A stretch of DNA of 64,000 nucleotides from Methylomagnum ishizawai. Lineage in GTDB: Bacteria; Pseudomonadota; Gammaproteobacteria; Methylococcales; Methylococcaceae. The stretch covers positions 669,501-733,500 of the forward strand of contig NZ_FXAM01000001.1 in assembly GCF_900155475.1 (NCBI RefSeq). The letters run 5' to 3'. The notes under the pieces were generated by a model. That model searched no databases. It was given only the letters and a program-made list of their open reading frames with translations, and was not told the DNA's origin. This document shows, piece after piece, positions 1-64,000 of the stretch (positions within the stretch are counted from its first letter, which is position 1; each line of letters opens with the position of its first letter). A program made the position numbers and the translations under genes.

Positions 1-1326
1 CCGGCCCAGGGCCTGGGCCAGTTCCAGGCTGGAGGCGCGGCCATCGCGGCCCATGGCCACCGTATATTCGCCGCGCTCGCGGATTTCGCTGCCGATGGCC
101 CGGCCCAGCAGTTGCATCGTCTCGGCGGTCAGGTTCGCGCCCACCGTGCCCAGGATGTCGTAGGCGCGGAACAGGGCGGGGTCGAGGCTGACGGCGGGAG
201 CCGTTGGCGGGGTGGCGGCGGTGGGGATTTCGACCGCGGGCAATTCGGTGATCTCGGGTTCCGCCAGCACGATACTGAAGGGATTGTATGGGCCTTCGGC
301 GGGAAGGCCCGGCAGCGGGGCCGGGACGCTAGGTTCGGACGCGGTGGGGGACGCGGGCGGCGGTCCTTTCAATTGCTCCAGTTGCAGCGCCAGCCGTAGC
401 GTATCCCCGAGCTGGAGCGGATAACGCCGCGGTCCCTTGCCGGAAAGGGCATCGCGCACCATCAGGACGATATTGTCCTGGTCGTGGCGCAGGGCGGCGG
501 TGGCCCAGCGCTGGGCGAGATAAGCCCCGGCCGCGATGAGCAAGGCCGCCAAACCGGCGTAACCCAGGAACCAAGGCAACTCCGCCCCATCGGAACGCGC
601 TCCCCAATAGGCCAGGGTCCAGGGCGTGCCGGGCACCGGCACCGTGCCGTCCGGCGGCGTGGACTTGAGCGCCGTTTCACCCTGGAAGGCGAAGCTGAGG
701 TTTTGCTGCTTGAGTTCCAGGCCGCCCCGGTCGAGCTTGGGCAGGGCGGCGGTGGCGAGTTTGGGGGTGAGGCTGGCCAGGACGACCCCATTGCCTCCGG
801 CCAGGGGCTTGGCCAGGGCGATATGGGCATCCGGCGTGTTGGCGGCGTGCAGGGTGGGCGGCATCGGCTGGGAACCCGCCTGCCGCACCGCGTCCAGGTC
901 GGCATAGCCCATGCGCGGCGTGCGTTGCTCGTCCGGCACGTCGAGGCTGTCGGGCAACAGCCGCACCAGCAGGGCTTCGGGCAAGGCGCGGGTCAGCCGT
1001 TCTTCCGCGGCCCGGATGCGGTCGGGTTCCCCGCCGCCGAGGATGCGGGCGTAATCGGGGTCTTGGGCCTGCTGTTCGAGGACGCCGCCGCTCAGGGCCA
1101 GGACGTGGGAAAGATGGGCGGCAGCGGTTTCGGCGACCCAGCGCGAACCTTGCAGGCTGGCCGTTGCCTGCCCCTGGATGGCGAGCGTGTAAAGCCCCCA
1201 GGCGCTCCCCACCAGGCCGAGCAAGGACAAGCCGCCGAGACCCGCGAACAACCGGGCGAGGTTGAGGCGCGGCCCGCTTTCGGAATCGTGCTTGGACTTG
1301 AGCGTGAATTTGAGCTTGGGTTTCAT
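1..1326 (-). CDS. algC: Phosphomannomutase/phosphoglucomutase, long membrane-anchored form (3' end outside window)
   Basis: Only the first 442 codons are present; the frame is still open at base 1. Residues 26-50 and about 252-270 are hydrophobic and look like two membrane segments bracketing a roughly 200-residue region, presumably periplasmic. A low-complexity Pro/Ala/Glu linker leads into the mutase domain from about residue 384, with FRAYDILGTVG and GRDGRASSLEL matching the start of the alpha-D-phosphohexomutase fold. The phosphoserine loop and the later domains lie outside the window. The family interconverts hexose 6- and 1-phosphates for alginate, LPS and other exopolysaccharides. The N-terminal extension matches the long AlgC form known in some gammaproteobacteria; the role of the extension is not established. 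The ATG at 1326 precedes the membrane segment by 25 residues. It lies downstream of dut on the same strand. Confidence 0.85.
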   Translation of the reverse strand, partial: MKPKLKFTLKSKHDSESGPRLNLARLFAGLGGLSLLGLVGSAWGLYTLAIQGQATASLQGSRWVAETAAAHLSHVLALSGGVLEQQAQDPDYARILGGGEPDRIRAAEERLTRALPEALLVRLLPDSLDVPDEQRTPRMGYADLDAVRQAGSQPMPPTLHAANTPDAHIALAKPLAGGNGVVLASLTPKLATAALPKLDRGGLELKQQNLSFAFQGETALKSTPPDGTVPVPGTPWTLAYWGARSDGAELPWFLGYAGLAALLIAAGAYLAQRWATAALRHDQDNIVLMVRDALSGKGPRRYPLQLGDTLRLALQLEQLKGPPPASPTASEPSVPAPLPGLPAEGPYNPFSIVLAEPEITELPAVEIPTAATPPTAPAVSLDPALFRAYDILGTVGANLTAETMQLLGRAIGSEIRERGEYTVAMGRDGRASSLELAQALGR

Positions 1327-1457
1327 CGGATACCGTCCGGTCCGGCCTGGGCGGGTGTGGACGGGAGCGCTGCGCAGGGTCTCATCGGGTCTCCTCAAAT
1401 CGGCACGGGGCTGGAATCGGGTGGTATCCGCAGCGGTTCGGGTCCGGGCGGCGGCGC

Positions 1458-1919
1458 TTACGACTGGCCGGTATGGCCGAATCCGCCCGCACCCCGTCCG
1501 GTGGTGGTCGAGAAACCGGCGACGAAGCCCAGTTCGACCTGTACCACGGGTTGAAACAGGAGTTGGGCGATACGGTCGCCCGGCCGCACGGTATAGGGTT
1601 CGCCGCCATCGTTGGCCAGGATCACGCCGATCTCGCCATGGTAGTCGGCGTCGATCACGCCGATGCCTTGGGCGACGCGGACGCCGTGCTTCAAGGATAG
1701 CCCCGAACGCGAGGCCACGATGGCGACCAGACCGGGGTCCATCATATTGAGCGCCAGCCCGCTGCCGATCAAACAGCGGCCACCCGGCGCGAGGGTCACG
1801 GGTTCGGCGATACAGGCGCGGAGGTCGATGGCGGCCGATCCGTCCGTGGCGTAGGTGGGCAGCGGGACGCTATCGCCCAGCAGGTCGTTGACGATGCGGG
1901 CTTCGATCATTCTTCGCAT
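1458..1919 (-). CDS. dut: dUTP diphosphatase
   Basis: Trimeric dUTPase, hydrolysing dUTP to dUMP and pyrophosphate, which keeps uracil out of DNA and feeds dTMP synthesis. The 153 residues match the usual length. Conserved motifs appear in order: [11 protein letters not shown] (motif 1), [10 protein letters not shown] (motif 2), [13 protein letters not shown] (motif 3, with the catalytic Asp), PGDRIAQL (motif 4) and [11 protein letters not shown] (motif 5, the glycine-rich C-terminal arm that closes over the active site, with the GFGH form also seen in Escherichia coli). Translation may start at Met1 or at Met4 (MIEARIV); the second is closer to the usual N-terminus. It sits upstream of algC, 131 bp away, on the same strand, a common gammaproteobacterial arrangement. 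Confidence 0.95.
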
Positions 1920-2276
1920 AAAAGGTCCGTGGTGTTGAAGTGTGCGCCGTCCCGGCCCGCCGCGGGACGGAAGGTGCGGGGGACGGGGATTCCGGGCCGG
2001 GATTGGCGTGGGGACGGGAAACGGGCGGGGGCATGATGGTTCGGGGGGCTGTCAGCTTGGGCTGCTTCTGTCCTGGATCGGGCCGGGGCGGAAAAATCCG
2101 TGGCCCGCCACGCCCATACCGGACCCGAAGTCCGGTTTCGCGGGGGAGTTTAATCTGGATGGGGAAGGCTTCACAACCCGGCGGGAAGCGGGGGCGGGAG
2201 CCGGTTCGACCGGACCCGCCCGGATTGCGGGGGGATGGTTGGGATGGGGTATTTCGCCGACGGGTCCGGGGTCCGG
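1920..2276. other. Intergenic region without a supported gene
   Basis: This 357-bp, very GC-rich stretch upstream of dut is open in several frames, but the translations are low-complexity Gly/Arg/Pro text without a recognisable domain. It should hold the dut promoter. I see no clear sigma-70 boxes, tRNA or strong hairpin. Confidence 0.5.
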
Positions 2277-2384
2277 TCAGGGGCGCTGGATGCGCTCACG
2301 CCGGGCCAAATTGACCGACCACACCAGCAGTCCTACGAGCACGGTGCCGTTGACCAGCAGCCAGAGGTGGATCAAACGTTCCAT
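2277..2384 (-). CDS. 35-residue single-span membrane peptide
   Basis: The peptide begins MERLIHLWLLVNGTV and ends NLARRERIQRP. Residues 5-25 form one hydrophobic segment, followed by a basic tail, so an inner-membrane peptide with a positively charged cytoplasmic end is likely. A GGAG sequence lies 6-9 nt before the ATG. It follows the CpxP/Spy-like gene by 21 bp on the same strand, so the two are probably cotranscribed. I do not recognise a named family. Small membrane peptides are often missed by gene callers. The operon position suggests, but does not show, a role near the Cpx envelope-stress response. Confidence 0.6.
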   Translation of the reverse strand: MERLIHLWLLVNGTVLVGLLVWSVNLARRERIQRP

Positions 2385-2405
2385 GGGGAACTCCGGGACC
2401 GGACC

Positions 2406-2867
2406 TTAGGGTTTGCCGAAGCGCTCCTTGAAATTCGCCAGGTTCTCCTGGGCTTGGCGCCGCTGGTCCGTAGTCAGCAATTCGAAGATCGCGTGGTCCA
2501 GGCGGGCGTGGCCTATCGCCACTTCCATCAGGGCCGGGGCGTCGGCTTCGACCAGGGTCTTGGCCTTGTCGTCGCTGTAATCGGACGAGAACGCCAATTC
2601 CATCAGTTTCTTGCGGGCTTGGTGGCCGGTTTCGGCCTTGCCGCGGAGCGCTTCGCCCTGGGTCTTGAGCAACTCGGTGATCTTGGTTTTCTGGGCCTCG
2701 TCGAGGCTGATGCCATTCAGGAACGGGGGCAGCCGGTCCGGGGCGAAGCCGGGTTTGCCGCCGTGGCCCTCGAACGCGCAATTGGGCGGATTGGCCGACG
2801 CGGCCCAGGGCAGGCCGAGCAGGCAGGCGGACAGGAAAATGCGGCGTAGGATAGGACGGTATTTCAT
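2406..2867 (-). CDS. Periplasmic Spy/CpxP-like LTxxQ protein
   Basis: The 153-residue product has a Sec signal peptide at about residues 1-24 (hydrophobic core ILRRIFLSACLLGLPWAASA) and a helical mature part with two degenerate LTxxQ-type motifs, SLDEAQKTKI and LTTDQRRQAQENL. Spy and CpxP are cradle-shaped periplasmic chaperones; CpxP also restrains the CpxA sensor. The gene is divergent from the cpxR-cpxA-like pair, with about 180 bp between start codons, as cpxP is in enterobacteria, which favours a CpxP-like adaptor. The open frame extends upstream to 3032, but that part reads as promoter region; Met at 2867 is followed directly by the signal peptide and preceded by GAGG. Confidence 0.8.
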   Translation of the reverse strand: MKYRPILRRIFLSACLLGLPWAASANPPNCAFEGHGGKPGFAPDRLPPFLNGISLDEAQKTKITELLKTQGEALRGKAETGHQARKKLMELAFSSDYSDDKAKTLVEADAPALMEVAIGHARLDHAIFELLTTDQRRQAQENLANFKERFGKP

Positions 2868-3049
2868 GGGGATTGCCTCGTGGCGGATAGGGGTTCGCGG
2901 TATGCCTCCCCTGTGGCGGTAAGTATTCCAGCAGCCCACGTAAACGGGGGTTAAGCCCAATGTAAAACTATGTAAAACCCAGGGTCCGCGACCTCCGGGC
3001 CGGTGGGCTTTGGCTATCATCGGGGCGGCCATCCACGGGAAGACGAACC

Positions 3050-3727
3050 ATGAACCTGTTGTTGATCGATGACGATGAGGAACTGGCGGGGATGCTGGCG
3101 GAATACCTGCGGGGCGAGGGCTTCGCGGTGACGGCGCTGCACGACGGGGTTAGCGGGGTGGAGGCGGCTTTGTCGGGCCGCTACGCCCTGGTGGTGCTGG
3201 ACGTGATGATGCCCGGCATGAACGGCATCGAGGCGCTCAGCCGGATCCGCCTGCACAGCCGCTTGCCGGTCTTGATGCTTACCGCCAAGGGCGACGATTT
3301 GGACCGCATCCTCGGCCTGGAACTCGGGGCCGACGACTACGTGCCCAAGCCCTGCACGCCCAGGGAATTGGCCGCCCGCGTCCGCGCCATCCTGCGCCGC
3401 ACCCAGAACGCCCCGGAAACCGACGCCGCGCTCGCGGTCGGTCCCCTGGCCCTGTATCCGCATAAACGCGCCGCGTCCTGGGAGGGCCGTCCCTTGGACC
3501 TGACCAGCACCGAATTCAGCCTGCTCGAAATCCTGGCCCGCCAGGCCGGCCAGGTGGTGGGCAAGGGCGAATTGTCCGAAGCCGCCCTGGGCCGGCCCCT
3601 GGTCCGCTTCGACCGCAGCATCGATGTCCATATGAGCAGCATCCGCCAGAAGCTCGGCGCGAGGCCGGACGGCGAATCTTGGATTCAGACGGTGCGGGGC
3701 CGGGGCTATTTGTTCGTGAAGGAGTGA
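3050..3727 (+). CDS. cpxR: OmpR-family response regulator, CpxR-like
   Basis: The 225 residues comprise a receiver domain (about 1-115) and a winged-helix DNA-binding domain (about 130-225). The receiver shows the acidic cluster D7-D9, the phosphoacceptor D51 in LVVLDVMMPG, T78 and K100 in YVPKPC. The stretch ELDR/DLDRILGLELGADDY is characteristic of CpxR. The C-terminal half ends with QTVRGRGYLF, the OmpR-type wing. It is transcribed with the kinase four bases downstream and diverges from the CpxP-like gene. Cpx systems respond to misfolded envelope protein and switch on periplasmic folding factors; the target genes here are not visible. Confidence 0.88.
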   Translation: MNLLLIDDDEELAGMLAEYLRGEGFAVTALHDGVSGVEAALSGRYALVVLDVMMPGMNGIEALSRIRLHSRLPVLMLTAKGDDLDRILGLELGADDYVPKPCTPRELAARVRAILRRTQNAPETDAALAVGPLALYPHKRAASWEGRPLDLTSTEFSLLEILARQAGQVVGKGELSEAALGRPLVRFDRSIDVHMSSIRQKLGARPDGESWIQTVRGRGYLFVKE

Positions 3728-3731
3728 AGCC

Positions 3732-5096
3732 ATGGGCCAACTGTTCTGGAAACTGTTCCTGGCGATCTGGCTGGCCCAGGTCACGGCGGCGGCGGGAGTC
3801 GGGGCGCTGGTATCCTGGCACCATCGCAGCGAGCGCGAGGCCATGGGCGGGGTATTGGTGCGCGGGCACGCCACCCTGGGCGTGGGGGCCGCGGCCGATG
3901 TGCTGCGCTGGGGCGGGCTGGCGGCGCTGCGGGATTTCCTAGCCGAGGCCGGGGACGGGCGGGGGCCGCCGGTCTACGCGGTGGATGAACAGGGCCGCGA
4001 CCTCCTGGGGCGGGTTTTACCCCCGGAGCCGCTGGAACAAGCCCGGCTCTGGGCGCGGACCGGAGATTATCCCCGGCAAATCCGGGAAATCCCGGCCCAG
4101 GACGGCCATCGCTACTTGTTGTTCATGCCCGTGCCCGAGGCGCTCCCCGGCGAACCGCCGCCGCCGCCGCCTCCGCCGCATCGGTATGGCAGGCCGCCGC
4201 CCTGGCTGGTGCTGGGCGCGGCGGGGTTCTTGACCAGCCTGTTGTTTAGCGCGTGGCTGGCGTGGTATCTGTCCAAGCCGATCCGGCATCTGCGCTCGGC
4301 CTTCGCCGCGCTGTCGCAGGGCCGTTTGGAAACCCGCGCCGGGCCGGACATGGGCCGCCGCCGCGACGAACTGGCCGACCTGGGACGGCATTTCGACCAT
4401 ATGGCCGAGCGCATCGGCCAGTTGGTGCAAGCCCAGCGGCGCTTGCTGCACGATGTGTCCCACGAGTTGCGCTCGCCCCTGGCCCGCTTGCAAGCGGCGG
4501 TGGGTTTGGGTCGCCAGCGGCCGGAACAGGCCGCTGCCAGCCTGGACCGCATCGAACGCGAGGCCGGGCGGCTCGACGCCCTGGTCGGCGAGGTGCTGAC
4601 CCTGTCGCGGCTGGAGGCCGGGATGCCGGGGGCCAGGGTGGAAGAGGTCGATCTGGGCGAGTTGGTCGAGTCTATCGTCGAGGACGCCCGTTTCGAGGCC
4701 GCGGCCAAGGATGTGGCCGTGGTCTGTCCCGAACTGGGCGAAATCCCGATCCGTGGCTACGGCGAATTGATCTACCGGGCCATCGAGAACATCGTGCGCA
4801 ACGCGATCAAGCACACCCTGCCCGGTGGCCGCGTCACCCTGGAAATCGACGCGGCCAGTGATGCGCGGCGGGTGCGGCTGGCGGTGCTGGACCAGGGACC
4901 GGGCGTGCCCGAGGAGCGCTTGGCCGCGATTTTCGAGCCGTTTTTCCGTAACGCCGATGGCGGTGGGCCGGAGGGCTTCGGCTTGGGACTCGCCATCGCC
5001 CGGCGGGCGGTCGAGGCACATGGGGGTTCGATCAGCGCCCGTAATCGGCCGGAGGGCGGGTTCCGGGTCGATCTGGCGTGGTGCCGGGAGCTATGA
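3732..5096 (+). CDS. cpxA: Sensor histidine kinase, CpxA-like
   Basis: The 454-residue inner-membrane kinase has TM1 at about residues 5-27, a periplasmic sensor of about 130 residues, TM2 at about 158-182, a HAMP linker, a dimerisation/phosphoacceptor helix with H244 in LLHDVSHELRSPLARL, and a HATPase domain with N box IVRNAIKHT, G1 DQGPGVP and G2 GFGLGLAIA. The sensor ends with a run of eight prolines just before TM2, which is unusual. The start overlaps the cpxR ribosome-binding context (GGAG before ATG), consistent with translational coupling. The stop codon overlaps the end of the convergent coaBC gene by six bases. Confidence 0.87.
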   Translation: MGQLFWKLFLAIWLAQVTAAAGVGALVSWHHRSEREAMGGVLVRGHATLGVGAAADVLRWGGLAALRDFLAEAGDGRGPPVYAVDEQGRDLLGRVLPPEPLEQARLWARTGDYPRQIREIPAQDGHRYLLFMPVPEALPGEPPPPPPPPHRYGRPPPWLVLGAAGFLTSLLFSAWLAWYLSKPIRHLRSAFAALSQGRLETRAGPDMGRRRDELADLGRHFDHMAERIGQLVQAQRRLLHDVSHELRSPLARLQAAVGLGRQRPEQAAASLDRIEREAGRLDALVGEVLTLSRLEAGMPGARVEEVDLGELVESIVEDARFEAAAKDVAVVCPELGEIPIRGYGELIYRAIENIVRNAIKHTLPGGRVTLEIDAASDARRVRLAVLDQGPGVPEERLAAIFEPFFRNADGGGPEGFGLGLAIARRAVEAHGGSISARNRPEGGFRVDLAWCREL

Positions 5097-6296
5097 GCCG
5101 GTGGCGCGGTAGCGCTCGGCGATCAGGCGGACCAGTTGTTCGGCCAGCCGCCGCTTGGGGGCGAAGGGCAGCCGGGTGTCGCCGCCCGGCCAGCATACGA
5201 ACAAGGCGTTGTCCTCGGCATCGAAGCCCAAGCCCTGGCCGACCTGGTTGGCGGCGACCATATCTAGCGCCTTGCCCGCGAGCTTCTGGCGGGCATAGTT
5301 TTCCAGGTCGTGGGTTTCGGCGGCGAAGCCCACCGTGAAGGGACGCCGCGCCAAGCCCGCCACGGTGCCGAGGATGTCCGGGGTCCGGGTCAGGGCGATC
5401 TGGGTTTCGGCCAGGGTTTTCTTGATCTTTTGCGGTGCCGCCGCGACCGGGGTGTAATCGGCCACCGCCGCCGTCCCGATATAAATGCCGCAACTTTCCG
5501 CCCGCGCCATCACCGCCGCGTACATCTCGGCGGCGCTTTCCACCGTCACGAACTCATGGACCTGCGGCGGCGGCAGCGCCGTGGGACCGCTGACCAGGAC
5601 CACTTCAGCGCCTTCCGCCAACGCGGCTGCGGCCACGGCATAGCCCATCTTGCCGGAACTGCGGTTGCTGATGTAGCGCACCGGGTCGATGGGTTCCCGC
5701 GTGGGACCGGCGGTGATGAGGACGCGGATTCCGGCCAAAAGCCCGGTACCACCCCGCCCCGCCGCCAGCGCGGCCAGGATCGCGGCGGGTTCCAGCATCC
5801 GTCCCGGCCCGGTTTCGCCGCAAGCCTGCGCCCCGCTGGCCGGGCCGAGGACGCGCACGCCGCGCCGTTCCAGGCAGGCGATGTTGTCGCGGGTGGCGGG
5901 GTGGTCCCACATGGCGTGGTTCATGGCCGGGGCGATGGCCAGGGGCACGGTGGCGGCAAGGCACAGGGTCGAGAGCAGGTCGTCGGCCAGCCCGGCCCGG
6001 AGCTTGGCGATGAAATCGGCGCTGGCCGGGGCGATCAAGACCGTGTCGGCCCACCGTGCCAGTTGGATATGGCCCATGGCCGCTTCCTGGGCGGGATCGA
6101 GCAGTTCGAGGTGGACCGGGTGGCCCGACAGGGCTTGGAAGGTGAGCGGGGCGACGAAGCCGGTGGCGGCCTGGGTCATCGCCACTTGGACCTCGGCCCC
6201 GGCCCCGGTCAGGAGGCGGGTCAGTTCCGCCGCCTTGTAGGCCGCGATGCCGCCAGTGACGCCCAGGAGTATCTTGTGTGAGGCTAGGGGATGCAT
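5091..6296 (-). CDS. coaBC: Bifunctional phosphopantothenoylcysteine decarboxylase/synthetase
   Basis: This 401-residue enzyme makes 4'-phosphopantetheine from 4'-phosphopantothenate and cysteine in coenzyme A synthesis. The N-terminal flavoprotein half (CoaC) shows [14 protein letters not shown], the PAMNHAMW substrate motif and [10 protein letters not shown], which carries the catalytic Cys. The C-terminal half (CoaB) shows [15 protein letters not shown] and [10 protein letters not shown], the nucleotide-binding and dimerisation elements. The open frame extends far upstream to 7019 across radC, but that extension has no coding similarity. Met at 6296 gives the normal length and begins six residues before the flavin-binding strand. 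radC is divergent, as in many gammaproteobacteria. Confidence 0.95.
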
Positions 6297-6398
6297 GGGG
6301 TTTGTGTTTGGAACGGGATGGAATGGCTCGGGCTTATGGCAATTTTGCGGGTGGCGCTCTATCCTTGGTCGCGTTTTGTTGGCATCCGCGAGCTTCCC

Positions 6399-7073
6399 AT
6401 GCCCATCACCGATTGGCCCGACGACGAGCGGCCCCGCGAAAAGCTCTTGCTGCGCGGGCCGGGCGTGCTTTCCGACGCCGAATTGCTGGCGATTTTCTTG
6501 CGTACCGGCGTCAAGGGCAAGACCGCCGTCGATTTGGCGCGGGAGTTGTTGGTGCGCTTCGGTTCCTTGCGGGCCTTGCTGGAAAGCGATTTCGAGAGCT
6601 TCAGCCGCAGCCCCGGCCTCGGCAGCGCCAAATACGCCCAGTTGCAGGCGGTGTTGGAGATGGCGCGGCGGCATCTCAAGGAGGGCCTCAAGCGCGAAAG
6701 CGCCCTGACCAGCCCGGACCTGACCCGCCGCTATCTGTCCTCGCAGTTGCGCGGCTATCCGCACGAGGTGTTCGCCTGCTTGTTCCTCGACAACCAGCAC
6801 CGGGCCATCGGCTTCGAGGAGTTGTTCCGGGGCACCATCGACGGGGCCAGTGTCTATCCGCGCGAGGTGGTGAAGCAGGCGCTGGCCTTCAACGCCGCCG
6901 CAGTGATCTTTGCGCATAACCATCCCTCGGGTGTGGCCGAGCCGAGCGACGCTGATAAATTCATCACGGTGAAGCTCAAACAGGCTTTGTCGCTGGTCGA
7001 TATCCGGGTGCTGGACCATTTCATCGTGGGCGAGGGCGATCCCTATTCATTCGCCGAACATGGCTTGATTTAA
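6399..7073 (+). CDS. radC: RadC/YicR family JAB (MPN) domain protein
   Basis: The 224 residues match the family length exactly when translation starts at the ATG at 6399 ([17 protein letters not shown]); the frame remains open upstream, but that segment is the radC-coaBC promoter region. A helix-hairpin-helix-like part at about 20-90 is followed by the MPN domain at about 100-222, with the metal-binding motif HNHPSG at residues 173-178 and a downstream conserved Asp. Despite its name, a role in repair has not held up. Relatives are linked to natural transformation and to mobile elements. It pairs divergently with coaBC. Confidence 0.93.
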
Positions 7074-7100
7074 CCGATTGGAACCGATGGACCCCATAAA

Positions 7101-7766
7101 ATGCAGCGTATCCCCGAACCCGAATTGATGGACGACACGGCCCAGGCCCGCGCCTATGCCGAAGCCGATTTCTCCGAGCCGCACCAGCGTTTCGTGACCC
7201 TGTTCCAGGAGGCTTTCCCAGGGGAAACCCTGGCCGGGACGGTGCTGGACCTGGGCTGCGGTCCGGCGGATGTTACCCTGCGCCTGGCTCGCGCCTATCC
7301 CCTGTGCCGAATCGACGGCCTGGACGGGGCGGCGGCGATGCTGGAATGCGGGCGCGAGGCGGTGCGGCGGGCGGGTTTGGACGACCGGGTGCGCTTGGTC
7401 GAAGGCTATCTGCCCGGCGCGGTGCCGCCCTTGGCGACTTACGATGCCGTGGTGTCGAATTCCTTGCTGCACCATCTGGCCGATCCCAGGGTGTTGTGGG
7501 CGTCGATCCGGCGTTGGGGCGGGCCGGGCGCTCCGGTGCTGGTGATGGATTTGATGCGGCCGGACGGTCCCGCTGCGGTGGACGCCTTGGTCCTGCGTTA
7601 CGCGGCGGACGCGCCGGCGGTGTTGCGGCGGGATTTTGAGCATTCGCTGCGGGCCGCCTACCGGGTGGAGGAGGTCCGGGCGCAGTTGGTGGAGGCGGGG
7701 CTGCCGACCTTGGCGGTGCGCCCGGTGGACGACCACCATCTCGCGGTGTGGGGCCGGTTGGATTAG
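7101..7766 (+). CDS. Class I SAM-dependent methyltransferase
   Basis: The 221-residue Rossmann-fold protein has motif I VLDLGCGPADVTL (SAM binding, about residues 48-60), an acidic end to strand 2 (IDGLDGAAAML), motif III VRLVEGYLPG and a DAVVSNSLLHHL segment typical of type 11 and 25 methyltransferases. The C-terminal part is helical and does not identify a substrate. It lies 27 bp after radC and could be cotranscribed with it. The TAG stop is at 7764-7766: its last base is the first base of the IS element, and the same stop would be read without the insertion because G also follows the duplicated TTA on the right side. Confidence 0.85.
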   Translation: MQRIPEPELMDDTAQARAYAEADFSEPHQRFVTLFQEAFPGETLAGTVLDLGCGPADVTLRLARAYPLCRIDGLDGAAAMLECGREAVRRAGLDDRVRLVEGYLPGAVPPLATYDAVVSNSLLHHLADPRVLWASIRRWGGPGAPVLVMDLMRPDGPAAVDALVLRYAADAPAVLRRDFEHSLRAAYRVEEVRAQLVEAGLPTLAVRPVDDHHLAVWGRLD

Positions 7767-8615
7767 AAGCTGTCTGGCAAAAGCTCAGACACATTTTGCA
7801 AGGGTGGTCCTCAGCATGGCGATGCGGATAACGTTCTCGGCGGTGGCGGTAAGGGTTTCGAAATCCTTGCTCAACCGGCGGAACGAGCCGAACCAGGCGA
7901 ACGTCCGCTCGACGATCCAGCGTTTCGGCAGGACGGCGAAGCCGTCCACGATCCTTTGCGAGATGTGCAGGACCAAGCCCAGCTTTTCCTCCACGTATTC
8001 GACCGCCGTGCCGCGATAGCCCGCGTCGCCGGAGAATGCCTCGATGCCGGGATGCTTCTCCGCCGCCCGGCGCATGACTTCGCAGCCGCGTACGGTGTCG
8101 CTCAGGTTGGCGGCGTGGACCTCGACATGCAGCAGGTGGCCCAGGACGTCCACGACGATGTGCCGCTTGTGCCCCTTCACGCGCTTGCCGCCGTCGATCC
8201 CCCGCTCCTCGCTGGCGTACTGGGTCTTGACGCTCTGCGAGTCGATGATGGCGTAGCTCGGGGAACCGGCCCGATGCTTTTTTTTCGATGCCGCGCGTTG
8301 ATCTCGTCCAGGGCCGTTTCCCAGACCCCGGCCTTGTTCCAACGGCTGAAATGGTCGTACACGGTCTGCCAGGGCGGGAAGTCCTTCGGCAGCATCCGCC
8401 ATTTGATGCCGCCCTCCACCACGTACAGGATGGCGTCCACCACCCGCTTGCGCGGGTGCTTGCTGGCATTGCCACGCCGGTCCTTCGGGCGGAAGTGGTG
8501 TTCGATCAACGACCATTCTTCGTCGCTCAGGTCGCTCGGATAGCTCATGTCGGGGAACCTTGGAAAATCAACGGGGGCTTGACTCTACATGAATTCCTTT
8601 TTGCCAGACAGTTTC
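7766..8615 (-). mobile_element. IS5-family insertion sequence, 850 bp, complete
   Basis: The ends are inverted repeats of 17 bp with one mismatch: GAAGCTGTCTGGCAAAA at 7766-7782 and its complement (A in place of the second G) at 8599-8615. They are flanked by the direct duplication TTA at 7763-7765 and 8616-8618. The single transposase gene needs a frameshift at A8, typical of the IS427-like group of the IS5 family. The element sits between the stop codons of a methyltransferase and a PilZ gene. Intact ends, flanking duplication and transposase suggest a recent, possibly active copy. Confidence 0.93.
7785..8548 (-). CDS. IS5-family DDE transposase, made by -1 frameshift
   Basis: The first frame starts at 8548 (MSYPSDLSDEEWSLIEHHF) and carries the N-terminal IS5 domain, with KRVVDAILYV and GIKWRMLPKDFPPW. 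The second frame carries the catalytic half: YAIIDSQSVKT (first Asp), an internal GDAGYRG block (second Asp) and RWIVERTFAWFG (catalytic Glu in the Y-(2)-R-(3)-E-(6)-K-like region). The frames join at eight A residues on the coding strand, 8278-8285 in window coordinates. Moving from frame one to frame two is a -1 slip, the known way IS427-type elements limit transposase. Confidence 0.9.
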
Positions 8616-8620
8616 TTAGC

Positions 8621-8983
8621 TCAAAACAGGGCGACCAGTTGGCGCAGACGTTCCTGGTTGGCGGGGGAAATATCGATGATGTGGAAACCGACCCAATACC
8701 GGCCCGGTTCCAGGCTGGTTTCGGTCCATAGGCTTTCGGCCCCGAATTCGGCCTGGGCGCCCTGGCCGAGTTCTCCAGGCAGGTCCAGGGCCAAGGCATA
8801 GACCCGGCTGGCGGGCACCACCTCCGGGCATAGCAGCATCAGGCCGTCCAGGCCGATATCGGCCAGATGGCCCAGTGCTACGCCGCGGTTGAGGTCGCGG
8901 ACTTCCAGGGGGTGGGTCACCATTTTTCTCGGGTTTTTCCTTCTATCCATCGTCGCCGTTCGCTTTTGGGTTATTGTTGTCAA
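8621..8983 (-). CDS. PilZ domain protein
   Basis: The 120-residue protein is a single PilZ beta barrel. The c-di-GMP-binding signature is present: a basic segment DRRKNPRK (RxxxR-like, about residues 13-20) and LADIGLDGLML (the D/NxSxxG-type loop, with Ile for Ser). The end VGFHIIDIS is a usual closing strand. PilZ proteins act as c-di-GMP receptors for motility, exopolysaccharide or pilus control; the partner is not visible. Translation may start at Met1 or at Met12, just before the RxxxR element. Its stop codon is six bases inside the IS border, so the IS did not damage it. Confidence 0.8.
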   Translation of the reverse strand: MTTITQKRTATMDRRKNPRKMVTHPLEVRDLNRGVALGHLADIGLDGLMLLCPEVVPASRVYALALDLPGELGQGAQAEFGAESLWTETSLEPGRYWVGFHIIDISPANQERLRQLVALF

Positions 8984-9293
8984 GCACGCGCCCAGGTTCC
9001 ACGCGGAGGTTTGAACAGCGTCTGGGACATAAGGGTATCCGTGGCGTAGGCGGTCTTCAATCCCGCGCCCCGCGCCTTGTGCTGGAATGGCAATTGCTCT
9101 AAGGTACGCCGCTTTGCGAAAGGGCGGAAATCAAGGGGTTGGGGGCTGACGGGGGCGCTTTCCGGCCACCCTGGCCCATCGCCGATGGGATTCCGCCAGG
9201 CTTCCAGGGCGGCGCGGATGCGCCCGTCCACCCTCCGGGCCACGCGCCCAATTCCCCGCACCGCTTCCAGAATTCCATCCTAAGGAGATCATC
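8984..9293. other. Intergenic region upstream of the pyrophosphatase-like gene
   Basis: This 310-bp stretch lies between two divergent genes. Frames that stay open give arginine- and proline-rich text without a domain. A strong Shine-Dalgarno (TAAGGAG at about 9280-9286) marks the start of the right-hand gene. I see no RNA gene. Confidence 0.5.
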
Positions 9294-11177
9294 ATGGCCT
9301 TATCTCTCATGGCCTATGCGCACGAGGGGGCGCGGGCGGTCCTCGGCGACCGCCGCGCCAAGACCCTTGTTTTGTTGGGACTCGCCGAAGCCTTGTGCGC
9401 GGGCGGGGTCTTGGGTTGGGGCATGGCCCTGGCCTTCGTGGCGGGTTTGGCCGCCGTGGTCTATGGCGTGCTCGCCCTGCGTTGGATCGGCGCCAAACCC
9501 CAAGGCGACGACCGGCTGCGGCAAGCCGCTTCCGGGCCGGGGCGGGCGATTCGTTCTTGTTGGGAGTCCCGCTACCCTGGGCTGGCCAAGTTCGGCGGGG
9601 CCGGGTTCGTCCTGATTGCCTTGACCCTGGGCTGGGCCGTGGCCTGGGGTTGTGCCCTGGGTGTGGCCTTGGCCGGGTGGCTGGTTTGGGCGGGGGTGGA
9701 GGTTCCGGCCTTGGCCCGGCACCGTGCCGTCGAAGCCGCCCGTTCGGGGGCGGGACCGGCTTTCGCCGTGGTGTTGCGGGGTGGGGCGGCGCTGGGCGGA
9801 TTGGCGCTCGGTTTGGGCGTGTTGGGGCTGGCCGGGTATTACAGCCTGCTCATGGCTGCGGATGCCCAGGAAGCATTGCGGCCCCTGGTGGGCGTGGCCT
9901 TCGGGGTTTCCCTGGTGGCCTTGGCGGCGCGGCTGGAAGCTTGGGCCGGAGGCGGCGCGGCGGTGGTGCTGGATTTGTGCGAGACCTATATCGCCACCCT
10001 GGTCGCCACCATGTTGCTGGGCGGATCGCTGGCGGCGGAGGCGGGCCGGGCCTATCCCTTGGTGCTGGCCGGTGTCGGCTTGGCCGCGGCCTTGGCGGCG
10101 GTCGCGGTCGCCCGCCTCGACAAGGGCCGCAAGATCGTCGAGACCTTGTATCAGACCGCGTTGCTGGCGGTGGGTTTGGCGCTGGTTGTGGATTATCCGG
10201 CGACCCTGGCGGCTTTCGCCGGTGTCGGCGCGGAGGTGTCGGCCCATGGCGTGTTCTTCGCCGCCGTGTTGGGCGGGGCGCTGACCCTCTTGCTGGCGGT
10301 ACTGGCCGAATACCATGCGGACAACGGGCGGGGGCCGGTGCGGCGGATCGTCGAAGCCGACGCCATCGGTCCCGCCGCCCGGATCGGGGCCGGGTTCGCG
10401 GTGGTTTTGCGCTCGACCACGGGGCCGGTGTTGGCGGTTTGCGCTTGCCTGTGGGGTGCCCACCAAGCGGCGGGCTTGTATGGCATCGCCGTCGCCGCCA
10501 CGGCCTTGGTGTCCCTGGCCGGGGTGTTTGTCATGCTGGATGCCTATGGGAGCGGATTGGACGGATTGGCCGCACAGGCCGGTTTGCCCAAAACCGCCCG
10601 CGACGCCACCGCCACCCTGGATGCGGCGGGCGCGGCGGTGCGGCCCGTGGTCCGGGCTTACACCGTCGGCGCGGCGGGCTTGGCGGCCTTGGCCTTGTTT
10701 TTCGCCTATGCCCGCGGGCCGGGGGGCGCGGTGGCGCTCGATCTCGGCGATTACCGGGTTGTCATCGGTGTGTTCGTCGGCGGTTTGTTGCCGTATTTGT
10801 TCGGGGGTTTGTTGATGGAAGCGGCGGGCCGCGCGGGCCGCGATATCCAGGAGTCGCTGGTGCCCGCCGCTTTGCCGCTGGCCGTGCCGGTCCTGGTCGG
10901 CGTGGCCTTGGGCAAGGCGGCGTTGGGCGGGTTGATGGTCGGCGTGATCGTGACCGGCCTGTTCCTGGCGGTCGCGATGCTGATCGGCGGCGCGGCCTGG
11001 GAAAGTGCCAAGCGCTATTTTGGCAACAGCGTCCGCGCCAAGTCCGGCCCGGAATCGGGGGCCGATCCGGTGGGCGGGGGCGAGGATGGCTTCTACCAAG
11101 CCGTGGTCGGCCCGGCTCTGCCGCCCCTGATGAAACTGGTCAACCTGGTGGCGTTGTTGATTGTGTCCTGGTTGTAG
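9294..11177 (+). CDS. H+-pyrophosphatase-like membrane protein lacking the catalytic loops
   Basis: The 627-residue, almost entirely hydrophobic protein aligns by eye to membrane H+-translocating pyrophosphatases (HppA). Family landmarks kept include EGARAVLGDRRAKT near the N-terminus, LCETYIATLVATMLLG, an AYGSGLDGLAAQAGLPKTA segment, FVGGLLPYLFGGLLM, and GPALPPLMKLVNLVALL at the C-terminus. Missing are the DVGADLVGKVE, DDPRNPA and DNVGDNVGD loops that bind Mg2+-pyrophosphate, which should sit just before LCETY, and the GDTVGDPFKDT motif near the end. It is shorter than the usual 660-700 residues. Pyrophosphate hydrolysis therefore looks impossible. It could be a partner or regulatory paralogue, or a relic kept in frame. 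TAAGGAG eight bases before the ATG supports the start, and a terminator follows. Confidence 0.8.
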   Translation: MALSLMAYAHEGARAVLGDRRAKTLVLLGLAEALCAGGVLGWGMALAFVAGLAAVVYGVLALRWIGAKPQGDDRLRQAASGPGRAIRSCWESRYPGLAKFGGAGFVLIALTLGWAVAWGCALGVALAGWLVWAGVEVPALARHRAVEAARSGAGPAFAVVLRGGAALGGLALGLGVLGLAGYYSLLMAADAQEALRPLVGVAFGVSLVALAARLEAWAGGGAAVVLDLCETYIATLVATMLLGGSLAAEAGRAYPLVLAGVGLAAALAAVAVARLDKGRKIVETLYQTALLAVGLALVVDYPATLAAFAGVGAEVSAHGVFFAAVLGGALTLLLAVLAEYHADNGRGPVRRIVEADAIGPAARIGAGFAVVLRSTTGPVLAVCACLWGAHQAAGLYGIAVAATALVSLAGVFVMLDAYGSGLDGLAAQAGLPKTARDATATLDAAGAAVRPVVRAYTVGAAGLAALALFFAYARGPGGAVALDLGDYRVVIGVFVGGLLPYLFGGLLMEAAGRAGRDIQESLVPAALPLAVPVLVGVALGKAALGGLMVGVIVTGLFLAVAMLIGGAAWESAKRYFGNSVRAKSGPESGADPVGGGEDGFYQAVVGPALPPLMKLVNLVALLIVSWL

Positions 11178-11195
11178 GCCGACCCGTCCGCGCCC

Positions 11196-11224
11196 AAGGC
11201 CGACCGGGGGGTCGGCCTTTTTTT
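11196..11224 (+). terminator. Rho-independent terminator after the pyrophosphatase-like gene
   Basis: A perfect 10-bp stem (AAGGCCGACC at 11196-11205 with GGTCGGCCTT at 11210-11219) and a GGGG loop lead into a run of T. It lies 18 bp after the stop codon. Confidence 0.9.
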
Positions 11225-11230
11225 ATGGGC

Positions 11231-11257
11231 AAAAAAAACTCCGCCCGGTGGCGGAGT
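11231..11257 (-). terminator. Rho-independent terminator for the minus-strand operon
   Basis: An 8-bp stem (ACTCCGCC/GGCGGAGT, loop CGGT) at 11238-11257 is preceded on the plus strand by A8, so the minus-strand transcript ends in U8. It would close the operon that ends with the CPBP gene at 11461, about 200 bp upstream on that strand. Confidence 0.75.
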
Positions 11258-11460
11258 CAACTACTCAAGGGGGAGGTAAAGAGAAATGGGTGCGCCAACC
11301 GGGTTGAGGTGTCCCGGCCTGGCCGGGAGCTTGTTGCGCTTGGTGGATAGTATTGCGGAATCATGCAAATCAGAAAAATCGATAAATTTTATTCGATACA
11401 TAAGGCGGCTTTATCTATCGGGGCGGGGATGAGCCCGTGCATAAACCCGAACCGGAGATG

Positions 11461-12051
11461 CTAGGCGCTCTGGCGGCGGATATAGGTCTGGGCCACGGCC
11501 AGGAAGGCTAGGAAATCGTAGATGGCGTGGATGAGGATCGGTATTACGAGGTTGCGCTCGCCGCCGAAATCCAGGGTCCAGCCGAGATAGGCTCCGGTCA
11601 ACCCCGCCAGCAGGCCATATAGCGGCGTCACCCAATGCACCAGGGCGAATACCATATTGCTGAACACCAAGCCGCCGATCCAGCCCCAATCCTGCTCGAA
11701 CCAGGGTTGCAGGAAACCCCGGAACAGGATTTCCTCCGACACCCCGGCCAGGAAGCCCAGGTATAGCAATTCGGTCCAATGGCAACGGCACAGCAGCGGC
11801 CCTAGCTTGCTGACCAGGAATTCCTTGATCTCGCGCATCCCGGCGATGGGGAAGCGGTAGCTGAGGGCGAACAGCAGGTACAGCGGCAACGTGCCCAGCA
11901 GCCCTAGCAGCAGGCTGCCGGGATCGAGGCTCCAGGCGGACAGGGGATCGATGGCGGCCAGCCAGCCCAGGCCATAGGCCAGGACGATCAAGCCACCCTC
12001 GAAGCCGGTGGCCAGCCAAAGGAATTGGGTCTTGGTGGGAAGATAGGGCAT
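11461..12051 (-). CDS. CPBP family intramembrane protease homologue
   Basis: The 196-residue protein has about six hydrophobic segments. The glutamate motif SEEILFRGFLQPWF (EExxxR), the second motif NMVFALVH and the third ILIHAIYDF place it in the CPBP/Abi family, related to CAAX prenyl endopeptidases such as Rce1. The conserved Glu pair, Arg and two His residues needed for the proposed catalytic site are present, so activity is plausible. Bacterial substrates are mostly unknown. It is the last gene of a tight four-gene minus-strand run, six bases after the SRPBCC gene. Confidence 0.85.
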   Translation of the reverse strand: MPYLPTKTQFLWLATGFEGGLIVLAYGLGWLAAIDPLSAWSLDPGSLLLGLLGTLPLYLLFALSYRFPIAGMREIKEFLVSKLGPLLCRCHWTELLYLGFLAGVSEEILFRGFLQPWFEQDWGWIGGLVFSNMVFALVHWVTPLYGLLAGLTGAYLGWTLDFGGERNLVIPILIHAIYDFLAFLAVAQTYIRRQSA

Positions 12052-12057
12052 GGGGGT

Positions 12058-12603
12058 TCAGGCGTCGTCCAGTTTCAGGCTGAGGTGTTGGGGGTGGGCG
12101 GGATCGCCCAGTTTGCGGGCCAGGGCGGTCAGGTAGACATCCATCACGCCATGGTAGGACAACACGAAACGGTCGAAAAACCGCAACAGGGGGTGGTGGA
12201 TGCTTTCCCATTCGGTGAGGGTGAGCAAGGTGCCCGTGCCGTCCGGCTCGAATTCGTAGGTCCAAGCGCCCGCCAGCGGCAGGCCATCGTTGTCGATCTG
12301 GGTGACGAGGCGGCGCGGTGCCGCGCATTCCACCACCTGGAAATGCACCCGGCCCAAGCGGCCGCAGACCTCGAACCAACTCGGCAAACCCCCGCATTCC
12401 GGTCCCAATTCGACCCGGTCCAGGCCCGGTCGCCATTCGGGGTAGGCCGTGAAATCCAGGATGACCGCCCAGACTTGTTCCGGGGTGGCGCTGAGCCGGA
12501 TGCGGCTGACCGCATGGTGGGTTTTGGGCAGGCGCGCGCCGATAAAGGCCGCGGCCATGGCGGCGAGGACGAGGATCGAGAGCAGGCTCAGGAACAGGTT
12601 CAT
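12058..12603 (-). CDS. Membrane-anchored SRPBCC (START-like) protein
   Basis: From Met at 12603 the product begins with a hydrophobic anchor (MNLFLSLLSILVLAAMAAAF) followed by a START/polyketide-cyclase-like fold: RIRLSATPEQVWAVILDF at the first helix-grip strand, YPEWRPGLDRVEL, and the strands ending in GTLLTLTEWESI. The fold binds hydrophobic ligands in many proteins; no specific ligand can be named. The frame also offers an ATG at 12648 that overlaps the CYTH stop as ATGA, which would add 15 Pro/Arg-rich residues before the anchor; neither start has a convincing ribosome-binding site. It lies within the LysR-CYTH-SRPBCC-CPBP run. Confidence 0.75.
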   Translation of the reverse strand: MNLFLSLLSILVLAAMAAAFIGARLPKTHHAVSRIRLSATPEQVWAVILDFTAYPEWRPGLDRVELGPECGGLPSWFEVCGRLGRVHFQVVECAAPRRLVTQIDNDGLPLAGAWTYEFEPDGTGTLLTLTEWESIHHPLLRFFDRFVLSYHGVMDVYLTALARKLGDPAHPQHLSLKLDDA

Positions 12604-12644
12604 GGGGGGGTGCGCGGGGGGATGGGCGCGGATGCGCCCTGGGG

Positions 12645-13121
12645 TCATGAAACCCGCCAGAGCTTATAGGGGTGGCTGGCGAGGCAGGTGTTGTAATAGC
12701 GGGGGTCGTGGGTGACTTCCGCGCCCGCCCAGGCCGGTTTCTCGAAAACCTCGTCGGGGCTGCCCAACTCGATTTCCGCCACCACCAAGCCGGCGTTGTC
12801 ACCCTCGAACACATCGATTTCCCAGGTGTGCGGGCCGTTGTCCAGGTAGTGGCGGGTTTTCTCGATGATGGGCTTGCAACTCAGCAGGTCCAGCATTTGG
12901 TGGGCGTCCCGGACCGGAATCTCATATTCGAACTCGTGGCGCTGCGCCCCGACGGTGACGCTCTTGAGATTCAGCCAAGCCCGCCCACCCGCGACACGCA
13001 CCCGCACCGAGCAATGCTTTTCGTCGTTGAGGTAGCCCTGGCGGAAATGGGCCGGATCGCGGGCCGCGCTCCGCCAGCTATCGTCCACGACCAGGAATTT
13101 GCGTTCGATTTCCAGGTTCAT
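12645..13121 (-). CDS. CYTH domain protein (inorganic triphosphatase-like)
   Basis: The 158 residues form one CYTH tunnel-fold domain. It begins with the diagnostic MNLEIERKFLV (ExExK, metal-triphosphate binding). Arg and Lys pairs follow on alternating strands (SVRVRV, AWLNLKS), then EFEYEIP, and the acidic exit strand GLVVAEIEL. Single-domain bacterial members often hydrolyse inorganic tripolyphosphate; adenylate cyclase and thiamine-triphosphatase activities also occur in the superfamily, and the sequence alone does not decide. It starts seven bases after the LysR stop codon and probably shares its transcript. Confidence 0.9.
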   Translation of the reverse strand: MNLEIERKFLVVDDSWRSAARDPAHFRQGYLNDEKHCSVRVRVAGGRAWLNLKSVTVGAQRHEFEYEIPVRDAHQMLDLLSCKPIIEKTRHYLDNGPHTWEIDVFEGDNAGLVVAEIELGSPDEVFEKPAWAGAEVTHDPRYYNTCLASHPYKLWRVS

Positions 13122-13128
13122 GCGCGGC

Positions 13129-14049
13129 TCAGTCGTTCTGCGCCCATTCTTCCCAATAGGGCTTGGGATGGAAGCGCTCGTGCAGGAAGTCCACGAAGGT
13201 GCGCACCTTGGCCGAGAGGTGTTTGCGGTGCGGATAGACCGCGTGGATTTCCAAGGGGGCCGGGATGTAGTCGGTCAAGACGGCTTGCAGGCGGTTCTTG
13301 CGGATATCCTGGCCCACCATATAGGTCGGCAGCAAGACCAGCCCCAAGGCGCTCAAGGCCGCCATGCGCAGGGCGTCGGCCACGTTGGATTGCATGGTGC
13401 CGCCGACCTTGATCACGGTGGTTTCGCCGCCCGGCACGCTGAACTGCCATTGGTCGCGCGGCGGCAGGCTGGAATTGACCAGGCAATTGTGCTTGCGCAG
13501 GTCGTCCGGGGTTTTGGGCGAGCCGTGCTTCTTGAAATAAGCGGGCGAACCGCACACCACCCGCTGCGAACTACCGAGCTTGCGCGCGATCAGGCTGGAA
13601 TCCCTGAGTTCGTCCAAATGGATGGCGAGGTCGAAGCCTTCCTCGATCAAGTCCACATAGGAGGCTTGCAGGATCATCTCGACGTTCACGTCCGGGTAGA
13701 TTTCGGTATAGGCGGCGACCGCCGGGGCCAGATGGTAGGCCCCGAAGAACGGCGTGGCGTTCACCTTCAAGGTGCCGCGCGGCTCGGTTTGCAGCCGGGT
13801 GACGGCGATTTCCATCTCCTCCATCTCGTCGAGGATCTGGAGGCAGCGTTCCAGATATACCATCCCGACTTCGGTGAGGCTGAGGTTACGGGTGGTGCGG
13901 TTCAACAGCCTGATCCCCAGGCCGTTTTCGAGTTGCATCACATGTTTGGTCGCCATGGCCCGCGACAGGCCGAGTTCCTTCGCTGCCGAGGCGAAACTGC
14001 CGGCTTTGGCAACCTTGGTGAAGACCAGCATGCTGGTGAGTTTGTCCAT
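13129..14049 (-). CDS. LysR-family transcriptional regulator
   Basis: The 306-residue regulator has an N-terminal winged helix-turn-helix (residues 1-60: MLVFTKVAKAGSFASAAKEL, then ATKHVMQLENGLGIRLLNRT) and a periplasmic-binding-like effector domain from about 92. The N-terminal sequence resembles the CrgA/PecT-like branch. It diverges from an exported SnoaL-like gene across a 120-bp AT-rich gap containing a good sigma-70 promoter for that gene, which makes the SnoaL-like gene a likely target. It also heads the CYTH-SRPBCC-CPBP run. The inducer is unknown. Confidence 0.92.
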   Translation of the reverse strand: MDKLTSMLVFTKVAKAGSFASAAKELGLSRAMATKHVMQLENGLGIRLLNRTTRNLSLTEVGMVYLERCLQILDEMEEMEIAVTRLQTEPRGTLKVNATPFFGAYHLAPAVAAYTEIYPDVNVEMILQASYVDLIEEGFDLAIHLDELRDSSLIARKLGSSQRVVCGSPAYFKKHGSPKTPDDLRKHNCLVNSSLPPRDQWQFSVPGGETTVIKVGGTMQSNVADALRMAALSALGLVLLPTYMVGQDIRKNRLQAVLTDYIPAPLEIHAVYPHRKHLSAKVRTFVDFLHERFHPKPYWEEWAQND

Positions 14050-14099
14050 AGGGCTGGGGGCTTGTGGTTATGGAAACAATTAGTAGAGTTTATTGGGCA

Positions 14100-14127
14100 T
14101 TGTAAACGAAATATGGTTTCCTATAAT
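14100..14127 (+). promoter_or_regulatory. Sigma-70 type promoter for the SnoaL-like gene
   Basis: TTGTAA at 14100-14105 and TATAAT at 14122-14127 are separated by 16 bp, in an AT-rich gap that contrasts with the GC-rich surroundings. The start codon is 42 bp downstream. The gap also serves the divergent LysR gene and is the natural place for its operator, though I cannot define a T-N11-A box with confidence. Confidence 0.7.
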
Positions 14128-14169
14128 CCGCCTCGCTTCTATCCTGCTTGGATTTTTCGGAGAACCACA

Positions 14170-14625
14170 ATGAAACGTAGCTTAGGGCTATTGCTAGCTT
14201 TAGTCACTAGCGCCGGAACGGCGCGGGCGCAGGGCGACGACGCCCGCCAAATCGCCGAAACCAGCGCCGCGCAATGGAACGCCGCCTTCGCCAAAGGCAA
14301 GGTCGATGCCATCGTCTCGCTCTACGCCGACAACGCCATGCTGCTGCGTCCGGACGGGGCGGTGTCGAGGGGGGCGGGCGAAATCCGCGCCTTCTGGCAG
14401 AACGTCATCCAACGCGGCGAATACGCCATGGATATCGTCAGCGTGACCGAGGACCACAAGGACACCATCGTCGCCACCGCCGAACTGTCCGGCGTCCAGA
14501 CCCAGGGCGGGCAGCCGGTGACCAAGCACCGCTACGGGGCCGTGCTGTACAGCGTCCTCAAGCGCCAGCCGGACGGCACTTGGAAGGCCAAGGTGCAGAA
14601 ATGGAACGACGACCATAGGATCTAA
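14170..14625 (+). CDS. Exported SnoaL/DUF4440-like protein
   Basis: The 151-residue product has a Sec signal peptide (residues 1-20, ending GTARA before QGDD) and a cone-shaped SnoaL-like domain with AAQWNAAFAKGKVDAIVSLY and a DGAVSRGAGEIRAFW segment, as in the SgcJ/EcaC and DUF4440 groups. Members bind or isomerise small hydrophobic substrates, but many have no assigned activity. The open frame extends far upstream across the LysR gene; the ATG at 14170 is preferred because of the signal peptide and the CGGAG eight bases before it. A promoter and a terminator bracket it, so it is probably monocistronic, controlled by the divergent LysR. Confidence 0.82.
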   Translation: MKRSLGLLLALVTSAGTARAQGDDARQIAETSAAQWNAAFAKGKVDAIVSLYADNAMLLRPDGAVSRGAGEIRAFWQNVIQRGEYAMDIVSVTEDHKDTIVATAELSGVQTQGGQPVTKHRYGAVLYSVLKRQPDGTWKAKVQKWNDDHRI

Positions 14626-14690
14626 GCCCATGCCCGCTGGTGCGCGCCGCCCAGGAGGTTGTCCATGACCTCGGCTGATCGATTCCGATG

Positions 14691-14719
14691 AAAGAGCTTC
14701 CGTCGAAGCTCTTTTTTTT
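14691..14719 (+). terminator. Rho-independent terminator
   Basis: A 10-bp stem (AAAGAGCTTC at 14691-14700 with GAAGCTCTTT at 14705-14714) with a four-base loop runs into eight T. It follows the SnoaL-like gene. Confidence 0.92.
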
Positions 14720-14906
14720 GCCCAAAGTTTCAAGGGCTTGCAAGGATTCCGCGAGATTTCCGCCACAGTCTGTCCACCTGGGAATGCTTTATCCGCTTCC
14801 GAGGCCGATGGTAGACTAGATTCCCTACTGTTTTGCTTGGAATTGCAGGCCCGTCCATGAACGGGTCGGCCTTAGTCAAAAACAACCTATGAAAGGAGTA
14901 TGAGAG

Positions 14907-15488
14907 ATGACCCACGAACTTCCCCCGCTGCCTTACGAGAAGAACGCCCTGGAGCCTTACATCTCCGCGGAAACCCTGGAATACCACTACGGCAAGCACC
15001 ACCAGACCTACGTCACCAACCTGAACAACCTGATCGCGGGCACCGAGTTCGCCGATCTGTCCTTGGAAGACATCGTCCGCAAGTCTTCCGGCGGCCTTTT
15101 CAACAACGCCGCCCAGGTGTGGAACCACACTTTCTATTGGAACGGCCTGAAGCCGGGCGGCGGTGGCGAACCCACCGGGGCGCTGGCCGAGGCCATCAAC
15201 CAAGCGTTCGGTTCCTTCGCCAAGTTCAAGGAAGACTTCGCCAAGACCGCCGTGACCACCTTCGGCTCCGGCTGGGCCTGGCTGGTCAAGAATGCCGATG
15301 GCGGCTTGGCCCTGGTCAGCACCACCGGTGCCGGTTGTCCCTTGACCGCTGGCCAGACCCCGCTGTTGACTTGCGATGTCTGGGAACACGCCTATTACAT
15401 CGACTACCGCAACGCCCGTCCCAAGTATGTCGAGGAGTTCTGGAACCTGGTGAACTGGGATTTCGTCGCGGCCAATTTCGCGGCTTGA
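14907..15488 (+). CDS. sodB: Iron superoxide dismutase
   Basis: This cytoplasmic enzyme dismutates superoxide to hydrogen peroxide and oxygen. The 193 residues match SodB. All metal ligands are in place: H27, H74 (in [13 protein letters not shown]), D157 and H161 (in [14 protein letters not shown]). The second-sphere Gln70 in the AAQVWNH segment and the following TFYW favour iron over manganese. A strong AAAGGAG precedes the ATG. It is flanked by terminators on both sides, so it is expressed alone. Iron-dependent control would be expected from relatives, but no Fur box or RyhB-type site is evident to me. Confidence 0.96.
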
Positions 15489-15528
15489 TGCCACGCCAGC
15501 CGCCGCGGTCGGCTTGACCGCGGCCAAG

Positions 15529-15567
15529 AAGCCGCCGGGCTGTCCGCGAGGAAACCGGCGGCTTTTT
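15529..15567 (+). terminator. Rho-independent terminator after sodB
   Basis: AAGCCGCCGG (15529-15538) pairs with CCGGCGGCTT (15555-15564) across a 16-base loop and is followed by T. It lies 40 bp after the sodB stop codon. Confidence 0.75.
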
Positions 15568-15620
15568 CGTCGGCGGGCGCTTGGCGGACAATAGCCGTTT
15601 TCGCCCGCCGAGTTCCGCCC

Positions 15621-16499
15621 GTGACGCCCGATCCCGCCCTTGCCGATTGCCTGCCCCGTTTGGCCGAGCGCCACCGCTCCGGGGAATTGGGCGATGCCGT
15701 CTATGCCGCCGCCTATTTCCTGGCGTGGCAGATCGCCCTGCATGGCCGCCGCTATGCTTCCCGCCAATCCAAAGCCGATCCCAAGCCCGAGGCCGATGTG
15801 TGGTTGCCGCGCTTCGCCGGGGACGGCGATACGGGGTTGCGGACCGCGCTGGTCGAGGCGTTCGAACGCCAGTATTTCCTGGGCGTGATTCCCAATGTGC
15901 CGGTGGCGCTCGCGGCGTGGCTGCGCGGCGACTGGCCCTTGACCCTGACGACCGCCATTCCCAGCCCAGAAACCGTGCTGGACATGCAGGTAGCGGGCAC
16001 CCGTCCGGTCACGGTCGTGGCCGATTATGCCAGGGCGCTGAATCCGGTGCTGACCCATGCCAATGGTTTCGCCTTCCTGGTCCACGATCTGGAACACGCC
16101 TATAAATTCTTCCACGATCCGCGTTCGCACCGGGCGCAGCGGCGGTTTTTCGGGTTGCTACGGGAGGCGGTGCGGGCGGGCCGGTTCGATGCCTACCGCC
16201 GCGATCCCGTGTTCGACGAGCGTTTCGATTATCTGATGAGCGATATGAATACCCATGTGGTGCATAGCCTTAGGTTCCTGGGCGCGGTGTTGATCGAGTG
16301 CCTGTTGCGCCGCGAGGGCAAGGGTGGCAAGGAGGCGCTGTCGGTGGAAGCCGAGGCGGAATTGGTCGGTTTCCTGCGCGGTTTGGGCGGATTGTGGCGT
16401 TTTCCGGCGGGGGCGGGCGTGGCCTTGGGGCGCTTGGTGCGGGGCGGGTTCGGGGAAGAAGAAGCGCGGTTGATCGAGGCGGCGGTGTTGGCCAATTAG
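15621..16499 (+). CDS. Conserved hypothetical protein, 292 aa
   Basis: Starts with GTG at 15621. The protein is soluble-looking and helical, without signal peptide or membrane segment. Conspicuous parts are FLVHDLEHAYKFFHDPRSH (a His/Asp-rich segment that could bind metal) and DYLMSDMNTHVVHSLRFL (another His/Asp cluster). Together they hint at a metal-binding helical fold such as an HD-like or haem-oxygenase-like protein, but I do not recognise a family and assign no function. It lies between sodB and the convergent mepA, with a palindromic repeat spanning the two gene ends. Confidence 0.75.
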   Translation: MTPDPALADCLPRLAERHRSGELGDAVYAAAYFLAWQIALHGRRYASRQSKADPKPEADVWLPRFAGDGDTGLRTALVEAFERQYFLGVIPNVPVALAAWLRGDWPLTLTTAIPSPETVLDMQVAGTRPVTVVADYARALNPVLTHANGFAFLVHDLEHAYKFFHDPRSHRAQRRFFGLLREAVRAGRFDAYRRDPVFDERFDYLMSDMNTHVVHSLRFLGAVLIECLLRREGKGGKEALSVEAEAELVGFLRGLGGLWRFPAGAGVALGRLVRGGFGEEEARLIEAAVLAN

Positions 16500-16526
16500 C
16501 CCGGATTCCGCCGCCGCATCCGGGCT
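16498..16526. repeat. REP-like palindrome, copy 1
   Basis: AGCCCGGAT (16498-16506) and ATCCGGGCT (16518-16526) form a 9-bp stem around an 11-base loop, spanning the stop codons of two convergent genes. A second copy with the same arms lies at 30824-30853. Such AGCCCGGAT...ATCCGGG units recur between genes in many proteobacteria and may act as bidirectional transcript ends. Confidence 0.7.
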
Positions 16527-17343
16527 ATGGGTCCGCCAGTACCGTCCGGCAGGCGGAGGGCAGGGCCGGTTTCGGCTCCGAAGGCTTGCTGGGCAGGGCC
16601 GGATGCTGGTGCAACCACCAATCCAGGCTGGAATCGCAGCCTTCGCCCAAGGGGATGGGTTCCTGGCGCACGCAGGCCGGGCTGTCGGGCGGGCAGGCGA
16701 GGCGCATATGGAAATGGTCGTCGTGGTGGTACCAGGGGCGAATTTTACGCAGCCAATCGCGGTCGCCCGCCACCGTGCGGCACAGTTCCCGTTTGATATA
16801 GGCGTTGACGAAGATGCGGTCCACGCCCGGCAGGTGGGCGGCGGCTTGCAGGACGCGGATATGGCGGTCGCTCCACAGTTCGTAATCCAGCCCACGGGCC
16901 GCGCTGTTCAACAGGCTGGGCGCAGGGATGTTGGAACGCATCCGGTCGGCGCGGGCATGCAGGCCGGGGTTCAGGTCGAACCACACATCCACGTCCAGCC
17001 CCGATTGGTGGCTGCGGTGGCCGAACGGCATGGGACCGCCCCGCGCCAGCCCCAAATCCCCCACATGCAACAGGCCGATGCCCTGGGCGGCTTTCTCGCC
17101 CAGTTCGCGCACGGCGTGGACCAGCGAGGGGTGGCCGTAATTGCGCCGCCGTTCCAGATGCATGACCACATAGCCCCGGCCTTCGGTGGGCAGGGCGGCG
17201 GCACCGTCGATGCAGCCGGCGCTGGTCTCGCCGATGGAGCGGGGCATGCCTTCGCTGGGACCGGGAACTTCCGACCAGGGGTTGGCGTGGCCGGGGCTGG
17301 ATGCCAGGAACAAGGATAGGAGCGCGATACGGATGGCGTGCAT
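16525..17343 (-). CDS. mepA: Penicillin-insensitive murein DD-endopeptidase
   Basis: This periplasmic Zn-dependent LAS-family peptidase cuts D-Ala-meso-DAP cross-links in peptidoglycan. Starting at Met 17343 the protein has 272 residues, essentially the family length, with a Sec signal (MHAIRIALLSLFLASSPGHA). Zn ligands and active-site His residues are visible in PFGHRSHQSGLDVDVWF (HxxxxxxxD) and WYHHDDHFHMRL (HxH). Cysteines at AGCIDG, RELCRTV, RLACPP, PACVRQ, EGCDSS and SACRTV fit the conserved disulphides. The frame continues upstream, but that part overlaps the coiled-coil gene and is not coding. Confidence 0.93.
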   Translation of the reverse strand: MHAIRIALLSLFLASSPGHANPWSEVPGPSEGMPRSIGETSAGCIDGAAALPTEGRGYVVMHLERRRNYGHPSLVHAVRELGEKAAQGIGLLHVGDLGLARGGPMPFGHRSHQSGLDVDVWFDLNPGLHARADRMRSNIPAPSLLNSAARGLDYELWSDRHIRVLQAAAHLPGVDRIFVNAYIKRELCRTVAGDRDWLRKIRPWYHHDDHFHMRLACPPDSPACVRQEPIPLGEGCDSSLDWWLHQHPALPSKPSEPKPALPSACRTVLADP

Positions 17344-17423
17344 GGGAATAGGGCCGTGGGAAGGAAGGATTCGCGCCCCCGCGTCCGGGGGCTGGGTGAA
17401 AGTGTAGCGGCGGTCCGGGAAGT

Positions 17424-18473
17424 TCAGCGCCGCGCCGTTTCGGGGTCTTCGCCTTCGCCCAGGGACAGGCGGCGCTTGGCGTTCGAGACCCAGCCTTTGG
17501 CGCGGGCGACCTTCACGTCGTGGATTTCCTCTTCCAGCATCAAGCGCTGGCGTTCCAGGGCCAGGAGTTCGATTTCCCGGCGCAGGTGATGCTCCACGTC
17601 GGTCAGGGCTTCGGTGCGCAGGTTTTTTTCGGCGAGGTCGGCTTCCAGTTCCATCTGCCGCAACCGGGCCTCGTGGCGGATGCGCTCCTCGCGCAGACGG
17701 ACCTCGCTGTCGATTTGCTCGGTGTAGCGTAATTCGTCCGCCGACAAATCGGTCCGCACCTGCTCGGTTTCGTGGGCTTGTTTCTGGCGGCGCAGTTCGG
17801 CTTCCTGCTTGTGCAGTTCCAGCATTTTCGCCTCGTGTTCCAGCTTGAGCTGGTGTTCGTGGAGTTGGCGGTCGTAATGCTCGCGGGCGAGGCGCTCGGC
17901 GCTTTCGCGGCGGCGGCGCAGGAGTTCGAGATAGACCTCTTTGTGCTTGGCGTCGCCGCTCAGGGTGTGTTCGTCCAGACTGTCGGGACTGGCGAACACG
18001 ATATCGATGGCGCAGCGGGCGCGGCACTGGATTTCCCGTAGCGCCAAGAGTTCGTGGACGATGTCCTCGATGCGGCGCTCGACCTGGACGGCGTCCTCTT
18101 CCATTCGCCCGGTGGGTTCCAGCGTCCTGAGTTCCTGCTCGGCGGCATCCAGCAACAGGGTTGCGTAGCTGGATTTGATCAAGCCCCCCAGGTCGGCGAT
18201 ATGTTCGAGATGCTCGCGGGCGAATTTGAGGGTGGGTTGGAACCGCACCGACAGCCGGGATTCGACGGTGCAGAACGGTCCGAGGCGCAGGGGTTCCACC
18301 GGGATCGGCCAATCCTCGATGTTGAGTTCGTGGACTTGGTGGAAGAAGCGCCGGGTGTATTGCTTGGGGCGGGCGTAGACCTTGAGGAACGGCCCGAGCT
18401 TGGACACCACGATGCGGCGGTCGCCCTCGAAACCGGCTTCCCAGCGGGGTTCCGGCGCGTTGTATTCATCCAT
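17424..18473 (-). CDS. Coiled-coil protein of unknown function
   Basis: The 349-residue protein has a globular N-terminal part (about 1-115; RIVVSKLGPFLKVYARPKQ, IPVEPLRLGPFCTVESRL) and a long, highly charged Glu/Arg/Leu helix from about 170 to 330 with clear heptads (for example EREERIRHEARLRQMELEAD-like text). The end is basic. No signal peptide or membrane span is seen. The stretch with LGPFCTVESRLSVRFQPTLKFA has the flavour of an SPFH/band-7-type N-terminus, but I cannot assign it. It overlaps the upstream membrane protein gene by eight bases, so the two are coupled and probably act together, perhaps with this protein as a cytoplasmic scaffold. Confidence 0.75.
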   Translation of the reverse strand: MDEYNAPEPRWEAGFEGDRRIVVSKLGPFLKVYARPKQYTRRFFHQVHELNIEDWPIPVEPLRLGPFCTVESRLSVRFQPTLKFAREHLEHIADLGGLIKSSYATLLLDAAEQELRTLEPTGRMEEDAVQVERRIEDIVHELLALREIQCRARCAIDIVFASPDSLDEHTLSGDAKHKEVYLELLRRRRESAERLAREHYDRQLHEHQLKLEHEAKMLELHKQEAELRRQKQAHETEQVRTDLSADELRYTEQIDSEVRLREERIRHEARLRQMELEADLAEKNLRTEALTDVEHHLRREIELLALERQRLMLEEEIHDVKVARAKGWVSNAKRRLSLGEGEDPETARR

Positions 18474-19734
18474 GGCCTTTCCTCCGTAGGGCTTCGGCCA
18501 GTTTGTCTTCCGGGCCGGGCAAGACTTTCAGCTCGGGGCTTTTGCGGGCGTTCAGGTTCATGCGTTCGGCGATCAAGGGATAGAGGTTGGGGGCGAATTC
18601 CACGGCGCGGTCGCTCATTTTGCGGAGATAGCCGCGGTTGAGCAGGAAAGCCACGGCGAACATGCGCGACCAATCGGACACGCGCCGCGCCCGTTCCAGT
18701 TCGGTACGCTCGATGACGAATTCGAGTTCGTCGTTTTTGTTGATGGTGAATTCGCCGAATTGCCGCAATCCTTGGTAGGCGAGGTCTTTTTCCTCTTCGG
18801 TGAGGGGGCCGGGTGCGGTGAATTCCAGCCGGTAGGACAGGACCAGCACGAAGAAATCCACCATCGAGGCACAGGCCAGGGCGAACCAGGACACGTTGTC
18901 CCACATGGCGAAGGAAGGTGTGACGCCCTGGGTGAATTCGGCGTGGGAACCCAGCCGGGGCGGGACGATGGGGGACAGGCCGTGTTCGGACACCAGGGTT
19001 TCGGCACTGGTTTGGAGGGTCTGGAAATCGAGCAGCAGGCGGGCATAGCGGGCTTCGTCGTCCATCTTGGCGGCGAACGCCTTGAGGCTACCACGCAGCG
19101 CGGTCGAATCGGCTTCCAGTTGTTGGAAGCGGGATTCGAGTTGCTTGAGCTTGGCCTGTTCGACCTGGAGGATTTCGTTGTAATGGCCCCAAACCGGGCC
19201 TTTGCCAATGGGATGCCGCGAACCGCGCATGGCGGGCAGCGAACCCAGGTAGGCTTGGGTAGCTTGTTCCGCCGCCTGTTCGATGCGCTGGCGCTGGACG
19301 GCGGTGATCTGGCTCTTGAGTCCGACCACGGCAGTCATATAGGTGTCGACCGCGGCTTCGAGCTGGCTTTGCCGCTGGATCAGCATCGAATCGCGCTGCG
19401 AGAATTCGTAGAACTTGAAATAGGAGAACGACACCGACACCGTCAGCGCCACTAGCAGGGAAAGGACCACCATCAGGAACCGCGGCGGATTGGCCCGCCA
19501 ATGCATCCCGGCCAGTTCCAGGGTGCAGATGACCACGATGGATTGCACCGCGATGGTGATGACCAGGGCGATCCAGGCGGTGATGAAATGGGACAGTCCG
19601 TAATAGGTGGTATAGCCCGAGGCGAAACTGAGCAGCAACACGATGGGTACCGACCAGACCCGGAGCAGTCCCACGAAGGTGGATTGCACCGTGTTCAGCC
19701 ATTGGCCGATATGCCATGCGGCGGCGGTACTCAT
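18466..19734 (-). CDS. Membrane protein of unknown function, operon partner of the coiled-coil protein
   Basis: The 422-residue protein has hydrophobic segments near residues 25-45, 50-75, 88-108 and about 285-305. The last is preceded by a long helical region (about 115-250) with heptads such as EAAVDTYMTAVVGLKSQ and QLESRFQQLEAD. The C-terminal 110 residues (about 312-422) are soluble and charged. The arrangement suggests an inner-membrane protein with a large helical domain between TM3 and TM4. I do not recognise a family. Its stop overlaps the start of the coiled-coil gene. mepA follows 80 bp after that gene, so wall-linked function is possible but unproven. Confidence 0.75.
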   Translation of the reverse strand: MSTAAAWHIGQWLNTVQSTFVGLLRVWSVPIVLLLSFASGYTTYYGLSHFITAWIALVITIAVQSIVVICTLELAGMHWRANPPRFLMVVLSLLVALTVSVSFSYFKFYEFSQRDSMLIQRQSQLEAAVDTYMTAVVGLKSQITAVQRQRIEQAAEQATQAYLGSLPAMRGSRHPIGKGPVWGHYNEILQVEQAKLKQLESRFQQLEADSTALRGSLKAFAAKMDDEARYARLLLDFQTLQTSAETLVSEHGLSPIVPPRLGSHAEFTQGVTPSFAMWDNVSWFALACASMVDFFVLVLSYRLEFTAPGPLTEEEKDLAYQGLRQFGEFTINKNDELEFVIERTELERARRVSDWSRMFAVAFLLNRGYLRKMSDRAVEFAPNLYPLIAERMNLNARKSPELKVLPGPEDKLAEALRRKGHG

Positions 19735-19874
19735 GGACCGGCTCCCGCCGAGGACGTTGGCGCTAGGGAAGGGGTGACGCGGTGGGGCATGGGCATTTTT
19801 TGGATAATGTGGTGATGGCGGAGGCTGGGCGGTATGCTAGTGTCTTACCAATCGATTTGGGAAGATGCGCCGCC

Positions 19875-20021
19875 ATGGCAATGTTTTGGTTGTTTTTGAC
19901 GCTTGTGATCGTGCTGGTGGTCGGCAACGCCCTGACCCTGTTGCGGACGGCGAAAAAGCCGAAAATCCCCGGAGGCGTCCGGCCCAAGCCCTACCAGGAC
20001 GACGACGAAGCTGGCTGGTGA
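19875..20021 (+). CDS. Small DUF2897-like membrane protein
   Basis: The 48-residue peptide starts MAMFWLFLTLVIVLVV, a single membrane span (about residues 3-24), and ends with the cytoplasmic tail TAKKPKIPGGVRPKPY plus an acidic tip. Length, span and the LLRTAKK...P segment fit the gammaproteobacterial DUF2897 family of unknown function. The frame opens at 19782, but Met at 19875 starts at the span, as in the family. Its stop is seven bases from the convergent yjbQ end. Confidence 0.75.
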   Translation: MAMFWLFLTLVIVLVVGNALTLLRTAKKPKIPGGVRPKPYQDDDEAGW

Positions 20022-20028
20022 GGCGGCT

Positions 20029-20448
20029 TTATTCGCCGATGATTTTCACCAGCACCCGTTTTTTGCGCTTGCCGTCGAATTCGCCGTAGAAAATCTGCTC
20101 CCACGGCCCGAAGTCCAGCCGGCCCTCGGTGATGGCGACCACCACTTCCCGGCCCATCACCTGGCGCTTGAGGTGGGAATCGCCATTGTCCTCGCCGGTG
20201 CGGTTGTGCTGGTAGCGGCCGAGGGGGGCGTGTGGGGCCAGTTGTTCCAGCCAGGACTCGAAATCGCGGTGCAGGCCGGACTCATCGTCGTTGATGAACA
20301 CCGAGGCGGTGATGTGCATGGCGTTCACCAGCACCAAACCTTCCCGCACGCCGCTTTCGAGCAGGCAGGTTTCGATCTGCGGGGTGATGTTGAGGAAGGC
20401 GATCCGGCTCGGGGTGTCGAACCAGAGTTCTTTGCGATAGCTTTTCAT
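20029..20448 (-). CDS. yjbQ: YjbQ/UPF0047 family protein (secondary thiamine-phosphate synthase type)
   Basis: The 139-residue single-domain protein has the family signatures [44 protein letters not shown] and [15 protein letters not shown], which supply the conserved His, Asp and Glu at the putative metal site. The family shows weak thiamine-phosphate synthase activity in Escherichia coli; the physiological role is unsettled. The frame is open upstream to 20841, but that part is intergenic. Met at 20448 gives the standard length. Confidence 0.92.
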
Positions 20449-20716
20449 GGGCCTGAAGCTCCGGGGCAAGGAAGGGACGGCTGGCCGCGCCGGGGCGCGG
20501 CGACAAGCGAATGGTGCGGCGGAAGCCCCACGGTCCGCAAGTTGAAATTTGGCCGCGCCGGTCCGGGTTGTCGGTGGGATGCGAATTGTCACCTTGACAT
20601 GGGTTAACATGCGGTAAAATTGCGTGATGGATCGCAGAATCGTCGTGGTATTTTTGATAGGGCGATGGCTGGGGAAGGGCGATGCCGCCGCCAATAGCCG
20701 TCGCTGTGGCGGCGGG

Positions 20717-21475
20717 ATGTACCGTGGTTTGATTCTTGCCTTATTTTGCCGGACGCTCTTGCTGGATTGCGGGTCGGCGGGTGCCAACGAACTGGCCGAC
20801 ACCGTCGCCAAGGTCAAACCCTCCATCGTCGGCATCGGCACCTACCAACACACGCGGACGCCGCCCGCCGTGTTCCGGGGCACCGGCTTCGTGGTGACCG
20901 ATGGCCTGCATGTGCTGACCAACGCCCACGTCCTGCCCGCGACGGTGGACCCGGCCAAATTCGAGAGCTTGGCGGTGTTCGCGGCCGATGGCAAGGGGCA
21001 GAACGCCCGGCAGGCGGCGGTGGTCGCCGTGGACCCGGATCATGATACGGCGTTGTTGCGGATCGGGGGAACGCCTTTGCCGGCGTTGCGGTTCGGCGAT
21101 GGTGGCAAGGTGCGGGAAGGCGAGGAATATGCGTTCACGGGCTTTCCCATCGGCGTGGTGTTGGGTTTGTACCCCGTGACCCACCGGGGCATTGTGTCGG
21201 CCATCAGCCCTATCGCCATTCCCCAGCTCAACGCCAAGAGCCTTGATCCCAAAATGGTCCACCGTTTGACGACGCCCTATGAGATATTCCAATTGGACGC
21301 GACCGCCTATCCTGGAAACAGCGGTAGTCCTCTTTACAGTATCAAAACCGGCGAGGTAGTGGGTATTCTCAACAAGGTGTTCGTGCAGGAATCCAAGGAA
21401 AACCTGCTCGAAAGACCCAGCGGTATCAGTTATGCCATACCGATTAAGTATGCCGTTGATTTGATTGCAAAATAG
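20717..21475 (+). CDS. Exported trypsin-like serine protease
   Basis: Starting at Met 20717 ([10 protein letters not shown]) the product has a Sec signal peptide ending near SAGA-NELAD and one chymotrypsin-fold domain. The catalytic triad is complete: His in VLTNAHVLP, Asp in DPDHDTALL, Ser in [11 protein letters not shown]. No PDZ domain follows, unlike DegP/DegQ/DegS, and the total is about 252 residues. It is therefore a short S1C-type protease, probably periplasmic. The frame is also open from 20624, which would add 31 residues before the signal peptide. It is divergent from yjbQ; no partner gene is evident. Confidence 0.85.
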
Positions 21476-21691
21476 ATGTTTGTTTTGGCCGGCGCCCTTG
21501 CTGGGAGGTTGACCCCGATGCCGTCATTGGATACAAAGGCGTCCGGGTTCGGCCCGGCGCGGGGGAGCAGTCCCAAAACCCGTCGACAGGGGGCCATGCT
21601 TGGGTTTTTCGGCCCATGTTGTAACCGTATAGCACCGACTTATACCGCGCTATCCGCGCGTTGTCCAACTTGCCTATGAGAGGTTAGGGTT

Positions 21692-22189
21692 ATGTCCGAT
21701 GAAAACAAAAAGGCGGGGGTATTCGCCGAGCGGCGTGAGCGATCCACAGGGTTGAATTCGACCGCGGTGCCGGATTTCACCAAGCGGCGTTTGGTCCGGG
21801 GCGCGGTGGCGGGAGCGCCCGTGTTGCTGACTTTGCGCAGTGGCGCATTGGCGGCGGAATCCTGTAGTGGGGTTCAATCGGCGGGTATCAATACGGCGAA
21901 TGTCACGGGTGGCAGTGGTACGATCCAGGCCGCGATCCAGGCCGGTACGGGCAGCCCGCCCTATACGCCCGCCCAAGGGGATTACTGCGTCACCCAATAT
22001 TTCACATGCTCGAACACCAGCAACACCTTTCCGCGTGTGCAGAGCGATCTGCCCTTGGATGTGAATTCTTCCATCGGCGTCGTGACCGAGACCAGTTCGG
22101 GTTCCGGTGTCTACCAATGTAAGAATCTTTCGGGGACCCCCTTGAATGGCGCTTTGGCTATCGCGAGTTCGGTCACCAGTTTTTATTGA
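21692..22189 (+). CDS. Small exported protein with Tat-like leader, head of HPr-rel-A-type cluster
   Basis: The 165-residue protein has a long polar leader, then KRRLVRGAVAGAPVLLTL and a possible cleavage site near GALAAESC, resembling a Tat signal (twin Arg, weakly hydrophobic core). The mature part is small, rich in Ser, Thr, Gly and Asn, with Cys at SCSG, DYCVTQYFTCSN and YQCKN, so disulphides or modification are possible. I know no family for it. It stands 35 bp before the PqqD-like gene, followed by the HprK-related kinase and a nucleotidyltransferase. By position it is the best candidate for a protein modified by that cluster; this is inference. Confidence 0.7.
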   Translation: MSDENKKAGVFAERRERSTGLNSTAVPDFTKRRLVRGAVAGAPVLLTLRSGALAAESCSGVQSAGINTANVTGGSGTIQAAIQAGTGSPPYTPAQGDYCVTQYFTCSNTSNTFPRVQSDLPLDVNSSIGVVTETSSGSGVYQCKNLSGTPLNGALAIASSVTSFY

Positions 22190-22224
22190 CCGGGGGTGGC
22201 GCGGTGCTGGAAGCCGGGGGATCG

Positions 22225-22515
22225 ATGCGGAGAGCGGTATCGGCGGATGAATTGCTATGGCAGGATTGGGGCGACGACTACATCGTCTACCAAGCTTCTT
22301 CCGGCGAAACCCATGTTTTCAATCAAACCACCGCCTTGATCTTGGAACGACTCAAACAGGGTCCGGCCTCCTTGGAACAGGTGTTGGTTTGGATCGTGCA
22401 TTTGCTGGGAATCGAGCCGCAGGAGTTGGCCCTCGACCATTTGCGGATCGCCGCCAAGCGTTTGGATGAGCTGGGCCTGATCGAGTGGGTGGAACCGGCC
22501 CCGGCCCCTCCATGA
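22225..22515 (+). CDS. PqqD-like protein, HPr-rel-A system type
   Basis: The 96-residue protein starting at Met 22225 (MRRAVSADELLWQDWGDD) reads as a PqqD-type winged-helix peptide chaperone: YIVYQASSGETHVFNQTT (the strand pair), a LILERLKQGP helix and the closing LDELGLIEWVEP. PqqD proteins carry a precursor peptide to its modifying enzyme. The tight linkage to an HprK-related kinase is the hallmark of the so-called HPr-rel-A arrangement, whose chemistry is not known. A GGGGGA lies before the start. Its stop overlaps the kinase start as ATGA. Confidence 0.8.
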   Translation: MRRAVSADELLWQDWGDDYIVYQASSGETHVFNQTTALILERLKQGPASLEQVLVWIVHLLGIEPQELALDHLRIAAKRLDELGLIEWVEPAPAPP

Positions 22516-23429
22516 CCGTAGGCGGTTTGCCAGTGCCGACCGTGGCATCCTTGCTGGGCGGCGCGGGGTTGGCGGTTCGGATCGGACCTTTCAATATCAG
22601 AATCCGGGCGGTGCCGACGCGGTTGGCGGCGACCCTCCACCACCTCTATGGGCTGTATCCCCTGGCGCGGCCCGATGACTTCACCGATATCCACGTCGAG
22701 ATCGCCTGGACCCACGCCTTGCGCCGCTGGATCCGCCCCCAGGTGTTGTTCCTGGTCGATGGCCGCCCCCCCTTCGCTCCGCATCCCGCCGAACACGCTT
22801 TTCCCGCCTTGGAATGGGGTATCAATTGGTGTGTGGCCACCCGCGCCCATCATTTCCTGATGCTGCATTCCGCCGTGGTCGAGCGCGGCGGTCACGCGAT
22901 GTTGTTTCCCGCCGCGCCGGGTCACGGCAAATCCACCCTGTGCGCCGCGCTCATCCATTCCGGCTGGCGTTTGCTGTCCGACGAGTTCGGCTTGGTCAGG
23001 CCGGAGGACGGCCTGTTGCTGCCGATGCCGCGCTTGATCCCGCTCAAAAACGAGTCCATCGCGGTGCTGCGGCGGTTCCGGCCCGAAGCTGTGATCGGTC
23101 CTTCCTTCCACGGCACGCGCAAGGGCACCGTGGCCCATGTCCGGCCCCCGGAGGACAGCATCCGCCGCGCCGGCGAACCCGCCCGCGCCCGCTGGTTGGT
23201 GTTTCCGCGCTGGGCGGCGGGCGCAACGCTCCGCCTCGATCCCTTGCCGAAAAGCCAAGCCTTCCTCATGGTCGCCACCAACGCTTTCAATTACGAGGTG
23301 CTGGACGAAACCGCCTTCCGGCTGGTGGCGGAGATGGTGGACGCCTGCGATTGCTATGCGCTGGTCTATTCCGACCTCGACGAGGCCATGGCCCGTCTCG
23401 ACGCCTTGTGCCGCGACGCCCATGGCTAG
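22512..23429 (+). CDS. HprK-related kinase A
   Basis: The 305-residue protein contains a P-loop, FPAAPGHGKSTLCAAL (Walker A, about residues 134-149), embedded in a stretch resembling HPr kinase/phosphorylase (LMLHSAVVERGGHAML before it, GWRLLSDEFGLVRPEDG after it, the latter supplying the acidic residue of the DE motif). The HPr-specific PTS partner is not seen nearby, so the substrate is something else, perhaps the small exported protein or a peptide carried by the PqqD-like partner. The ATG overlaps the PqqD-like stop codon (ATGA), and the next gene overlaps its end by eight bases: a tightly coupled operon. Confidence 0.85.
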   Translation: MTVGGLPVPTVASLLGGAGLAVRIGPFNIRIRAVPTRLAATLHHLYGLYPLARPDDFTDIHVEIAWTHALRRWIRPQVLFLVDGRPPFAPHPAEHAFPALEWGINWCVATRAHHFLMLHSAVVERGGHAMLFPAAPGHGKSTLCAALIHSGWRLLSDEFGLVRPEDGLLLPMPRLIPLKNESIAVLRRFRPEAVIGPSFHGTRKGTVAHVRPPEDSIRRAGEPARARWLVFPRWAAGATLRLDPLPKSQAFLMVATNAFNYEVLDETAFRLVAEMVDACDCYALVYSDLDEAMARLDALCRDAHG

Positions 23430-24567
23430 CGGCGCGGAACCGACCCAAAAGGCGCGGAGCCTGTTGCTGGCGGCCCTGCGCGATCCTGGCGGTTTGCCCG
23501 CGCGGTCGGCCAAGGAGTGGGAGTTGCTGGTGCGCCTCGCCCGCTCCGTCCGCTTGCTCGGGCGCTTGGAGGCCGATTTGGCGCGGATGGGCCTGCTCGG
23601 CGTGATCCCCCGCCCGGCGGCGGATCATTTGACGGCGGCCCGCCGTGTGATCGAACACCGCAACCGCTTGGTGGCCTGGGAAATCGACCGCATCCTGTGG
23701 GCGCTGAAGGGCTGCGAAGTACCCCTGATCCTGCTCAAGGGTTCGGCTTATCTGCTGGCCGGTTTGCCGCCGGCCCGGGGCCGGATTTTCGCCGATGTGG
23801 ATTTGCTGGTACCGGAAACCGGGATCGGTGAAATCGAATCCCGCTTGACCGGGCGCGGCTGGTTCCAGCTCAAGCTCGACCCCTACGACGACCGTTATTA
23901 CCGCCTGTTGATGCACGAGGTGCCGCCGTTGCGCCATCGCGAGCGCGGCACCGAGATCGATATCCACCACCGCATCCTGCCGCGCAGCAGCCGCCTCCCG
24001 TCCGAACCCGCGCCCTTGTTCGCCGCGGCCCGGCCCCTCGGCGAGGGTCGCCTCCACATCCTCGCGCCCATCGACATGGTGCTGCATTCGCTGGTGCATT
24101 TGTTCCTGGAGGGCGATCCGCAAGAAGGCTTGCGGCTGCGGGATTTGCTGGATACCCACGATCTGCTATGCCATTTCGGCGCGGTGCCTGGCTTCTGGGA
24201 GGACTTGCTGCCCAGGGCGCGGTTGTTGGGTTTGGAGCGGCCCTTGTACTACGGGCTGTGTTTCGCCCGGCGTTTCTTCGCCACCCCGGTGCCGCCGGAG
24301 GTGGTCCGCGCCGTCGAGGCCGTGGCCCCGCCCCAGCCCTTGGGCGGGTTGATGGATTATCTGTTCGGTTTCGCCTTGTTGCCGGACCATCCCGATCATC
24401 CTAGCCGCCGCGCGGCGGTGGCCCGTTGGCTGATCTATGTCCGCGCCCATTGGTTCCGCATGCCCACCGCCACCCTCGCCAGTCATTTGGCCTACAAGGC
24501 TTCCCTGAGGCTGCGCGGGGTCCGCAAGCGGGTCGATCTGACCCGGTTGGATTTGCGCCAGCAGTGA
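23422..24567 (+). CDS. Nucleotidyltransferase-fold protein of the HPr-rel-A cluster
   Basis: The 381-residue protein has the nucleotidyltransferase signature LILLKGSAYLLAGL (the GS motif) followed by RIFADVDLLVPE (DxD metal site, about residues 131-142), then EIDIHHRIL (third acidic/His region), as in the family often listed as PF14907-type proteins. The fold transfers NMP to protein, RNA or small molecules. It may act after the HprK-related kinase in the same modification path. The start ATG at 23422 lies eight bases inside the kinase gene. The frame is open upstream to 23137, but that part is the kinase gene read in another frame. Confidence 0.82.
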   Translation: MASGAEPTQKARSLLLAALRDPGGLPARSAKEWELLVRLARSVRLLGRLEADLARMGLLGVIPRPAADHLTAARRVIEHRNRLVAWEIDRILWALKGCEVPLILLKGSAYLLAGLPPARGRIFADVDLLVPETGIGEIESRLTGRGWFQLKLDPYDDRYYRLLMHEVPPLRHRERGTEIDIHHRILPRSSRLPSEPAPLFAAARPLGEGRLHILAPIDMVLHSLVHLFLEGDPQEGLRLRDLLDTHDLLCHFGAVPGFWEDLLPRARLLGLERPLYYGLCFARRFFATPVPPEVVRAVEAVAPPQPLGGLMDYLFGFALLPDHPDHPSRRAAVARWLIYVRAHWFRMPTATLASHLAYKASLRLRGVRKRVDLTRLDLRQQ

Positions 24568-24698
24568 GGGCCGGGGGTGTTTCCCGGCGCGGAAAATCCG
24601 GTTAGAGTGGATAGCAGGCCCGCGCCGGAACCTCTGGCCCCGGCGCGGCTCCAGGCGCTTGCCTCGACCCAACTCCTAAGAGAATCCCCGACACCCGC

Positions 24699-25040
24699 AT
24701 GACCACAGAGCAATTGCTTCAACTCGTATTATTCGCGCTGGACGACGGCAAGGGCCGCGACATCAAGATCATCGATGTGCGCGGCAAGACCAATATCGCC
24801 GATTTCATGGTGATCGCCAGCGGCACTTCGGAACGCCATGTGAAATCCCTCGCGGGCCATGTCGTCGAGGAAGCCAAGAAGAACGAAACCCAGCCCATCG
24901 GCGTGGAGGGCGAGAACGTCGGGGAATGGGTATTGGTCGATCTCGGCGACGTGGTCGTCCATGTGATGAAGCCCCAGACCCGCGAGTTCTATCAGCTCGA
25001 AAAATTCTGGTACGGCGATTATCCGGCGGCGGTACATTGA
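24699..25040 (+). CDS. rsfS: Ribosomal silencing factor RsfS
   Basis: The 113 residues are a complete RsfS: DGKGRDIKIIDVRGKTNIADF, VIASGTSERHVKSLAGHV, and EGENVGEWVLVDLGDVVVHVM with the family's GEWVLVDLGD core. RsfS binds ribosomal protein L14 (uL14) on the large subunit and blocks subunit joining when nutrients fall. In many proteobacteria nadD precedes it and rlmH follows it; neither is here, so the locus is rearranged. The next gene, a potassium channel, begins 87 bp later. Confidence 0.94.
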   Translation: MTTEQLLQLVLFALDDGKGRDIKIIDVRGKTNIADFMVIASGTSERHVKSLAGHVVEEAKKNETQPIGVEGENVGEWVLVDLGDVVVHVMKPQTREFYQLEKFWYGDYPAAVH

Positions 25041-25126
25041 ACGCCGCCCGCGTCCGGGAACCCCGCGCGGCACCCGGACCGGGCGGAAGCCTTCTCCTTC
25101 TCCCCCCTCCCGGCCCCCCCTGAGCG

Positions 25127-26158
25127 ATGCTGCCCGAGTACCACCGGCAATCGGCTTCCCTGCGTGCCCGTTTGATCCTGCCCGCCACCCTGGTGCTGCT
25201 GGTGACCGTCATCGGTACCCTGGGCTATGCCTGGCTGGGCCGGGAACAGGGCGCGACCCTGCTCGACGCCTTGTTCATGACCGTCATCACCATCACCACC
25301 ATCGGCTATGGGGAGGTGATCCGGCTGGACGCGGCGGGCCGCATCTTCACCATGGGCATTGCCATCACCGGCATCGGCAGTCTGTTCTACAGCCTCACGG
25401 TCATCATGGACAACCTGGTCGGCAGCCGCCTGCTCGACCCCTTCGGAGAGAAAAAAATGCAGCGCGAGGTGCGGAAGCTCAAGGACCACATCATCATCGC
25501 CGGGCTGGGCCGGGTGGGGAAACAGGCCGCCGCCGAGTTGGAAGAATCCAAGGTGCCGTTCATCATCGTCGATCCCAGGCCGGAGGTGCATGGTTACGCG
25601 GTGCAGCGCGATTATCTGTCGATGCAGGGCGACGCCAGCGACGACGCGGTGTTGGAACAGGCCGGCATCTACCGGGCCAAGGGTTTGATCGTGACCAGCG
25701 GCGACGACGCCAGCAACCTGTATATCGTGCTGTCGGCGCGGGTGTTGCGGCCCGATTTGTTCATCGTGTCGCGGGCGGTGGATGAATCCAGCGTGTCCAA
25801 GCTGATCCGGGCCGGGGCCAACCGCGCCATCAGTCCCTACGCCATCGGCGGGCGGCGCCTGGCGCATTTGATCCTCAGCCCGACCGTGATCGATTTCTTC
25901 GATACCGTGATCCGCAAGGGCGAGGAAAGCATCAACCTGGAGGGGATCGAGGTCCGCGGCGATGCCCGGGCGGTGGGCCAGAGCCTCGCCGGGTTGAAGC
26001 TCCGGGAAAAGACCGGGGCGTCGGTCCTGGTGGTGATGCGCGGCAACCGGGTGTTGCCCAATCCCGAGCCGGAATTAGTGTTGCACCCCGGCGACCGCTT
26101 GCTGGCCTTGGGCACGGTCGAGCAATTGGACCGGCTCGAAGCCTTGGTCGGGGAGTGA
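25127..26158 (+). CDS. RCK-domain potassium channel
   Basis: The 343-residue protein has TM1 at about 17-38, a pore helix and selectivity filter TITTIGYGE (about 55-65), TM2 at about 72-95, then a cytoplasmic RCK/TrkA-N domain (about 115-235: HIIIAGLGRVGKQAAAEL with the GxGxxG nucleotide motif, DPRPEV acidic end) and TrkA-C (about 255-343). This is the MthK/Kch-type layout, gated by ligand binding to the RCK ring. TIGYG predicts K+ selectivity. A Lys- and Met-containing linker (FGEKKMQREVRKL) could hold an internal start for a soluble RCK form, as in MthK. Confidence 0.9.
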   Translation: MLPEYHRQSASLRARLILPATLVLLVTVIGTLGYAWLGREQGATLLDALFMTVITITTIGYGEVIRLDAAGRIFTMGIAITGIGSLFYSLTVIMDNLVGSRLLDPFGEKKMQREVRKLKDHIIIAGLGRVGKQAAAELEESKVPFIIVDPRPEVHGYAVQRDYLSMQGDASDDAVLEQAGIYRAKGLIVTSGDDASNLYIVLSARVLRPDLFIVSRAVDESSVSKLIRAGANRAISPYAIGGRRLAHLILSPTVIDFFDTVIRKGEESINLEGIEVRGDARAVGQSLAGLKLREKTGASVLVVMRGNRVLPNPEPELVLHPGDRLLALGTVEQLDRLEALVGE

Positions 26159-26168
26159 GCTTCCCGGT

Positions 26169-26546
26169 TTATTCCGCCGCGCCCGGTCCCGCGAATTGAT
26201 GGGCGGCGACCGGGGTGCCGCCGATGAGATGCTCCTGGATGATGCGCTCGATGACTTCCGGCGTGCAGCCGCGATACCACACGCCTTCCGGGTAGACCAC
26301 GGCGACCGGCCCCTCCATGCAGACCCGGAGGCAATTGGCCTTGGTGCGGCCGATCCCGCCCGTGTCGTTCAGTCCCAATTCCTTCAGCCGCCGCTTCAGG
26401 TAGTCCCAGGATTCCAGCCCGGTTTCCAGGCCGCAGCATTTGGCCTTGTCCGGCCCCGCGCACAGGAAAACGTGGTGTTTGAGTCCTTCCAGGTTCAGGG
26501 TTTCCTTCATGGTCCGCAGTTCGGGGGAGAGGGTCGGTTCGCTCAT
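26169..26546 (-). CDS. Thioredoxin-like [2Fe-2S] ferredoxin
   Basis: From Met 26546 ([10 protein letters not shown]) the protein has 125 residues in a NuoE/Aquifex-Fd4-type fold. Cluster ligands are [10 protein letters not shown] (first pair) and NCLRVC (second pair), separated by the helix [13 protein letters not shown]. The C-terminal half holds the conserved [12 protein letters not shown] and [12 protein letters not shown]. It probably carries electrons. It is the last gene after the SoxC-like and cytochrome genes on the same strand, so it may receive electrons from a redox process linked to them, though no contact is demonstrable from sequence. An alternative start at 26582 overlaps the cytochrome gene. 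Confidence 0.88.
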
Positions 26547-26578
26547 GGTTCGTCTCTTGGGGTGGGGAAATATGCGGT

Positions 26579-27109
26579 TCAAGGGTGTCCGGGCCAGACG
26601 CGCTGGAAACCGTCGCGGTTGGGCATTTTGATCGCGGCCAGGGTCCGGGCGTCGAGCGTGGCCTGTGCGCCGAGCAGGCCGTTGAGGTATAGCAGATAGG
26701 CGGTGACGGCGTAGACCTGGGAATCGTTCAGGCTACGCGGGGCGTCGATGGGCATGGCGCGGCGCACGTAGTCGAAGACCGTGGTGGCGTAGGGCCAATA
26801 GGCACCGATAGTGCGGTCGGGATGCGGACTGCCGGGCGGCGCGCCCCCGGCCAGTTCCTCGGCGCTGCCGCCCATGCCTTTAAGGCCGTGGCAACCGGCG
26901 CAGTGGCTGTCGTAGAGGGCGTGGCCCTCGGCCACCGTGCCCAGCCCGGTCGGGAGTCCGCCGCCGTCCGGGAAGATGGTGATATCCTGGGCGGCGATGT
27001 CTTGCGGGCTGGCGGGGCGGCCCAGGCGCGGGCCTTCGGGCGCGGCCTGGGCCGGGCCGGAGAGCGCCGCCATCGTCAGGAGCGCCGCCAACCGCCTAGG
27101 CGTAGACAT
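26579..27109 (-). CDS. Periplasmic monohaem cytochrome c, SoxD/SorB-like
   Basis: The 176-residue protein has a Sec signal ([22 protein letters not shown]) and one haem c site, CAGCH (about residues 69-73), with Met as likely sixth ligand in [12 protein letters not shown]. The C-terminal part is a helical extension. It begins within the last 14 bases of the SoxC-like gene, so the two are translationally coupled. SoxCD and sulfite dehydrogenases of the SorAB type pair such a cytochrome with the molybdenum subunit, and it should be the electron acceptor for it. Confidence 0.88.
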
Positions 27110-28361
27110 GGCTGAGGCTCCCGTCGGCGGCCACCGCCCAGGCGACGATGGCGTTGTAGTGGAAATAGCCGTTGTGGCCCCGCGCGTCGATCAGGACCGA
27201 GCGTTCCGGTTGGACATAGCCGGTTTCGTCCACGGCCCGGCTTTTCAGCACCAAAGGCTGGCCGTTCCAGCGCCAGGGCAGGCGGAAGCGGGTAAAGCAT
27301 TGCGCTAGCACCGGCTCCTGCAACGCGGCCTCGGCCCAACTCTTGCCCCCGTCGGCGGAGACTTCCACCCGTTTGATCTTGCCGCGTCCGCTCCAGGCCA
27401 GCCCGCTGATTTGATACAGCCCCGGCCCCCGCAGCCTGTGGCCGGGCGAGGGATGGGTGATGAAGGATTTCGCCTCCATGATGAAGCTGAATTGCCGGGC
27501 GATGCCCGAGGGTTGCGGTTCGGTGTACTGGGCGGTTTCGTTGCGGGCCATGGCCGGTTCTTGCGCGGCTTGCAGGCGGCGTAGCCATTTGACGTTCAGC
27601 ACCGCTTCCCAGCCGGGCAGGATGATCCTCATGGGATAGCCGTTCTCCGGGCGCAGGCGCTCGCCGTTCTGGTAGAGGGCGACCAGGGCGTCGTCCAGGG
27701 CTTTTTCCACCGGGATGCTCATGTTCAACGCGTCGGCGTCGGCCCCTTCGGCGATCAGCCAGCGGGCCTGGGGCAGGAGTCCGGTTTCGTTCAGCAGGGT
27801 CGCCAAAGGTACGCCGGTCCATTCGCTGCATGAGGCCAACCCGTGGAAATAACCCGCCGGGGTCTGGATCGGCTCCGCGTGCCAGCCCGCGTTGCTGTTG
27901 CCGCCGCATTCGACGAAGCACAACCGCGACACCAAGGGATAGCGCAGCAAATCGTCCACGCCGAAGCTCAGGGGGTTTTTGACCAGGCCGTGGATCAGCA
28001 GGCGGTGTTGGTCCGGGTCGATGCGCGGCACGCCGTTGTGGTGGCGCTCGAAATGCAGGCCGTTGGGCGTGACGATGCCCTCCAACTTGTGCAGCGGGGT
28101 CCAGGAAATGCCGTTGCCGGGCGCGCCCGGATTGGCGGAAATCCAGCGGATGGCGTCTTTCTCGAACGGGGAAGGATGGCCGTAATTGGTGAAGGATGCC
28201 CCTGGGGTTTTCATCCAGGGCGGCGGTTCCGCGTCGGCCATGGCCTCGAATCCGGCCAAGGCGAGGCCGGTTCCCAGGCTGTGCCGCAGGAATAGGCGGC
28301 GGTCCAGCAGGCCGCCACCGGCGACTGGGATGTCGGGATCGGGGGGATGGGAGTATGGCAT
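27096..28361 (-). CDS. soxC: Sulfite oxidase-family molybdoenzyme, SoxC-like
   Basis: The 421-residue periplasmic enzyme has a Tat signal (DRRLFLRHSLGTGLALAG), a molybdopterin domain (about 70-300) with the Mo-coordinating Cys in LCFVECGGNSNAGW, and a C-terminal dimerisation domain (VEVSADGGKSWAEAAL). Family members oxidise sulfite or, as SoxC with SoxD, sulfane sulfur. No other sox genes are nearby. Start at Met 28361 leaves a plausible Tat leader; the frame opens at 28466. The cytochrome downstream is the likely electron acceptor. A sulfite dehydrogenase role is at least as likely as a true SoxC role. Confidence 0.88.
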   Translation of the reverse strand: MPYSHPPDPDIPVAGGGLLDRRLFLRHSLGTGLALAGFEAMADAEPPPWMKTPGASFTNYGHPSPFEKDAIRWISANPGAPGNGISWTPLHKLEGIVTPNGLHFERHHNGVPRIDPDQHRLLIHGLVKNPLSFGVDDLLRYPLVSRLCFVECGGNSNAGWHAEPIQTPAGYFHGLASCSEWTGVPLATLLNETGLLPQARWLIAEGADADALNMSIPVEKALDDALVALYQNGERLRPENGYPMRIILPGWEAVLNVKWLRRLQAAQEPAMARNETAQYTEPQPSGIARQFSFIMEAKSFITHPSPGHRLRGPGLYQISGLAWSGRGKIKRVEVSADGGKSWAEAALQEPVLAQCFTRFRLPWRWNGQPLVLKSRAVDETGYVQPERSVLIDARGHNGYFHYNAIVAWAVAADGSLSHVYA

Positions 28362-28540
28362 CGCGCTGCCCTGGAAGTGGGTTCGCACGGATATTAACCG
28401 ATTTTTCCGTGCCCAAGCGCGGGCGGCGGGTGGGGTTTGGGCGGAAAGGATGGCGGTACCGGCCACCCTTTCCTAAGGCGGGGGCTTTATCATCGGGATA
28501 AAGCGCGGGGACACGAAACAATTATTCGCTACAAGGAACG

Positions 28541-28781
28541 TTTTAATCCCTTCTTGATCAGGTCTTGGAGCGATGGCCAGGCCGGAGGTAACGGAGACCC
28601 AAATTAACAATGCGCTGGTCTTAATCCCTTCTTCTTCAGGTCTCGATTCGCGCAAGGGGCATGAAAAACCGAGTCAAATCCAACGGCGGTATTAATGCCT
28701 TCTTCATCAGGCCCAACGGCAAAGGTGGCGCAAACTAAATGTCCAAGCCGAAGATGGTCGTAATCCCTGCTTGATCAGGTC
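28541..28781 (+). CRISPR. Decayed CRISPR-like array, four repeats
   Basis: Four 24-base repeat cores begin at 28541, 28619, 28690 and 28758, spaced 78, 71 and 68 bp. They share the pattern TNNTAATCCCTTCTT then NATCAGGTC, with one to four changes each (for example AATGCC in the third and CCCTGC in the fourth). The sequence between cores is unique. Core and spacing resemble a CRISPR array with repeats of about 36 bp whose second half has drifted. No cas gene or AT-rich leader is visible on either side. I read it as an array relic; strand is set by the core motif only. Confidence 0.55.
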
Positions 28782-29003
28782 GTGGCTTTGACATGGTGGA
28801 GGACCGGCCCGGCCCATCCCCAACGTTGCTTGCATGACCGCCCGCTTGGAAGCGGGCCGGTGATAAGCATAACCGAGCCGGGCGGATCGGTAAATCATGA
28901 AAATCCACGGTGCCGGGTTCGGAAAATAGCGCACGGGCCACCCCGCTTCTCCATTACAATGCCCGCCGCCATCGTTTATCGCAAGATTCCGGGAGGTTCC
29001 GCC

Positions 29004-29408
29004 ATGCGTACGAAGGGGAATATCGTGTTGGGATTGTCGTCCCTGCTGGCGGTCGGCGCTTTGCCGCCTCCCGCGTTCGGCTTCGCGGTCGGCCATCATG
29101 GCGGCATCATTCTCAATTGCACCGCGCCGGTGTTCTTCGAGGAGTCGCCGCCCAAAGATGCCAAGGTGGCCGCGTTCGACCGATTTTCGTTCACCGCCTC
29201 CGACGACACCGATCCCGAAACCCTCAAGGTCTGGGTCAACGCCCAGCCCGTCGAAATCGCCATCACGCCCCAGCGCAGTGGCCGCTTGACGGTCTCGGGC
29301 AAGCTGGCGCAACCCCTCACCCAAGGCAAGGCTTGGATCAAGGCCACCGGCGTCAGCCACGATGGTTGCGACCAACTCCACACCTGGAATGTCTACATCG
29401 CCCCTTGA
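29004..29408 (+). CDS. Exported hypothetical protein, 134 aa
   Basis: Starting at Met 29004, with GGGAGG nine bases before, the product has a Sec signal (NIVLGLSSLLAVGALPPPAF) and a mature part of about 105 residues with FDRFSFTASDDTDPETLKVW and a short beta-rich end. Two Cys residues (LNCTA, DGCDQ) could form a disulphide. The text resembles an Ig-like or carboxypeptidase-regulatory-like beta sandwich, but I do not recognise a family. It is not obviously coupled to a neighbour; the next gene begins 79 bp later. Confidence 0.75.
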   Translation: MRTKGNIVLGLSSLLAVGALPPPAFGFAVGHHGGIILNCTAPVFFEESPPKDAKVAAFDRFSFTASDDTDPETLKVWVNAQPVEIAITPQRSGRLTVSGKLAQPLTQGKAWIKATGVSHDGCDQLHTWNVYIAP

Positions 29409-29487
29409 GCCGCGCTTAAAATCCATTGCGCCGAGAGGGCCGCGACCGGTCGAAGCTTTCTGGAAGGGCGGACTTCGGTTCTAGTCC

Positions 29488-30825
29488 ATGTTAATCAGGC
29501 TATTTTGGATTCCCAAAACCGGCAGGTCCGGTTTTCCAGCCGGCTTCGCCGCCGCGATCCGCCGCCACGCCCTGTGGGGGCGGGTGGCCCGTGCCGGTCT
29601 ATGCGCGGCCTTGGGTTTCCTCTTGTTGGTCTGCCTGTTGTTGGGGCTGGTGTTGCAGACCGAGCCCTTGCTCGAACTCGGCTCCCAACCCGCCCAGCGT
29701 TATTTCGCCCGGACCCGCGGCTTGATCCGGGAGACTGTCCACGCCGGCGACAACAGTGGGAAAACCCTGGTCCTCACCGCCGACGACCTGACCGCCGCCG
29801 CCAATTTCGCCATCCTCCGCAAGAAACTGGCAGGCCGCGCCGAGTGCCGCATCGAGGGCCGCCGCCTGAACCTGACCGCCAGCGTCCGTTTGCCGTTCCG
29901 CGCCTTCAAATTGTTCCTCAACCTCCGTTTGATCGCCGACGACGCCCAACCCCAGGCCATCATCAAGCGGCTGAAGCTGGGGCGGCTCAGTATCCCCGCG
30001 CCCTTGACCGGCTGGCTGTTGCGCGGCCTGCTGCATGGGACGCCGCTGGCCCGCTACAGCCGGGTCGGCGAGCGTTTGGTCGGGCAGGTCCGCATCCAGG
30101 ACGATGGCCGTCTGACCCTGGTCCTCAACTGGAACCGGGACGCCCTGGCGCAGGCCGAGGGCTTGATTACCGACCTGGCGGACAAGGAGCGGCTCCTGGC
30201 CTATCACGACAAGTTGGCGGAAGTGGTGGGCCAGCCCAACCTCAAGCGTTTCGTGCGGCTGGGCGCGTTGTTCCAGCCTTTGTTCGCGTTGGCCAAAGCC
30301 CGCTCCCAGGACGATAACGACCCGGTGGCCGAGAACCGCGCCTTGATCTTCGTGCTGGGTGCCTATGTCAATGGCCGGAATCTGGCGCTGTCGCCGTTGT
30401 CGGCCAAGCCCCTACCTCTCGGCGTGTTGCTGAACCGCCGCATCGATACCGCCCAGCACTTCATGGGTTCGGCCAGCATCGCCACGGCGGGGCATGGTAC
30501 CCTGGTCGATATGATCGGCTTGGCGAAGGAGATGAACGACACCCACGACGGCAGCGGCTTCAGTTTCATCGATCTGGCGGCGGACCAGGCCGGGGCGCTG
30601 TTCGGGATGACGGCGGTGCGTTCGGAGGAGAAGGCCCGTAGGTTCCAGGAGGTGTTGAGCCAGAGCAACGACGAGGGTTTGTTCATGCCGGCCATCCGGG
30701 ATTTGCCGGAGAACCTGAGTCCCGAGGCGTTCGCGGCGCGGTTCAAGGAGGTCGATAGCCCGGAGTTCCAGGCCATGAAAGCGGGGATCGAGGCCCGTAT
30801 CCTGGCGTGCCCGGTGTATCGGTAG
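29488..30825 (+). CDS. Hypothetical membrane-anchored protein, 445 aa
   Basis: A single hydrophobic segment at about residues 36-58 (ARAGLCAALGFLLLVCLLLG) follows an Arg-rich N-terminus, so the protein is anchored in the inner membrane with a large outer domain. That domain has KTLVLTADDLTAAANFAIL, FKLFLNLRLIADD and, later, RALIFVLGAYVNGRNLAL, and ends with helix-rich text. No catalytic motif is clear. A conserved gammaproteobacterial hypothetical family is possible. A REP-like palindrome lies across its stop codon. Confidence 0.78.
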   Translation: MLIRLFWIPKTGRSGFPAGFAAAIRRHALWGRVARAGLCAALGFLLLVCLLLGLVLQTEPLLELGSQPAQRYFARTRGLIRETVHAGDNSGKTLVLTADDLTAAANFAILRKKLAGRAECRIEGRRLNLTASVRLPFRAFKLFLNLRLIADDAQPQAIIKRLKLGRLSIPAPLTGWLLRGLLHGTPLARYSRVGERLVGQVRIQDDGRLTLVLNWNRDALAQAEGLITDLADKERLLAYHDKLAEVVGQPNLKRFVRLGALFQPLFALAKARSQDDNDPVAENRALIFVLGAYVNGRNLALSPLSAKPLPLGVLLNRRIDTAQHFMGSASIATAGHGTLVDMIGLAKEMNDTHDGSGFSFIDLAADQAGALFGMTAVRSEEKARRFQEVLSQSNDEGLFMPAIRDLPENLSPEAFAARFKEVDSPEFQAMKAGIEARILACPVYR

Positions 30826-30853
30826 CCCGGATGGAGTGGAATGGAATCCGGGC
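30824..30853. repeat. REP-like palindrome, copy 2
   Basis: AGCCCGGAT at 30824-30832 and ATCCGGGC at 30846-30853, the same arms as at 16498-16526, with a 13-base loop. It overlaps the stop codon of the gene to the left and faces the end of the convergent VTT gene, so it may end both transcripts. Confidence 0.7.
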
Positions 30854-30870
30854 CGGGAAGCGCGGCGGTC

Positions 30871-31506
30871 TCAGGCGGTTTTGCGGGCCGTCACCCACTT
30901 CACGCTGTAATTCAGCAGGAAGAACAGCACCGCCGCCAGGGCGCAATATTTCCCGAGTTCCACCAAATCGGCCTGGATCGCGCCCGCGCCCATCAGACTG
31001 GCGGTCACGCCCAGCGGCAGGAAGCCCAGGAAGCTGCCGACCCAGAAATCCCGGTGCGTCACCGGACTCCAGCCCAACAGGATATCGTTGTACAGGCCGC
31101 TGATCGGCAATTGCCGCACCAGTAGCACCGACCACCAGCCCCGGCCCACCGGCACGGTGATGGTTTTGAGCTTGGGATATTTTTGCAATAGGCGCTCCGG
31201 GGCGATCCGCCGCGCCAGCAGGAACACCCCGTAAGCGCCCAGCAGCGTGCCGAATTGGCTGAGGACGAAGCCCCAGCCGAAACCGAAGCTCCATCCCGCC
31301 AGGAAGCAGAACAACAGCCGCGGCGCCCCCAGCCCGGTCAGGACGGCGGAGGCCAGGAAGAACACCAGCGGGGCGGCCAGTCCGGTGGCGGCGAGTTGGG
31401 CTTTGACTTGGGAGCCCAGGAGCAGCCAGTCCTTGGGCAGCGCGAGCAGGAGGGCGAGGCTGGCGGCGAGGGCGAGGCAAAGTAGCAGGGCGGAAAGCAG
31501 TTTCAT
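30871..31506 (-). CDS. VTT (SNARE-associated/TVP38-like) membrane protein
   Basis: The 211-residue protein has about five hydrophobic segments. The VTT signature is clear: LFCFLAGWSFGFGWGF followed by GTLLGAYGVFLLARRIAPE, then RQLPISGLYNDILLG and GSFLGFLPL. DedA/TVP38-type proteins are implicated in lipid scrambling or undecaprenyl-phosphate handling; the exact role here is not shown. It follows the TatT-like gene by 36 bp on the same strand and closes the PhnD/TPR/VTT run. Confidence 0.85.
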   Translation of the reverse strand: MKLLSALLLCLALAASLALLLALPKDWLLLGSQVKAQLAATGLAAPLVFFLASAVLTGLGAPRLLFCFLAGWSFGFGWGFVLSQFGTLLGAYGVFLLARRIAPERLLQKYPKLKTITVPVGRGWWSVLLVRQLPISGLYNDILLGWSPVTHRDFWVGSFLGFLPLGVTASLMGAGAIQADLVELGKYCALAAVLFFLLNYSVKWVTARKTA

Positions 31507-31542
31507 GCGGGGGAGGTTCCGGGGGAATGGGGAAAGGCCATG

Positions 31543-32421
31543 CTAAGGCGCGGACACGGTGTCCGGGAATGGGTCGCGCATAGACGCAGCGTTCACGGAA
31601 AGGGTGGTGGCGGACGTGGCGAGGCCGACCACGCCGACTTCCTTGCAGACCTCGGTGAATTCCTTCTTCCAGGGTTCTTTGTTATAGCCCCAATCGCCCT
31701 CGCCCAGCAGTTTCAAGCCCAGGGCCAATTCCTTTTGCACCTGCTCGGCGATGCCGTCGCCTTCCACTTCCCACAGGGCCTGGGCGTAGAACAAATGGTT
31801 GAGCGGATGGCCGGGATATTGGTCCCGCGCCCGTTTCAGCAGGTCCAGCGCCTTGTCGCCATCGCCGATCCCGGCGGGCCAGGGCGGGGCTTTGAGATAC
31901 AACATCCCCAAAAGGCGCAAAGGACCGCCATCGTCCAGTTCCGGGCTGAGTTCCACCGCCCGTTTCATTTCGCGTTCCAGCCGGGCCAGGTTCTGCGCGG
32001 CCAGGGCCACATCGTGGCGCACCGCCAGCCCGAGGTTGGCGGCGAGGTAATAATGCACCGCGCCTTTGTTTTCCCCGCCCAGGGCCAGCGCCTTGTCGGA
32101 GAAGCGCACGCCCTCCGAAGCCAGTTTGACCTGCCGCTCGGGGTCGGTTTCGCGCTCGGCCAGGTGCAGGCACAGGCGGCTGCCCAGCGAGGTCCGCAAC
32201 AAGGCCGGGTCTTGGGTGTCGCGCAGGGCTTCCAGGGCGCATTCCAGCGCGGACGTGGCGCTGTGGGGACCGAGTTGGGTTTGGCGGGCGGCGAGGCTGG
32301 CGGTGGTTTCCTTGGGGCAGGCGGCGGGATGCTCGAAGCGCACTACATCGCGGTTGAGCCGGGCGCAGCCCCCGGACAGCGCCGCCAGCGCCAAGGCGGA
32401 AAACAACGATAGCGGGCGCAA
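31543..32421 (-). CDS. TatT-like TPR lipoprotein
   Basis: The 292-residue helical protein begins with a lipoprotein-type leader (FSALALAALSGGC, Cys near residue 19) and contains TPR-like helix pairs, such as GAVHYYLAANLGLAVRHD and PLRLLGMLYLKAPPWPAG. The layout and length fit TatT, the trimeric TPR partner of TRAP-type ligand uptake systems (PF16811). The gene starts four bases after the stop of a PhnD-type solute-binding protein, supporting a receptor-plus-scaffold pair. No TRAP permease is seen in the window. Confidence 0.75.
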   Translation of the reverse strand: MRPLSLFSALALAALSGGCARLNRDVVRFEHPAACPKETTASLAARQTQLGPHSATSALECALEALRDTQDPALLRTSLGSRLCLHLAERETDPERQVKLASEGVRFSDKALALGGENKGAVHYYLAANLGLAVRHDVALAAQNLARLEREMKRAVELSPELDDGGPLRLLGMLYLKAPPWPAGIGDGDKALDLLKRARDQYPGHPLNHLFYAQALWEVEGDGIAEQVQKELALGLKLLGEGDWGYNKEPWKKEFTEVCKEVGVVGLATSATTLSVNAASMRDPFPDTVSAP

Positions 32422-32425
32422 GGCG

Positions 32426-33280
32426 TTATTTCCCCTGGTTCCATAGCTCGACCATGGGCGCGATGCGGCCCTCGTCGGCGGCCACGAAGGCGTCCACGCC
32501 GAATAATTCGCAGAGTTTTTTACCCTCGTCGTCGTGGCACATGCCTTCCAGGGCCTGGGTGAAGCGGGCGCGGTCTTCCGCCGTGGTGGCCTTGCCGTCG
32601 GCCACCAAGCCCATCAGCGGGATTTCTTCCGAGGTGAACACGGCTTCCAGCGGGTTTTTCAAAGGTAGGGCGGAGAGTCCCGCGTATTGCTGTTCGTTGA
32701 GGATCACCGCGTCCAATTCGCCGCCATCGAGCGAGCGCAAGGCCCGGATGGCCTGCCGCGAGGGCTTGAGGTCGAAATCCTGCAAGGGTTGTTGTCCGGC
32801 CAACACGATCTTGCCGATGAAATCGGGTTCTTCCAGCACGGTGCCGCCCAGGGATTTGCCTTTGAGGTCGGCCAGGGTCTTGTATTTGCCGCGCTGGACC
32901 ACGACCCGGTAGCGTTCGGTGGTCGCGCCCTTGATCCTGGGCTGGACCAGGGGAATCAGGTGGTGGTCGGCCTGCGATTCCAGGAACAGGCCCAGCGAAG
33001 TGATCATGAAGCCGGGATGCTTGTCGGCCAAGAGTTGGCGGCATTCGGCGGCCTTGGCGGTGAAGACCGAACTCAGGCTGTTGGCGGGCCAGTGGCCGAC
33101 CCGTTCCACCACCCGCAGCATGGAGGCCATGGCGGCGTTGGCGTCGTTCTCGTTGACCGGCCCGCCGGGATAGCAGACCAGGATGGGAGCTTTGGTCGCG
33201 GCGGATTCGGCGGCGGCCACGAGACAGGGAGCCAGCAAACCGGCCAGGAGGGCGGCGATACGGTGGGTTTTGCGCGTCAT
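32426..33280 (-). CDS. PhnD-like periplasmic solute-binding protein
   Basis: From Met 33280 the 284-residue protein has a Sec signal (RIAALLAGLLAPCLVAAAES) and a type II periplasmic-binding fold of the PhnD group: KTLADLKGKSLGGTVLEEP, LDGGELDAVILNEQQYAGL and the C-terminal FTQALEGMCHDDEGKKL. PhnD relatives bind phosphonate, phosphite or other small oxyanions. The frame opens earlier, at 33562, but that part is not coding-like. Two Cys residues near the C-terminus may form a disulphide. It leads the operon with the TPR lipoprotein and VTT protein; no ABC permease is present. Confidence 0.82.
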   Translation of the reverse strand: MTRKTHRIAALLAGLLAPCLVAAAESAATKAPILVCYPGGPVNENDANAAMASMLRVVERVGHWPANSLSSVFTAKAAECRQLLADKHPGFMITSLGLFLESQADHHLIPLVQPRIKGATTERYRVVVQRGKYKTLADLKGKSLGGTVLEEPDFIGKIVLAGQQPLQDFDLKPSRQAIRALRSLDGGELDAVILNEQQYAGLSALPLKNPLEAVFTSEEIPLMGLVADGKATTAEDRARFTQALEGMCHDDEGKKLCELFGVDAFVAADEGRIAPMVELWNQGK

Positions 33281-33832
33281 GGGGGGTTCCTCTCCGGTCA
33301 TACAGGTCAAACGGACAACACTTGCGGTGGGCATGGGTCCGCGCCGCGGGGTGGCGATGGCGCGTCGGGTATTTGGGCGTGCGCGGGTGTTTGGCGCGGG
33401 GTCCGGTGGTCTAGGTCGGGATTTGCGGGGCCGGGGGGGCGGCGGATTGCCTATCACCATCGGGCGGAAGCCGTCATGGGAAATGATAAAGCGGGGTATT
33501 TTAAAGGGTAAACGTTCAAAGTCGAGGAGGGCGGCGATTTTGGCGGTTTCCAAGGTGTGCATGGGGCTTCCTGCCAGGGCGGAAGGGCGGATTGGACGGG
33601 GAGTATTCCTTGCGTCGTCCGGGGCGGTGGCGGTTCCGGCATGATAGCGGGAAACCGGCGCTTTGGGGGCGGGGACGGGCGCCGGGTTCCATAGGTTGAA
33701 TTGCGGGGGGAGGTGGAGCGGGCCGCGACACTGCTGCCGGGCTGGTTATTTGTAGGGTGGACCCGTATTCCGCGCCCACCGGGATAGCCCGAAGCGGTGG
33801 GCATGAGTAGTGCCCACCCGACTGAAAATGCG
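33281..33832. other. Intergenic region with a repeat-like hairpin
   Basis: No supported gene lies in these 552 bp. The part near 33752-33818 reads GTAGGGTGGAC, then CGCGCCCACC and the hairpin GGTGGGCA (33796-33803) with TGCCCACC (33811-33818), like a scattered intergenic repeat. It lies 15 bp after the MMPL stop on the minus strand and could fold at the end of that transcript. The upstream promoter of the PhnD-like gene must lie in the left part; I cannot place it. Confidence 0.5.
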
Positions 33833-36568
33833 CTAGGCCGGGCCATTCCGTCCGCGCCGGGGGTCCAGCAATTGCCCGATGGCCGGGGCGATCAACAAGG
33901 TGGCGGGCAGGCAGCACAACAGGCCGATGGTGATATCGACGCCCAGGGTGGATACGCCCCGGTAGCTCGCCAGGGTGATGGCCCCGAGCCCGGCCAATTC
34001 GGTGCCGGCCGCCAGCAAGATCACCTTCCCGGCCACCTGGCTGACTTGCAGCGGGCTGTGGTCCTTGAGTTCACGCCAACGGTGGCTGAACCACACGCCA
34101 TAATCCACCGCCAAAGCGATCACCAAGGGCAGGGCGATGATATTGGCGTAGTTATATTTGATCCCGGCCAGGGCCATGATGCCCAGCATCCAGCCGCCAC
34201 CGATCAACAAGGGCAGTGCCGCCAGCACGGTCCCGCGCACATCACGCAGGGCCAGGGCCAGCCAGATCAAGCACACCGCCAAGGCCAACAGCGTGCCGTG
34301 GAAGAAGCTCCGCACCACGATCCCGGTGAATTCCTGGTGGGTGATGGGGAAGCCGGTGGCTTCGGGGGAGACGGCGTAGGCGTCTTGGGTCAGGCGTTCC
34401 AGGTTGGCCGGATCGTAGACGTTCTCGGCAGGGAAGGCGTAGACGGCGATGGTGCCGTCCTGCGCGAAGAAGCGGTCGCGCAAGCTGGCCGGGACGCCCG
34501 CCTGGGTCAGCGGCAGGGCGGAACTCCAGGTCTCCAGCACCGCCAGTCCCTCGCCCGCCGCCGCCAGCAGGGCGCGGAAAAATAGCTCGCTGCGCTCCCG
34601 GCCCGCCGCGGGATTTTGATCGATGGCGGTTTGCAGGGCGGCGAGTTGGTTCCGTACCTGTTCCAGGGGATCGACCAGATCGCTATGCCCCGACGAAAAG
34701 GCTTGCTCCTGGTAATCCTCGATGCGGGCTAGGCTGGGCGGGAGCAGGGCGCGGAGCCGCTCGAAAGTCGGCATGGGCAAGCCGCCTTGCGCGAGTCCGG
34801 CGATTTTCCCACCGTAACCCTGGCCCGCCACTTCCGTGCCGAGGGCCTGGGCCTGGGCGAGGCGGTTTCCGGCATCGGGCGGGAATAGTTCGGTCAGGGA
34901 TTGCACTTTGGCGAAGGTTTTGCGCTTTCCGGCGTCCTCGGCGATGCGGCGGGCCTCGGCCATGTCCTGGGCGGTGAAGATGACCACCTCGGCTTGGTAA
35001 TCGCTTTCCGCCACCATGCGGCGCTGGTAATGGGCGGCTTCGGAATCCTGGGGCAGCAGGGACAGGGCGTCGTAGTCGAAGGGGATGGTGGTGCCGCGCC
35101 ATGCGCCATAGCCCGCGCCCACCACCGCCACCACGACCAACAGGGCCGCGACCGGCAAGGGAAACGCGCCCCGGCCTTTGCGGGTCGCGGCGGGCCGGGG
35201 GTTATCCGGGGCGGGCGAATCCTTCAACTTGGGCGGCAGCACGGCGTACAGCGCGGGTTGGACCACCCAGGTGCTGACCAGGATCAACAACACGCCGCCC
35301 GCCGCCACCCGCCCGAGTTCGGCGAAGCCGGGGAATTCCACCGTGGCCAGGGCGCAGAAGATCAACACCGAAGCCCCGCCCGCCGTGAACACCGCTCCGA
35401 ACGAGGAACCGATGCCGGCGCCGATGGCTTCGATCAGGGGTTTGCCCGCCCGGCGTTCCTCGGCGATGCGGGACGAGGTGAAGATGCCGTAGTCCGCGCC
35501 CAGCCCGAACAGGATGGCGAGGAAACCGGAGGTGATGATGGTCAGATGCCCCACGCTGAGCCAAGCTAGCCCCAGGCTCCACAACGCGCCCAGCCCCATC
35601 GGTACGAAAATCGCCAAGGCCCAGCGGATATCCCGCACCACGCCCAGGATCAACACCGCGATCAACACCGCCGCGCTGCCGACCACCAGGGTGATGTCAT
35701 GCTCGATATCGATGTATTCCTCGTATTCCACGGCGGGCAGGCCGGTCAAGCCGACCTTGGGCGGGATGCGGCCCTGGGCCTGGGTTTCCGCCGCCAACGC
35801 CTGGGCGGTCCGCCGCACCTGTTCCACGAAGGGCGCGATGGCGGCGAATTCCTCCGAGGCGTCCTGGGCATGGACGAACAGGAACAGCATCCGGCCATCG
35901 CGCGAGGCGAAATAGCCCTGGGCCAGGGCGTCGGCTTCCGATTGTTGGGCCAGTAGTTGTGTCCAATCCAGCCCGGCGGGCGGTTCCGCCGCCGTGAGCC
36001 AGCGCCGCCATTCCGCCAGGATCGCGGCCAGGGTCCGCAAGCCTTGGCCGGCGCTGGAGGGATCGGTCCCGGCCAGCGCGGGCGGGGCTTCGAGCCAGGA
36101 CCGCGCCTGGCCCAGGGCGGTGTCCAGTTCGGCGGTATTGCCCGGTGGTTTGAGGGCCGCGAGTTTATCCAGCCCTTGGCCGAATTGGCCGAGTTGTCCC
36201 GGCGTCATCAGGAGGTAGGCGTGTTCCAGGAAGAAGCGGGTGTCGAGCCGCTCGCTGGCCTGGGCGATGCCGGGCTGGGCGCGGAGCCTCTCGGCCAGTG
36301 CGCTGGCGTAGCGCTCCAATTCCCTGCGGGGCAGGCCCTCGACCACCACGATGAGGTCGGAGGCCGCGCCGAATTGCTTGAGGAAGTGGTTGAAGCGCTC
36401 GGCGACCACGGTGTTTTGCGGCAGCAGCGCCTGGCGGGAGGTGTAGACCGGCAGCCGGGTCATGGCCCAGGCCGACAGCCCGGAAATCACGAGGGTCAGG
36501 GCCAGCACCCACCAGGGATGCCGGGCGCAGCTTTGGGCGGCACGGGCCGCGTGGCGGGAAATGTCCAA
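33833..36568 (-). CDS. MMPL/RND-superfamily exporter, HpnN-like
   Basis: The 911-residue protein has the RND/MMPL plan: TM1 at about 20-40 (WWVLALTLVISGLSAWAM), a large periplasmic domain, a five-TM bundle (about 270-450) including LAILFGLGADYGIFTSSRIAEE (the GADYGI proton-relay region), TM7 near 470, a second periplasmic domain, and a closing bundle with PLVIALAVDYGVWFSHRW. The VVEGLPRRELERYASALAERL stretch recalls HpnN, which moves hopanoids to the outer membrane. HpnN identity is inference; no hopanoid gene is adjacent. A sterol- or lipid-exporting MMPL is the alternative. Confidence 0.82.
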   Translation of the reverse strand: MDISRHAARAAQSCARHPWWVLALTLVISGLSAWAMTRLPVYTSRQALLPQNTVVAERFNHFLKQFGAASDLIVVVEGLPRRELERYASALAERLRAQPGIAQASERLDTRFFLEHAYLLMTPGQLGQFGQGLDKLAALKPPGNTAELDTALGQARSWLEAPPALAGTDPSSAGQGLRTLAAILAEWRRWLTAAEPPAGLDWTQLLAQQSEADALAQGYFASRDGRMLFLFVHAQDASEEFAAIAPFVEQVRRTAQALAAETQAQGRIPPKVGLTGLPAVEYEEYIDIEHDITLVVGSAAVLIAVLILGVVRDIRWALAIFVPMGLGALWSLGLAWLSVGHLTIITSGFLAILFGLGADYGIFTSSRIAEERRAGKPLIEAIGAGIGSSFGAVFTAGGASVLIFCALATVEFPGFAELGRVAAGGVLLILVSTWVVQPALYAVLPPKLKDSPAPDNPRPAATRKGRGAFPLPVAALLVVVAVVGAGYGAWRGTTIPFDYDALSLLPQDSEAAHYQRRMVAESDYQAEVVIFTAQDMAEARRIAEDAGKRKTFAKVQSLTELFPPDAGNRLAQAQALGTEVAGQGYGGKIAGLAQGGLPMPTFERLRALLPPSLARIEDYQEQAFSSGHSDLVDPLEQVRNQLAALQTAIDQNPAAGRERSELFFRALLAAAGEGLAVLETWSSALPLTQAGVPASLRDRFFAQDGTIAVYAFPAENVYDPANLERLTQDAYAVSPEATGFPITHQEFTGIVVRSFFHGTLLALAVCLIWLALALRDVRGTVLAALPLLIGGGWMLGIMALAGIKYNYANIIALPLVIALAVDYGVWFSHRWRELKDHSPLQVSQVAGKVILLAAGTELAGLGAITLASYRGVSTLGVDITIGLLCCLPATLLIAPAIGQLLDPRRGRNGPA

Positions 36569-36633
36569 GGTGGAAGGCTCCGATGGGTGGGATGGGTCCA
36601 GGGCGCTGGCGGCTTAGTGAGGGGCCAGGATAA

Positions 36634-36664
36634 CAAAAAGGCTTGGCGTTTCCGCGCAAGCCTT
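36634..36664 (-). terminator. Rho-independent terminator after the GSCFA gene
   Basis: AAGGCTTG (36638-36645) pairs with CAAGCCTT (36657-36664) across an 11-base loop; on the minus strand it is followed by TTT. It lies 55 bp after the GSCFA stop codon on that strand. Confidence 0.8.
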
Positions 36665-36718
36665 GTGTGGGGTCGGACGCTCCGGGCGCCCGACGCCGGT
36701 CCCGTCCCGGTGTCCCGG

Positions 36719-38566
36719 TTACGCCTTGCCGTACAGTTCCTCGTCGCAGGCCGCTTGGTCCAGGTCTTCCATCTCGGAGAAATAGCTGTCCACGGCGGAG
36801 CCAGGGCCGGTCCGTTGCGGCGCGGGGGCGGCGGATTCGGTCAGGCGGGACATGAACACCCGCATCACATGGTCCACCCCGGCTTCGAGGACCGAGCGCC
36901 GGTCCGGGCCGTAATAGCCGCCGGCGGCGTGGGGTCCGGTGATGATTTCGTAGGACGGGAAATAGTAAACGTGGTCGAAAATCCGGGTGATTTCCTCGGC
37001 GGCCACCCGCAACACCGATTTGGAATAGGTGGTCGCCGCCAGCACATGCTGGTCGGTGCGGGTCGCCATCAGGGGGACCGGGGACACGGTCAGGATGGCC
37101 CGCGCCTTGGGATTGACCAGGCGCAGTTGCTCGAAGAACCGCTTGAGGTCCGCCACCACCTCGGCGACGCCGAAATTGACAAAGGCGTATTGATCTGAAT
37201 CGTACACGCCGCCCGCGACGCCGGGGGCCACGGGATAGGCCGCGCCGTCGAGGCGGGAGATCCAGCATTCGGTCAGGCCCAGGGTGAATACCAAAACATC
37301 CAGTTCCAGGAACAGGCGGCGCACCGCCTTGAGGTGGGTTTCCATCTCCAGGCGGACCGCCTGCCGGGTGGGGAAGCCGTCCGGTTCGATGCGGGGCCGG
37401 AACGGATCGCAGAAGCTGGTGTTGTCGCGTCTCCACACCGGCTCGATGGGGGTGAAAAACCCGAACGCCCGGTCGAACAATTGCACAAGTTGACGGGCCG
37501 TATAGACATTGCCATAGCGGGCCGAGAAATCGTAGAACCCCCGCGCCCGGCTGGCTTCGTCGTCGGTCGCGGAGGCTTCGGTGACGAAGAAATTGAAGCC
37601 GCCACCGCGCAAGCGCTTGGAGATATGTTGGGCGAAGCAACTGCCCGCTGTGGCGACCTTGTCCTCGGGTTTGATTTTGAACCGGACCCCGGCGACCGGG
37701 TCCACCTCGCCCGGCGCGGGGTCGGCGACGGATTGTTTCCAATAGGCGCTGTCGGGCAGGCCGACGTAGGGATGGCGTTGGGTCTTGCGCGGGGTGCGGT
37801 GAGCGGTAGGCGGCACGCGGTGGGCAGTGGCACCTTCCGCCATGACCGAGGTCAGCATGGTCATGACACGGAAGCCGTATTCCGGATTGCCGTGCATGGG
37901 ATCGCCGCCGTAGCACTCTTCCTGAAGTAGTCCTTCCGGGGTGAAGACCGAGGCGGGCGGTTCGAGGAAGTGGATGCCGTATTCGCCGCCGAGTTCCGCC
38001 GCCAGCTCGCAATAGCGCTTCCAGACGCTCCGCCGGATTTCCAAGGGTTCCAGCGGCAAATGGGCGATGCGCTCGATGCGTTCCGCGGGGAACAGCCCTT
38101 GCAGTTGGGTGGCGGCCACCGGGGGCGGGGGTGGCAGGAGGAAGGTTTGCGGCGGTAGCAGGGGGCGGAGGAATTCCAGCCAGGTCCTGAGCGGGCTGTT
38201 CGGGTCCAGCACCCTGGTGAGATGGGCGAGCTTGTCCGCGTGGCTGATGGCCTCACCGCCGCACAGGGCCGAGGCCGTGGAAAAGCCGTTGATGCAGATG
38301 ACGCCGAAATCGGCGGCGGTGCTTTTGATCTTCGCCCGCACGGCTTTGGAGTTGATTCCGGAGACCTGGCTGGTGGCCCCCCGCGCCGGATCGCGGCGCA
38401 GGGCGGCGGGTCCGGCTTTTTGCTTCACCGGACCGCCCGCTTGGTATTGTTTCTCCCGTAGCCAGAGGAACTCGAAGGCCGGGTCGGTTTTACCGTCGAG
38501 CCTTTCCCGGTAGGCCGCCCTGAGGCAAAGGATGTGGCTGTGGCCGATGACGATCGCTTTACGCAT
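36719..38566 (-). CDS. GSCFA family protein with N-terminal SGNH-like extension
   Basis: The 615-residue protein begins MRKAIVIGHSHILCL, like the opening of an SGNH hydrolase, and carries the name-giving AGSCFAQHISKRLR at about residue 308, followed by a block of about 230 residues with TLGLTECWI and ILTVSPVPL typical of GSCFA domains. GSCFA proteins belong to the SGNH-like superfamily and turn up in polysaccharide loci; substrates are unknown. The N-terminal 260 residues include GDPMHGNPEYGFRV, another SGNH-like block, so this could be two related domains in tandem. It is the last ordinary chromosomal gene before the tRNA-Leu scar. Confidence 0.82.
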   Translation of the reverse strand: MRKAIVIGHSHILCLRAAYRERLDGKTDPAFEFLWLREKQYQAGGPVKQKAGPAALRRDPARGATSQVSGINSKAVRAKIKSTAADFGVICINGFSTASALCGGEAISHADKLAHLTRVLDPNSPLRTWLEFLRPLLPPQTFLLPPPPPVAATQLQGLFPAERIERIAHLPLEPLEIRRSVWKRYCELAAELGGEYGIHFLEPPASVFTPEGLLQEECYGGDPMHGNPEYGFRVMTMLTSVMAEGATAHRVPPTAHRTPRKTQRHPYVGLPDSAYWKQSVADPAPGEVDPVAGVRFKIKPEDKVATAGSCFAQHISKRLRGGGFNFFVTEASATDDEASRARGFYDFSARYGNVYTARQLVQLFDRAFGFFTPIEPVWRRDNTSFCDPFRPRIEPDGFPTRQAVRLEMETHLKAVRRLFLELDVLVFTLGLTECWISRLDGAAYPVAPGVAGGVYDSDQYAFVNFGVAEVVADLKRFFEQLRLVNPKARAILTVSPVPLMATRTDQHVLAATTYSKSVLRVAAEEITRIFDHVYYFPSYEIITGPHAAGGYYGPDRRSVLEAGVDHVMRVFMSRLTESAAPAPQRTGPGSAVDSYFSEMEDLDQAACDEELYGKA

Positions 38567-38769
38567 GTTGTTCTACCCGCGACGCGCTGTGTTCGATGGT
38601 TTCAAGGGATGTTGCGGTTCCGCCCGTACTGCGCCGCGCCTGGATGCCGGTGGCTTGGGCTCGGCAGGTTTGTGGAGACGGGCTGTTGTGAACCGCCCGG
38701 ACTGGATTCGGGGAAGGGCTGGGGTCGGCCCACGCGGGGTCGGTGGGTGGTGTGGCTGCTTGAATTAAG

Positions 38770-38827
38770 TGGTGCCCCGGGCCGGGGTCGAACCGGCACG
38801 GATTTTACTCCGAGGGATTTTAAGTCC
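38770..38827 (-). other. 3' fragment of tRNA-Leu(UAA), probable attachment-site scar
   Basis: On the minus strand these 58 bp give the anticodon loop CTTAAAA, the 3' anticodon strand TCCCT, a Leu-type long variable arm, the T arm GCCGG-TTCGACC-CCGGC, the acceptor half CCGGGGC and A-CCA. The match ends at GGA of the 5' anticodon strand: the next bases give ACGGA instead of the AGGGA needed to pair, and no D arm or 5' acceptor strand follows. It cannot be a working tRNA. A 3' tRNA end without the 5' half is what tyrosine integrases leave at the far end of an element inserted into a tRNA gene. Confidence 0.75.
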
Positions 38828-39169
38828 GTTCCTAACCCCAATAGAATCATGAGTTTGTGTCTCAAGATATTGAAAATAAAGGATTTTAACGAAACCTAGC
38901 GTAATAGGACGCAGGATGGTTTGACCGAATCGGTTGGACAGAATCGGACAGGATTCTCCCACAAAAACCCCTCCCGGTCACGATCCAGTCATGGCCCAGA
39001 TGCCAGCACGGTCGCCTTCTCGGGCGCGATGATCCCGCTATTCAATTCCCAGCGCCCGTCGAACTTGCGGCCCGGCTATGCCATCCGCCACCAGTCCTTG
39101 CGATGCCTGGAAACCTTCCAGTGCCCGCTCGATGCCGGGACCGAAGGCCGCAACGGCTGAGGCTGGATC
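38828..39169. other. Accessory region just inside the tRNA scar
   Basis: These 342 bp are less GC-rich near 38850-38930. No frame gives recognisable protein. A frame open from 39078 reads NCDEARRYLTDCGMSKLD near 39197-39250, resembling the start of an Excalibur calcium-binding domain, but it loses the usual DGDG-PCE end. I regard this as debris. No integrase or excisionase gene is seen. Confidence 0.4.
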
Positions 39170-39622
39170 ATGTGGCAGCAAGAGGACGTGCGGACAAATG
39201 GCGAACTGCGACGAAGCCCGGCGCTATCTCACGGACTGCGGGATGTCGAAGCTGGATCAGTCGAAACCTGCGTCATTTCGGCGGACGGAACCGAAGTCGA
39301 GGAAGCCTTGCGGCCAGACGAGCGGGGATTGCTGGAAAGGATCGACGCGGCGCTCAAGGCTCACGCGGGATTCTGTGCCGCGTACCCCGGTGCGCCGCTG
39401 GTGCGAGCCGATTCCAACCATGAACTGCGCTACCAGCACCAGGGCGGAATCACCCAACTGTGGGCGCGCAGCAATGGGCAAGCCCGCAGTGGATTTCTCG
39501 TGGATGTGAGGAGTGGCAAGTATTGGGGGACTTATACGCGGGCTTCGGCGGCACCGCCCGATGTTGTTGTCGATCCGGTGTGGGCCTTGCCGGAGTTGCG
39601 GCAACCATCTTCGGTTTTGTAG
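39170..39622 (+). CDS. Possible hypothetical protein in the accessory region
   Basis: This frame encodes up to 150 residues. The middle (about 45-120), with RGLLERIDAALKAHAGF and HELRYQHQGGITQLWARSN, reads like real protein: mixed composition, helix then strands. No family is recognised. The first 40 residues overlap Excalibur-like debris in another frame, so the true start could be later or the gene could be truncated. The stop codon lies inside a hairpin at 39615-39638, which might end its transcript. Moderately doubtful. Confidence 0.4.
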   Translation: MWQQEDVRTNGELRRSPALSHGLRDVEAGSVETCVISADGTEVEEALRPDERGLLERIDAALKAHAGFCAAYPGAPLVRADSNHELRYQHQGGITQLWARSNGQARSGFLVDVRSGKYWGTYTRASAAPPDVVVDPVWALPELRQPSSVL

Positions 39623-39638
39623 GATTTTTCCTACAAAA
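39615..39638. repeat. TGTAGGA palindrome
   Basis: Arms TTTTGTAGGA (39615-39624) and TCCTACAAAA (39629-39638) surround TTTT; a third partial CCTACA follows at about 39650. It lies 150 bp before the Rhs gene in an AT-rich patch. It may work as a transcript end or as a protein-binding site. Confidence 0.6.
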
Positions 39639-39786
39639 AATCAGACTTTCCCTACACAAAAATCGGAACTGAATCACAAAAAGATCGATACGAAGTTGTT
39701 TCAATACCCGTATTATGGAATTCTGCGACATTGGAACAGGTTCTAGGCATTGGCGGGCGGAATAACAACTTCGAGGTGATGCTGAT

Positions 39787-42700
39787 ATGCGTAAAATCAC
39801 AACGGTCATGGTAGGTCTGTTGCTGATGTGGACTATAGGGAGTGATACGGGTGTCGTATGGGCCGCAGGGGGAAAGGCCGTCGCCGTTCCTATCGGTGTG
39901 AATGGCAATGCCCGCCTCAAAACGAGGCGGGGCAGCGCCCTGGCCTCCCGGGCCATGGCAGAGCAATCCTATCCGACCGATACCGAGGTATTCCTGGTAC
40001 TCCGCAACCAGGAAGCCGATATCTTTGGTTGGGGTTGCTACAACCCGAGCGATTGCTCTCCTTGTGGAACCTATATCCTCTCGGAAACCTCCCCACCCCA
40101 GCATGGATCGATCCGCTCCGAAGTGGAAAGCTATGTTGCCCCATCGGGGCATTATTGCGCTGGCTTTACCTTTCCCGTGACCAGGGCTTATTACACCTGG
40201 ACCGACGGATCGAAAGCGCCCAGTGTGGACTTCTTCGCCCTCAACTGGTCGATTCCCGGCGTGCCAGAAGTCGACGAGAACGGCAATTACCTCGCGCTAC
40301 TCGTCCCACCCCTCAAGAACCTCGGCGAATGCTGCCCCGCCGAGGGTAATCCCCTGAATCCGGGGACCGGCAATAAATTCCAGGTCGAGACCGACTATGT
40401 GGGGGCCGCCCACACCCAGCTCGAATTCCAGCGCTACTACAATAGCCAGGACGGCGGCAACTGGCACAGCACCTACCACCGCAACCTGACGCCACCGGCG
40501 GCTGTTGGCGACAACGTCCAGATCATCCGCGCCGATGGGCGTGTCGATACCTTCGCGCCGGTTGCGGGCGCATGGCAGGCCGACCCGGACGTGACCAGCC
40601 GCCTCGCCGCCGTTACCGATGGCGGCGGAACCCAGACCGGCTGGAAGCTCACTCTGGACGACGATAGCATCGAACGCTATGCCCTCGATGGCCGCTTGAA
40701 CTCCATCACCACCCGCGCGGGCTTAGTCACCACACTTTCCTACAACGCCAACAATCAGTTGACCCAAGTGACCGGCCCCTTCGGCCATACGCTGGTTTTC
40801 GCCTACGACCCATACGGGACGCTCGTCAAGATGACGACGCCCGACGGCAAGGACTATCTCTATACCTACGATGGCTATAACAACCTGGCCGCCGTGACCT
40901 ACCCCGACGGTACGGCGCGGAGCTATCAATACGAACACGCCACGTTCCACAACGCCCTGACCGGCATCACCGACGGGAACGGCCAACGCTACGCGACCTT
41001 CGGCTACGACGACCAGGGCCGGGCCATCTCCAGCGTCCACGCGGGTGGGGCCGACAGCACAACCCTGGCCTTCAACGCCAACGGTACCACCACCGTCACC
41101 GATGCCCGCAACAACACCCACAGCTATACCTTCTCCACCCAATTCGACCTGGTGAAGCCGACCGGCCTGACCGGAACCCCGGTGCCGAACATGGGGGGCA
41201 AATCCATCAGCTACGACGCCAACGGCTTCGTCGCCAGCCGGACCGACTTCAGGAACATCAGGACCACCTATAAGCACAACACCCGTGGCTTGGAGACCTC
41301 GCGCACGGAGGCCGTGGGCAAGCCGGAGGCGCGGACCATCACGACCGCGTGGCATCCCACCCTCCACTTGCCGACCCAGATCAACGAGCCGGGCCGGGTG
41401 ACGGCCTTCACCTACGACGCCAAGGGAAATTTGACCCGTCTGACCGTGACCGCCGGGGCACTGGTCCAGACCTGGAACTACGGCTACAACGGCAAGGGGC
41501 AAGTCACCCAGATCGACGGCCCGCGCACCGACGCCGCCGACATCACCCAGTACGCCTACGACGCCCAAGGCAACCTGACCGCCATCACCGACGCACTGGG
41601 CCATATCACTTCGATCCCCAGCCACGACGCCAATGGCCGTCCGCTCAGCCTGGTGAACCCGAACGGCCTGACCACCACCCTGGCCTACGACGCCCACGGG
41701 CGGCTGCTGTCCAGTACGGTCGGCGGCGAGACGACGGCCTACACCTACGACAACGCGGGCCAATTGCTGAAGATCACCCGGCCCGACGGCAGCTATCTCA
41801 GCTACCAATACGACGCCGCCCACCGCCTGACCCAGGTCGGCGACAGCGCGGGCAACACCACCACCTATACCCTCGACGCCAGCGGCAACCCCACCAAGGT
41901 GGTGGTCGGCGGCACTGGCGCGGGCTTCACCCGCACCCTGGCCTACGACGCGCTCGACCGGCTTATCAAAATGGTCGGGGCGCAAGGCCAGACCACCAAA
42001 TACACCTACGACGGCAACGGCAACCTCACCGGCATCACCGACCCCCTGCTCAACGCCACCGGCCTGGCCTACGACGCGCTCAACCGGCTGGTGTCCAACA
42101 CCGACCCGGCCGGCAACCCGACCCAGTACCAGTACGATGCCAACGACAACCTGACCCAGGTGATCGACCCCCGCAATTTGGCGACCCAGTACGGCTACGA
42201 CGGCCTAGGCCGCAGGCTGCAAACGCTCAGCCCCGACACCGGCAACACCCAGAACAGCTACGACGCCGCCGGGAATCTGCTGGCCTCGACCGACGCCCGC
42301 GGCAAGACCGCGCATTACACCTACGACGCCTTGAACCGGCTGACCGGCATCGATTACGGGAGCGGGACGCCGACGGTGTTGACCTACGACGGCGGCGGCA
42401 ACGGCATCGGCCACCTGACCCGGATCGCCGACGACACCGGCAGCACCGACTGGACCTACGACGCGCACGGGCGGGTGCTGACCCGGACCCAGGCCATCGG
42501 CACGGTGGTCCGCCAGACGGCCTACGCCTACGACGCCTATGGCCGGGTCAGCCAGATCACCTACCCTTCCGGCAAGAAGATCGCGCTGGGCTACGACGGG
42601 GCCGGGCGGATCGCCCAGTTGAAGCTGGGTGCCACGACGCTGGTTCAGAACATCCAATACACCGCGTTCGGCGCGGTCGGCGGCTGGACCTGGGGCAACG

Positions 42701-44181
42701 GCCAGACCTATCAACGCGCCTTCGACGCGGATGGGCGTCCGGCCCAATACCCCCTGGGCGGGCGGACCCGGTCGCTGGCCTACGACAAGGCCGGGCGCAT
42801 CACCGACTACGCCGACACCGACCCGACCCTCAGCCAGCGCTTCGGCTACGACAAGCTGGACCGGCTGGTGAGCGCGGCGCTGAACCCCACGGCGGCGCTG
42901 GGGTCCGGGCAGGTGTTGACCGGCTATGGCTACGACGCCGACGGCAACCGGCTGTCGGAGCAGGTCCAGGCAGGAAGCACGCTTTCGACCGGCTACGGCT
43001 ACGATCCTGCCAGCAACCGGCTGGCCCAGGTGACGCCGCCGGGACAGGCGCCGCTGGCCTACGCCTACGACGCGGCGGGCAACACGCTCGGCGACGGCGC
43101 GAACACCTTCCTCTACAACGACCGGGGGCGGCTGGTCCAGGCGAACACCACCAAGTATCTGGTCAACGGGCTGGGGCAGCGGGTCAAGAAAAGCGGACCT
43201 TTGGGCACCTCCCTGTTCGCCTACGACGGGGATGGGCGGTTGGTCGGCGAGTACGCCTCCGCCGGGGGCCAGCCCCGCGAGGTGGTGTACCTGGGCGATA
43301 TTCCGGTGGCGTACCTATCCCTGACCTCGGTGTACTACATCCACTCCGACCACCTCAACGCCCCCCGCGCCCTGGTGGACGCCACCAACAAGACCGTCTG
43401 GCGCTGGGATGCCGGTCCCTTCGGCGCGGAACTACCCGACGAAGACCCGGACGGCAACGGCACCAAGGTCGCCTTCAACTGGCGGTTGCCCGGCCAGTAC
43501 TACGACGCCGAGACCGGGTTGCACTACAACTATGCGCGGGACTACGATCCGGGGACGGGGCGGTATGTCGAAAGCGATCCGATTGGATTGAAAGGTGGGA
43601 TAAATACCTATGGATATGTAGGGAATAACCCGGTTGGGTTGGTCGATCCGAGTGGGCTGGATGGAACGGGGCCATGGACGGGCTTTGGGTCGGATATTCT
43701 GGTGCCTGGAAATCTTAAGGCGCTTGTAGAAGGTGCGCTCGTAGGGGCAATTGTCGAATCTGCTGCAATCGCAGCAGGAGAATTAGGAGCTACGGAAGCG
43801 GCAGGTACAATTATTTTTCGTGTGCAAGGAGGCATACTGCCTAATGCAAGCAAGGTAAGGTTCGCAGTAGACGAGGCAGGAAAATTAAGCATCCAAGGCA
43901 GTGACATGCTATTTATAAATGTCGGCCAGAAGGCGCGGGCATTGGAGTTTTTAGCTAAACGAGGTGATCAAGCTTACCTAATTCAATGCAAAGTTCGCCA
44001 AAAGTTCATTGATAAGCTTCGTGCTTCAGCCGTTGACCAAAGAGTAGGCAGGCAATCTCCTGGGGCACCTCAGCGTGTAGATGCAACGAGAGCCGCTGAC
44101 CAGTACGGTATCCCTTCAAATATGTTTGAAGAGCTGCTCGACAATATTATATCTGGCACAATAAAGGTGACCATCCAATGA
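39787..44181 (+). CDS. Rhs polymorphic toxin with variable C-terminal tip
   Basis: The 1464-residue protein has a Sec signal (MRKITTVMVGLLLMWTIGSD), an N-terminal domain of about 180 residues, then the Rhs opener EGNPLNPGTGNKFQVETDY and some 20-30 YD repeats (pattern YDAxGNLTxxTD). The Rhs core ends with the hallmark YYDAETGLHYNYARDYDPG, ESDPIGLKGGINTYGYV and VDPSGL near residue 1295. The last 165 residues are the toxin tip. From about 43,590 the DNA turns clearly AT-rich, a sign the tip was acquired separately. The tip ends with a block containing FLAKRGDQAYLIQCKVRQKF; I do not recognise the activity. The next gene overlaps the stop as ATGA. Confidence 0.9.
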   Translation: MRKITTVMVGLLLMWTIGSDTGVVWAAGGKAVAVPIGVNGNARLKTRRGSALASRAMAEQSYPTDTEVFLVLRNQEADIFGWGCYNPSDCSPCGTYILSETSPPQHGSIRSEVESYVAPSGHYCAGFTFPVTRAYYTWTDGSKAPSVDFFALNWSIPGVPEVDENGNYLALLVPPLKNLGECCPAEGNPLNPGTGNKFQVETDYVGAAHTQLEFQRYYNSQDGGNWHSTYHRNLTPPAAVGDNVQIIRADGRVDTFAPVAGAWQADPDVTSRLAAVTDGGGTQTGWKLTLDDDSIERYALDGRLNSITTRAGLVTTLSYNANNQLTQVTGPFGHTLVFAYDPYGTLVKMTTPDGKDYLYTYDGYNNLAAVTYPDGTARSYQYEHATFHNALTGITDGNGQRYATFGYDDQGRAISSVHAGGADSTTLAFNANGTTTVTDARNNTHSYTFSTQFDLVKPTGLTGTPVPNMGGKSISYDANGFVASRTDFRNIRTTYKHNTRGLETSRTEAVGKPEARTITTAWHPTLHLPTQINEPGRVTAFTYDAKGNLTRLTVTAGALVQTWNYGYNGKGQVTQIDGPRTDAADITQYAYDAQGNLTAITDALGHITSIPSHDANGRPLSLVNPNGLTTTLAYDAHGRLLSSTVGGETTAYTYDNAGQLLKITRPDGSYLSYQYDAAHRLTQVGDSAGNTTTYTLDASGNPTKVVVGGTGAGFTRTLAYDALDRLIKMVGAQGQTTKYTYDGNGNLTGITDPLLNATGLAYDALNRLVSNTDPAGNPTQYQYDANDNLTQVIDPRNLATQYGYDGLGRRLQTLSPDTGNTQNSYDAAGNLLASTDARGKTAHYTYDALNRLTGIDYGSGTPTVLTYDGGGNGIGHLTRIADDTGSTDWTYDAHGRVLTRTQAIGTVVRQTAYAYDAYGRVSQITYPSGKKIALGYDGAGRIAQLKLGATTLVQNIQYTAFGAVGGWTWGNGQTYQRAFDADGRPAQYPLGGRTRSLAYDKAGRITDYADTDPTLSQRFGYDKLDRLVSAALNPTAALGSGQVLTGYGYDADGNRLSEQVQAGSTLSTGYGYDPASNRLAQVTPPGQAPLAYAYDAAGNTLGDGANTFLYNDRGRLVQANTTKYLVNGLGQRVKKSGPLGTSLFAYDGDGRLVGEYASAGGQPREVVYLGDIPVAYLSLTSVYYIHSDHLNAPRALVDATNKTVWRWDAGPFGAELPDEDPDGNGTKVAFNWRLPGQYYDAETGLHYNYARDYDPGTGRYVESDPIGLKGGINTYGYVGNNPVGLVDPSGLDGTGPWTGFGSDILVPGNLKALVEGALVGAIVESAAIAAGELGATEAAGTIIFRVQGGILPNASKVRFAVDEAGKLSIQGSDMLFINVGQKARALEFLAKRGDQAYLIQCKVRQKFIDKLRASAVDQRVGRQSPGAPQRVDATRAADQYGIPSNMFEELLDNIISGTIKVTIQ

Positions 44182-44633
44182 AAAATATCGAGCTTGAGAG
44201 AATTGATAACAATATATCTGGAGAGCCTCCGCCAGAAGTTTGGGTAAAAATCATTGGAAGATGTGATAATCCGGTCGAATGCTTGGAAAATATTAAAGGT
44301 GTTCAACGAATTATATCCAGTGTTAGAACCAGAGATTGGCCAGATGATGAATGGTGGAAAGACTCACTTCCCAGATGGTTTGTTGAGACATTCAACAAAC
44401 CTATTGATGAAATCATCGCAAATAAAGACCTCTGGGATTTCGGCTCCTGGATTGACGCGATAAAAAACCCAGGGTGGGAATGGTGGAGTTCGAGATTGCT
44501 GGATGATCGATGGGAGATCAACTTGCAAGCCATCGAAGACCCGTTTTCCATAGGTCCCTTGGTATATATCGCCCGCACAGCAGGGTCTACTCAAATTGAA
44601 ATCACGGAGCCTAGCCCGCATAGAGCGCGATAG
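44178..44633 (+). CDS. Candidate immunity protein for the Rhs tip
   Basis: The 151-residue acidic protein is rich in Trp and Glu/Asp (DWPDDEWWKDSLPRWF, GWEWWSSRLLDD) and has no signal peptide, as expected for a cytoplasmic immunity protein that meets a translocated toxin. It overlaps the rhs stop codon (ATGA at 44178-44181), shares the AT-rich composition of the tip, and a terminator follows. I know no family for it. Position and composition, rather than sequence similarity, make it an immunity candidate. Confidence 0.75.
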   Translation: MKNIELERIDNNISGEPPPEVWVKIIGRCDNPVECLENIKGVQRIISSVRTRDWPDDEWWKDSLPRWFVETFNKPIDEIIANKDLWDFGSWIDAIKNPGWEWWSSRLLDDRWEINLQAIEDPFSIGPLVYIARTAGSTQIEITEPSPHRAR

Positions 44634-44673
44634 CGTACCCTCATATTGCGCCGAATGAGCCAGCATTCTCCAC

Positions 44674-44699
44674 AACCCCGCCCCGGCGGGGTTTTCTTT
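44674..44699 (+). terminator. Rho-independent terminator after the Rhs-immunity pair
   Basis: AACCCCGCC (44674-44682) pairs with GGCGGGGTT (44685-44693), followed by TTCTTT. It lies 40 bp after the immunity candidate stop codon. Confidence 0.85.
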
Positions 44700-44716
44700 C
44701 CGCACGCTGATCACCG

Positions 44717-44845
44717 GACACCACCCGCAAAACCGTCTGGCGCTGGGATGCCGGTCCCTTCGGCGCGGAACTGCCCGACGAAGACCCGGACGGCGACGGC
44801 ACCAAGGTCTCCTTCAACTGGCGGTTGCCCGGCCAGCCCGCGTAA
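44717..44845 (+). pseudogene. Orphan Rhs core fragment
   Basis: A stretch of about 125 bp repeats the Rhs core at about 43,376-43,500 with a few changes: TVWRWDAGPFGAELPDEDPD then GTKVSFNWRLPGQ, where the parent has GTKVAFNWRLPGQ. It then ends with P-A-stop where the parent continues YYDAETGL. It has no start codon. It lies just after the immunity candidate and its terminator. Such orphan 3' core pieces are left when a new toxin cassette is inserted by recombination within the core; here the displaced cassette is missing beyond the core end. Confidence 0.85.
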
Positions 44846-44878
44846 GGCGGAATAGCCGGTACTCCGGCGTATTCCGCC
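44846..44878. repeat. Hairpin repeat GGCGGAATA...TATTCCGCC
   Basis: Outer arms GGCGGAATA (44846-44854) and TATTCCGCC (44870-44878), inner arms GCCGG and CCGGC around TACT, with one unpaired G. It resembles a widespread intergenic palindrome. It borders the orphan Rhs fragment, right after its stop codon. Confidence 0.75.
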
Positions 44879-44987
44879 GCATGAGAGCCTGTCCATCACC
44901 TCCGCAATCGCGGCGGGCCGGGAACCCAAAACACCACCACCGAACCCAACGCCGAAGCCCCGCCCCTGGTCTCCCCGGCCTGGACGA

Positions 44988-45281
44988 TCAGAACCAATTG
45001 ATCTGCAACGTGCCGGTCAGGACGGTGGACAACCCGCTGGCGGTCGAGGTGATCGTCAAGAACGTCACGCCGGGGTATTGCCCGCCATTGGCGGGCCAGA
45101 GGCCGCTGGGCGCGGGCACGGTGGGATCGTCGAAGGCGAAGGGCGGCGGGAAGCTCCACAGGAACTCCAGCGTCCCGCCGGCGGGATCGTAGGAACCGCT
45201 GGCGTCGATGCCGACCACCGCCGAGGCCGCGGATATGGACACGTTGACCACCCAGCCGCTCCCCATCCCCCCACCGCGCAT
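44988..45281 (-). pseudogene. Inverted partial copy of the tail protein gene at 51127
   Basis: On the minus strand, 44988-45267 repeats the 3' part of the gene at 51127-51534 with a few substitutions (for example P for S, L for P and T for L in the protein), including the ending LQINWF-stop. The copy opens at an ATG at 45281 (MRGGGMGSGWVVNVS), so a 97-residue product is possible, but it lacks the first 40 residues of the parent and any clear ribosome-binding site. It is probably a leftover of duplication. Confidence 0.75.
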
Positions 45282-45286
45282 CCCCC

Positions 45287-45514
45287 ATGATCGACCCGGA
45301 ATACCCTCCGCTTCCCAGGCTCAAAGCGATGCCCGAAGTCCAACAGATCAAGCGCATATACAACGGCACCGCCCGCCCAATCCCGCCGCGCCCGGTCGTG
45401 ACGCCACCATACCCGCATGGCGCTCACGACGACCAACCCCACACCCCAAGCCGACAAGAACATCGGCTTCATCCTGGACCCCGGCCCGTTCGGCGGGCCG
45501 GTGGAATTCCATAA
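45287..45514 (+). CDS. Possible small protein before the tail genes
   Basis: The first 45 codons (MIDPEYPPLPRLKAMPEV then QQIKRIYNGTARPIPPRP) read like genuine protein. After that the frame overlaps the start of the next gene and turns into Arg/Pro text until the stop. It may be the truncated end of a tail gene displaced by the insertion of the inverted copy to its left, or a short overlapping gene. No family is recognised. Confidence 0.3.
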   Translation: MIDPEYPPLPRLKAMPEVQQIKRIYNGTARPIPPRPVVTPPYPHGAHDDQPHTPSRQEHRLHPGPRPVRRAGGIP

Positions 45515-46613
45515 CCTCGCCATCCGCCCGGAAGACCTGACCCGGACGGAACCCTCGCGCACCGTGGTCCAACAAACCCTGGGCGGTGCCTTCGTGGATT
45601 CCTTCGGGCGGGGCCTGGGGCAGATCACCCTTGCCGGGAACACCGGGTGGAAGCGGAAATTCCCCACCCACCGGGATTGGCTGGAGGAGTACCTGCAACT
45701 GCGGGAGCGGGTCTACGCCGGCTGGCATTATCATCGGGAATTCCTCGCCCTCGCGGGTAAAGACCCCAACGAGGTGAAGTTGGTCTTTGTCGATACCCTG
45801 GACCAGATTTGCTCGGTGGTGGTCCCGTCCCAGTTCGTCATCAAGCGTTCGAAATCCCGCCCGCTGCTCATCGCCTACCACATCGTGCTGTCGGTGGTGG
45901 AAGCCGAGGCCGGGAACGCCTACGTCAAGGCGTTCAAGGATTTCACGGATCAAGAGCGCTGGTTCGCGAGCCAGGCCTCGCTGGGCGACGGCATCGATGC
46001 GATCACCGCGTTCCTGGACGACCTCATCAACGACATCGACGGCATCGCCACGGCGATCACCCGGTTCGTCGATGCCTACATCGTCGGCCCGATGCGGGCG
46101 TTCACCACCTTGACGGCCAGGGTATTGGGGGTGGTGAACTCGGTCAACCGGGTGGTGGACGCCGTGTTCTCGGTGCCGATGGCCCTGGCCCAGGGCTTGA
46201 CCCAAGCCGCCACCAATATTTTCCGCGCCGTGGCGAATATCGCCAACCTGCCGAACCGCGTGAAGGCCCGCTACATGGAAGTCGCGGGCGCCTTCCAGAA
46301 CGCCTATTGCATCCTGACCAAGCTGGCCCGCAGGGCTCCGGCCACCCTGCCGAACTACCAGGATATCTACGGCGCGTCCAACTGCTCCTCGACCGTGCCG
46401 GGCACCGCGCCCCTGAGTCCGCTGCGCGGCGTGAATCCCTTCTACTCGCTGACCACGCCCGTCTCCACCACGGTTGCGGTGTCGATATCGCCCGAGGCCC
46501 AGGCCGGCATCGACGACATGGCGAAGAGCGATCCGGTGCTTTTCCCGCGCACCGGGGCCAACCTGCGGCGGGCGCTGGACATCATTTCCTCCGGCGTGGG
46601 ATTGGCCGCATGA
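45417..46613 (+). CDS. DNA circularisation-like phage tail/baseplate protein
   Basis: The 398-residue protein starts with text typical of the Mu-type 'DNA circulation' N-terminal domain: GPVEFHNLAIRPEDLTRTEP and TLGGAFVDSFGRGLGQITL, a LysM-neighbouring baseplate fold. The centre is a helical stretch (about 175-290) with many Ala, Val and Thr, and the end is SISPEAQAGIDDM... In Mu-like phages this protein sits at the tail end near the hub. The stop overlaps the next start (ATGA). No strong ribosome-binding site precedes the ATG at 45417. Confidence 0.7.
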   Translation: MALTTTNPTPQADKNIGFILDPGPFGGPVEFHNLAIRPEDLTRTEPSRTVVQQTLGGAFVDSFGRGLGQITLAGNTGWKRKFPTHRDWLEEYLQLRERVYAGWHYHREFLALAGKDPNEVKLVFVDTLDQICSVVVPSQFVIKRSKSRPLLIAYHIVLSVVEAEAGNAYVKAFKDFTDQERWFASQASLGDGIDAITAFLDDLINDIDGIATAITRFVDAYIVGPMRAFTTLTARVLGVVNSVNRVVDAVFSVPMALAQGLTQAATNIFRAVANIANLPNRVKARYMEVAGAFQNAYCILTKLARRAPATLPNYQDIYGASNCSSTVPGTAPLSPLRGVNPFYSLTTPVSTTVAVSISPEAQAGIDDMAKSDPVLFPRTGANLRRALDIISSGVGLAA

Positions 46614-47236
46614 CCGCCACGATCTACGACCAACCGATCCCGGGCGTCCGCCTCGTCGAACTGCGCCACGGGGAAAGCCTGCAACGGTTGGCCCTGCGGG
46701 AACTCGGCGACATGGGTCGATGGGTGGACATCGCCAACCTCAACGCGCTGAAACCGCCCTACACCAGCGACGACCCCGCCGACGCCGGGCCGGGCATGGC
46801 CATCGCGGGCGACAGGCTGTCGTTGCCGTCGCCCACCGCCCAGGTATCGGCCTCCGACGCGCCGGACGAGGTGTTCTTCCGTGATTTCGACCTGGGCGCG
46901 GACGGCCTGCTCCGCGCCGACGCCACGGGCGACCTCGCCACCCTGTCGGGGGTGCCCAACCTCCGGCAAGCCTTGCGGCACGCCCTCGTCACCGAACCCG
47001 GCGAACTCATGCTCCACCCGGACTATGGGTGCCATATCCGGCGGCTGATAGGCCGGACCAACGCCCCCACCATCGCCTTGTTGGGCGGCCAGTATGTGCG
47101 CGGCACGCTGTTGTCGGATGCGCGCATCGCGGCGGTGGATAGCGTCCAGGTCGAGGCGTCGGGCGATGTCCTGGCGATCATGGCGGACGCGCGGACCGTC
47201 GCCGGACGCACCATCACCACGGGGGTGGCGCTGTGA
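46610..47236 (+). CDS. Baseplate wedge protein, GpW/gp25-like with N-terminal extension
   Basis: The 208-residue protein has two parts. Residues 1-80 contain RLVELRHGESLQRLALREL and RWVDIANLNALKPPY, which fit a LysM-like or small baseplate domain. Residues 90-208 read as a gp25-like domain with GVPNLRQALRHALVTEPGEL, HPDYGCHIRRLIG and VDSVQVEASGDVL. gp25-like proteins fasten the baseplate to the contracting sheath. The stop overlaps the baseplate-J start (GTGA). The fusion of the two parts is worth noting. Confidence 0.8.
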   Translation: MTATIYDQPIPGVRLVELRHGESLQRLALRELGDMGRWVDIANLNALKPPYTSDDPADAGPGMAIAGDRLSLPSPTAQVSASDAPDEVFFRDFDLGADGLLRADATGDLATLSGVPNLRQALRHALVTEPGELMLHPDYGCHIRRLIGRTNAPTIALLGGQYVRGTLLSDARIAAVDSVQVEASGDVLAIMADARTVAGRTITTGVAL

Positions 47237-48372
47237 CCTTCCAGATCAAGGACGCCGTTTCCATCGCGGCCAGCCATATCAACCTCGCCCGGTCCATGCA
47301 GGACCGGGTGACGGATTTCGGCGTCGGCAGCAAGGCCCGCACGCTGCTGGAAGCCCCGGCCATCGAGCTGGATATGCTCTACCAGGCCATGTTCCATGGG
47401 TTGCTGGAGGCTATCGAGGTCTCGGTCTACCAGAGCTTCGGTTTCGGCCAGCTTCCGGCCTCGGCGGCTTATAACTTCGTGCGCTTCGCGGTCGATGCCG
47501 CGCCGGATGCGCCCATCACCATCCCGGCGGGCACCCAGGTCCAGGTGCTGGGCGGAACCGTGAAATACGTCACGCGGACCGCCGCCACCCTCACGGCCCC
47601 GGCCACCAGCGTATCCGTGCTGGCCTATTGCGACACGGCGGGCAGCGTGGGCAACACGGCGGCCGATACCATCACCGAATGGGCCGACACGCCGGTCGAT
47701 GGCATCGCCGCCATCACCAACCCCGCCGCGTTCGTCAATGGCGCGGACCTGGAAACCGCGGATGCCCGCAAGGCCAGGTTCCAAGCCTACATCCAATCGC
47801 TCGGCAAGGGGCAGGTGGCCGCCCTCCGCTATGCGGCCCTGCAATGCGTCCTGGCCGACGACACCGGCACCGTGATCGAGCGCGTGGCCTATGCCTATGT
47901 GGATGAGCCGTGGGAAGCCGAACCGGATACCTATCCCATCGGCCTGGTGAACGTGTACATCCATAACGGGGCCGGGGCCACGTCCGCCGGACTGGTGGCC
48001 TTGGTGAAGCGGACCATCGACGGCTATTGGGCCGACGCCGACACGCCGGTCATGGGCTGGAAGGCGGCGGGGGCGCATGTCGACGTGTATGCCGCCTCCG
48101 AAATAGGCGTGAATGTCACGGGCGTTTTGGCCCTCGCCGACGGCCATGCCGCAGCCTCGGTCATCGCCGCCGCCCGCGCCGCCACCACCACCTATATCCA
48201 GTCCATCCCGCAGGGCGGCACATTCGTCCTGTCCGAACTCGTCGCCCGCCTCAAGCGCGATATCGCCGGGGTGGCCTCCGTAATCATCTCCCTCCCCGAC
48301 AACACGGATATCGGGTTCGCCCCCGGCCAGAAGCCCATGCCGGGCACAATCACCTTGACGGTAGACCCATGA
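47233..48372 (+). CDS. Baseplate J-like protein
   Basis: Starts with GTG at 47233. The 379-residue protein has the baseplate-J layout: an N-terminal helix pair (FGVGSKARTLLEAPAIELDM), a beta domain with TIPAGTQVQVLGGTVKY, the linker GNTAADTITEWADTPVDGI, NGADLETADARKARFQAY and KGQVAALRYAALQCV, and a C-terminal domain with VNVYIHNGAGATS. Such proteins form the inner wedge (gpJ/gp6) that sets off sheath contraction. It is overlapped at both ends by neighbours, so the cluster is one transcript. Confidence 0.88.
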   Translation: MTFQIKDAVSIAASHINLARSMQDRVTDFGVGSKARTLLEAPAIELDMLYQAMFHGLLEAIEVSVYQSFGFGQLPASAAYNFVRFAVDAAPDAPITIPAGTQVQVLGGTVKYVTRTAATLTAPATSVSVLAYCDTAGSVGNTAADTITEWADTPVDGIAAITNPAAFVNGADLETADARKARFQAYIQSLGKGQVAALRYAALQCVLADDTGTVIERVAYAYVDEPWEAEPDTYPIGLVNVYIHNGAGATSAGLVALVKRTIDGYWADADTPVMGWKAAGAHVDVYAASEIGVNVTGVLALADGHAAASVIAAARAATTTYIQSIPQGGTFVLSELVARLKRDIAGVASVIISLPDNTDIGFAPGQKPMPGTITLTVDP

Positions 48373-49376
48373 CCCAGGTTCAAGTCCTCGACAACGCCGT
48401 TTCCCAACTCCAGAACAAGGTCGTTGCCGGGGCTGTGGCTCTGGCGCTGCTGCCCGGCATGGGCACCCGGTTCCCGCTTCGGGCGGGCTATCACTCCTAT
48501 GTGCGCCTGGGCACCGACAACGCCAACGAGGTCGTGAAACTCATCAACCGGAACGGCGATGTGCTGACGTGCCAGCCAACCACCCGGGCGTGGCCGGCCG
48601 GCACCTATGTCATCGCGACGATTTGCTCGGCCTTGTTGAACGACCTCAAGTCCAACGGCCAGGGCGATATCCTGGCGGAGGCGAACGCTTATACCGACGC
48701 GGCGATAGAGAACCTCTATTTGGACACAATCGCCGCCGACCATGTGACCTATGGCAATGACGGCTATCCGGCTATCGCCAATGTCCAGCAGGCGCTCGAC
48801 ACCCTGTTGTATGTGGCCCCCCAGGCATCCATCACGAACAGCGTCGGCACGGTCGAGATCGGCTCGACGGTCGCCGCCGTCACGCTGGACTGGACCGTCA
48901 ACAAGGCGATCATCGCCCAGTCCATCGCCGCGCCCGGCCCCGGTACCATCGACCCGGCCCTGCGGACGCTGGCCCTGTCCGGGCTGCACCTCACGGCGGA
49001 CACCACGTTCACCCTGGCCGTGGACGACGGCACCCATACCGCCAGCGCCGCGACCCCGGTGCTGTTCCGCCACCGGCGGCGCTGGGGCGTGTCGGCCCAG
49101 GCCGTGCCGGACGCGGCCTTGATCGACGCCCTGGCCGGGGCCGAATTCGCGGCGGGGCGGACACAGAGCCGGAGTTTCTCGCCGTCCGGCCAGTACCTCT
49201 ATTTCGCCTGGCCGTCGAGCTTCGGCACCCCGGTTTTCCTGGTCAACGGCTTGCTCAACACCGCCTGGGTCAAGACCACGGTGGGCTACACCAACCCCAG
49301 CGGGTACACCGCCAACTTCGACGTGTACCGCAGCCAGTTCCTCCAATCCGGCGGCCAGCAGGTGGTGGTCCAATGA
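48369..49376 (+). CDS. Tail fibre or spike-associated protein
   Basis: The 335-residue protein starts at the ATG overlapping the baseplate-J stop. The N-terminal 110 residues (SQLQNKVVAGAVALALLPGM, YHSYVRLGTDNANE) resemble a fibre attachment domain. The rest is beta-rich, with repeated Ala/Thr/Gly, LTADTTFTLAVDDGTHTAS and the C-terminal YTANFDVYRSQFLQSGGQQV. There is no enzymatic motif. Position between baseplate J and a second fibre protein points to receptor binding or fibre attachment. Confidence 0.65.
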   Translation: MTQVQVLDNAVSQLQNKVVAGAVALALLPGMGTRFPLRAGYHSYVRLGTDNANEVVKLINRNGDVLTCQPTTRAWPAGTYVIATICSALLNDLKSNGQGDILAEANAYTDAAIENLYLDTIAADHVTYGNDGYPAIANVQQALDTLLYVAPQASITNSVGTVEIGSTVAAVTLDWTVNKAIIAQSIAAPGPGTIDPALRTLALSGLHLTADTTFTLAVDDGTHTASAATPVLFRHRRRWGVSAQAVPDAALIDALAGAEFAAGRTQSRSFSPSGQYLYFAWPSSFGTPVFLVNGLLNTAWVKTTVGYTNPSGYTANFDVYRSQFLQSGGQQVVVQ

Positions 49377-51130
49377 CGGCGATCCAGGGCACCAACGTCG
49401 CCGCGCCCATCGTGCCGGGCGATACGGCGGACACCTTCCCCAGCCACGTCGATATTTACGGCAAAGGCGGCTACCGGGCGGTGGCCGACGACACGGCGCG
49501 GGATGCGATTCCGGCCCCGCGCCGTAGCGCCGGTATGTTGATCTGGCACGAGGCGGACCGGGCCTACTATCGCCTCGCCAGCGATCTGACCTCGTGGGAG
49601 GCTGGCCCCGGCGGCGGCGGCGGCGACATGTTCGGAGCGCACAACCTGAACGAAATCACCGACCCGGCGGAAGCGCGGGGCAACCTGGGTCTGGGCGAGG
49701 TGGACAACACCTCGGACCTGGACAAGCCGGTTTCGACGGCGACGCAAGCGGCGCTGGATTTGAAGCTGGACGCATCGGCTTATAACGACCGTTTCAAGGG
49801 GCTGTACGCCGCGTTGTCCGCCCTGCAAGCGGCCCATCCTGCGGGGGCGGCGGGCGACTATGCCCAGGTGGACAGCGGGGTCGGCGGGGCGCTGCACATC
49901 TATTCGTGGGACGTGAGCGACGGCGCGTGGGTGCTGACCAGTTCGGACGGCACCGGCGCGGCGAACACGGACCAACTGCCGGAGGGTTCGACCCACCTCT
50001 ATTTCACGGCGGCGCGGGCCATCGCGGCCTGTACCGGGGTGTTCCAGCCGCTCAATACCTTATTGACGGCCCTCGCCGGGTTGTCCGGGACGGGATGGCT
50101 CAAATTCACATCCGGCGCACCTTCGGTGTCGGACATCGCCGCTGCGGACGTGTCCGGCCTGGGCACCGCCGCCACCCGTAACGTGGGCACCGGATCGGGC
50201 GACGTGGCGGCGGGGGACGCTCCGGCGGCGGCGATCACGGCCCATATCACGGCCACCGACCCCCATGGGGATCGCGTCTATGCCGACGCCATCGTGGCGA
50301 CCAAAGCGCCCCTGGTCTCACCCGCGTTGACCGGCATCCCGACCGCGCCCACGGCGGCCCTGGGCACCAACACCAATCAAGTCGCCACCATGGCCGCCGT
50401 GAAGGCCGCCATCGACGCGCTGGTGGCGGGGGCACCGGGAGCGCTCGACACCCTCGACGAAATCGCCACGCAGCTTGCCAACGACGAAAGCGCCGTTGCC
50501 GCGCTGACGGCGGTGGTGGCGAACAAGCAGCCGCTGGACGCCACCCTGACCGCGCTGGCCGCCCTCGTGACGGCGGCGGATAGGCTGGTCTATGCCGATG
50601 GAGTGGATTCCTTCGCCACCACCGACCTCACCGCCTTCGGGCGGACCTTGGCCGGGTTGGCCAATGTGGCGGCGCTGAAAACCCTGCTCGGCCTGGCCGT
50701 GGGGGATATTACCGGCCTGGGCAGCGCAGCGACCCACGACGCCGACGACTTCGCCACCGCCGCCCAGGTCGCGGCGCTGGCGGGCTACGACCTGCCGTTT
50801 TGCTTCGAGGGGTCGCCCGCCGCCTCCGCGCGGCTGGTCGCCATTATCCTGGTCCGGCCCGTGTGGATGCCCTTCGACCTGGACGGGTCGATATTCCGGG
50901 TGGACGGGGCGGCGGGGGATTACGTGCTGGCCGTCCAGCAGGTCCGCGACGGGGAGGTGCTGGTCGCGGGCACGGCCACCCTGCACACCGACGGCACGGC
51001 CACGCTTCTCCTGGACGGCGACGTGGACGGCTGGACGGGCGACGAGATTTGGATATTCGCCCCGGCCACGCCCGATGCGGGCGTGACCTCGGTCCGGGGC
51101 GCGATCAAGGCGGAGGCCGTCTTGCCATGA
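49373..51130 (+). CDS. Tail fibre protein
   Basis: The 585-residue protein has short Ala/Thr/Gly-rich strands separated by coiled or collagen-like turns: PGGGGGDMFGAHNLNEITDPAEARGNLG, the LGLGEVDNTSDLDKP motif found in phage fibres, and repeated ATHDADDFATAAQ and PLVSPALTGIPTAPTA segments. Such repeats build slender trimeric fibres. The C-terminal 120 residues form the likely tip (VWMPFDLDGSIFRVDGAAG). Fibres determine host range. Its stop overlaps the next start (ATGATG). Confidence 0.75.
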   Translation: MTAIQGTNVAAPIVPGDTADTFPSHVDIYGKGGYRAVADDTARDAIPAPRRSAGMLIWHEADRAYYRLASDLTSWEAGPGGGGGDMFGAHNLNEITDPAEARGNLGLGEVDNTSDLDKPVSTATQAALDLKLDASAYNDRFKGLYAALSALQAAHPAGAAGDYAQVDSGVGGALHIYSWDVSDGAWVLTSSDGTGAANTDQLPEGSTHLYFTAARAIAACTGVFQPLNTLLTALAGLSGTGWLKFTSGAPSVSDIAAADVSGLGTAATRNVGTGSGDVAAGDAPAAAITAHITATDPHGDRVYADAIVATKAPLVSPALTGIPTAPTAALGTNTNQVATMAAVKAAIDALVAGAPGALDTLDEIATQLANDESAVAALTAVVANKQPLDATLTALAALVTAADRLVYADGVDSFATTDLTAFGRTLAGLANVAALKTLLGLAVGDITGLGSAATHDADDFATAAQVAALAGYDLPFCFEGSPAASARLVAIILVRPVWMPFDLDGSIFRVDGAAGDYVLAVQQVRDGEVLVAGTATLHTDGTATLLLDGDVDGWTGDEIWIFAPATPDAGVTSVRGAIKAEAVLP

Positions 51131-51534
51131 TGGGACATCGCGTCATCACCGGGATTGCGCGGCACGGGGGCGGCGGTGGCGAAGGGGCGCCGGTCCCGGT
51201 GTTCCAGTTCGCCGATTATTTCAGCCCCGACTCGTGGTCGAGCGTGTTCCCGGATGGGGAGGGCGGCTGGGTGGTCAACGTGTCCATATCCGCGGCTTCG
51301 GCGGTGGTCGGCATCGACGCCAGCGGTTCCTACGATCCCGCCGGCGGGACGCTGGAGTTCCTGTGGAGCTTCCCGCCGCCCTTCGCCTTCGACGACCCTA
51401 CCGTGTCCGCGCCCAGCGGCCCCTGGCCCGCCAATGGCGGGCAATACCCCGGCGTGACGTTCTTGACGATCACCTCGACCGCCAGCGGGTTGTCCACCGT
51501 CCTGACCGGCCTGTTGCAGATCAATTGGTTTTGA
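51127..51534 (+). CDS. Small tail-fibre accessory protein
   Basis: The 135-residue protein has a short N-terminal part (FADYFSPDSWSSVFPDGEG) and a beta-rich Gly/Ser/Pro C-terminal part with a SGSYDPAGGTLEFLWSFPPP segment like an Ig/PKD fold. The last roughly 95 residues exist again as an inverted copy at 44988-45267. Position right after a long fibre suggests an adhesin tip or chaperone, but no known fibre-assembly family is recognised. Its ATG overlaps the fibre stop codon. Confidence 0.65.
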   Translation: MMGHRVITGIARHGGGGGEGAPVPVFQFADYFSPDSWSSVFPDGEGGWVVNVSISAASAVVGIDASGSYDPAGGTLEFLWSFPPPFAFDDPTVSAPSGPWPANGGQYPGVTFLTITSTASGLSTVLTGLLQINWF

Positions 51535-51560
51535 ATGTCCCCTTTTAACCGGAGGTTTCC

Positions 51561-52475
51561 ATGGCGCTAGAAGGCGCGGGCGCATGGTCGACGATGCAAG
51601 CCCGGATGCTGGACTCCCTGCACCGGGTCTTCAACAAAGACCCCCTTCCGGTCTTGGCCTTCCGCTTGCGCTACGACGGCGACGCCATGACCTGGGCGGT
51701 CCAGGATGGGCTGCTGACGCTGACCGTTTCGGGCGGCTCCGGCGCGGGCGGAGTTATCGACCTGCGCGGCCATACCCTCGCTACCCTGGCCGATTTCCTG
51801 GCCGCGCAGGCGGGCTACACGGTCCTGGATGAAAACCCCGCCGTGGGCCATCTCTCGGCGCTGACGCTGTTCGGCGCGGGCGATCAGGCGGCCAGCGAGG
51901 GCGACCACCTCTATGCCTTCACCAACCTGCTGTGGGCCTTTTTGACGGCCTACGCGGTCGAGTTGGGCGCGGCGCGGGACCAGATCGCGGCGGCGCTGGC
52001 GCAAATGGTGTTGCAAACCGCCGATTTGGATTGGCTGCAAGAGCACAATACCTATTATGGGGTCGCCTGGATTCCCGGCGAGGTGCCGGTCGATTATGCC
52101 AACCGCACCGTGGCGGAGGTATTGCATCAGCGCGGGAATAACGTCGCTCTGGAATCCTTGATACTCAATGCGACCGGGATGCGCTGCGATGTTGTGGATG
52201 TGGGCGATGGCAGCATCTATTGGGATGGGGTGGAATCATTCGATGGGGATGTGCCGTTCTCTGGCTATCCAGCGGCCTATGGTTTATTCGATGTGATTAT
52301 CCCGAATATTCCTTCCACACCGGACCAAGACGCCATATTGGTGGCGACGATCCGCCGGATCGTGGACGAAAACCGATGCGCTGGGTTCCACGTCCGCCAG
52401 ATAGGCCGGGTCGTGGCGTGGAATGGCTCGTATTCATTCGATGGGGCTATCGCTTTCGATAGCGTCCCCGCTTAG
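51561..52475 (+). CDS. Putative phage tail protein
   Basis: The 304-residue protein begins MALEGAGAWSTMQARMLDSL and has beta-rich text with LGAARDQIAAALAQMVLQTA and a C-terminal half holding HNTYYGVAWIPGEVPVDYAN and SFDGDVPFSGYPAAYGLFDV. That half, with DQDAILVATIRRIVDENRCAG, resembles the tail protein I (gpI-like) group. I call it a tail/baseplate component; gpI identity is a guess from position and style. The GC drop from 52,150 onward is visible. Confidence 0.55.
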   Translation: MALEGAGAWSTMQARMLDSLHRVFNKDPLPVLAFRLRYDGDAMTWAVQDGLLTLTVSGGSGAGGVIDLRGHTLATLADFLAAQAGYTVLDENPAVGHLSALTLFGAGDQAASEGDHLYAFTNLLWAFLTAYAVELGAARDQIAAALAQMVLQTADLDWLQEHNTYYGVAWIPGEVPVDYANRTVAEVLHQRGNNVALESLILNATGMRCDVVDVGDGSIYWDGVESFDGDVPFSGYPAAYGLFDVIIPNIPSTPDQDAILVATIRRIVDENRCAGFHVRQIGRVVAWNGSYSFDGAIAFDSVPA

Positions 52476-52496
52476 CTTTTTATAGGGGTTATCCAA

Positions 52497-53447
52497 ATGA
52501 CAAACTTCACTGGGACCGCATCGTTCGATCCCGTCCGCCGGATCGAAATCTCCGACCGCGTCCTCGGGGGCGATCCCGTATCGTCGCCGATCAATGGCAC
52601 ACTGCAATCCCTGGTCAACCGCGACACCTACCTGCAAAGCGTGGCGGCGTCGGCGGCGGGCTTGGCGATCCGCTACGCCCGCGTGGCCGTGACCGGCAAT
52701 GTGTCGGCGCTGTCGGGGTTGTCCGCCCGTGATGGCGTGACCCCGAACGCGGGCGACATTGTCCTGTTGACGGCACAAACCACCGCCGCGCAGAACGGCC
52801 TGTGGGTGGCGGCGTCCGGGGCATGGACCCGGTTCGCGAACGCGAACGGCGATACCGGCCTGCCGCCGGGGTGTCTGGTGTCGGTGTCGGAGGGTACGCT
52901 CGGTGGCGGTACGGTTTGGGGATTAATGACGGTCGCACCCATCGTCGTGGGTACCACCGGACTGGCGTTCCGCCTCGTTGTTGCCAACGATGTGGGCAAA
53001 ATCGATTTGTTCGCCATGGGCACCCCGCCGCTGGGCTGGCTTGAATGCGATGGCACTGCAATATCCCGCACCACGTATGCAAGGCTATTCGCGAGGGTCG
53101 GCACTACATTTGGGGAGGGGGATGGTTCGACCACATTCGGGGTGCCCGATTTGCGCGGCGAGTTCGTGCGCGGCTGGGATCATGGGCGGGGCGTCGATAC
53201 TGGCCGGGCATTTGGTTCATCGCAATTGGGCAGCCCTATCGCGGGGGAGGATAATACGGCGAATAACTCGGTGTTCGGGGGCACTATCAACGGCAATACG
53301 CCCACGCTATACGATGCCGTTCTCTCTGGATATAGCAGTTTTAATACCAAATATTTGGAGTCGGGAATTCCTGAGATCGGGAATGCGGGGTCGTTCGGCA
53401 TCGCTCGGCCACGTAACGTCGCCTTTATGTATTGCATCAGGTATTGA
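52497..53447 (+). CDS. Phage tail collar domain protein
   Basis: The 316-residue protein has a clear collar domain at about residues 170-240: PPLGWLECDGTAISRTTYAR, then GEGDGSTTFGVPDLRGEFVRG, the latter diagnostic of PF07484. The N-terminal part includes VRRIEISDRVLGGDPVSSPI and ARDGVTPNAGDIVLLTAQTT, the opener of a fibre segment. The C-terminal 70 residues are Asn-, Ser- and Gly-rich, like a fibre tip, and end ARPRNVAFMYCIRY. Function: short tail fibre for host adhesion. The lower GC of the last 250 bp suggests a swapped tip. Confidence 0.85.
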   Translation: MTNFTGTASFDPVRRIEISDRVLGGDPVSSPINGTLQSLVNRDTYLQSVAASAAGLAIRYARVAVTGNVSALSGLSARDGVTPNAGDIVLLTAQTTAAQNGLWVAASGAWTRFANANGDTGLPPGCLVSVSEGTLGGGTVWGLMTVAPIVVGTTGLAFRLVVANDVGKIDLFAMGTPPLGWLECDGTAISRTTYARLFARVGTTFGEGDGSTTFGVPDLRGEFVRGWDHGRGVDTGRAFGSSQLGSPIAGEDNTANNSVFGGTINGNTPTLYDAVLSGYSSFNTKYLESGIPEIGNAGSFGIARPRNVAFMYCIRY

Positions 53448-53456
53448 GGGCGCGAA

Positions 53457-56400
53457 ATGGCCAATGTCAAAATCGGCGTCGAAGCCGAACTGGATTCCGT
53501 CTCCCGCGACGTGGAACAACTCGTCGCCCGCGTCCGGTCGGCGACGGAAGACCTGCGGCGCGGCCTCGAAGTCACCCTCGACACCGGCCGCGCCCAGCGG
53601 GACATCGACGCGCTCATCGCCAAATTGGGCGAGCTCGACGCCAAGATCGGACAGGCCCGCGCCGTCGGCATCGACACGGCGGGCGCGGCCACGCAGTCCA
53701 CCGAGGCCCGGCAGGCCCAGGGCGCGTACCAAGCCGAACTGGACCGGGCCAAGCGGGACATGGAGGCATGGCAGAAGTCCATCGGCGGTGGCCCCATGGC
53801 GTCATGGCAGGCCAATCTTTCCGGCGCGGGCGGCGGCGCTTTCGATTTCCGTCCGGCGGTCCAGATGGCCGAGACCCTCACGGGCAGGGTGGCGGCGGCG
53901 ACCACCCACACCGACCGGCTCAGGCGGGCGCAGCGCGAATACCGCGAGGAGGTGCGCGGCACGGCGGAAGAATGGGCGAAGCTCACGGGACAAAGCTTCA
54001 CCGAGCGACAGGCCGAGGCGGCGAATACATGGCTGGGCCAGCACATCGCCAGCGAGGGCCGGTTCGCGCCGTTCATGCGCGGCTTCGACGTGGGCGACGT
54101 GGGGTCCGACGAGTGGCGCGGACAATTCGGCACGCCCGGCGCGGCCAAGCGCATCGCCCAGGGTATCGGCGCGGGTGGCCTGGGCGCCGCCGGTATGGAC
54201 GCGCCCGACCACAAATGGGCTTCCAGGATGCTCGGAAGTGCTGCGGGCGTGGCGGCGAACGCCGTTCTTAACGGTGGCGACGGCGGCGCGGCGGGATTGG
54301 CGGGGGGCGTCCTGGGCGGCATGCTCGGCCCGGCGGGCGCGATAGTCGGCGCGGTGGTGGGCGGCGCGGTGGATCGCGGCATGGAAAAGGCCCTGGCCGA
54401 AGCCCTGGAGACCTCGGCGCTCCGCAAGAACCTGGGTGGCCTGTCGGAGGAATTCGACCCACTGCGGGCCGTGGCGCGGGCGGCGTCGGACGGCCTGGGC
54501 ATGACCGCCACCGAGTTCATGGGGGCGGAAAGGCGCTTCGCCGGGGTGGCCGGCACGCGCCCCGAGGAGGCCCGCAACCTTGTGGCCGAGACCCGCGGCG
54601 CTTCGCAGTTCGCCCGCTCGCTGGGCACCGGGCCGGATTCGGCCATCGCCTTCTTCGCCAACCAACGGCAGTTTGGCGTCACCCGCGACGAGGAAGGCTC
54701 GCGCCGGATGGCCCTCGTCATCGCCGAGGCCCTCAACAAGGGCGGCCTGTTCGCCAAGGCCGACGAACTCATGCAGGCCGTGGCCGAGTTCACGGTCCAG
54801 GCGGCGCGCACCGGCAGGACCGCGCCAGACGTGGGCGGCTATGTGGACCTGCTGGGGACGCTCACGGCGCGGGGCGGTCCCTATGAGCGGGACATCCAAG
54901 GGGCGGTGTCGCTGTTCCAGCGGATGGACGCCGGGTTCCGGGGGCCGGGCAGTGAAGGCTGGAACGCCTTCATGGTTGGGTCGTACCAGGGCATCGCCGG
55001 GCGGGGATTCAACGGGCTGGACCTACAGGTCGTGAAGGAGGGTGGGCTGCTGGGCACGCTGGCGGGCGCGTGGGACAGCATTAAGAAGGGCGCGGACCCG
55101 GCCACGATCCGCCATTGGAAGGCCATGGAGGCGGCGGCGGGGCCGGGCGCCAACCTGCCTATGATCGATGTGATGCTACCGCGCCTGCTGCAGCGGTTTG
55201 GTGGCAATACCGAATGGGCGGCGCAGGCCATACATGACAACACGGGTATCGGGGTACGGGAGGCGCATGACGTGATCACGCTCGCCAAGCAGCCCGGTGG
55301 CGTGAACGGAATCCTGGAACGGCTGAAGGGCTTCCATGTGGACACGGCCAACGTGCCCATGGGTAACCTGTTGGCCCTGGCCCAACTCGCCACCGGCAAC
55401 CGCGAAGACCTGATGAAGCAGGCCCGGCGCTTGATGTCGGGCGACGGCTACGAGGCCGTGGCCGGGACCGACCGCGACCGGCTGGAAAAGGCCATGGGCG
55501 GTTCCGATGCCGACCTCCGGCAAACCGTCATCGACCTGACCGCGAACCGCGAAATGAAGGACATCGCGGAATCGAGCCTGGACACCCAGAAACGCATCGC
55601 GCAAAGCATCACGTCGATTTCCTCGAACCTGTTGAAGCTCAAGGACGCGGCGCTCGCCAAGATGTTCGGGACTCCGGGGACGTATGCCCAGGCCATGAAG
55701 GATTGGGCATTGGCGGGGGATGTCGCGGATCGGGATAGCGTGGTTGACCCCGTGTTGACCCGGATGAAAGAGCGGGGCGACCGTATCGCCTTCCTGCGTA
55801 ATGCGTTGGCACATGGGGAATATCCGAATGGCCCCCATGGAACGCATGTGCCGCCGGAAACCTTGCAGGGTTATAAGACCGAATTGGATCGGTTGCTGGC
55901 GGAGCATCAGCGGGATTCGGCGCTCGTCAAGGGGGCGTTTGAGCGATACACCAGCAAGGAACAATCCTACGACCGCCAGGAATTCATCCGCCGGATCCAA
56001 CCGGCGGCGGAGCGTGCCGCTGAGAAGTACCACATTCCCGCCGATGTGCTGATGGCGCACGCCGCCCAAGAGACCGGCTGGGGTAAACATGTCCACGACA
56101 ACAACCTATTCAATATCACCGGCAGCTATCACGGCCAAAGCGTGGTGCGCGGCGATACCGATGCCGCCGGAAATCGCATCAGCCAGCGTTTCAAAGTCTA
56201 TGGGTCCATCGACGAGAGCTTCGAGGACTTGGCCGACCTGTTGAGCCGCAAATATCCGGGCGCGGTCGGCGTGAAGTCGGCCTACGAATATGGCGCTGCC
56301 TTGAAAAAGGGAGGGTATGCCGCCGACCCTGGGTATGCCAAGCATATTGACGAGCGGGCGCAGGAGGTACGTCGCATTACGGGAACCCCGCTCCCGCCCG

Positions 56401-56573
56401 GCAAGGCGCAATACGGCGCGGACGGGCGCATCAGTGTGGACCCCATGAAGATCGAGGTCACGCATACCCATACCGACCCTTCCGGTGCCCCCATCGCGCC
56501 GCCGCAAATCCAAACCTACACCGCCAAGCCCCGCTTGAATCCGGGCCGTCCGCCGCTTTCGGAGATTTTCTAG
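53457..56573 (+). CDS. Tape-measure protein with C-terminal muramidase domain
   Basis: The 1038-residue protein has a helical N-terminus (VEQLVARVRSATEDLRRGLE), a Gly/Ala-rich hydrophobic stretch near 280-312 (GGVLGGMLGPAGAIVGAVVG), a long helical middle, and a C-terminal glucosaminidase-like domain at about 850-985: RIQPAAERAAEKYHIPADV, LMAHAAQETGWGKH (Glu catalytic), NNLFNI and AYEYGAALKKGGYA. The domain resembles FlgJ-type muramidases and would open the cell wall during injection. Length fixes tail length in such proteins. Its position after the fibres and collar, not before the baseplate, is unusual. Confidence 0.85.
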   Translation: MANVKIGVEAELDSVSRDVEQLVARVRSATEDLRRGLEVTLDTGRAQRDIDALIAKLGELDAKIGQARAVGIDTAGAATQSTEARQAQGAYQAELDRAKRDMEAWQKSIGGGPMASWQANLSGAGGGAFDFRPAVQMAETLTGRVAAATTHTDRLRRAQREYREEVRGTAEEWAKLTGQSFTERQAEAANTWLGQHIASEGRFAPFMRGFDVGDVGSDEWRGQFGTPGAAKRIAQGIGAGGLGAAGMDAPDHKWASRMLGSAAGVAANAVLNGGDGGAAGLAGGVLGGMLGPAGAIVGAVVGGAVDRGMEKALAEALETSALRKNLGGLSEEFDPLRAVARAASDGLGMTATEFMGAERRFAGVAGTRPEEARNLVAETRGASQFARSLGTGPDSAIAFFANQRQFGVTRDEEGSRRMALVIAEALNKGGLFAKADELMQAVAEFTVQAARTGRTAPDVGGYVDLLGTLTARGGPYERDIQGAVSLFQRMDAGFRGPGSEGWNAFMVGSYQGIAGRGFNGLDLQVVKEGGLLGTLAGAWDSIKKGADPATIRHWKAMEAAAGPGANLPMIDVMLPRLLQRFGGNTEWAAQAIHDNTGIGVREAHDVITLAKQPGGVNGILERLKGFHVDTANVPMGNLLALAQLATGNREDLMKQARRLMSGDGYEAVAGTDRDRLEKAMGGSDADLRQTVIDLTANREMKDIAESSLDTQKRIAQSITSISSNLLKLKDAALAKMFGTPGTYAQAMKDWALAGDVADRDSVVDPVLTRMKERGDRIAFLRNALAHGEYPNGPHGTHVPPETLQGYKTELDRLLAEHQRDSALVKGAFERYTSKEQSYDRQEFIRRIQPAAERAAEKYHIPADVLMAHAAQETGWGKHVHDNNLFNITGSYHGQSVVRGDTDAAGNRISQRFKVYGSIDESFEDLADLLSRKYPGAVGVKSAYEYGAALKKGGYAADPGYAKHIDERAQEVRRITGTPLPPGKAQYGADGRISVDPMKIEVTHTHTDPSGAPIAPPQIQTYTAKPRLNPGRPPLSEIF

Positions 56574-56588
56574 CCGTTCCGCCCGATC

Positions 56589-58022
56589 ATGACCACCACC
56601 CACAACCCCCAAGTCTCCGTCAAGCTCATCAAGGTCGTGAACCGCTCGGCCATCGCGCCCGGTATCGCCGTCGCCGGGCGCTACAAGAACCTGCTGGAAA
56701 TCGACCTCACGCCCTACCTGGGCGATATGGGCGGCGTCCGCACCGTCAAGGGCGTGCGGGAACCGGCGGGCGGCTTCTCCATGACCTTCGCCGACCAGGC
56801 CACCGACCGGAGCGAATCGCTCTACGGCCTGATCGAGCCCATGGACCTCGTGGAAATCCGCATGGCCCGGAATCCTTCGGATTATCCCGGCGGGCGGTTG
56901 CCCATCGTCATGCGGGGCTTCGTGTCCCGTGTGTCGAGGCCGGAGCAGGTGGCGCACGATGGCCGGGTCCACCGCTCGGTGGTGGTGCAGGGCCAGGATT
57001 TCGGGAAGTTGTGGCAGATATTCCAGATCGTCTATTTACCGGATACAACGCTGGACGAGTATGTGCTGACGGCGTTCAAATTCGCGGAAAAATACCATAT
57101 CGACATCACCAAGCCGCTGCCCGTGGCGCAGTTCATCGGGCAGGTGGTGGCGGCCATCCTCAATCCGCTGGTCCTGCAATTGCAGTGGTCCGGCAACGCC
57201 TTGGCTCCCGAATATTCCCGAATCCGGCCCGATGTCAGCACTATCGGCACGGTGTCGGATTCCACGGTGAACAACTGGCCGGGGAACCAGCCCATCTACA
57301 ACCTGCTGGCCCTGGCCTGCGATGTGCAGAACGGCTTCAACGAGATGTTCATGGACGACCGGGAAGATGGCGTCGCCTTGGTCTTACGTCCCACGCCCTG
57401 GAAGCGCCCGGATGGCACCTATATCCAGACCGGCGTGCCGGACATCCCGACGGTCAAGCTGGACGCCGCGGATGTGGTGTCGCTGGCCGCGAGCCGGTCG
57501 GATGAGTGCGTGGCGAATTTGTTCTGGGTCTATAACCCACCGTTCGCGTTGTTGACCCAGGACACCATCCGCCTCAACCGGCGGCTCGCGCCCCTGACCG
57601 ATTATTTCAACAACGACCCCAAATTCTACGGGCTCAGGATGATGGAGCAGGTGACGTACCTGGGGCCGCCCAACTGGCCCGCCAGCGACACCAATAGCCA
57701 GGAACGGCAGGCGCAACTCGACCCCCTGATGGATGCTTGGTTGATGCAAACCGCCGAGGTCATGCAGGCCGCCTCACAGGATGCCGTGGTGTTCGAGCAA
57801 GGCCATCTGCGACTGAAGGGCAACGAGAAGATCAAGGCCGGGAACTTCGTCGGCGTGGCCCGGAATTCGATGGTGGCGGAGTATTACGCCGCCAGGGTGG
57901 AGCATGAATTCGCCTTCGGCCAGCCCTTCATGACCACCGTGCATTTCGAGCGGGGGACCGGGTTTATCCAGCGGGCGCAGTGGACGGCGGGGCCGTATTG
58001 GGCGGAGTTGACGCCGACCTAG
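56589..58022 (+). CDS. Baseplate hub protein (gpD/gp44-like)
   Basis: The 477-residue protein starts with a Mu-gp44-type N-terminus: VSVKLIKVVNRSAIAPGIAV, then FADQATDRSESLYGLIEPMD and GFVSRVSRPEQVAHDGRVHR, typical of the late-control/hub family where D2-like beta barrels form the central spike hub. The middle includes VYLPDTTLDEYVLTAFKFA, LMQTAEVMQAASQDAVVFEQ and a closing beta domain with GQPFMTTVHFERGTGF. The hub carries the cell-puncturing spike; no spike gene (gpV-like) follows because an IS1182-type element starts 36 bp after the stop. Confidence 0.75.
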   Translation: MTTTHNPQVSVKLIKVVNRSAIAPGIAVAGRYKNLLEIDLTPYLGDMGGVRTVKGVREPAGGFSMTFADQATDRSESLYGLIEPMDLVEIRMARNPSDYPGGRLPIVMRGFVSRVSRPEQVAHDGRVHRSVVVQGQDFGKLWQIFQIVYLPDTTLDEYVLTAFKFAEKYHIDITKPLPVAQFIGQVVAAILNPLVLQLQWSGNALAPEYSRIRPDVSTIGTVSDSTVNNWPGNQPIYNLLALACDVQNGFNEMFMDDREDGVALVLRPTPWKRPDGTYIQTGVPDIPTVKLDAADVVSLAASRSDECVANLFWVYNPPFALLTQDTIRLNRRLAPLTDYFNNDPKFYGLRMMEQVTYLGPPNWPASDTNSQERQAQLDPLMDAWLMQTAEVMQAASQDAVVFEQGHLRLKGNEKIKAGNFVGVARNSMVAEYYAARVEHEFAFGQPFMTTVHFERGTGFIQRAQWTAGPYWAELTPT

Positions 58023-58057
58023 GGGAGGGCGGGGCCGCATCCTTGCGGCGGGGTTTC

Positions 58058-59679
58058 CTCAGAGGCTGTGAAAAAACCCCGGAAACGGATATAGCCCCGG
58101 TAAAATAGCGTCCTCCGCAGCGAAACGGCCCAACCGATGACGACCCGACTCCAGCCTTCCCTGTTTGCCTACCCGCCCGAGGACGCCGCCGAGGTGGCCT
58201 GCCCGGTCAAGCCGATCCCGCGCGGGGTGGCGCGGGTGCTGATGCCGAACCGGACCCAACTGGAACTGCGGGCCACCGATCTGGATTCGCTGTTGCCGGA
58301 GGGCCACCGGGCGCGGATCGTCTGGGCCTACGTGGCGCGGGCGGACCTCGGCGGGATGTATGCCGGGATCAAGGCGGTGCGGGGGGGCAGCGGGCGCACC
58401 CCGATCGCCCCGGAAATCCTGTTCGCGCTGTGGCTGTACGCCACGGTCGACGGGGTGGGGAGCGCCCGGGCCATCGCCCGGCTGTGCCGGGACCACGACG
58501 CCTACCGCTGGATTTGCGGGGGCGTCCCGGTCAACCACCACACGCTCTCCGATTTCAGGGCCGACCATGGCGAGGCCCTGGACGGCCTGCTGACGGACAG
58601 CGTGGCGGCCCTGCTGGCGGCGAAGGCGGTGAAGCTCAAGCGGGTGGCGCAGGACGGGATGCGGGTCCGGGCCAGCGCCGGGGCGGCCTCGTTCCGGCGC
58701 CGGGCGACCCTGGAGCGGCACCTGGAGGACGCCCGCGAACAAGTGGCCGCGCTCAAATCGGAGATCGACGCCGACCCCGCGGCGGCGGGTCGGCGCCAAC
58801 AGGCCGCCCGGACCCGGGCGGCCCGCGAACGCCAAGAGAAAGTCCAAAAAGCCCTGGACCGCCTGCCGGAACTGGAGGAAATCAAGGCCCGGCAGGGCAA
58901 GAAGCCGGAAGAGGCCCGCGCCTCCGCCACCGGCGACCAGGCCACGGTCATGAAGATGGCCGACGGCGGCTACCGGCCCGCCTACAACGCCCAGTTCACC
59001 ACCGACACCGAAACCCAAGTCATCGTCGGCGTCGAGGTCGTCACCACGGGCAGCGACATGGCCCAACTCGAGCCGATGGTCGACCAGGTCGCCGGGCGCC
59101 ATGGCCAAATCCCCGAGGAATGGCTGGTGGACGGGGGCTACCCCGCTCATGAGCAATTGGAGGCGGTCGCGGATCGCACCACCGTCTATGCCCCGGTGCC
59201 GAACCCCAAAGATCCCGCAACGGATCCCCACGCCCCCAAGCCCAACGACAGCGAAGCGGTGGCCGAATGGCGGCAACGCATGGGTACCGACGACGCCAAG
59301 GAGATTTATAGGGAGCGCGCGGCCACCGCCGAATGCGTCAATGCCCTGGCGCGGAACCGGGGGTTGCAGCAGTTCCGGGTACGCGGGCCGGGCAAGGTCC
59401 GGTGCGTCCTGCTCCTCCACGCCTTGGCCCACAACCTGCTCCGCACCTTCGCCTTGGCGCCCGGGTTGCTCGGGCTGGGGATACCTGCGCCCGAAATGGC
59501 GGGAATGGCGGCCTAACCGGTCGCCGCCCCCCCAAAACGCGGCTTCCGGCTTCCCGCCGCTCAACGCCGGGTCGAAAACAAGCGAATTTCGTTGCCCGCC
59601 GGGCAATCCGTCCGCTCGAAAGCCGCTCCGCCGATCCCTCACTCCAAGGCGCTTTTCCGAAAAGTTCACAGGCTCTCAG
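58058..59679 (+). mobile_element. IS1182-family insertion sequence, about 1.62 kb
   Basis: Inverted ends CTCAGAGGCTGTGAA at 58058-58072 and, on the other strand, CTGAGAGCCTGTGAA ending at 59679 match at 13 of 15 positions. TCA occurs at both borders, but the ends are themselves partly palindromic, so the true duplication cannot be fixed by eye. The transposase is full length. The element separates the tail hub gene from a phage control region and truncates the ORF6N-type gene at its right edge. Activity is possible. Confidence 0.85.
58137..59516 (+). CDS. IS1182-family DDE transposase
   Basis: The 459-residue protein has the family N-terminal block (ARIVWAYVARADL, GRTPIAPEILFALWLYATVD, VGSARAIARLCRDHDAYRWI) with HTLSDFR, then the catalytic region: KRVAQDGMRVRASAG (first Asp), a coiled insertion of about 80 residues (HLEDAREQVAALKSEIDAD and on), WLVDGGYPAHEQLE (second Asp) and AATAECVNALARNRGL (Glu). 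The ATG at 58137 is the first in frame. The end FALAPGLLGLGIPAPEM is as expected. No frameshift. Confidence 0.92.
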   Translation: MTTRLQPSLFAYPPEDAAEVACPVKPIPRGVARVLMPNRTQLELRATDLDSLLPEGHRARIVWAYVARADLGGMYAGIKAVRGGSGRTPIAPEILFALWLYATVDGVGSARAIARLCRDHDAYRWICGGVPVNHHTLSDFRADHGEALDGLLTDSVAALLAAKAVKLKRVAQDGMRVRASAGAASFRRRATLERHLEDAREQVAALKSEIDADPAAAGRRQQAARTRAARERQEKVQKALDRLPELEEIKARQGKKPEEARASATGDQATVMKMADGGYRPAYNAQFTTDTETQVIVGVEVVTTGSDMAQLEPMVDQVAGRHGQIPEEWLVDGGYPAHEQLEAVADRTTVYAPVPNPKDPATDPHAPKPNDSEAVAEWRQRMGTDDAKEIYRERAATAECVNALARNRGLQQFRVRGPGKVRCVLLLHALAHNLLRTFALAPGLLGLGIPAPEMAGMAA

Positions 59680-60485
59680 TGGAGCGGAAGGGATTCCTGG
59701 CGCGGGACACGCGCCGCCAGGTGGTGGAAGGCCTTGTCGCGGATGGTGAGCGCGGTGCTGCCTTCGCCCAGCTTGGGTTCGGCCACGGCGGCCATGGCTT
59801 GCAGGATGGTGGTGGGCAACTCCCGCCGTGTCTCGTGGACCGGGACGTGCAGGGTTTGCAGCAGGGCCAATTCCAGGTTGAGGCAGGTCCACCACAGGCG
59901 GTAGGCCTGTCCGTGGAAGGCTTCCAGCAGGTTCAGCAATTCGTCGAGGCGGTCGGCGGGGATGTCGCGGACGTTGCCGACGCCGAACTTGGCCCGGAGG
60001 TGGGTGTGGATGCGGGGGCTGATCTGCTGGTTGGATCGGTTGAGGTAGCGCCCGAGGCTGCGGGTGTATTCACCCACCACCCATTGCGCGATCTCGCCCA
60101 GGGGGGCGGGGGTGGGTTGGGCCGCTTGGGCTTCCTGCTTGGCCCGGAAGTAGACCTTCACCAGTTGCCGCTGGACCTGCCACGCCAGATCGTCCGTGAA
60201 GCTCTTCACCAGCATGAGGTAGCCGGTTTCGGTCAGGACGATCAAGCCACGGGGCGGGACGGCGATTCCAAAAGTATGGAATTCATACTTTTAAGCAAAA
60301 TCAATGCGATGCCAATCCTCGCCCTCAATGAAGTGCTTCCGGTTGGAGTTGAAACGATCCTTGGCAGTGCCTTCCGGTCTACCGTGGGCTTTGTCGATCA
60401 AGGCGAAGGTCAAAACGGGCTGGTCCTTGTAGAAGATCAACGGTAGCGCGGTATCGTCGGTGATTTGGATGACTTGTGCGCTCAT
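59676..60485 (-). pseudogene. ORF6N-type phage regulatory gene, broken twice
   Basis: From ATG 60485 the frame gives YKDQPVLTFALIDKAHGR and FNSNRKHFIEGEDW, which fit an ORF6N-type DNA-binding domain. A TAA follows at 60291-60293 (codon 65). Beyond it, in the same frame, the protein text resumes with FGIAVPPRGLIVLTETGYL, LVKSFTDDLAWQVQRQLVK and VYFRAKQEAQAA, which belong to the same kind of protein. At its end, the last codons run into the IS1182-family end (stop at 59676-59678), so the C-terminus is also lost. The stop lies at the edge of a palindrome (60270-60292). Confidence 0.8.
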
Positions 60486-61156
60486 TGTGTACCCCCTGCC
60501 ATCGCTTGGAACACCTCAAAAATGCCGACTTTCTTGGTGCAGCGGATCACATCGCGCAATACCCGGTCCTTGCCTTTGCGCGACTTCGTGGCGTCCCGCA
60601 ACCTGTCGATGATGATTTGACTAACACCGCGCTGCCTTGCCAAAGACATCCATCCATTGAAGATTTCAATGGATTTTGGATTCGGATCGTCCCCGGTGTT
60701 GTGCGATAGCGCCATTTCAATAATCAGCACGCCAGCGCCTTCTTGGGAAACATAAACGACCGGCTCCCCGTTCTCGTCTTTTTGCTCTGTTTCAACGAAC
60801 AGCGGCCCATCGGGGCGGGGTCCGGCCTTCAACATGGAAATATGCGGATCGGGCTTTGGGATTTCGCCGCCACGCCGCCTGTAATCCTCCATGAAGGCGT
60901 CCAGGCTTTGCTGGGCCTCGTCCGTGGTCATGCCGTTCCGGCTGGCGTATTCCTCGGGATCAAGCCGGTATAGCGGTTCGCCATCGTTGGAATACGCGGC
61001 GGGCTTGTTGGAATCGATTCCCAAGATTTCCGCCGCCCGGCGGTCCATTTCTTCGCGGGTATCTAGCGGCAACGCGTCCATAAGCATTTGGAACTGCCCT
61101 GCGGTATGCGCTCCAGCTTTGAACGCATCGAAGGCTTCTTGAAGCTCTTTATCCAT
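60482..61156 (-). CDS. Hypothetical phage-region protein, 224 aa
   Basis: From Met 61156 (MDKELQEAFDAFKAGAH) the product is an acidic, soluble, helix-rich protein: EEMDRRAAEILGIDSNKPAA, QQSLDAFMEDYRRRGGEI and, near the C-terminus, the basic RDATKSRKGKDRVLRD. No known domain is recognised. Its start codon shares one base with the stop of the antirepressor-like gene (TAATG), so the two are translationally coupled. Its end overlaps the start of the ORF6N-type gene by four bases. The frame opens upstream at 61462, which overlaps the previous gene and is not preferred. Confidence 0.65.
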   Translation of the reverse strand: MDKELQEAFDAFKAGAHTAGQFQMLMDALPLDTREEMDRRAAEILGIDSNKPAAYSNDGEPLYRLDPEEYASRNGMTTDEAQQSLDAFMEDYRRRGGEIPKPDPHISMLKAGPRPDGPLFVETEQKDENGEPVVYVSQEGAGVLIIEMALSHNTGDDPNPKSIEIFNGWMSLARQRGVSQIIIDRLRDATKSRKGKDRVLRDVIRCTKKVGIFEVFQAMAGGTQ

Positions 61157-61962
61157 TACACAGCCTCCCGCAGCACTTCGATGACGGATTGATTCCACAG
61201 GATTTGATAGCCCGCGTGGCCGTTGCGTGTGAAGGGGATGGCCTCCCCATGCGTGGTTCCGGCTTCGGTCAACTCCCAATCCCCGCCTTCCGGCTTGCGC
61301 TGGAATCCCAGCAGAGCCAGCCGCCTGTTCGCGGCGATGGCGGAAATCCCGAGTTCTTTGCCGATTTGGGAGGCATTGAGTTTGCCGACCGCTTCCGGAG
61401 CTTCCGCCGGAAGCGTCTGCCGCATGGTGTCGAGCGCCAAGCCGGTGTTCTCGGCGATGCACGCCAGGGTTGCGGCGGCGACCATGGCCGGTTTGACGCC
61501 GGGGACTTCGGCGACGATCTTGCCGATCATCGAAATGGCCGCGATAGTGTCTTTCAAGCTGGCCTTGCCGAGCCGGGCCTGCTTCGCAGTCTGCTCGCTC
61601 GCGGCCACGGCCATTTGCTTGCTCAACTCGTCGTCCAGGTGGTGGATGAGTTCAGCTTGGAAGGTGGCGCTGATGAGCATGATCGGCTTGCCGAAAGTGG
61701 CTTTGAAAGCTGGCGCTAAATCTGCGCCAGCTTCGGCCCGAGTTAGCTCTACTATGTCGCCCCGTTCAAGATATAGGGGAAAAGCTTCCACTGAGCGGAT
61801 TAGGCGATTGAAGTCCTTTAAGTCGCGATACTTTCCACCGCCCCCGTGGCTACGCCGATAATCGGCGTGGATGCGTTGGGACGCGAGATAGATGCGCTCG
61901 TTATGGTGGATGGGTTCCATCAAGGGGTTGGCCTTGGTGGGAAGGTCTTTGCTATTATCCAT
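61156..61962 (-). CDS. Phage antirepressor-like regulator
   Basis: The 268-residue protein has an N-terminal part of unknown type, a helical middle (LSKQMAVAASEQTAKQARLG) and a C-terminal segment with LNASQIGKELGISAIAANRR and GFQRKPEGGDWELTEAG, RNGHAGYQILWNQSVIEVL, the layout found at the C-terminus of phage antirepressors and Rha-type regulators (winged helix plus the GYQILW motif). It likely counters or tunes a repressor. It follows an Arc-type gene on the same strand (17 bp) and overlaps the next gene by one base. Confidence 0.7.
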   Translation of the reverse strand: MDNSKDLPTKANPLMEPIHHNERIYLASQRIHADYRRSHGGGGKYRDLKDFNRLIRSVEAFPLYLERGDIVELTRAEAGADLAPAFKATFGKPIMLISATFQAELIHHLDDELSKQMAVAASEQTAKQARLGKASLKDTIAAISMIGKIVAEVPGVKPAMVAAATLACIAENTGLALDTMRQTLPAEAPEAVGKLNASQIGKELGISAIAANRRLALLGFQRKPEGGDWELTEAGTTHGEAIPFTRNGHAGYQILWNQSVIEVLREAV

Positions 61963-61979
61963 AGGGTGTTACCTACTTT

Positions 61980-62186
61980 TTAAGAGCGGTGGGAGTTCAC
62001 ATCGAAGCCTCGGGCGGTCGCAACGCTCGGGGCTTCATTCTTTTGTGCGTCCATGCACTGCTTCAACCGAAACACGATCTCTGAGTTCAGGGAACGGTAG
62101 TTTCGGCTGGCACCATCTGCGATCCATTCCTTAATATCGCTCGGCAATCGTACCGGCAATGGCATCACTTGCTTCTTTTTAGCCAT
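61980..62186 (-). CDS. Arc-type ribbon-helix-helix protein 1
   Basis: The 68-residue protein starts MAKKKQVMPLPVRLPSDIKE. The ribbon strand is MPLPVRLP, helix A starts at SDIKEWIADGASRN and the YRSLNSEIVFRLKQC helix follows: an Arc/Mnt-type fold that binds DNA as a dimer or tetramer. The strand residues that read DNA bases are M, L and V-R. A strong AGGAGG precedes its ATG. It heads the minus-strand run to the antirepressor-like gene. The palindromic region at 62211-62282 separates it from a divergent Arc-type gene and likely carries its operator. Confidence 0.88.
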   Translation of the reverse strand: MAKKKQVMPLPVRLPSDIKEWIADGASRNYRSLNSEIVFRLKQCMDAQKNEAPSVATARGFDVNSHRS

Positions 62187-62210
62187 AGAGTCCTCCTGAT
62201 TGGTTGCGGA

Positions 62211-62282
62211 CTGTGAGCGCTCACAGTGAGCTTATGATGCTCACATTGAGCTATTGCCGTCAAGCTCAATGTGAGCCATCAT
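62211..62282. promoter_or_regulatory. Palindromic operator region between two divergent Arc-type genes
   Basis: CTGTGAGCGCTCACAG (62211-62226) is a perfect 16-bp palindrome. An inverted repeat follows: a 19-base left arm at 62234-62252 (containing GCTCACATTGAGCT) and a 20-base right arm at 62263-62282 (AGCTCAATGTGAGC inside), which match except for one extra C, with a 10-bp spacer. GCTCA/TGAGC half-sites occur at least six times; a further TCACATGAGC spans the ATG at 62290. This is the expected layout for cooperative binding of ribbon-helix-helix repressors at a divergent promoter. Confidence 0.85.
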
Positions 62283-62289
62283 TTCTCAC

Positions 62290-62601
62290 ATGAGCAAAGA
62301 AGACCCACAAATGAGATTTAGGGCCCCGCCTGCCCTGAAAAAACAGATTGAGGATTCAGCCTGGAAAAACAGGCGGTCAGCTAGCGCTGAAATCATTGCC
62401 CGCCTTGAGGCGTCCTTTTCCAAGGATTGGGGCGACGATGAAGAAGTGGAGCGCCTCATGAAAGGTGCCGTACTGACGCTCAGCCCTGAAATGGTGGAGA
62501 TATTCAAACGCCTTGAGGAGGAAATACGGAAAAATCCCGTCGATCTCTCCAAGTTACCGCTGGGACCACCGATCAACTCCGACACTTTAGATGACGAATA
62601 A
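62290..62601 (+). CDS. Arc-type ribbon-helix-helix protein 2
   Basis: The 103-residue protein starts at an ATG that lies inside a TCACATGAGC half-site, so bound repressor would cover the start codon. Met8 (MRFRAPPALKKQIEDSA) at 62311 is an alternative start closer to the fold. The fold reads MRFRAP (ribbon strand), ALKKQIEDSAWKNR (helix A) and RSASAEIIARLEASF (helix B). The C-terminal 50 residues are acidic. There is no convincing Shine-Dalgarno for the first ATG. It is divergent from Arc-type protein 1. Confidence 0.85.
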   Translation: MSKEDPQMRFRAPPALKKQIEDSAWKNRRSASAEIIARLEASFSKDWGDDEEVERLMKGAVLTLSPEMVEIFKRLEEEIRKNPVDLSKLPLGPPINSDTLDDE

Positions 62602-62633
62602 AAAACCCGGCGCGGAAAGCATGGCTCAATTTA

Positions 62634-62682
62634 ACTCATGAGTCAAATTAAATCATTGCTCTGAGTCAGAAAGAGTCAGAAA
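62634..62682. promoter_or_regulatory. Second operator-like site before Arc-type protein 3
   Basis: ACTCATGAGT (62634-62643) is a perfect 10-bp palindrome. GAGTCAGAAA follows as a tandem direct repeat at 62663-62672 and 62673-62682. The half-site GAGTCA thus occurs three times with about one-turn phasing in the last two. It differs from the GCTCA half-site of the first region and lies 9 bp before the next gene's ATG. Confidence 0.75.
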
Positions 62683-62690
62683 ATTCCGGC

Positions 62691-62966
62691 ATGACAACGA
62701 AACCAACACAACCCTACCCGATTCGGATGCCGCAAGAGATGCGGTCCCAGTTTGAGCGGGCCGCCAAAGAAAGTGGCAGGTCTTTACATGCCGAGATCAT
62801 GATCCGGCTTGAAAGGTCACTTGAATACGATAGGGAAAAAGCAATACTCAGCCCCTTAGCGTCCAACTCGATAGGGAACGAACTCCTTGAAAAGCTTGCT
62901 GCGGTACTGAGTGAAATCTATGGGCAGGCCAACAAAATGGCGGAAGATACAAAAAAAACCAGCTAG
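62691..62966 (+). CDS. Arc-type ribbon-helix-helix protein 3
   Basis: The 91-residue protein begins MTTKPTQPYPIRMPQEMRSQ: ribbon strand YPIRMP, helix A EMRSQFERAAKESG, helix B RSLHAEIMIRLERSL, as in Arc. After the fold come about 35 residues (LASNSIGNELLEKLAAVLSE) likely to form a helix for higher-order assembly. It is on the plus strand 89 bp after Arc-type protein 2 and may share its transcript, though its own operator-like site precedes it. Confidence 0.87.
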   Translation: MTTKPTQPYPIRMPQEMRSQFERAAKESGRSLHAEIMIRLERSLEYDREKAILSPLASNSIGNELLEKLAAVLSEIYGQANKMAEDTKKTS

Positions 62967-62975
62967 GCTGACCCT

Positions 62976-62994
62976 TTGAACTAGACTAGATCAA
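62976..62994. promoter_or_regulatory. Third operator-like site, CTAGA repeat
   Basis: TTGAACTAGACTAGATCAA is a near-palindrome containing the direct repeat CTAGA CTAGA, in a 58-bp gap between Arc-type protein 3 and the next small gene. The half-site differs from both earlier ones. Its size suits one repressor dimer pair. It could also overlap a promoter, but I see no clean -35/-10 pair. Confidence 0.5.
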
Positions 62995-63024
62995 ATCAAT
63001 TTAGGTCAACATTGGAGAACTGTC

Positions 63025-63216
63025 ATGGATAAAGCTTTTCTCGATGGAATGGTGAAAATATTGGAATCCAATAAAAGCCAAGATATTCAAGAAGGATTTT
63101 CCAAGATGGTGAAAGCTATAGAAAAGCAAACAATCGCTTTCGGTACCAAGAAGAAACATATACAAGAGGATATCAAAAGTGGGTCAAGACTTACCAAGCA
63201 TCGATTATCTTTATGA
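63025..63216 (+). CDS. Small hypothetical protein, 63 aa
   Basis: The 63-residue protein (MDKAFLDGMVKILESNKS, then SKMVKAIEKQTIAFGTKK) is Lys-rich, helical and cytoplasmic. The surrounding DNA is AT-richer than the chromosome, as in the rest of the right-hand control region. TGGAGAACTGTC before the ATG contains a GGAG. It overlaps the next gene by 38 bp, so the two are probably coupled. No family is recognised. Confidence 0.65.
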   Translation: MDKAFLDGMVKILESNKSQDIQEGFSKMVKAIEKQTIAFGTKKKHIQEDIKSGSRLTKHRLSL

Positions 63217-64000
63217 CTTCCTATATTTGGATCGGTCACGCATGGGTTCCTATTGCGCCCAACTATTCGATGGCGGCATCCTGACCGGCACTAAGAGCAT
63301 TAAAAAGAACACCGAAAGCAAAAGCGCCACTTTTAATGGAGACGCTTTGGTTGCCAAGGCTGGGTTTGGAGGCCAAGAAGCATTGGAGGAATCTTTAGAA
63401 CACCAATTCGACGCGGGATGGTCCTTGCCGCTCAATGTATTAGATCGATTGGACGAGCTTGATTTCCTTCATCGAGACTTAGATTCAATACAGATTGGTC
63501 AATTACTATTAACGAAAGGTAGTATCACGGTCATTGATATAAAAATGCTGAAAAGCTTGTGGCGTCCTATTAGCCTTGCGATTACAAGCGAAGGAAAAGC
63601 CACCCATGCTAATAAAAAAGATAAGGAGCAGGCAAAAAAGCGGATGGAGTTGGTGGGAAGCGTATTGGACCAGCTTCCGCCAACAGTTCAGATGTTTTTT
63701 GAGGCTGGCAGGAACATTATTTGGTCGTCTCTAAGTGCAGATCAAATGATCATCAACCCCGACGACTTGGCCCTGAAATACGGCGGCAAAGTTGATGGAG
63801 AATGGCATATGCTTTCCGTTTTAGATGCTAAACCAGATCAAGCCGTTTTCTCTAGTTTGCCCACCTTCGTGCTGGAACATCAGTTCCTATGCGGGATAGC
63901 GGAAATAATAGAAAATATGCGTAAGTGGGTTGGAAGGCCGGGCTATGCATATGGCGCAACACCTATAGCGATATTCCGGGCATTGAAACCTGCTAACCAA
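63179..64000 (+). CDS. DUF6414-like protein (3' end outside window)
   Basis: This frame, open to the last base (274 codons), starts at GTG 63179 with AGAGGA about 10 bases upstream. The N-terminus, DYLYDFLYLDRSRMGSYCAQ then LFDGGILTG, is the typical opener of DUF6414 family proteins. Later segments include SIQIGQLLLTKGSITVIDIK and MFFEAGRNIIWSSLSADQMI. The function of the family is unknown; such genes are often in accessory or phage islands. AT-richer than the chromosome. It overlaps the 63-residue gene. The missing part lies to the right. Confidence 0.65.
   Translation, partial: MGQDLPSIDYLYDFLYLDRSRMGSYCAQLFDGGILTGTKSIKKNTESKSATFNGDALVAKAGFGGQEALEESLEHQFDAGWSLPLNVLDRLDELDFLHRDLDSIQIGQLLLTKGSITVIDIKMLKSLWRPISLAITSEGKATHANKKDKEQAKKRMELVGSVLDQLPPTVQMFFEAGRNIIWSSLSADQMIINPDDLALKYGGKVDGEWHMLSVLDAKPDQAVFSSLPTFVLEHQFLCGIAEIIENMRKWVGRPGYAYGATPIAIFRALKPANQ

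Follow-up and report, generated by a model that had tools for sequence, protein, structure and literature searches.

What becomes of an H+-pyrophosphatase (mPPase) when the loops that bind its substrate are lost and the rest of the protein stays? The question is raised by hppAx, a gene of the methanotroph family Methylococcaceae found in a stretch of 64,000 nucleotides of the Methylomagnum ishizawai genome (NZ_FXAM01000001.1, positions 669,501 to 733,500), which is called the window below. A first-pass annotation, made from the letters of this DNA, had described hppAx as a maintained HppA homologue without its pyrophosphate-binding motifs and had suggested a regulator or partner subunit, or a new function. 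Here, we describe what the gene has lost and kept, where it is likely to have come from and which other mPPases of the family have degenerated, and then weigh the functions that it could still have.

An mPPase homologue without its catalytic loops

hppAx is an mPPase homologue: PF03030 (H_PPase) from Pfam matches it with an E value of 6.5e-79 and 266.7 bits (cut-off 29.7), the match being split into three stretches, and all 11 PDB sequences that it matches are mPPases. Its matches to 13 NCBIfam mPPase models all stay below the respective cut-offs (best 360.9 bits versus 859; TIGR01104, 259.3 bits versus 651.9), and no fused extra domain was found with Pfam. The frame is open throughout its 627 codons and is flanked by the strong ribosome-binding site and the terminator that had been described for it, both of them also found in the sister species (Table 1); a consensus scan found no sigma-70-like promoter.

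Table 1. Positions of hppAx, its signals, its divergent neighbour and its informative codons in the window
Feature	Position	Strand	Remarks
PilZ-domain gene, divergent neighbour of hppAx	8621..8983	-	Also at the pfp-hppA loci in two relatives (order PilZ, pfp -> hppA)
Ribosome-binding site AAGGAGAT	9282..9289	+	Read from sequence; same letters in sister species
hppAx, loopless mPPase homologue, 627 aa	9294..11177	+	Single open frame; orthologue in sister species
Codon of S206 = S5.43, ionic gate, kept	9909..9911	+
Codon of R213 = R5.50 (VrPPase R242), kept	9930..9932	+
Loop 5-6 deletion junction, residues 217/218 (38 aa of orthologue missing)	9942..9947	+	Alignment
Codons of D227 (D6.50), L-C, E230 (E6.53) and T231 (6.54), ionic gate, kept	9972..9986	+
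Cytoplasmic loop 13-14 deletion junction, residues 517/518 (35 aa missing)	10842..10847	+	Alignment
Codon of K614 = K16.50 (VrPPase K742), kept	11133..11135	+
Intrinsic terminator, 10-pair stem, 4-base loop, T tail	11196..11226 (hairpin 11196-11219)	+	Also in sister species

Aligned to an intact orthologue that has the loops (711 aa, genome G014), which served as the reference, hppAx lacks residues 218-255 (38 aa of loop 5-6, with DVGADLVGKVE, DDPRNPA and DNVGDN), residues 565-599 (35 aa of cytoplasmic loop 13-14, with EVRRQF) and residues 468-470 (NAG), which follow the DAYGPITD motif. The first-pass annotation had reported four motifs as absent; the three of loop 5-6 are indeed deleted, but in loop 15-16, which is rewritten rather than deleted, GDTVGDPYKDT has been substituted, with one residue fewer. 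All remaining gaps are of 1-4 residues, the alignment is collinear outside the two deletions and 277 of 627 aligned positions are identical. Among 36 competent mPPase rows (genome G026 being entered twice), 194 columns are invariant, of which 148 are aligned in hppAx and 77 retained. Of the hydrolytic centre, which we take to comprise 12 PPi- and Mg-binding Asp, Glu, Lys and Asn positions of loops 5-6, 11-12 and 15-16, hppAx keeps two; the full set is present in 25 of 25 distinct rows of type A, the hppA type within which hppAx falls (see below), and in 10 of 10 other competent rows. The sequence thus makes a strong case that hppAx is a catalytically dead pseudo-mPPase, and since the PPi site is missing from it, PPi-driven pumping is very unlikely. 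Supply of the loops in trans was considered and rejected, as PF03030 finds just two loci in this genome, hppAx and a canonical copy.

A structural model was predicted with AF2 from an alignment of hppAx and 60 relatives, canonical mPPases, and has a mean pLDDT of 78.4 and a pTM of 0.83, with the fold partly imposed by that alignment. Its pLDDT falls below 50 at residues 1-8, 12-14, 217-219, 514-516 and 578-599, including at or near both deletion scars and the rewritten loop. All 36 chains that Foldseek retrieved with the model at E<=0.001 are mPPases, and VIA-align superposes it on the Thermotoga maritima mPPase over 575 residues at 2.0-2.1 Å (8b24_A, Z 42.3, 2.0 Å); matches outside the mPPases, at Z 7.1 and below, were rejected as unspecific. 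The predicted fold resembles the Na+-PPase of T. maritima and the H+-PPases of V. radiata and P. aerophilum alike (Z 40-42, rmsd 2.0-2.4 Å over 553-579 residues), whereas hppAx, as known here from sequence and model, is without their PPi site. Because the input alignment was canonical, the model speaks for compatibility with the 16-helix fold and is not proof of it. Of the helices and loops that were to be accounted for by alignment, loops 5-6 and 13-14 are gone, while the helices, which are collinear in the alignment and superpose in the model, appear to be kept.

Selection on hppAx and its origin in a pfp-linked lineage

The one other genome of the genus that was compared, the sister species G001, has an orthologue with 92% identity from which the same two loops are missing, so that the loopless form is found beyond a single genome, as the first-pass annotation had thought worth checking. 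Between the two species, dN is 0.039 and dS 0.182, giving an omega (dN/dS) of 0.212 (bootstrap 0.150-0.308), which lies inside the range of ten neighbouring genes (0.012-0.248); omega of the canonical mPPase is 0.104. When the gene was divided into four segments, dN peaked (0.096) in the C-terminal 55 codons compared, where the rewritten loop 15-16 lies. There is no frameshift and one 2-codon indel, although missing stops alone say little, as 29% of neutrally simulated copies stay open. hppAx is under purifying selection and its frame is maintained, as had been claimed. An assembly artefact is ruled out by the loss of the same loops in two species, and a pseudogene or dying frame by omega. Slow decay after the loss of pfp, in a frame that has not yet broken, would fit a long stem in the tree (2.49), an omega roughly double the value for the canonical mPPase (0.21 versus 0.10) and the presence in G001 of a broken mPPase copy of another lineage. 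It is largely refuted, and we consider it improbable, given an omega that is far below 1 (0.15-0.31) and within the range of the neighbours, a frame free of frameshifts, a conserved ribosome-binding site and terminator, and two loop deletions that are both in frame and common to both species.

In a sample of 38 genomes of the family, the hppAx protein finds matches at E<=1e-60 in 28, two of which are hppAx itself and the others type-A hppA, with which its N-terminus and full length align at about 40%. In the tree, hppAx lies inside type A, with supports between 88/84 and 95/79 going in and of 92/87 for its join with the G006 copy G006a, a join that carries a long-branch attraction warning. The stem of hppAx measures 2.49 changes per column and its tips 0.03-0.07 since the two species split: a burst of fast evolution was followed by constraint. 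Type-A hppA is linked with pfp, which encodes a PPi-phosphofructokinase (PPi-PFK): hppA directly follows pfp in G004, G014 and G009, and by coordinates 17 of 17 PRK14072 (pfp) genes in the family adjoin an mPPase gene. Co-location of pfp and hppA in chemoautotrophs is described in a section of PMC4949241, and a passage of PMC7298851 reports that pfk-deleted strains of another methanotroph, once evolved, had acquired a mutation in hppA, which fits a functional tie between the two genes. A divergent upstream PilZ gene, like that of hppAx, is also present in G004 and G014, that is in two of five intact type-A loci compared (L047, L048), and was not found at the other three (L049, L051, L052) nor at the degenerate G006a locus (L042). 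hppAx resembles the K+-independent type of H+-mPPase (hppA) that is encoded beside PPi-phosphofructokinase in its N-terminus, full-length alignment and ionic-gate residues, in the PilZ neighbour of two relatives and in its apparent position in the tree, and differs from it in the deletion of loops 5-6 and 13-14, the rewritten loop 15-16 and the loss of hydrolytic residues and of pfp. In both Methylomagnum genomes only matches of 35-37% to pfp were found, none of them over the PRK14072 cut-off, and a search for residual pfp sequence upstream of hppAx gave nothing above chance (best E 0.21-0.68). hppAx would accordingly be read as a vertical descendant of a pfp-linked mPPase of the K+-independent type; neither this descent nor the retained ion gate had been noted in the first-pass annotation. 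The near neighbours of hppAx encode PilZ, a CAAX protease, a cyclase-like protein and CYTH, with none downstream on the same strand. An insertion sequence (7767-8615) with a DDE_Tnp_1 transposase, inverted ends and a 4-bp TTAG duplication lies between a methyltransferase gene and the PilZ gene, and is not in the sister species.

Across the 38 genomes, PRK14072 exceeds its cut-off in 17 and PRK06555, the other PPi-PFK subfamily, in 18, with no overlap; in G020, G032 and G035 neither does. Both Methylomagnum genomes carry PRK06555 (717 bits for the PFK present), together with a canonical mPPase of the K+-dependent type (A at 12.46; 747-aa frame), which is the canonical hppA elsewhere in the genome that the first-pass annotation had proposed to seek. 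A soluble family-I PPase is absent from both and present in four of eight genomes tested. Type A is intact despite PRK06555 in G002, G003, G019 and G036, among others, and so the loss of pfp alone does not kill it. Where a second mPPase is present, type A is intact (G002, G003, G022, G035), loopless (G000, which is M. ishizawai, and G001) or not found (e.g. G012, G020, G010). In a genus now without pfp, with a PPi-PFK of the other subfamily and a second, K+-dependent mPPase, hppAx may have been freed. At a locus of another genome (L094, G007:C334), an mPPase of the K+-dependent type, which ends at the contig end, and a PRK06555 PPi-PFK gene stand side by side in divergent orientation.

The ion gate in hppAx and in other degenerate mPPases

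Positions of the ionic gate and the coupling funnel were taken, by generic numbers, from the parts of the review PMC6882861 that list them. The gate set comprises S5.43, D6.50, E6.53, S/T6.54, D/N16.46 and K16.50, and the funnel set R5.50, K5.58, D6.39, D11.50, K12.50, K16.38 and D16.39, with D6.50 counted with the gate; VrPPase numbers were assigned via alignment to 4a01. Five of the six gate positions are kept in hppAx (S206, D227, E230, T231, K614), N16.46 having become Pro, and two of the seven funnel positions, R5.50 and D11.50, of which the latter is Glu in the sister species; K12.50 is replaced by Arg. Position 6.57, Val in the intact orthologue and Ala in hppAx, was left out of the gate count. 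The gate is retained over other positions with Fisher p values of 0.012 in M. ishizawai and 0.023 in the sister species. Because many of the lost positions vanished in one deletion, the comparison was also run on aligned positions only, which gave a weak result, 5/6 versus 4/12 (p=0.066), and a hypergeometric test of the four charged gate residues gave p values of 0.037 in M. ishizawai and 0.068 in the sister species.

An mPPase is present in 115 of 151 genomes of the order, and among the matches listed, which are complete for the family of hppAx itself, long-frame mPPases of <=530 bits occur in this family only (G050, G079 and G127, which belong to other families, have weak second matches that are not among them). 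Long mPPase frames of 812-858 aa with reduced scores (576-592 bits) were noted in another family, f8 (G096:C81, G105:C113, G140:C18). The degenerate mPPases of the family are hppAx, the s copies of a Methylococcus-like genus, g9 (G009, G017, G023, G027, G031 and G034, the last split over contig ends), G013s, G006a, G032x and the broken G001 copy. Five g9 s copies keep 6/6 gate and 2-3/12 hydrolytic positions (Fisher p 0.003-0.010), and count as one event, not five, because these genomes are close relatives; G034s, broken off by the contig, keeps 4/6 and 1/12. The gate is not preferred in G013s (gate 4/6, hydrolytic 5/12, p=0.36) or in G006a (5/6, 4/12, p=0.14), and G032x (L091:1566-3653; 696 aa, best match 75 bits) keeps 1/6 and 2/12; G006b is nearly intact (hydrolytic 11/12). 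G006a lies directly beside a retained pfp (L042/L095).

The same three-gene cytochrome operon adjoins the s copies (L034-L038 in g9, L039/L040 in G034), G013s (L041), G006b and, in partial form, the broken G001 copy, and we take all of these as one lineage apart from hppAx. The broken copy consists of two overlapping frames (L092:6778-8378 and to about 11440), and its adjoining cytochrome operon matches are partial too. In g9, genes for a cytochrome c (214 aa), a 401-aa protein and a 455-aa protein are followed, in this order, by the divergent s copy, two ORFs, SCO1, an oppositely oriented ORF of 665 aa and a gene of the methane/phenol-hydroxylase kind resembling mmoX. The 455-aa protein has a weak cytochrome hit only, and the name 'cbd' for it comes from the literature on a Methylococcus cluster. 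The arrangement in g9 matches this copper-responding cluster of Methylococcus capsulatus Bath, whose 'pyrophosphatase' is proposed, in the sections of PMC4831470 and PMC517821 that deal with it, to help maintain the membrane gradient. By gene order only, the g9 s copy appears to correspond to the 'pyrophosphatase' of this copper-regulated sMMO cluster, which those sections treat as an active pump. The s copy is like hppAx in having lost the hydrolytic centre and kept the gate (five genomes), and unlike hppAx in its separate lineage and locus and in its loop 5-6, which is shortened and altered and not cut at the same points.

Further loopless forms were sought by three routes. A contig scan with the hppAx protein returned 75 stretches, none of them a relative, and in a scan with alignment A1, 79 of the nearest 80 of 585 relatives gave an ORF, 77 with the three motifs tested; the exceptions were L113, without an exact DDPRNP, and L155, which ends with its contig and is without GDTVGDP. 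A 53-aa query across the loop 5-6 cut matched only M. ishizawai in 369 class genomes and 398 phylum genomes drawn evenly; since the class sample included G009, of the s lineage, and the query did not match it, divergent loopless forms would be missed. In the open-access literature searched, we found no paper on a catalytically dead mPPase and none linking Methylomagnum with a pyrophosphatase. To our knowledge, pseudoenzymes have not been described among mPPases. hppAx is like pseudoenzymes in general in that the fold is kept, catalysis is lost and constraint continues.

Possible functions of a pump without its engine

As hppAx is under selection, has lost the parts that split PPi and keeps the bundle and most of the gate, it probably has a new job. 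We tentatively favour, at somewhat less than even confidence, a pseudo-mPPase that now acts as a gated cation conduit independent of PPi. After catalytic loss, hppAx would serve as a conduit, valve or leak for cations (H+ or Na+), gated by membrane potential or pH, and cations driven by the membrane gradient would pass from an opened cytoplasmic vestibule through the largely kept gate. We place this reading foremost because hppAx retains R213 and five of six gate positions but has lost its hydrolytic centre and the greater part of the funnel. Against it, the Pro at 16.46 might distort helix 16, and the gate Asp, Glu, Arg and Lys may have stayed simply as buried salt bridges that the fold needs. 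A proton leak without gating would waste energy, and the cell could tolerate such a conduit only if it were gated; no device for gating was found in hppAx. A wider proposal is that one family has, on two or more occasions, made a cation channel or valve that does not depend on PPi out of a pump by excision of its catalytic loops, both times keeping the gate and losing the engine; this seems doubtful to us, if far from negligible.

The same residues could also hold the fold of a non-transporting membrane scaffold or sensor whose helix bundle binds a ligand or partner. This is a serious but on balance unlikely alternative: the bundle is kept (Z about 42 to TmPPase, in a model from a canonical alignment), G032x has lost the gate and neither G013s nor G006a keeps it preferentially, but hppAx has no fused domain, its near neighbours are ordinary, none being encoded downstream of it in the same direction (partners looked for in the window and at one sister locus), and residues of the ion path are among those retained. 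For the regulatory or partner subunit of the first-pass annotation, which would form heterodimers with the canonical K+-dependent mPPase, we found nothing specific. That mPPases are homodimers, as stated in a section of PMC6882861, and that both Methylomagnum genomes have the canonical copy would suit it, yet the two proteins are about 26% identical and of different subfamilies (A in the canonical copy versus K/R at 12.46), their loci lie far apart (0.68 versus 4.06 Mb of a 4.63-Mb contig) and dimer-interface positions 13.59 and 13.62, given in that section, fall in the deleted loop 13-14, all of which makes the idea quite unlikely. Improbable, too, is a secondary carrier that uses the old funnel as an open vestibule for a new small substrate; without loops 5-6 and 13-14 the protein would be open towards the cytoplasm and two active-site positions, D467 and K655 (G014 orthologue numbering), are kept, but the neighbourhood holds no substrate clue and a second conserved binding set was not identified.

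hppAx is also a caution that family-level annotation can label dead mPPases as active, with possible consequences for published models of Methylococcus bioenergetics; if the g9 s copy is the 'pyrophosphatase' of the sMMO cluster, the proposal of an active pump in Methylococcus needs revision. How hydrolysis is coupled to the gate in mPPases is disputed, with three mechanisms set out in a part of PMC6882861. With a natural, selected mPPase that has most of its gate and no engine, the gate could be studied in isolation.
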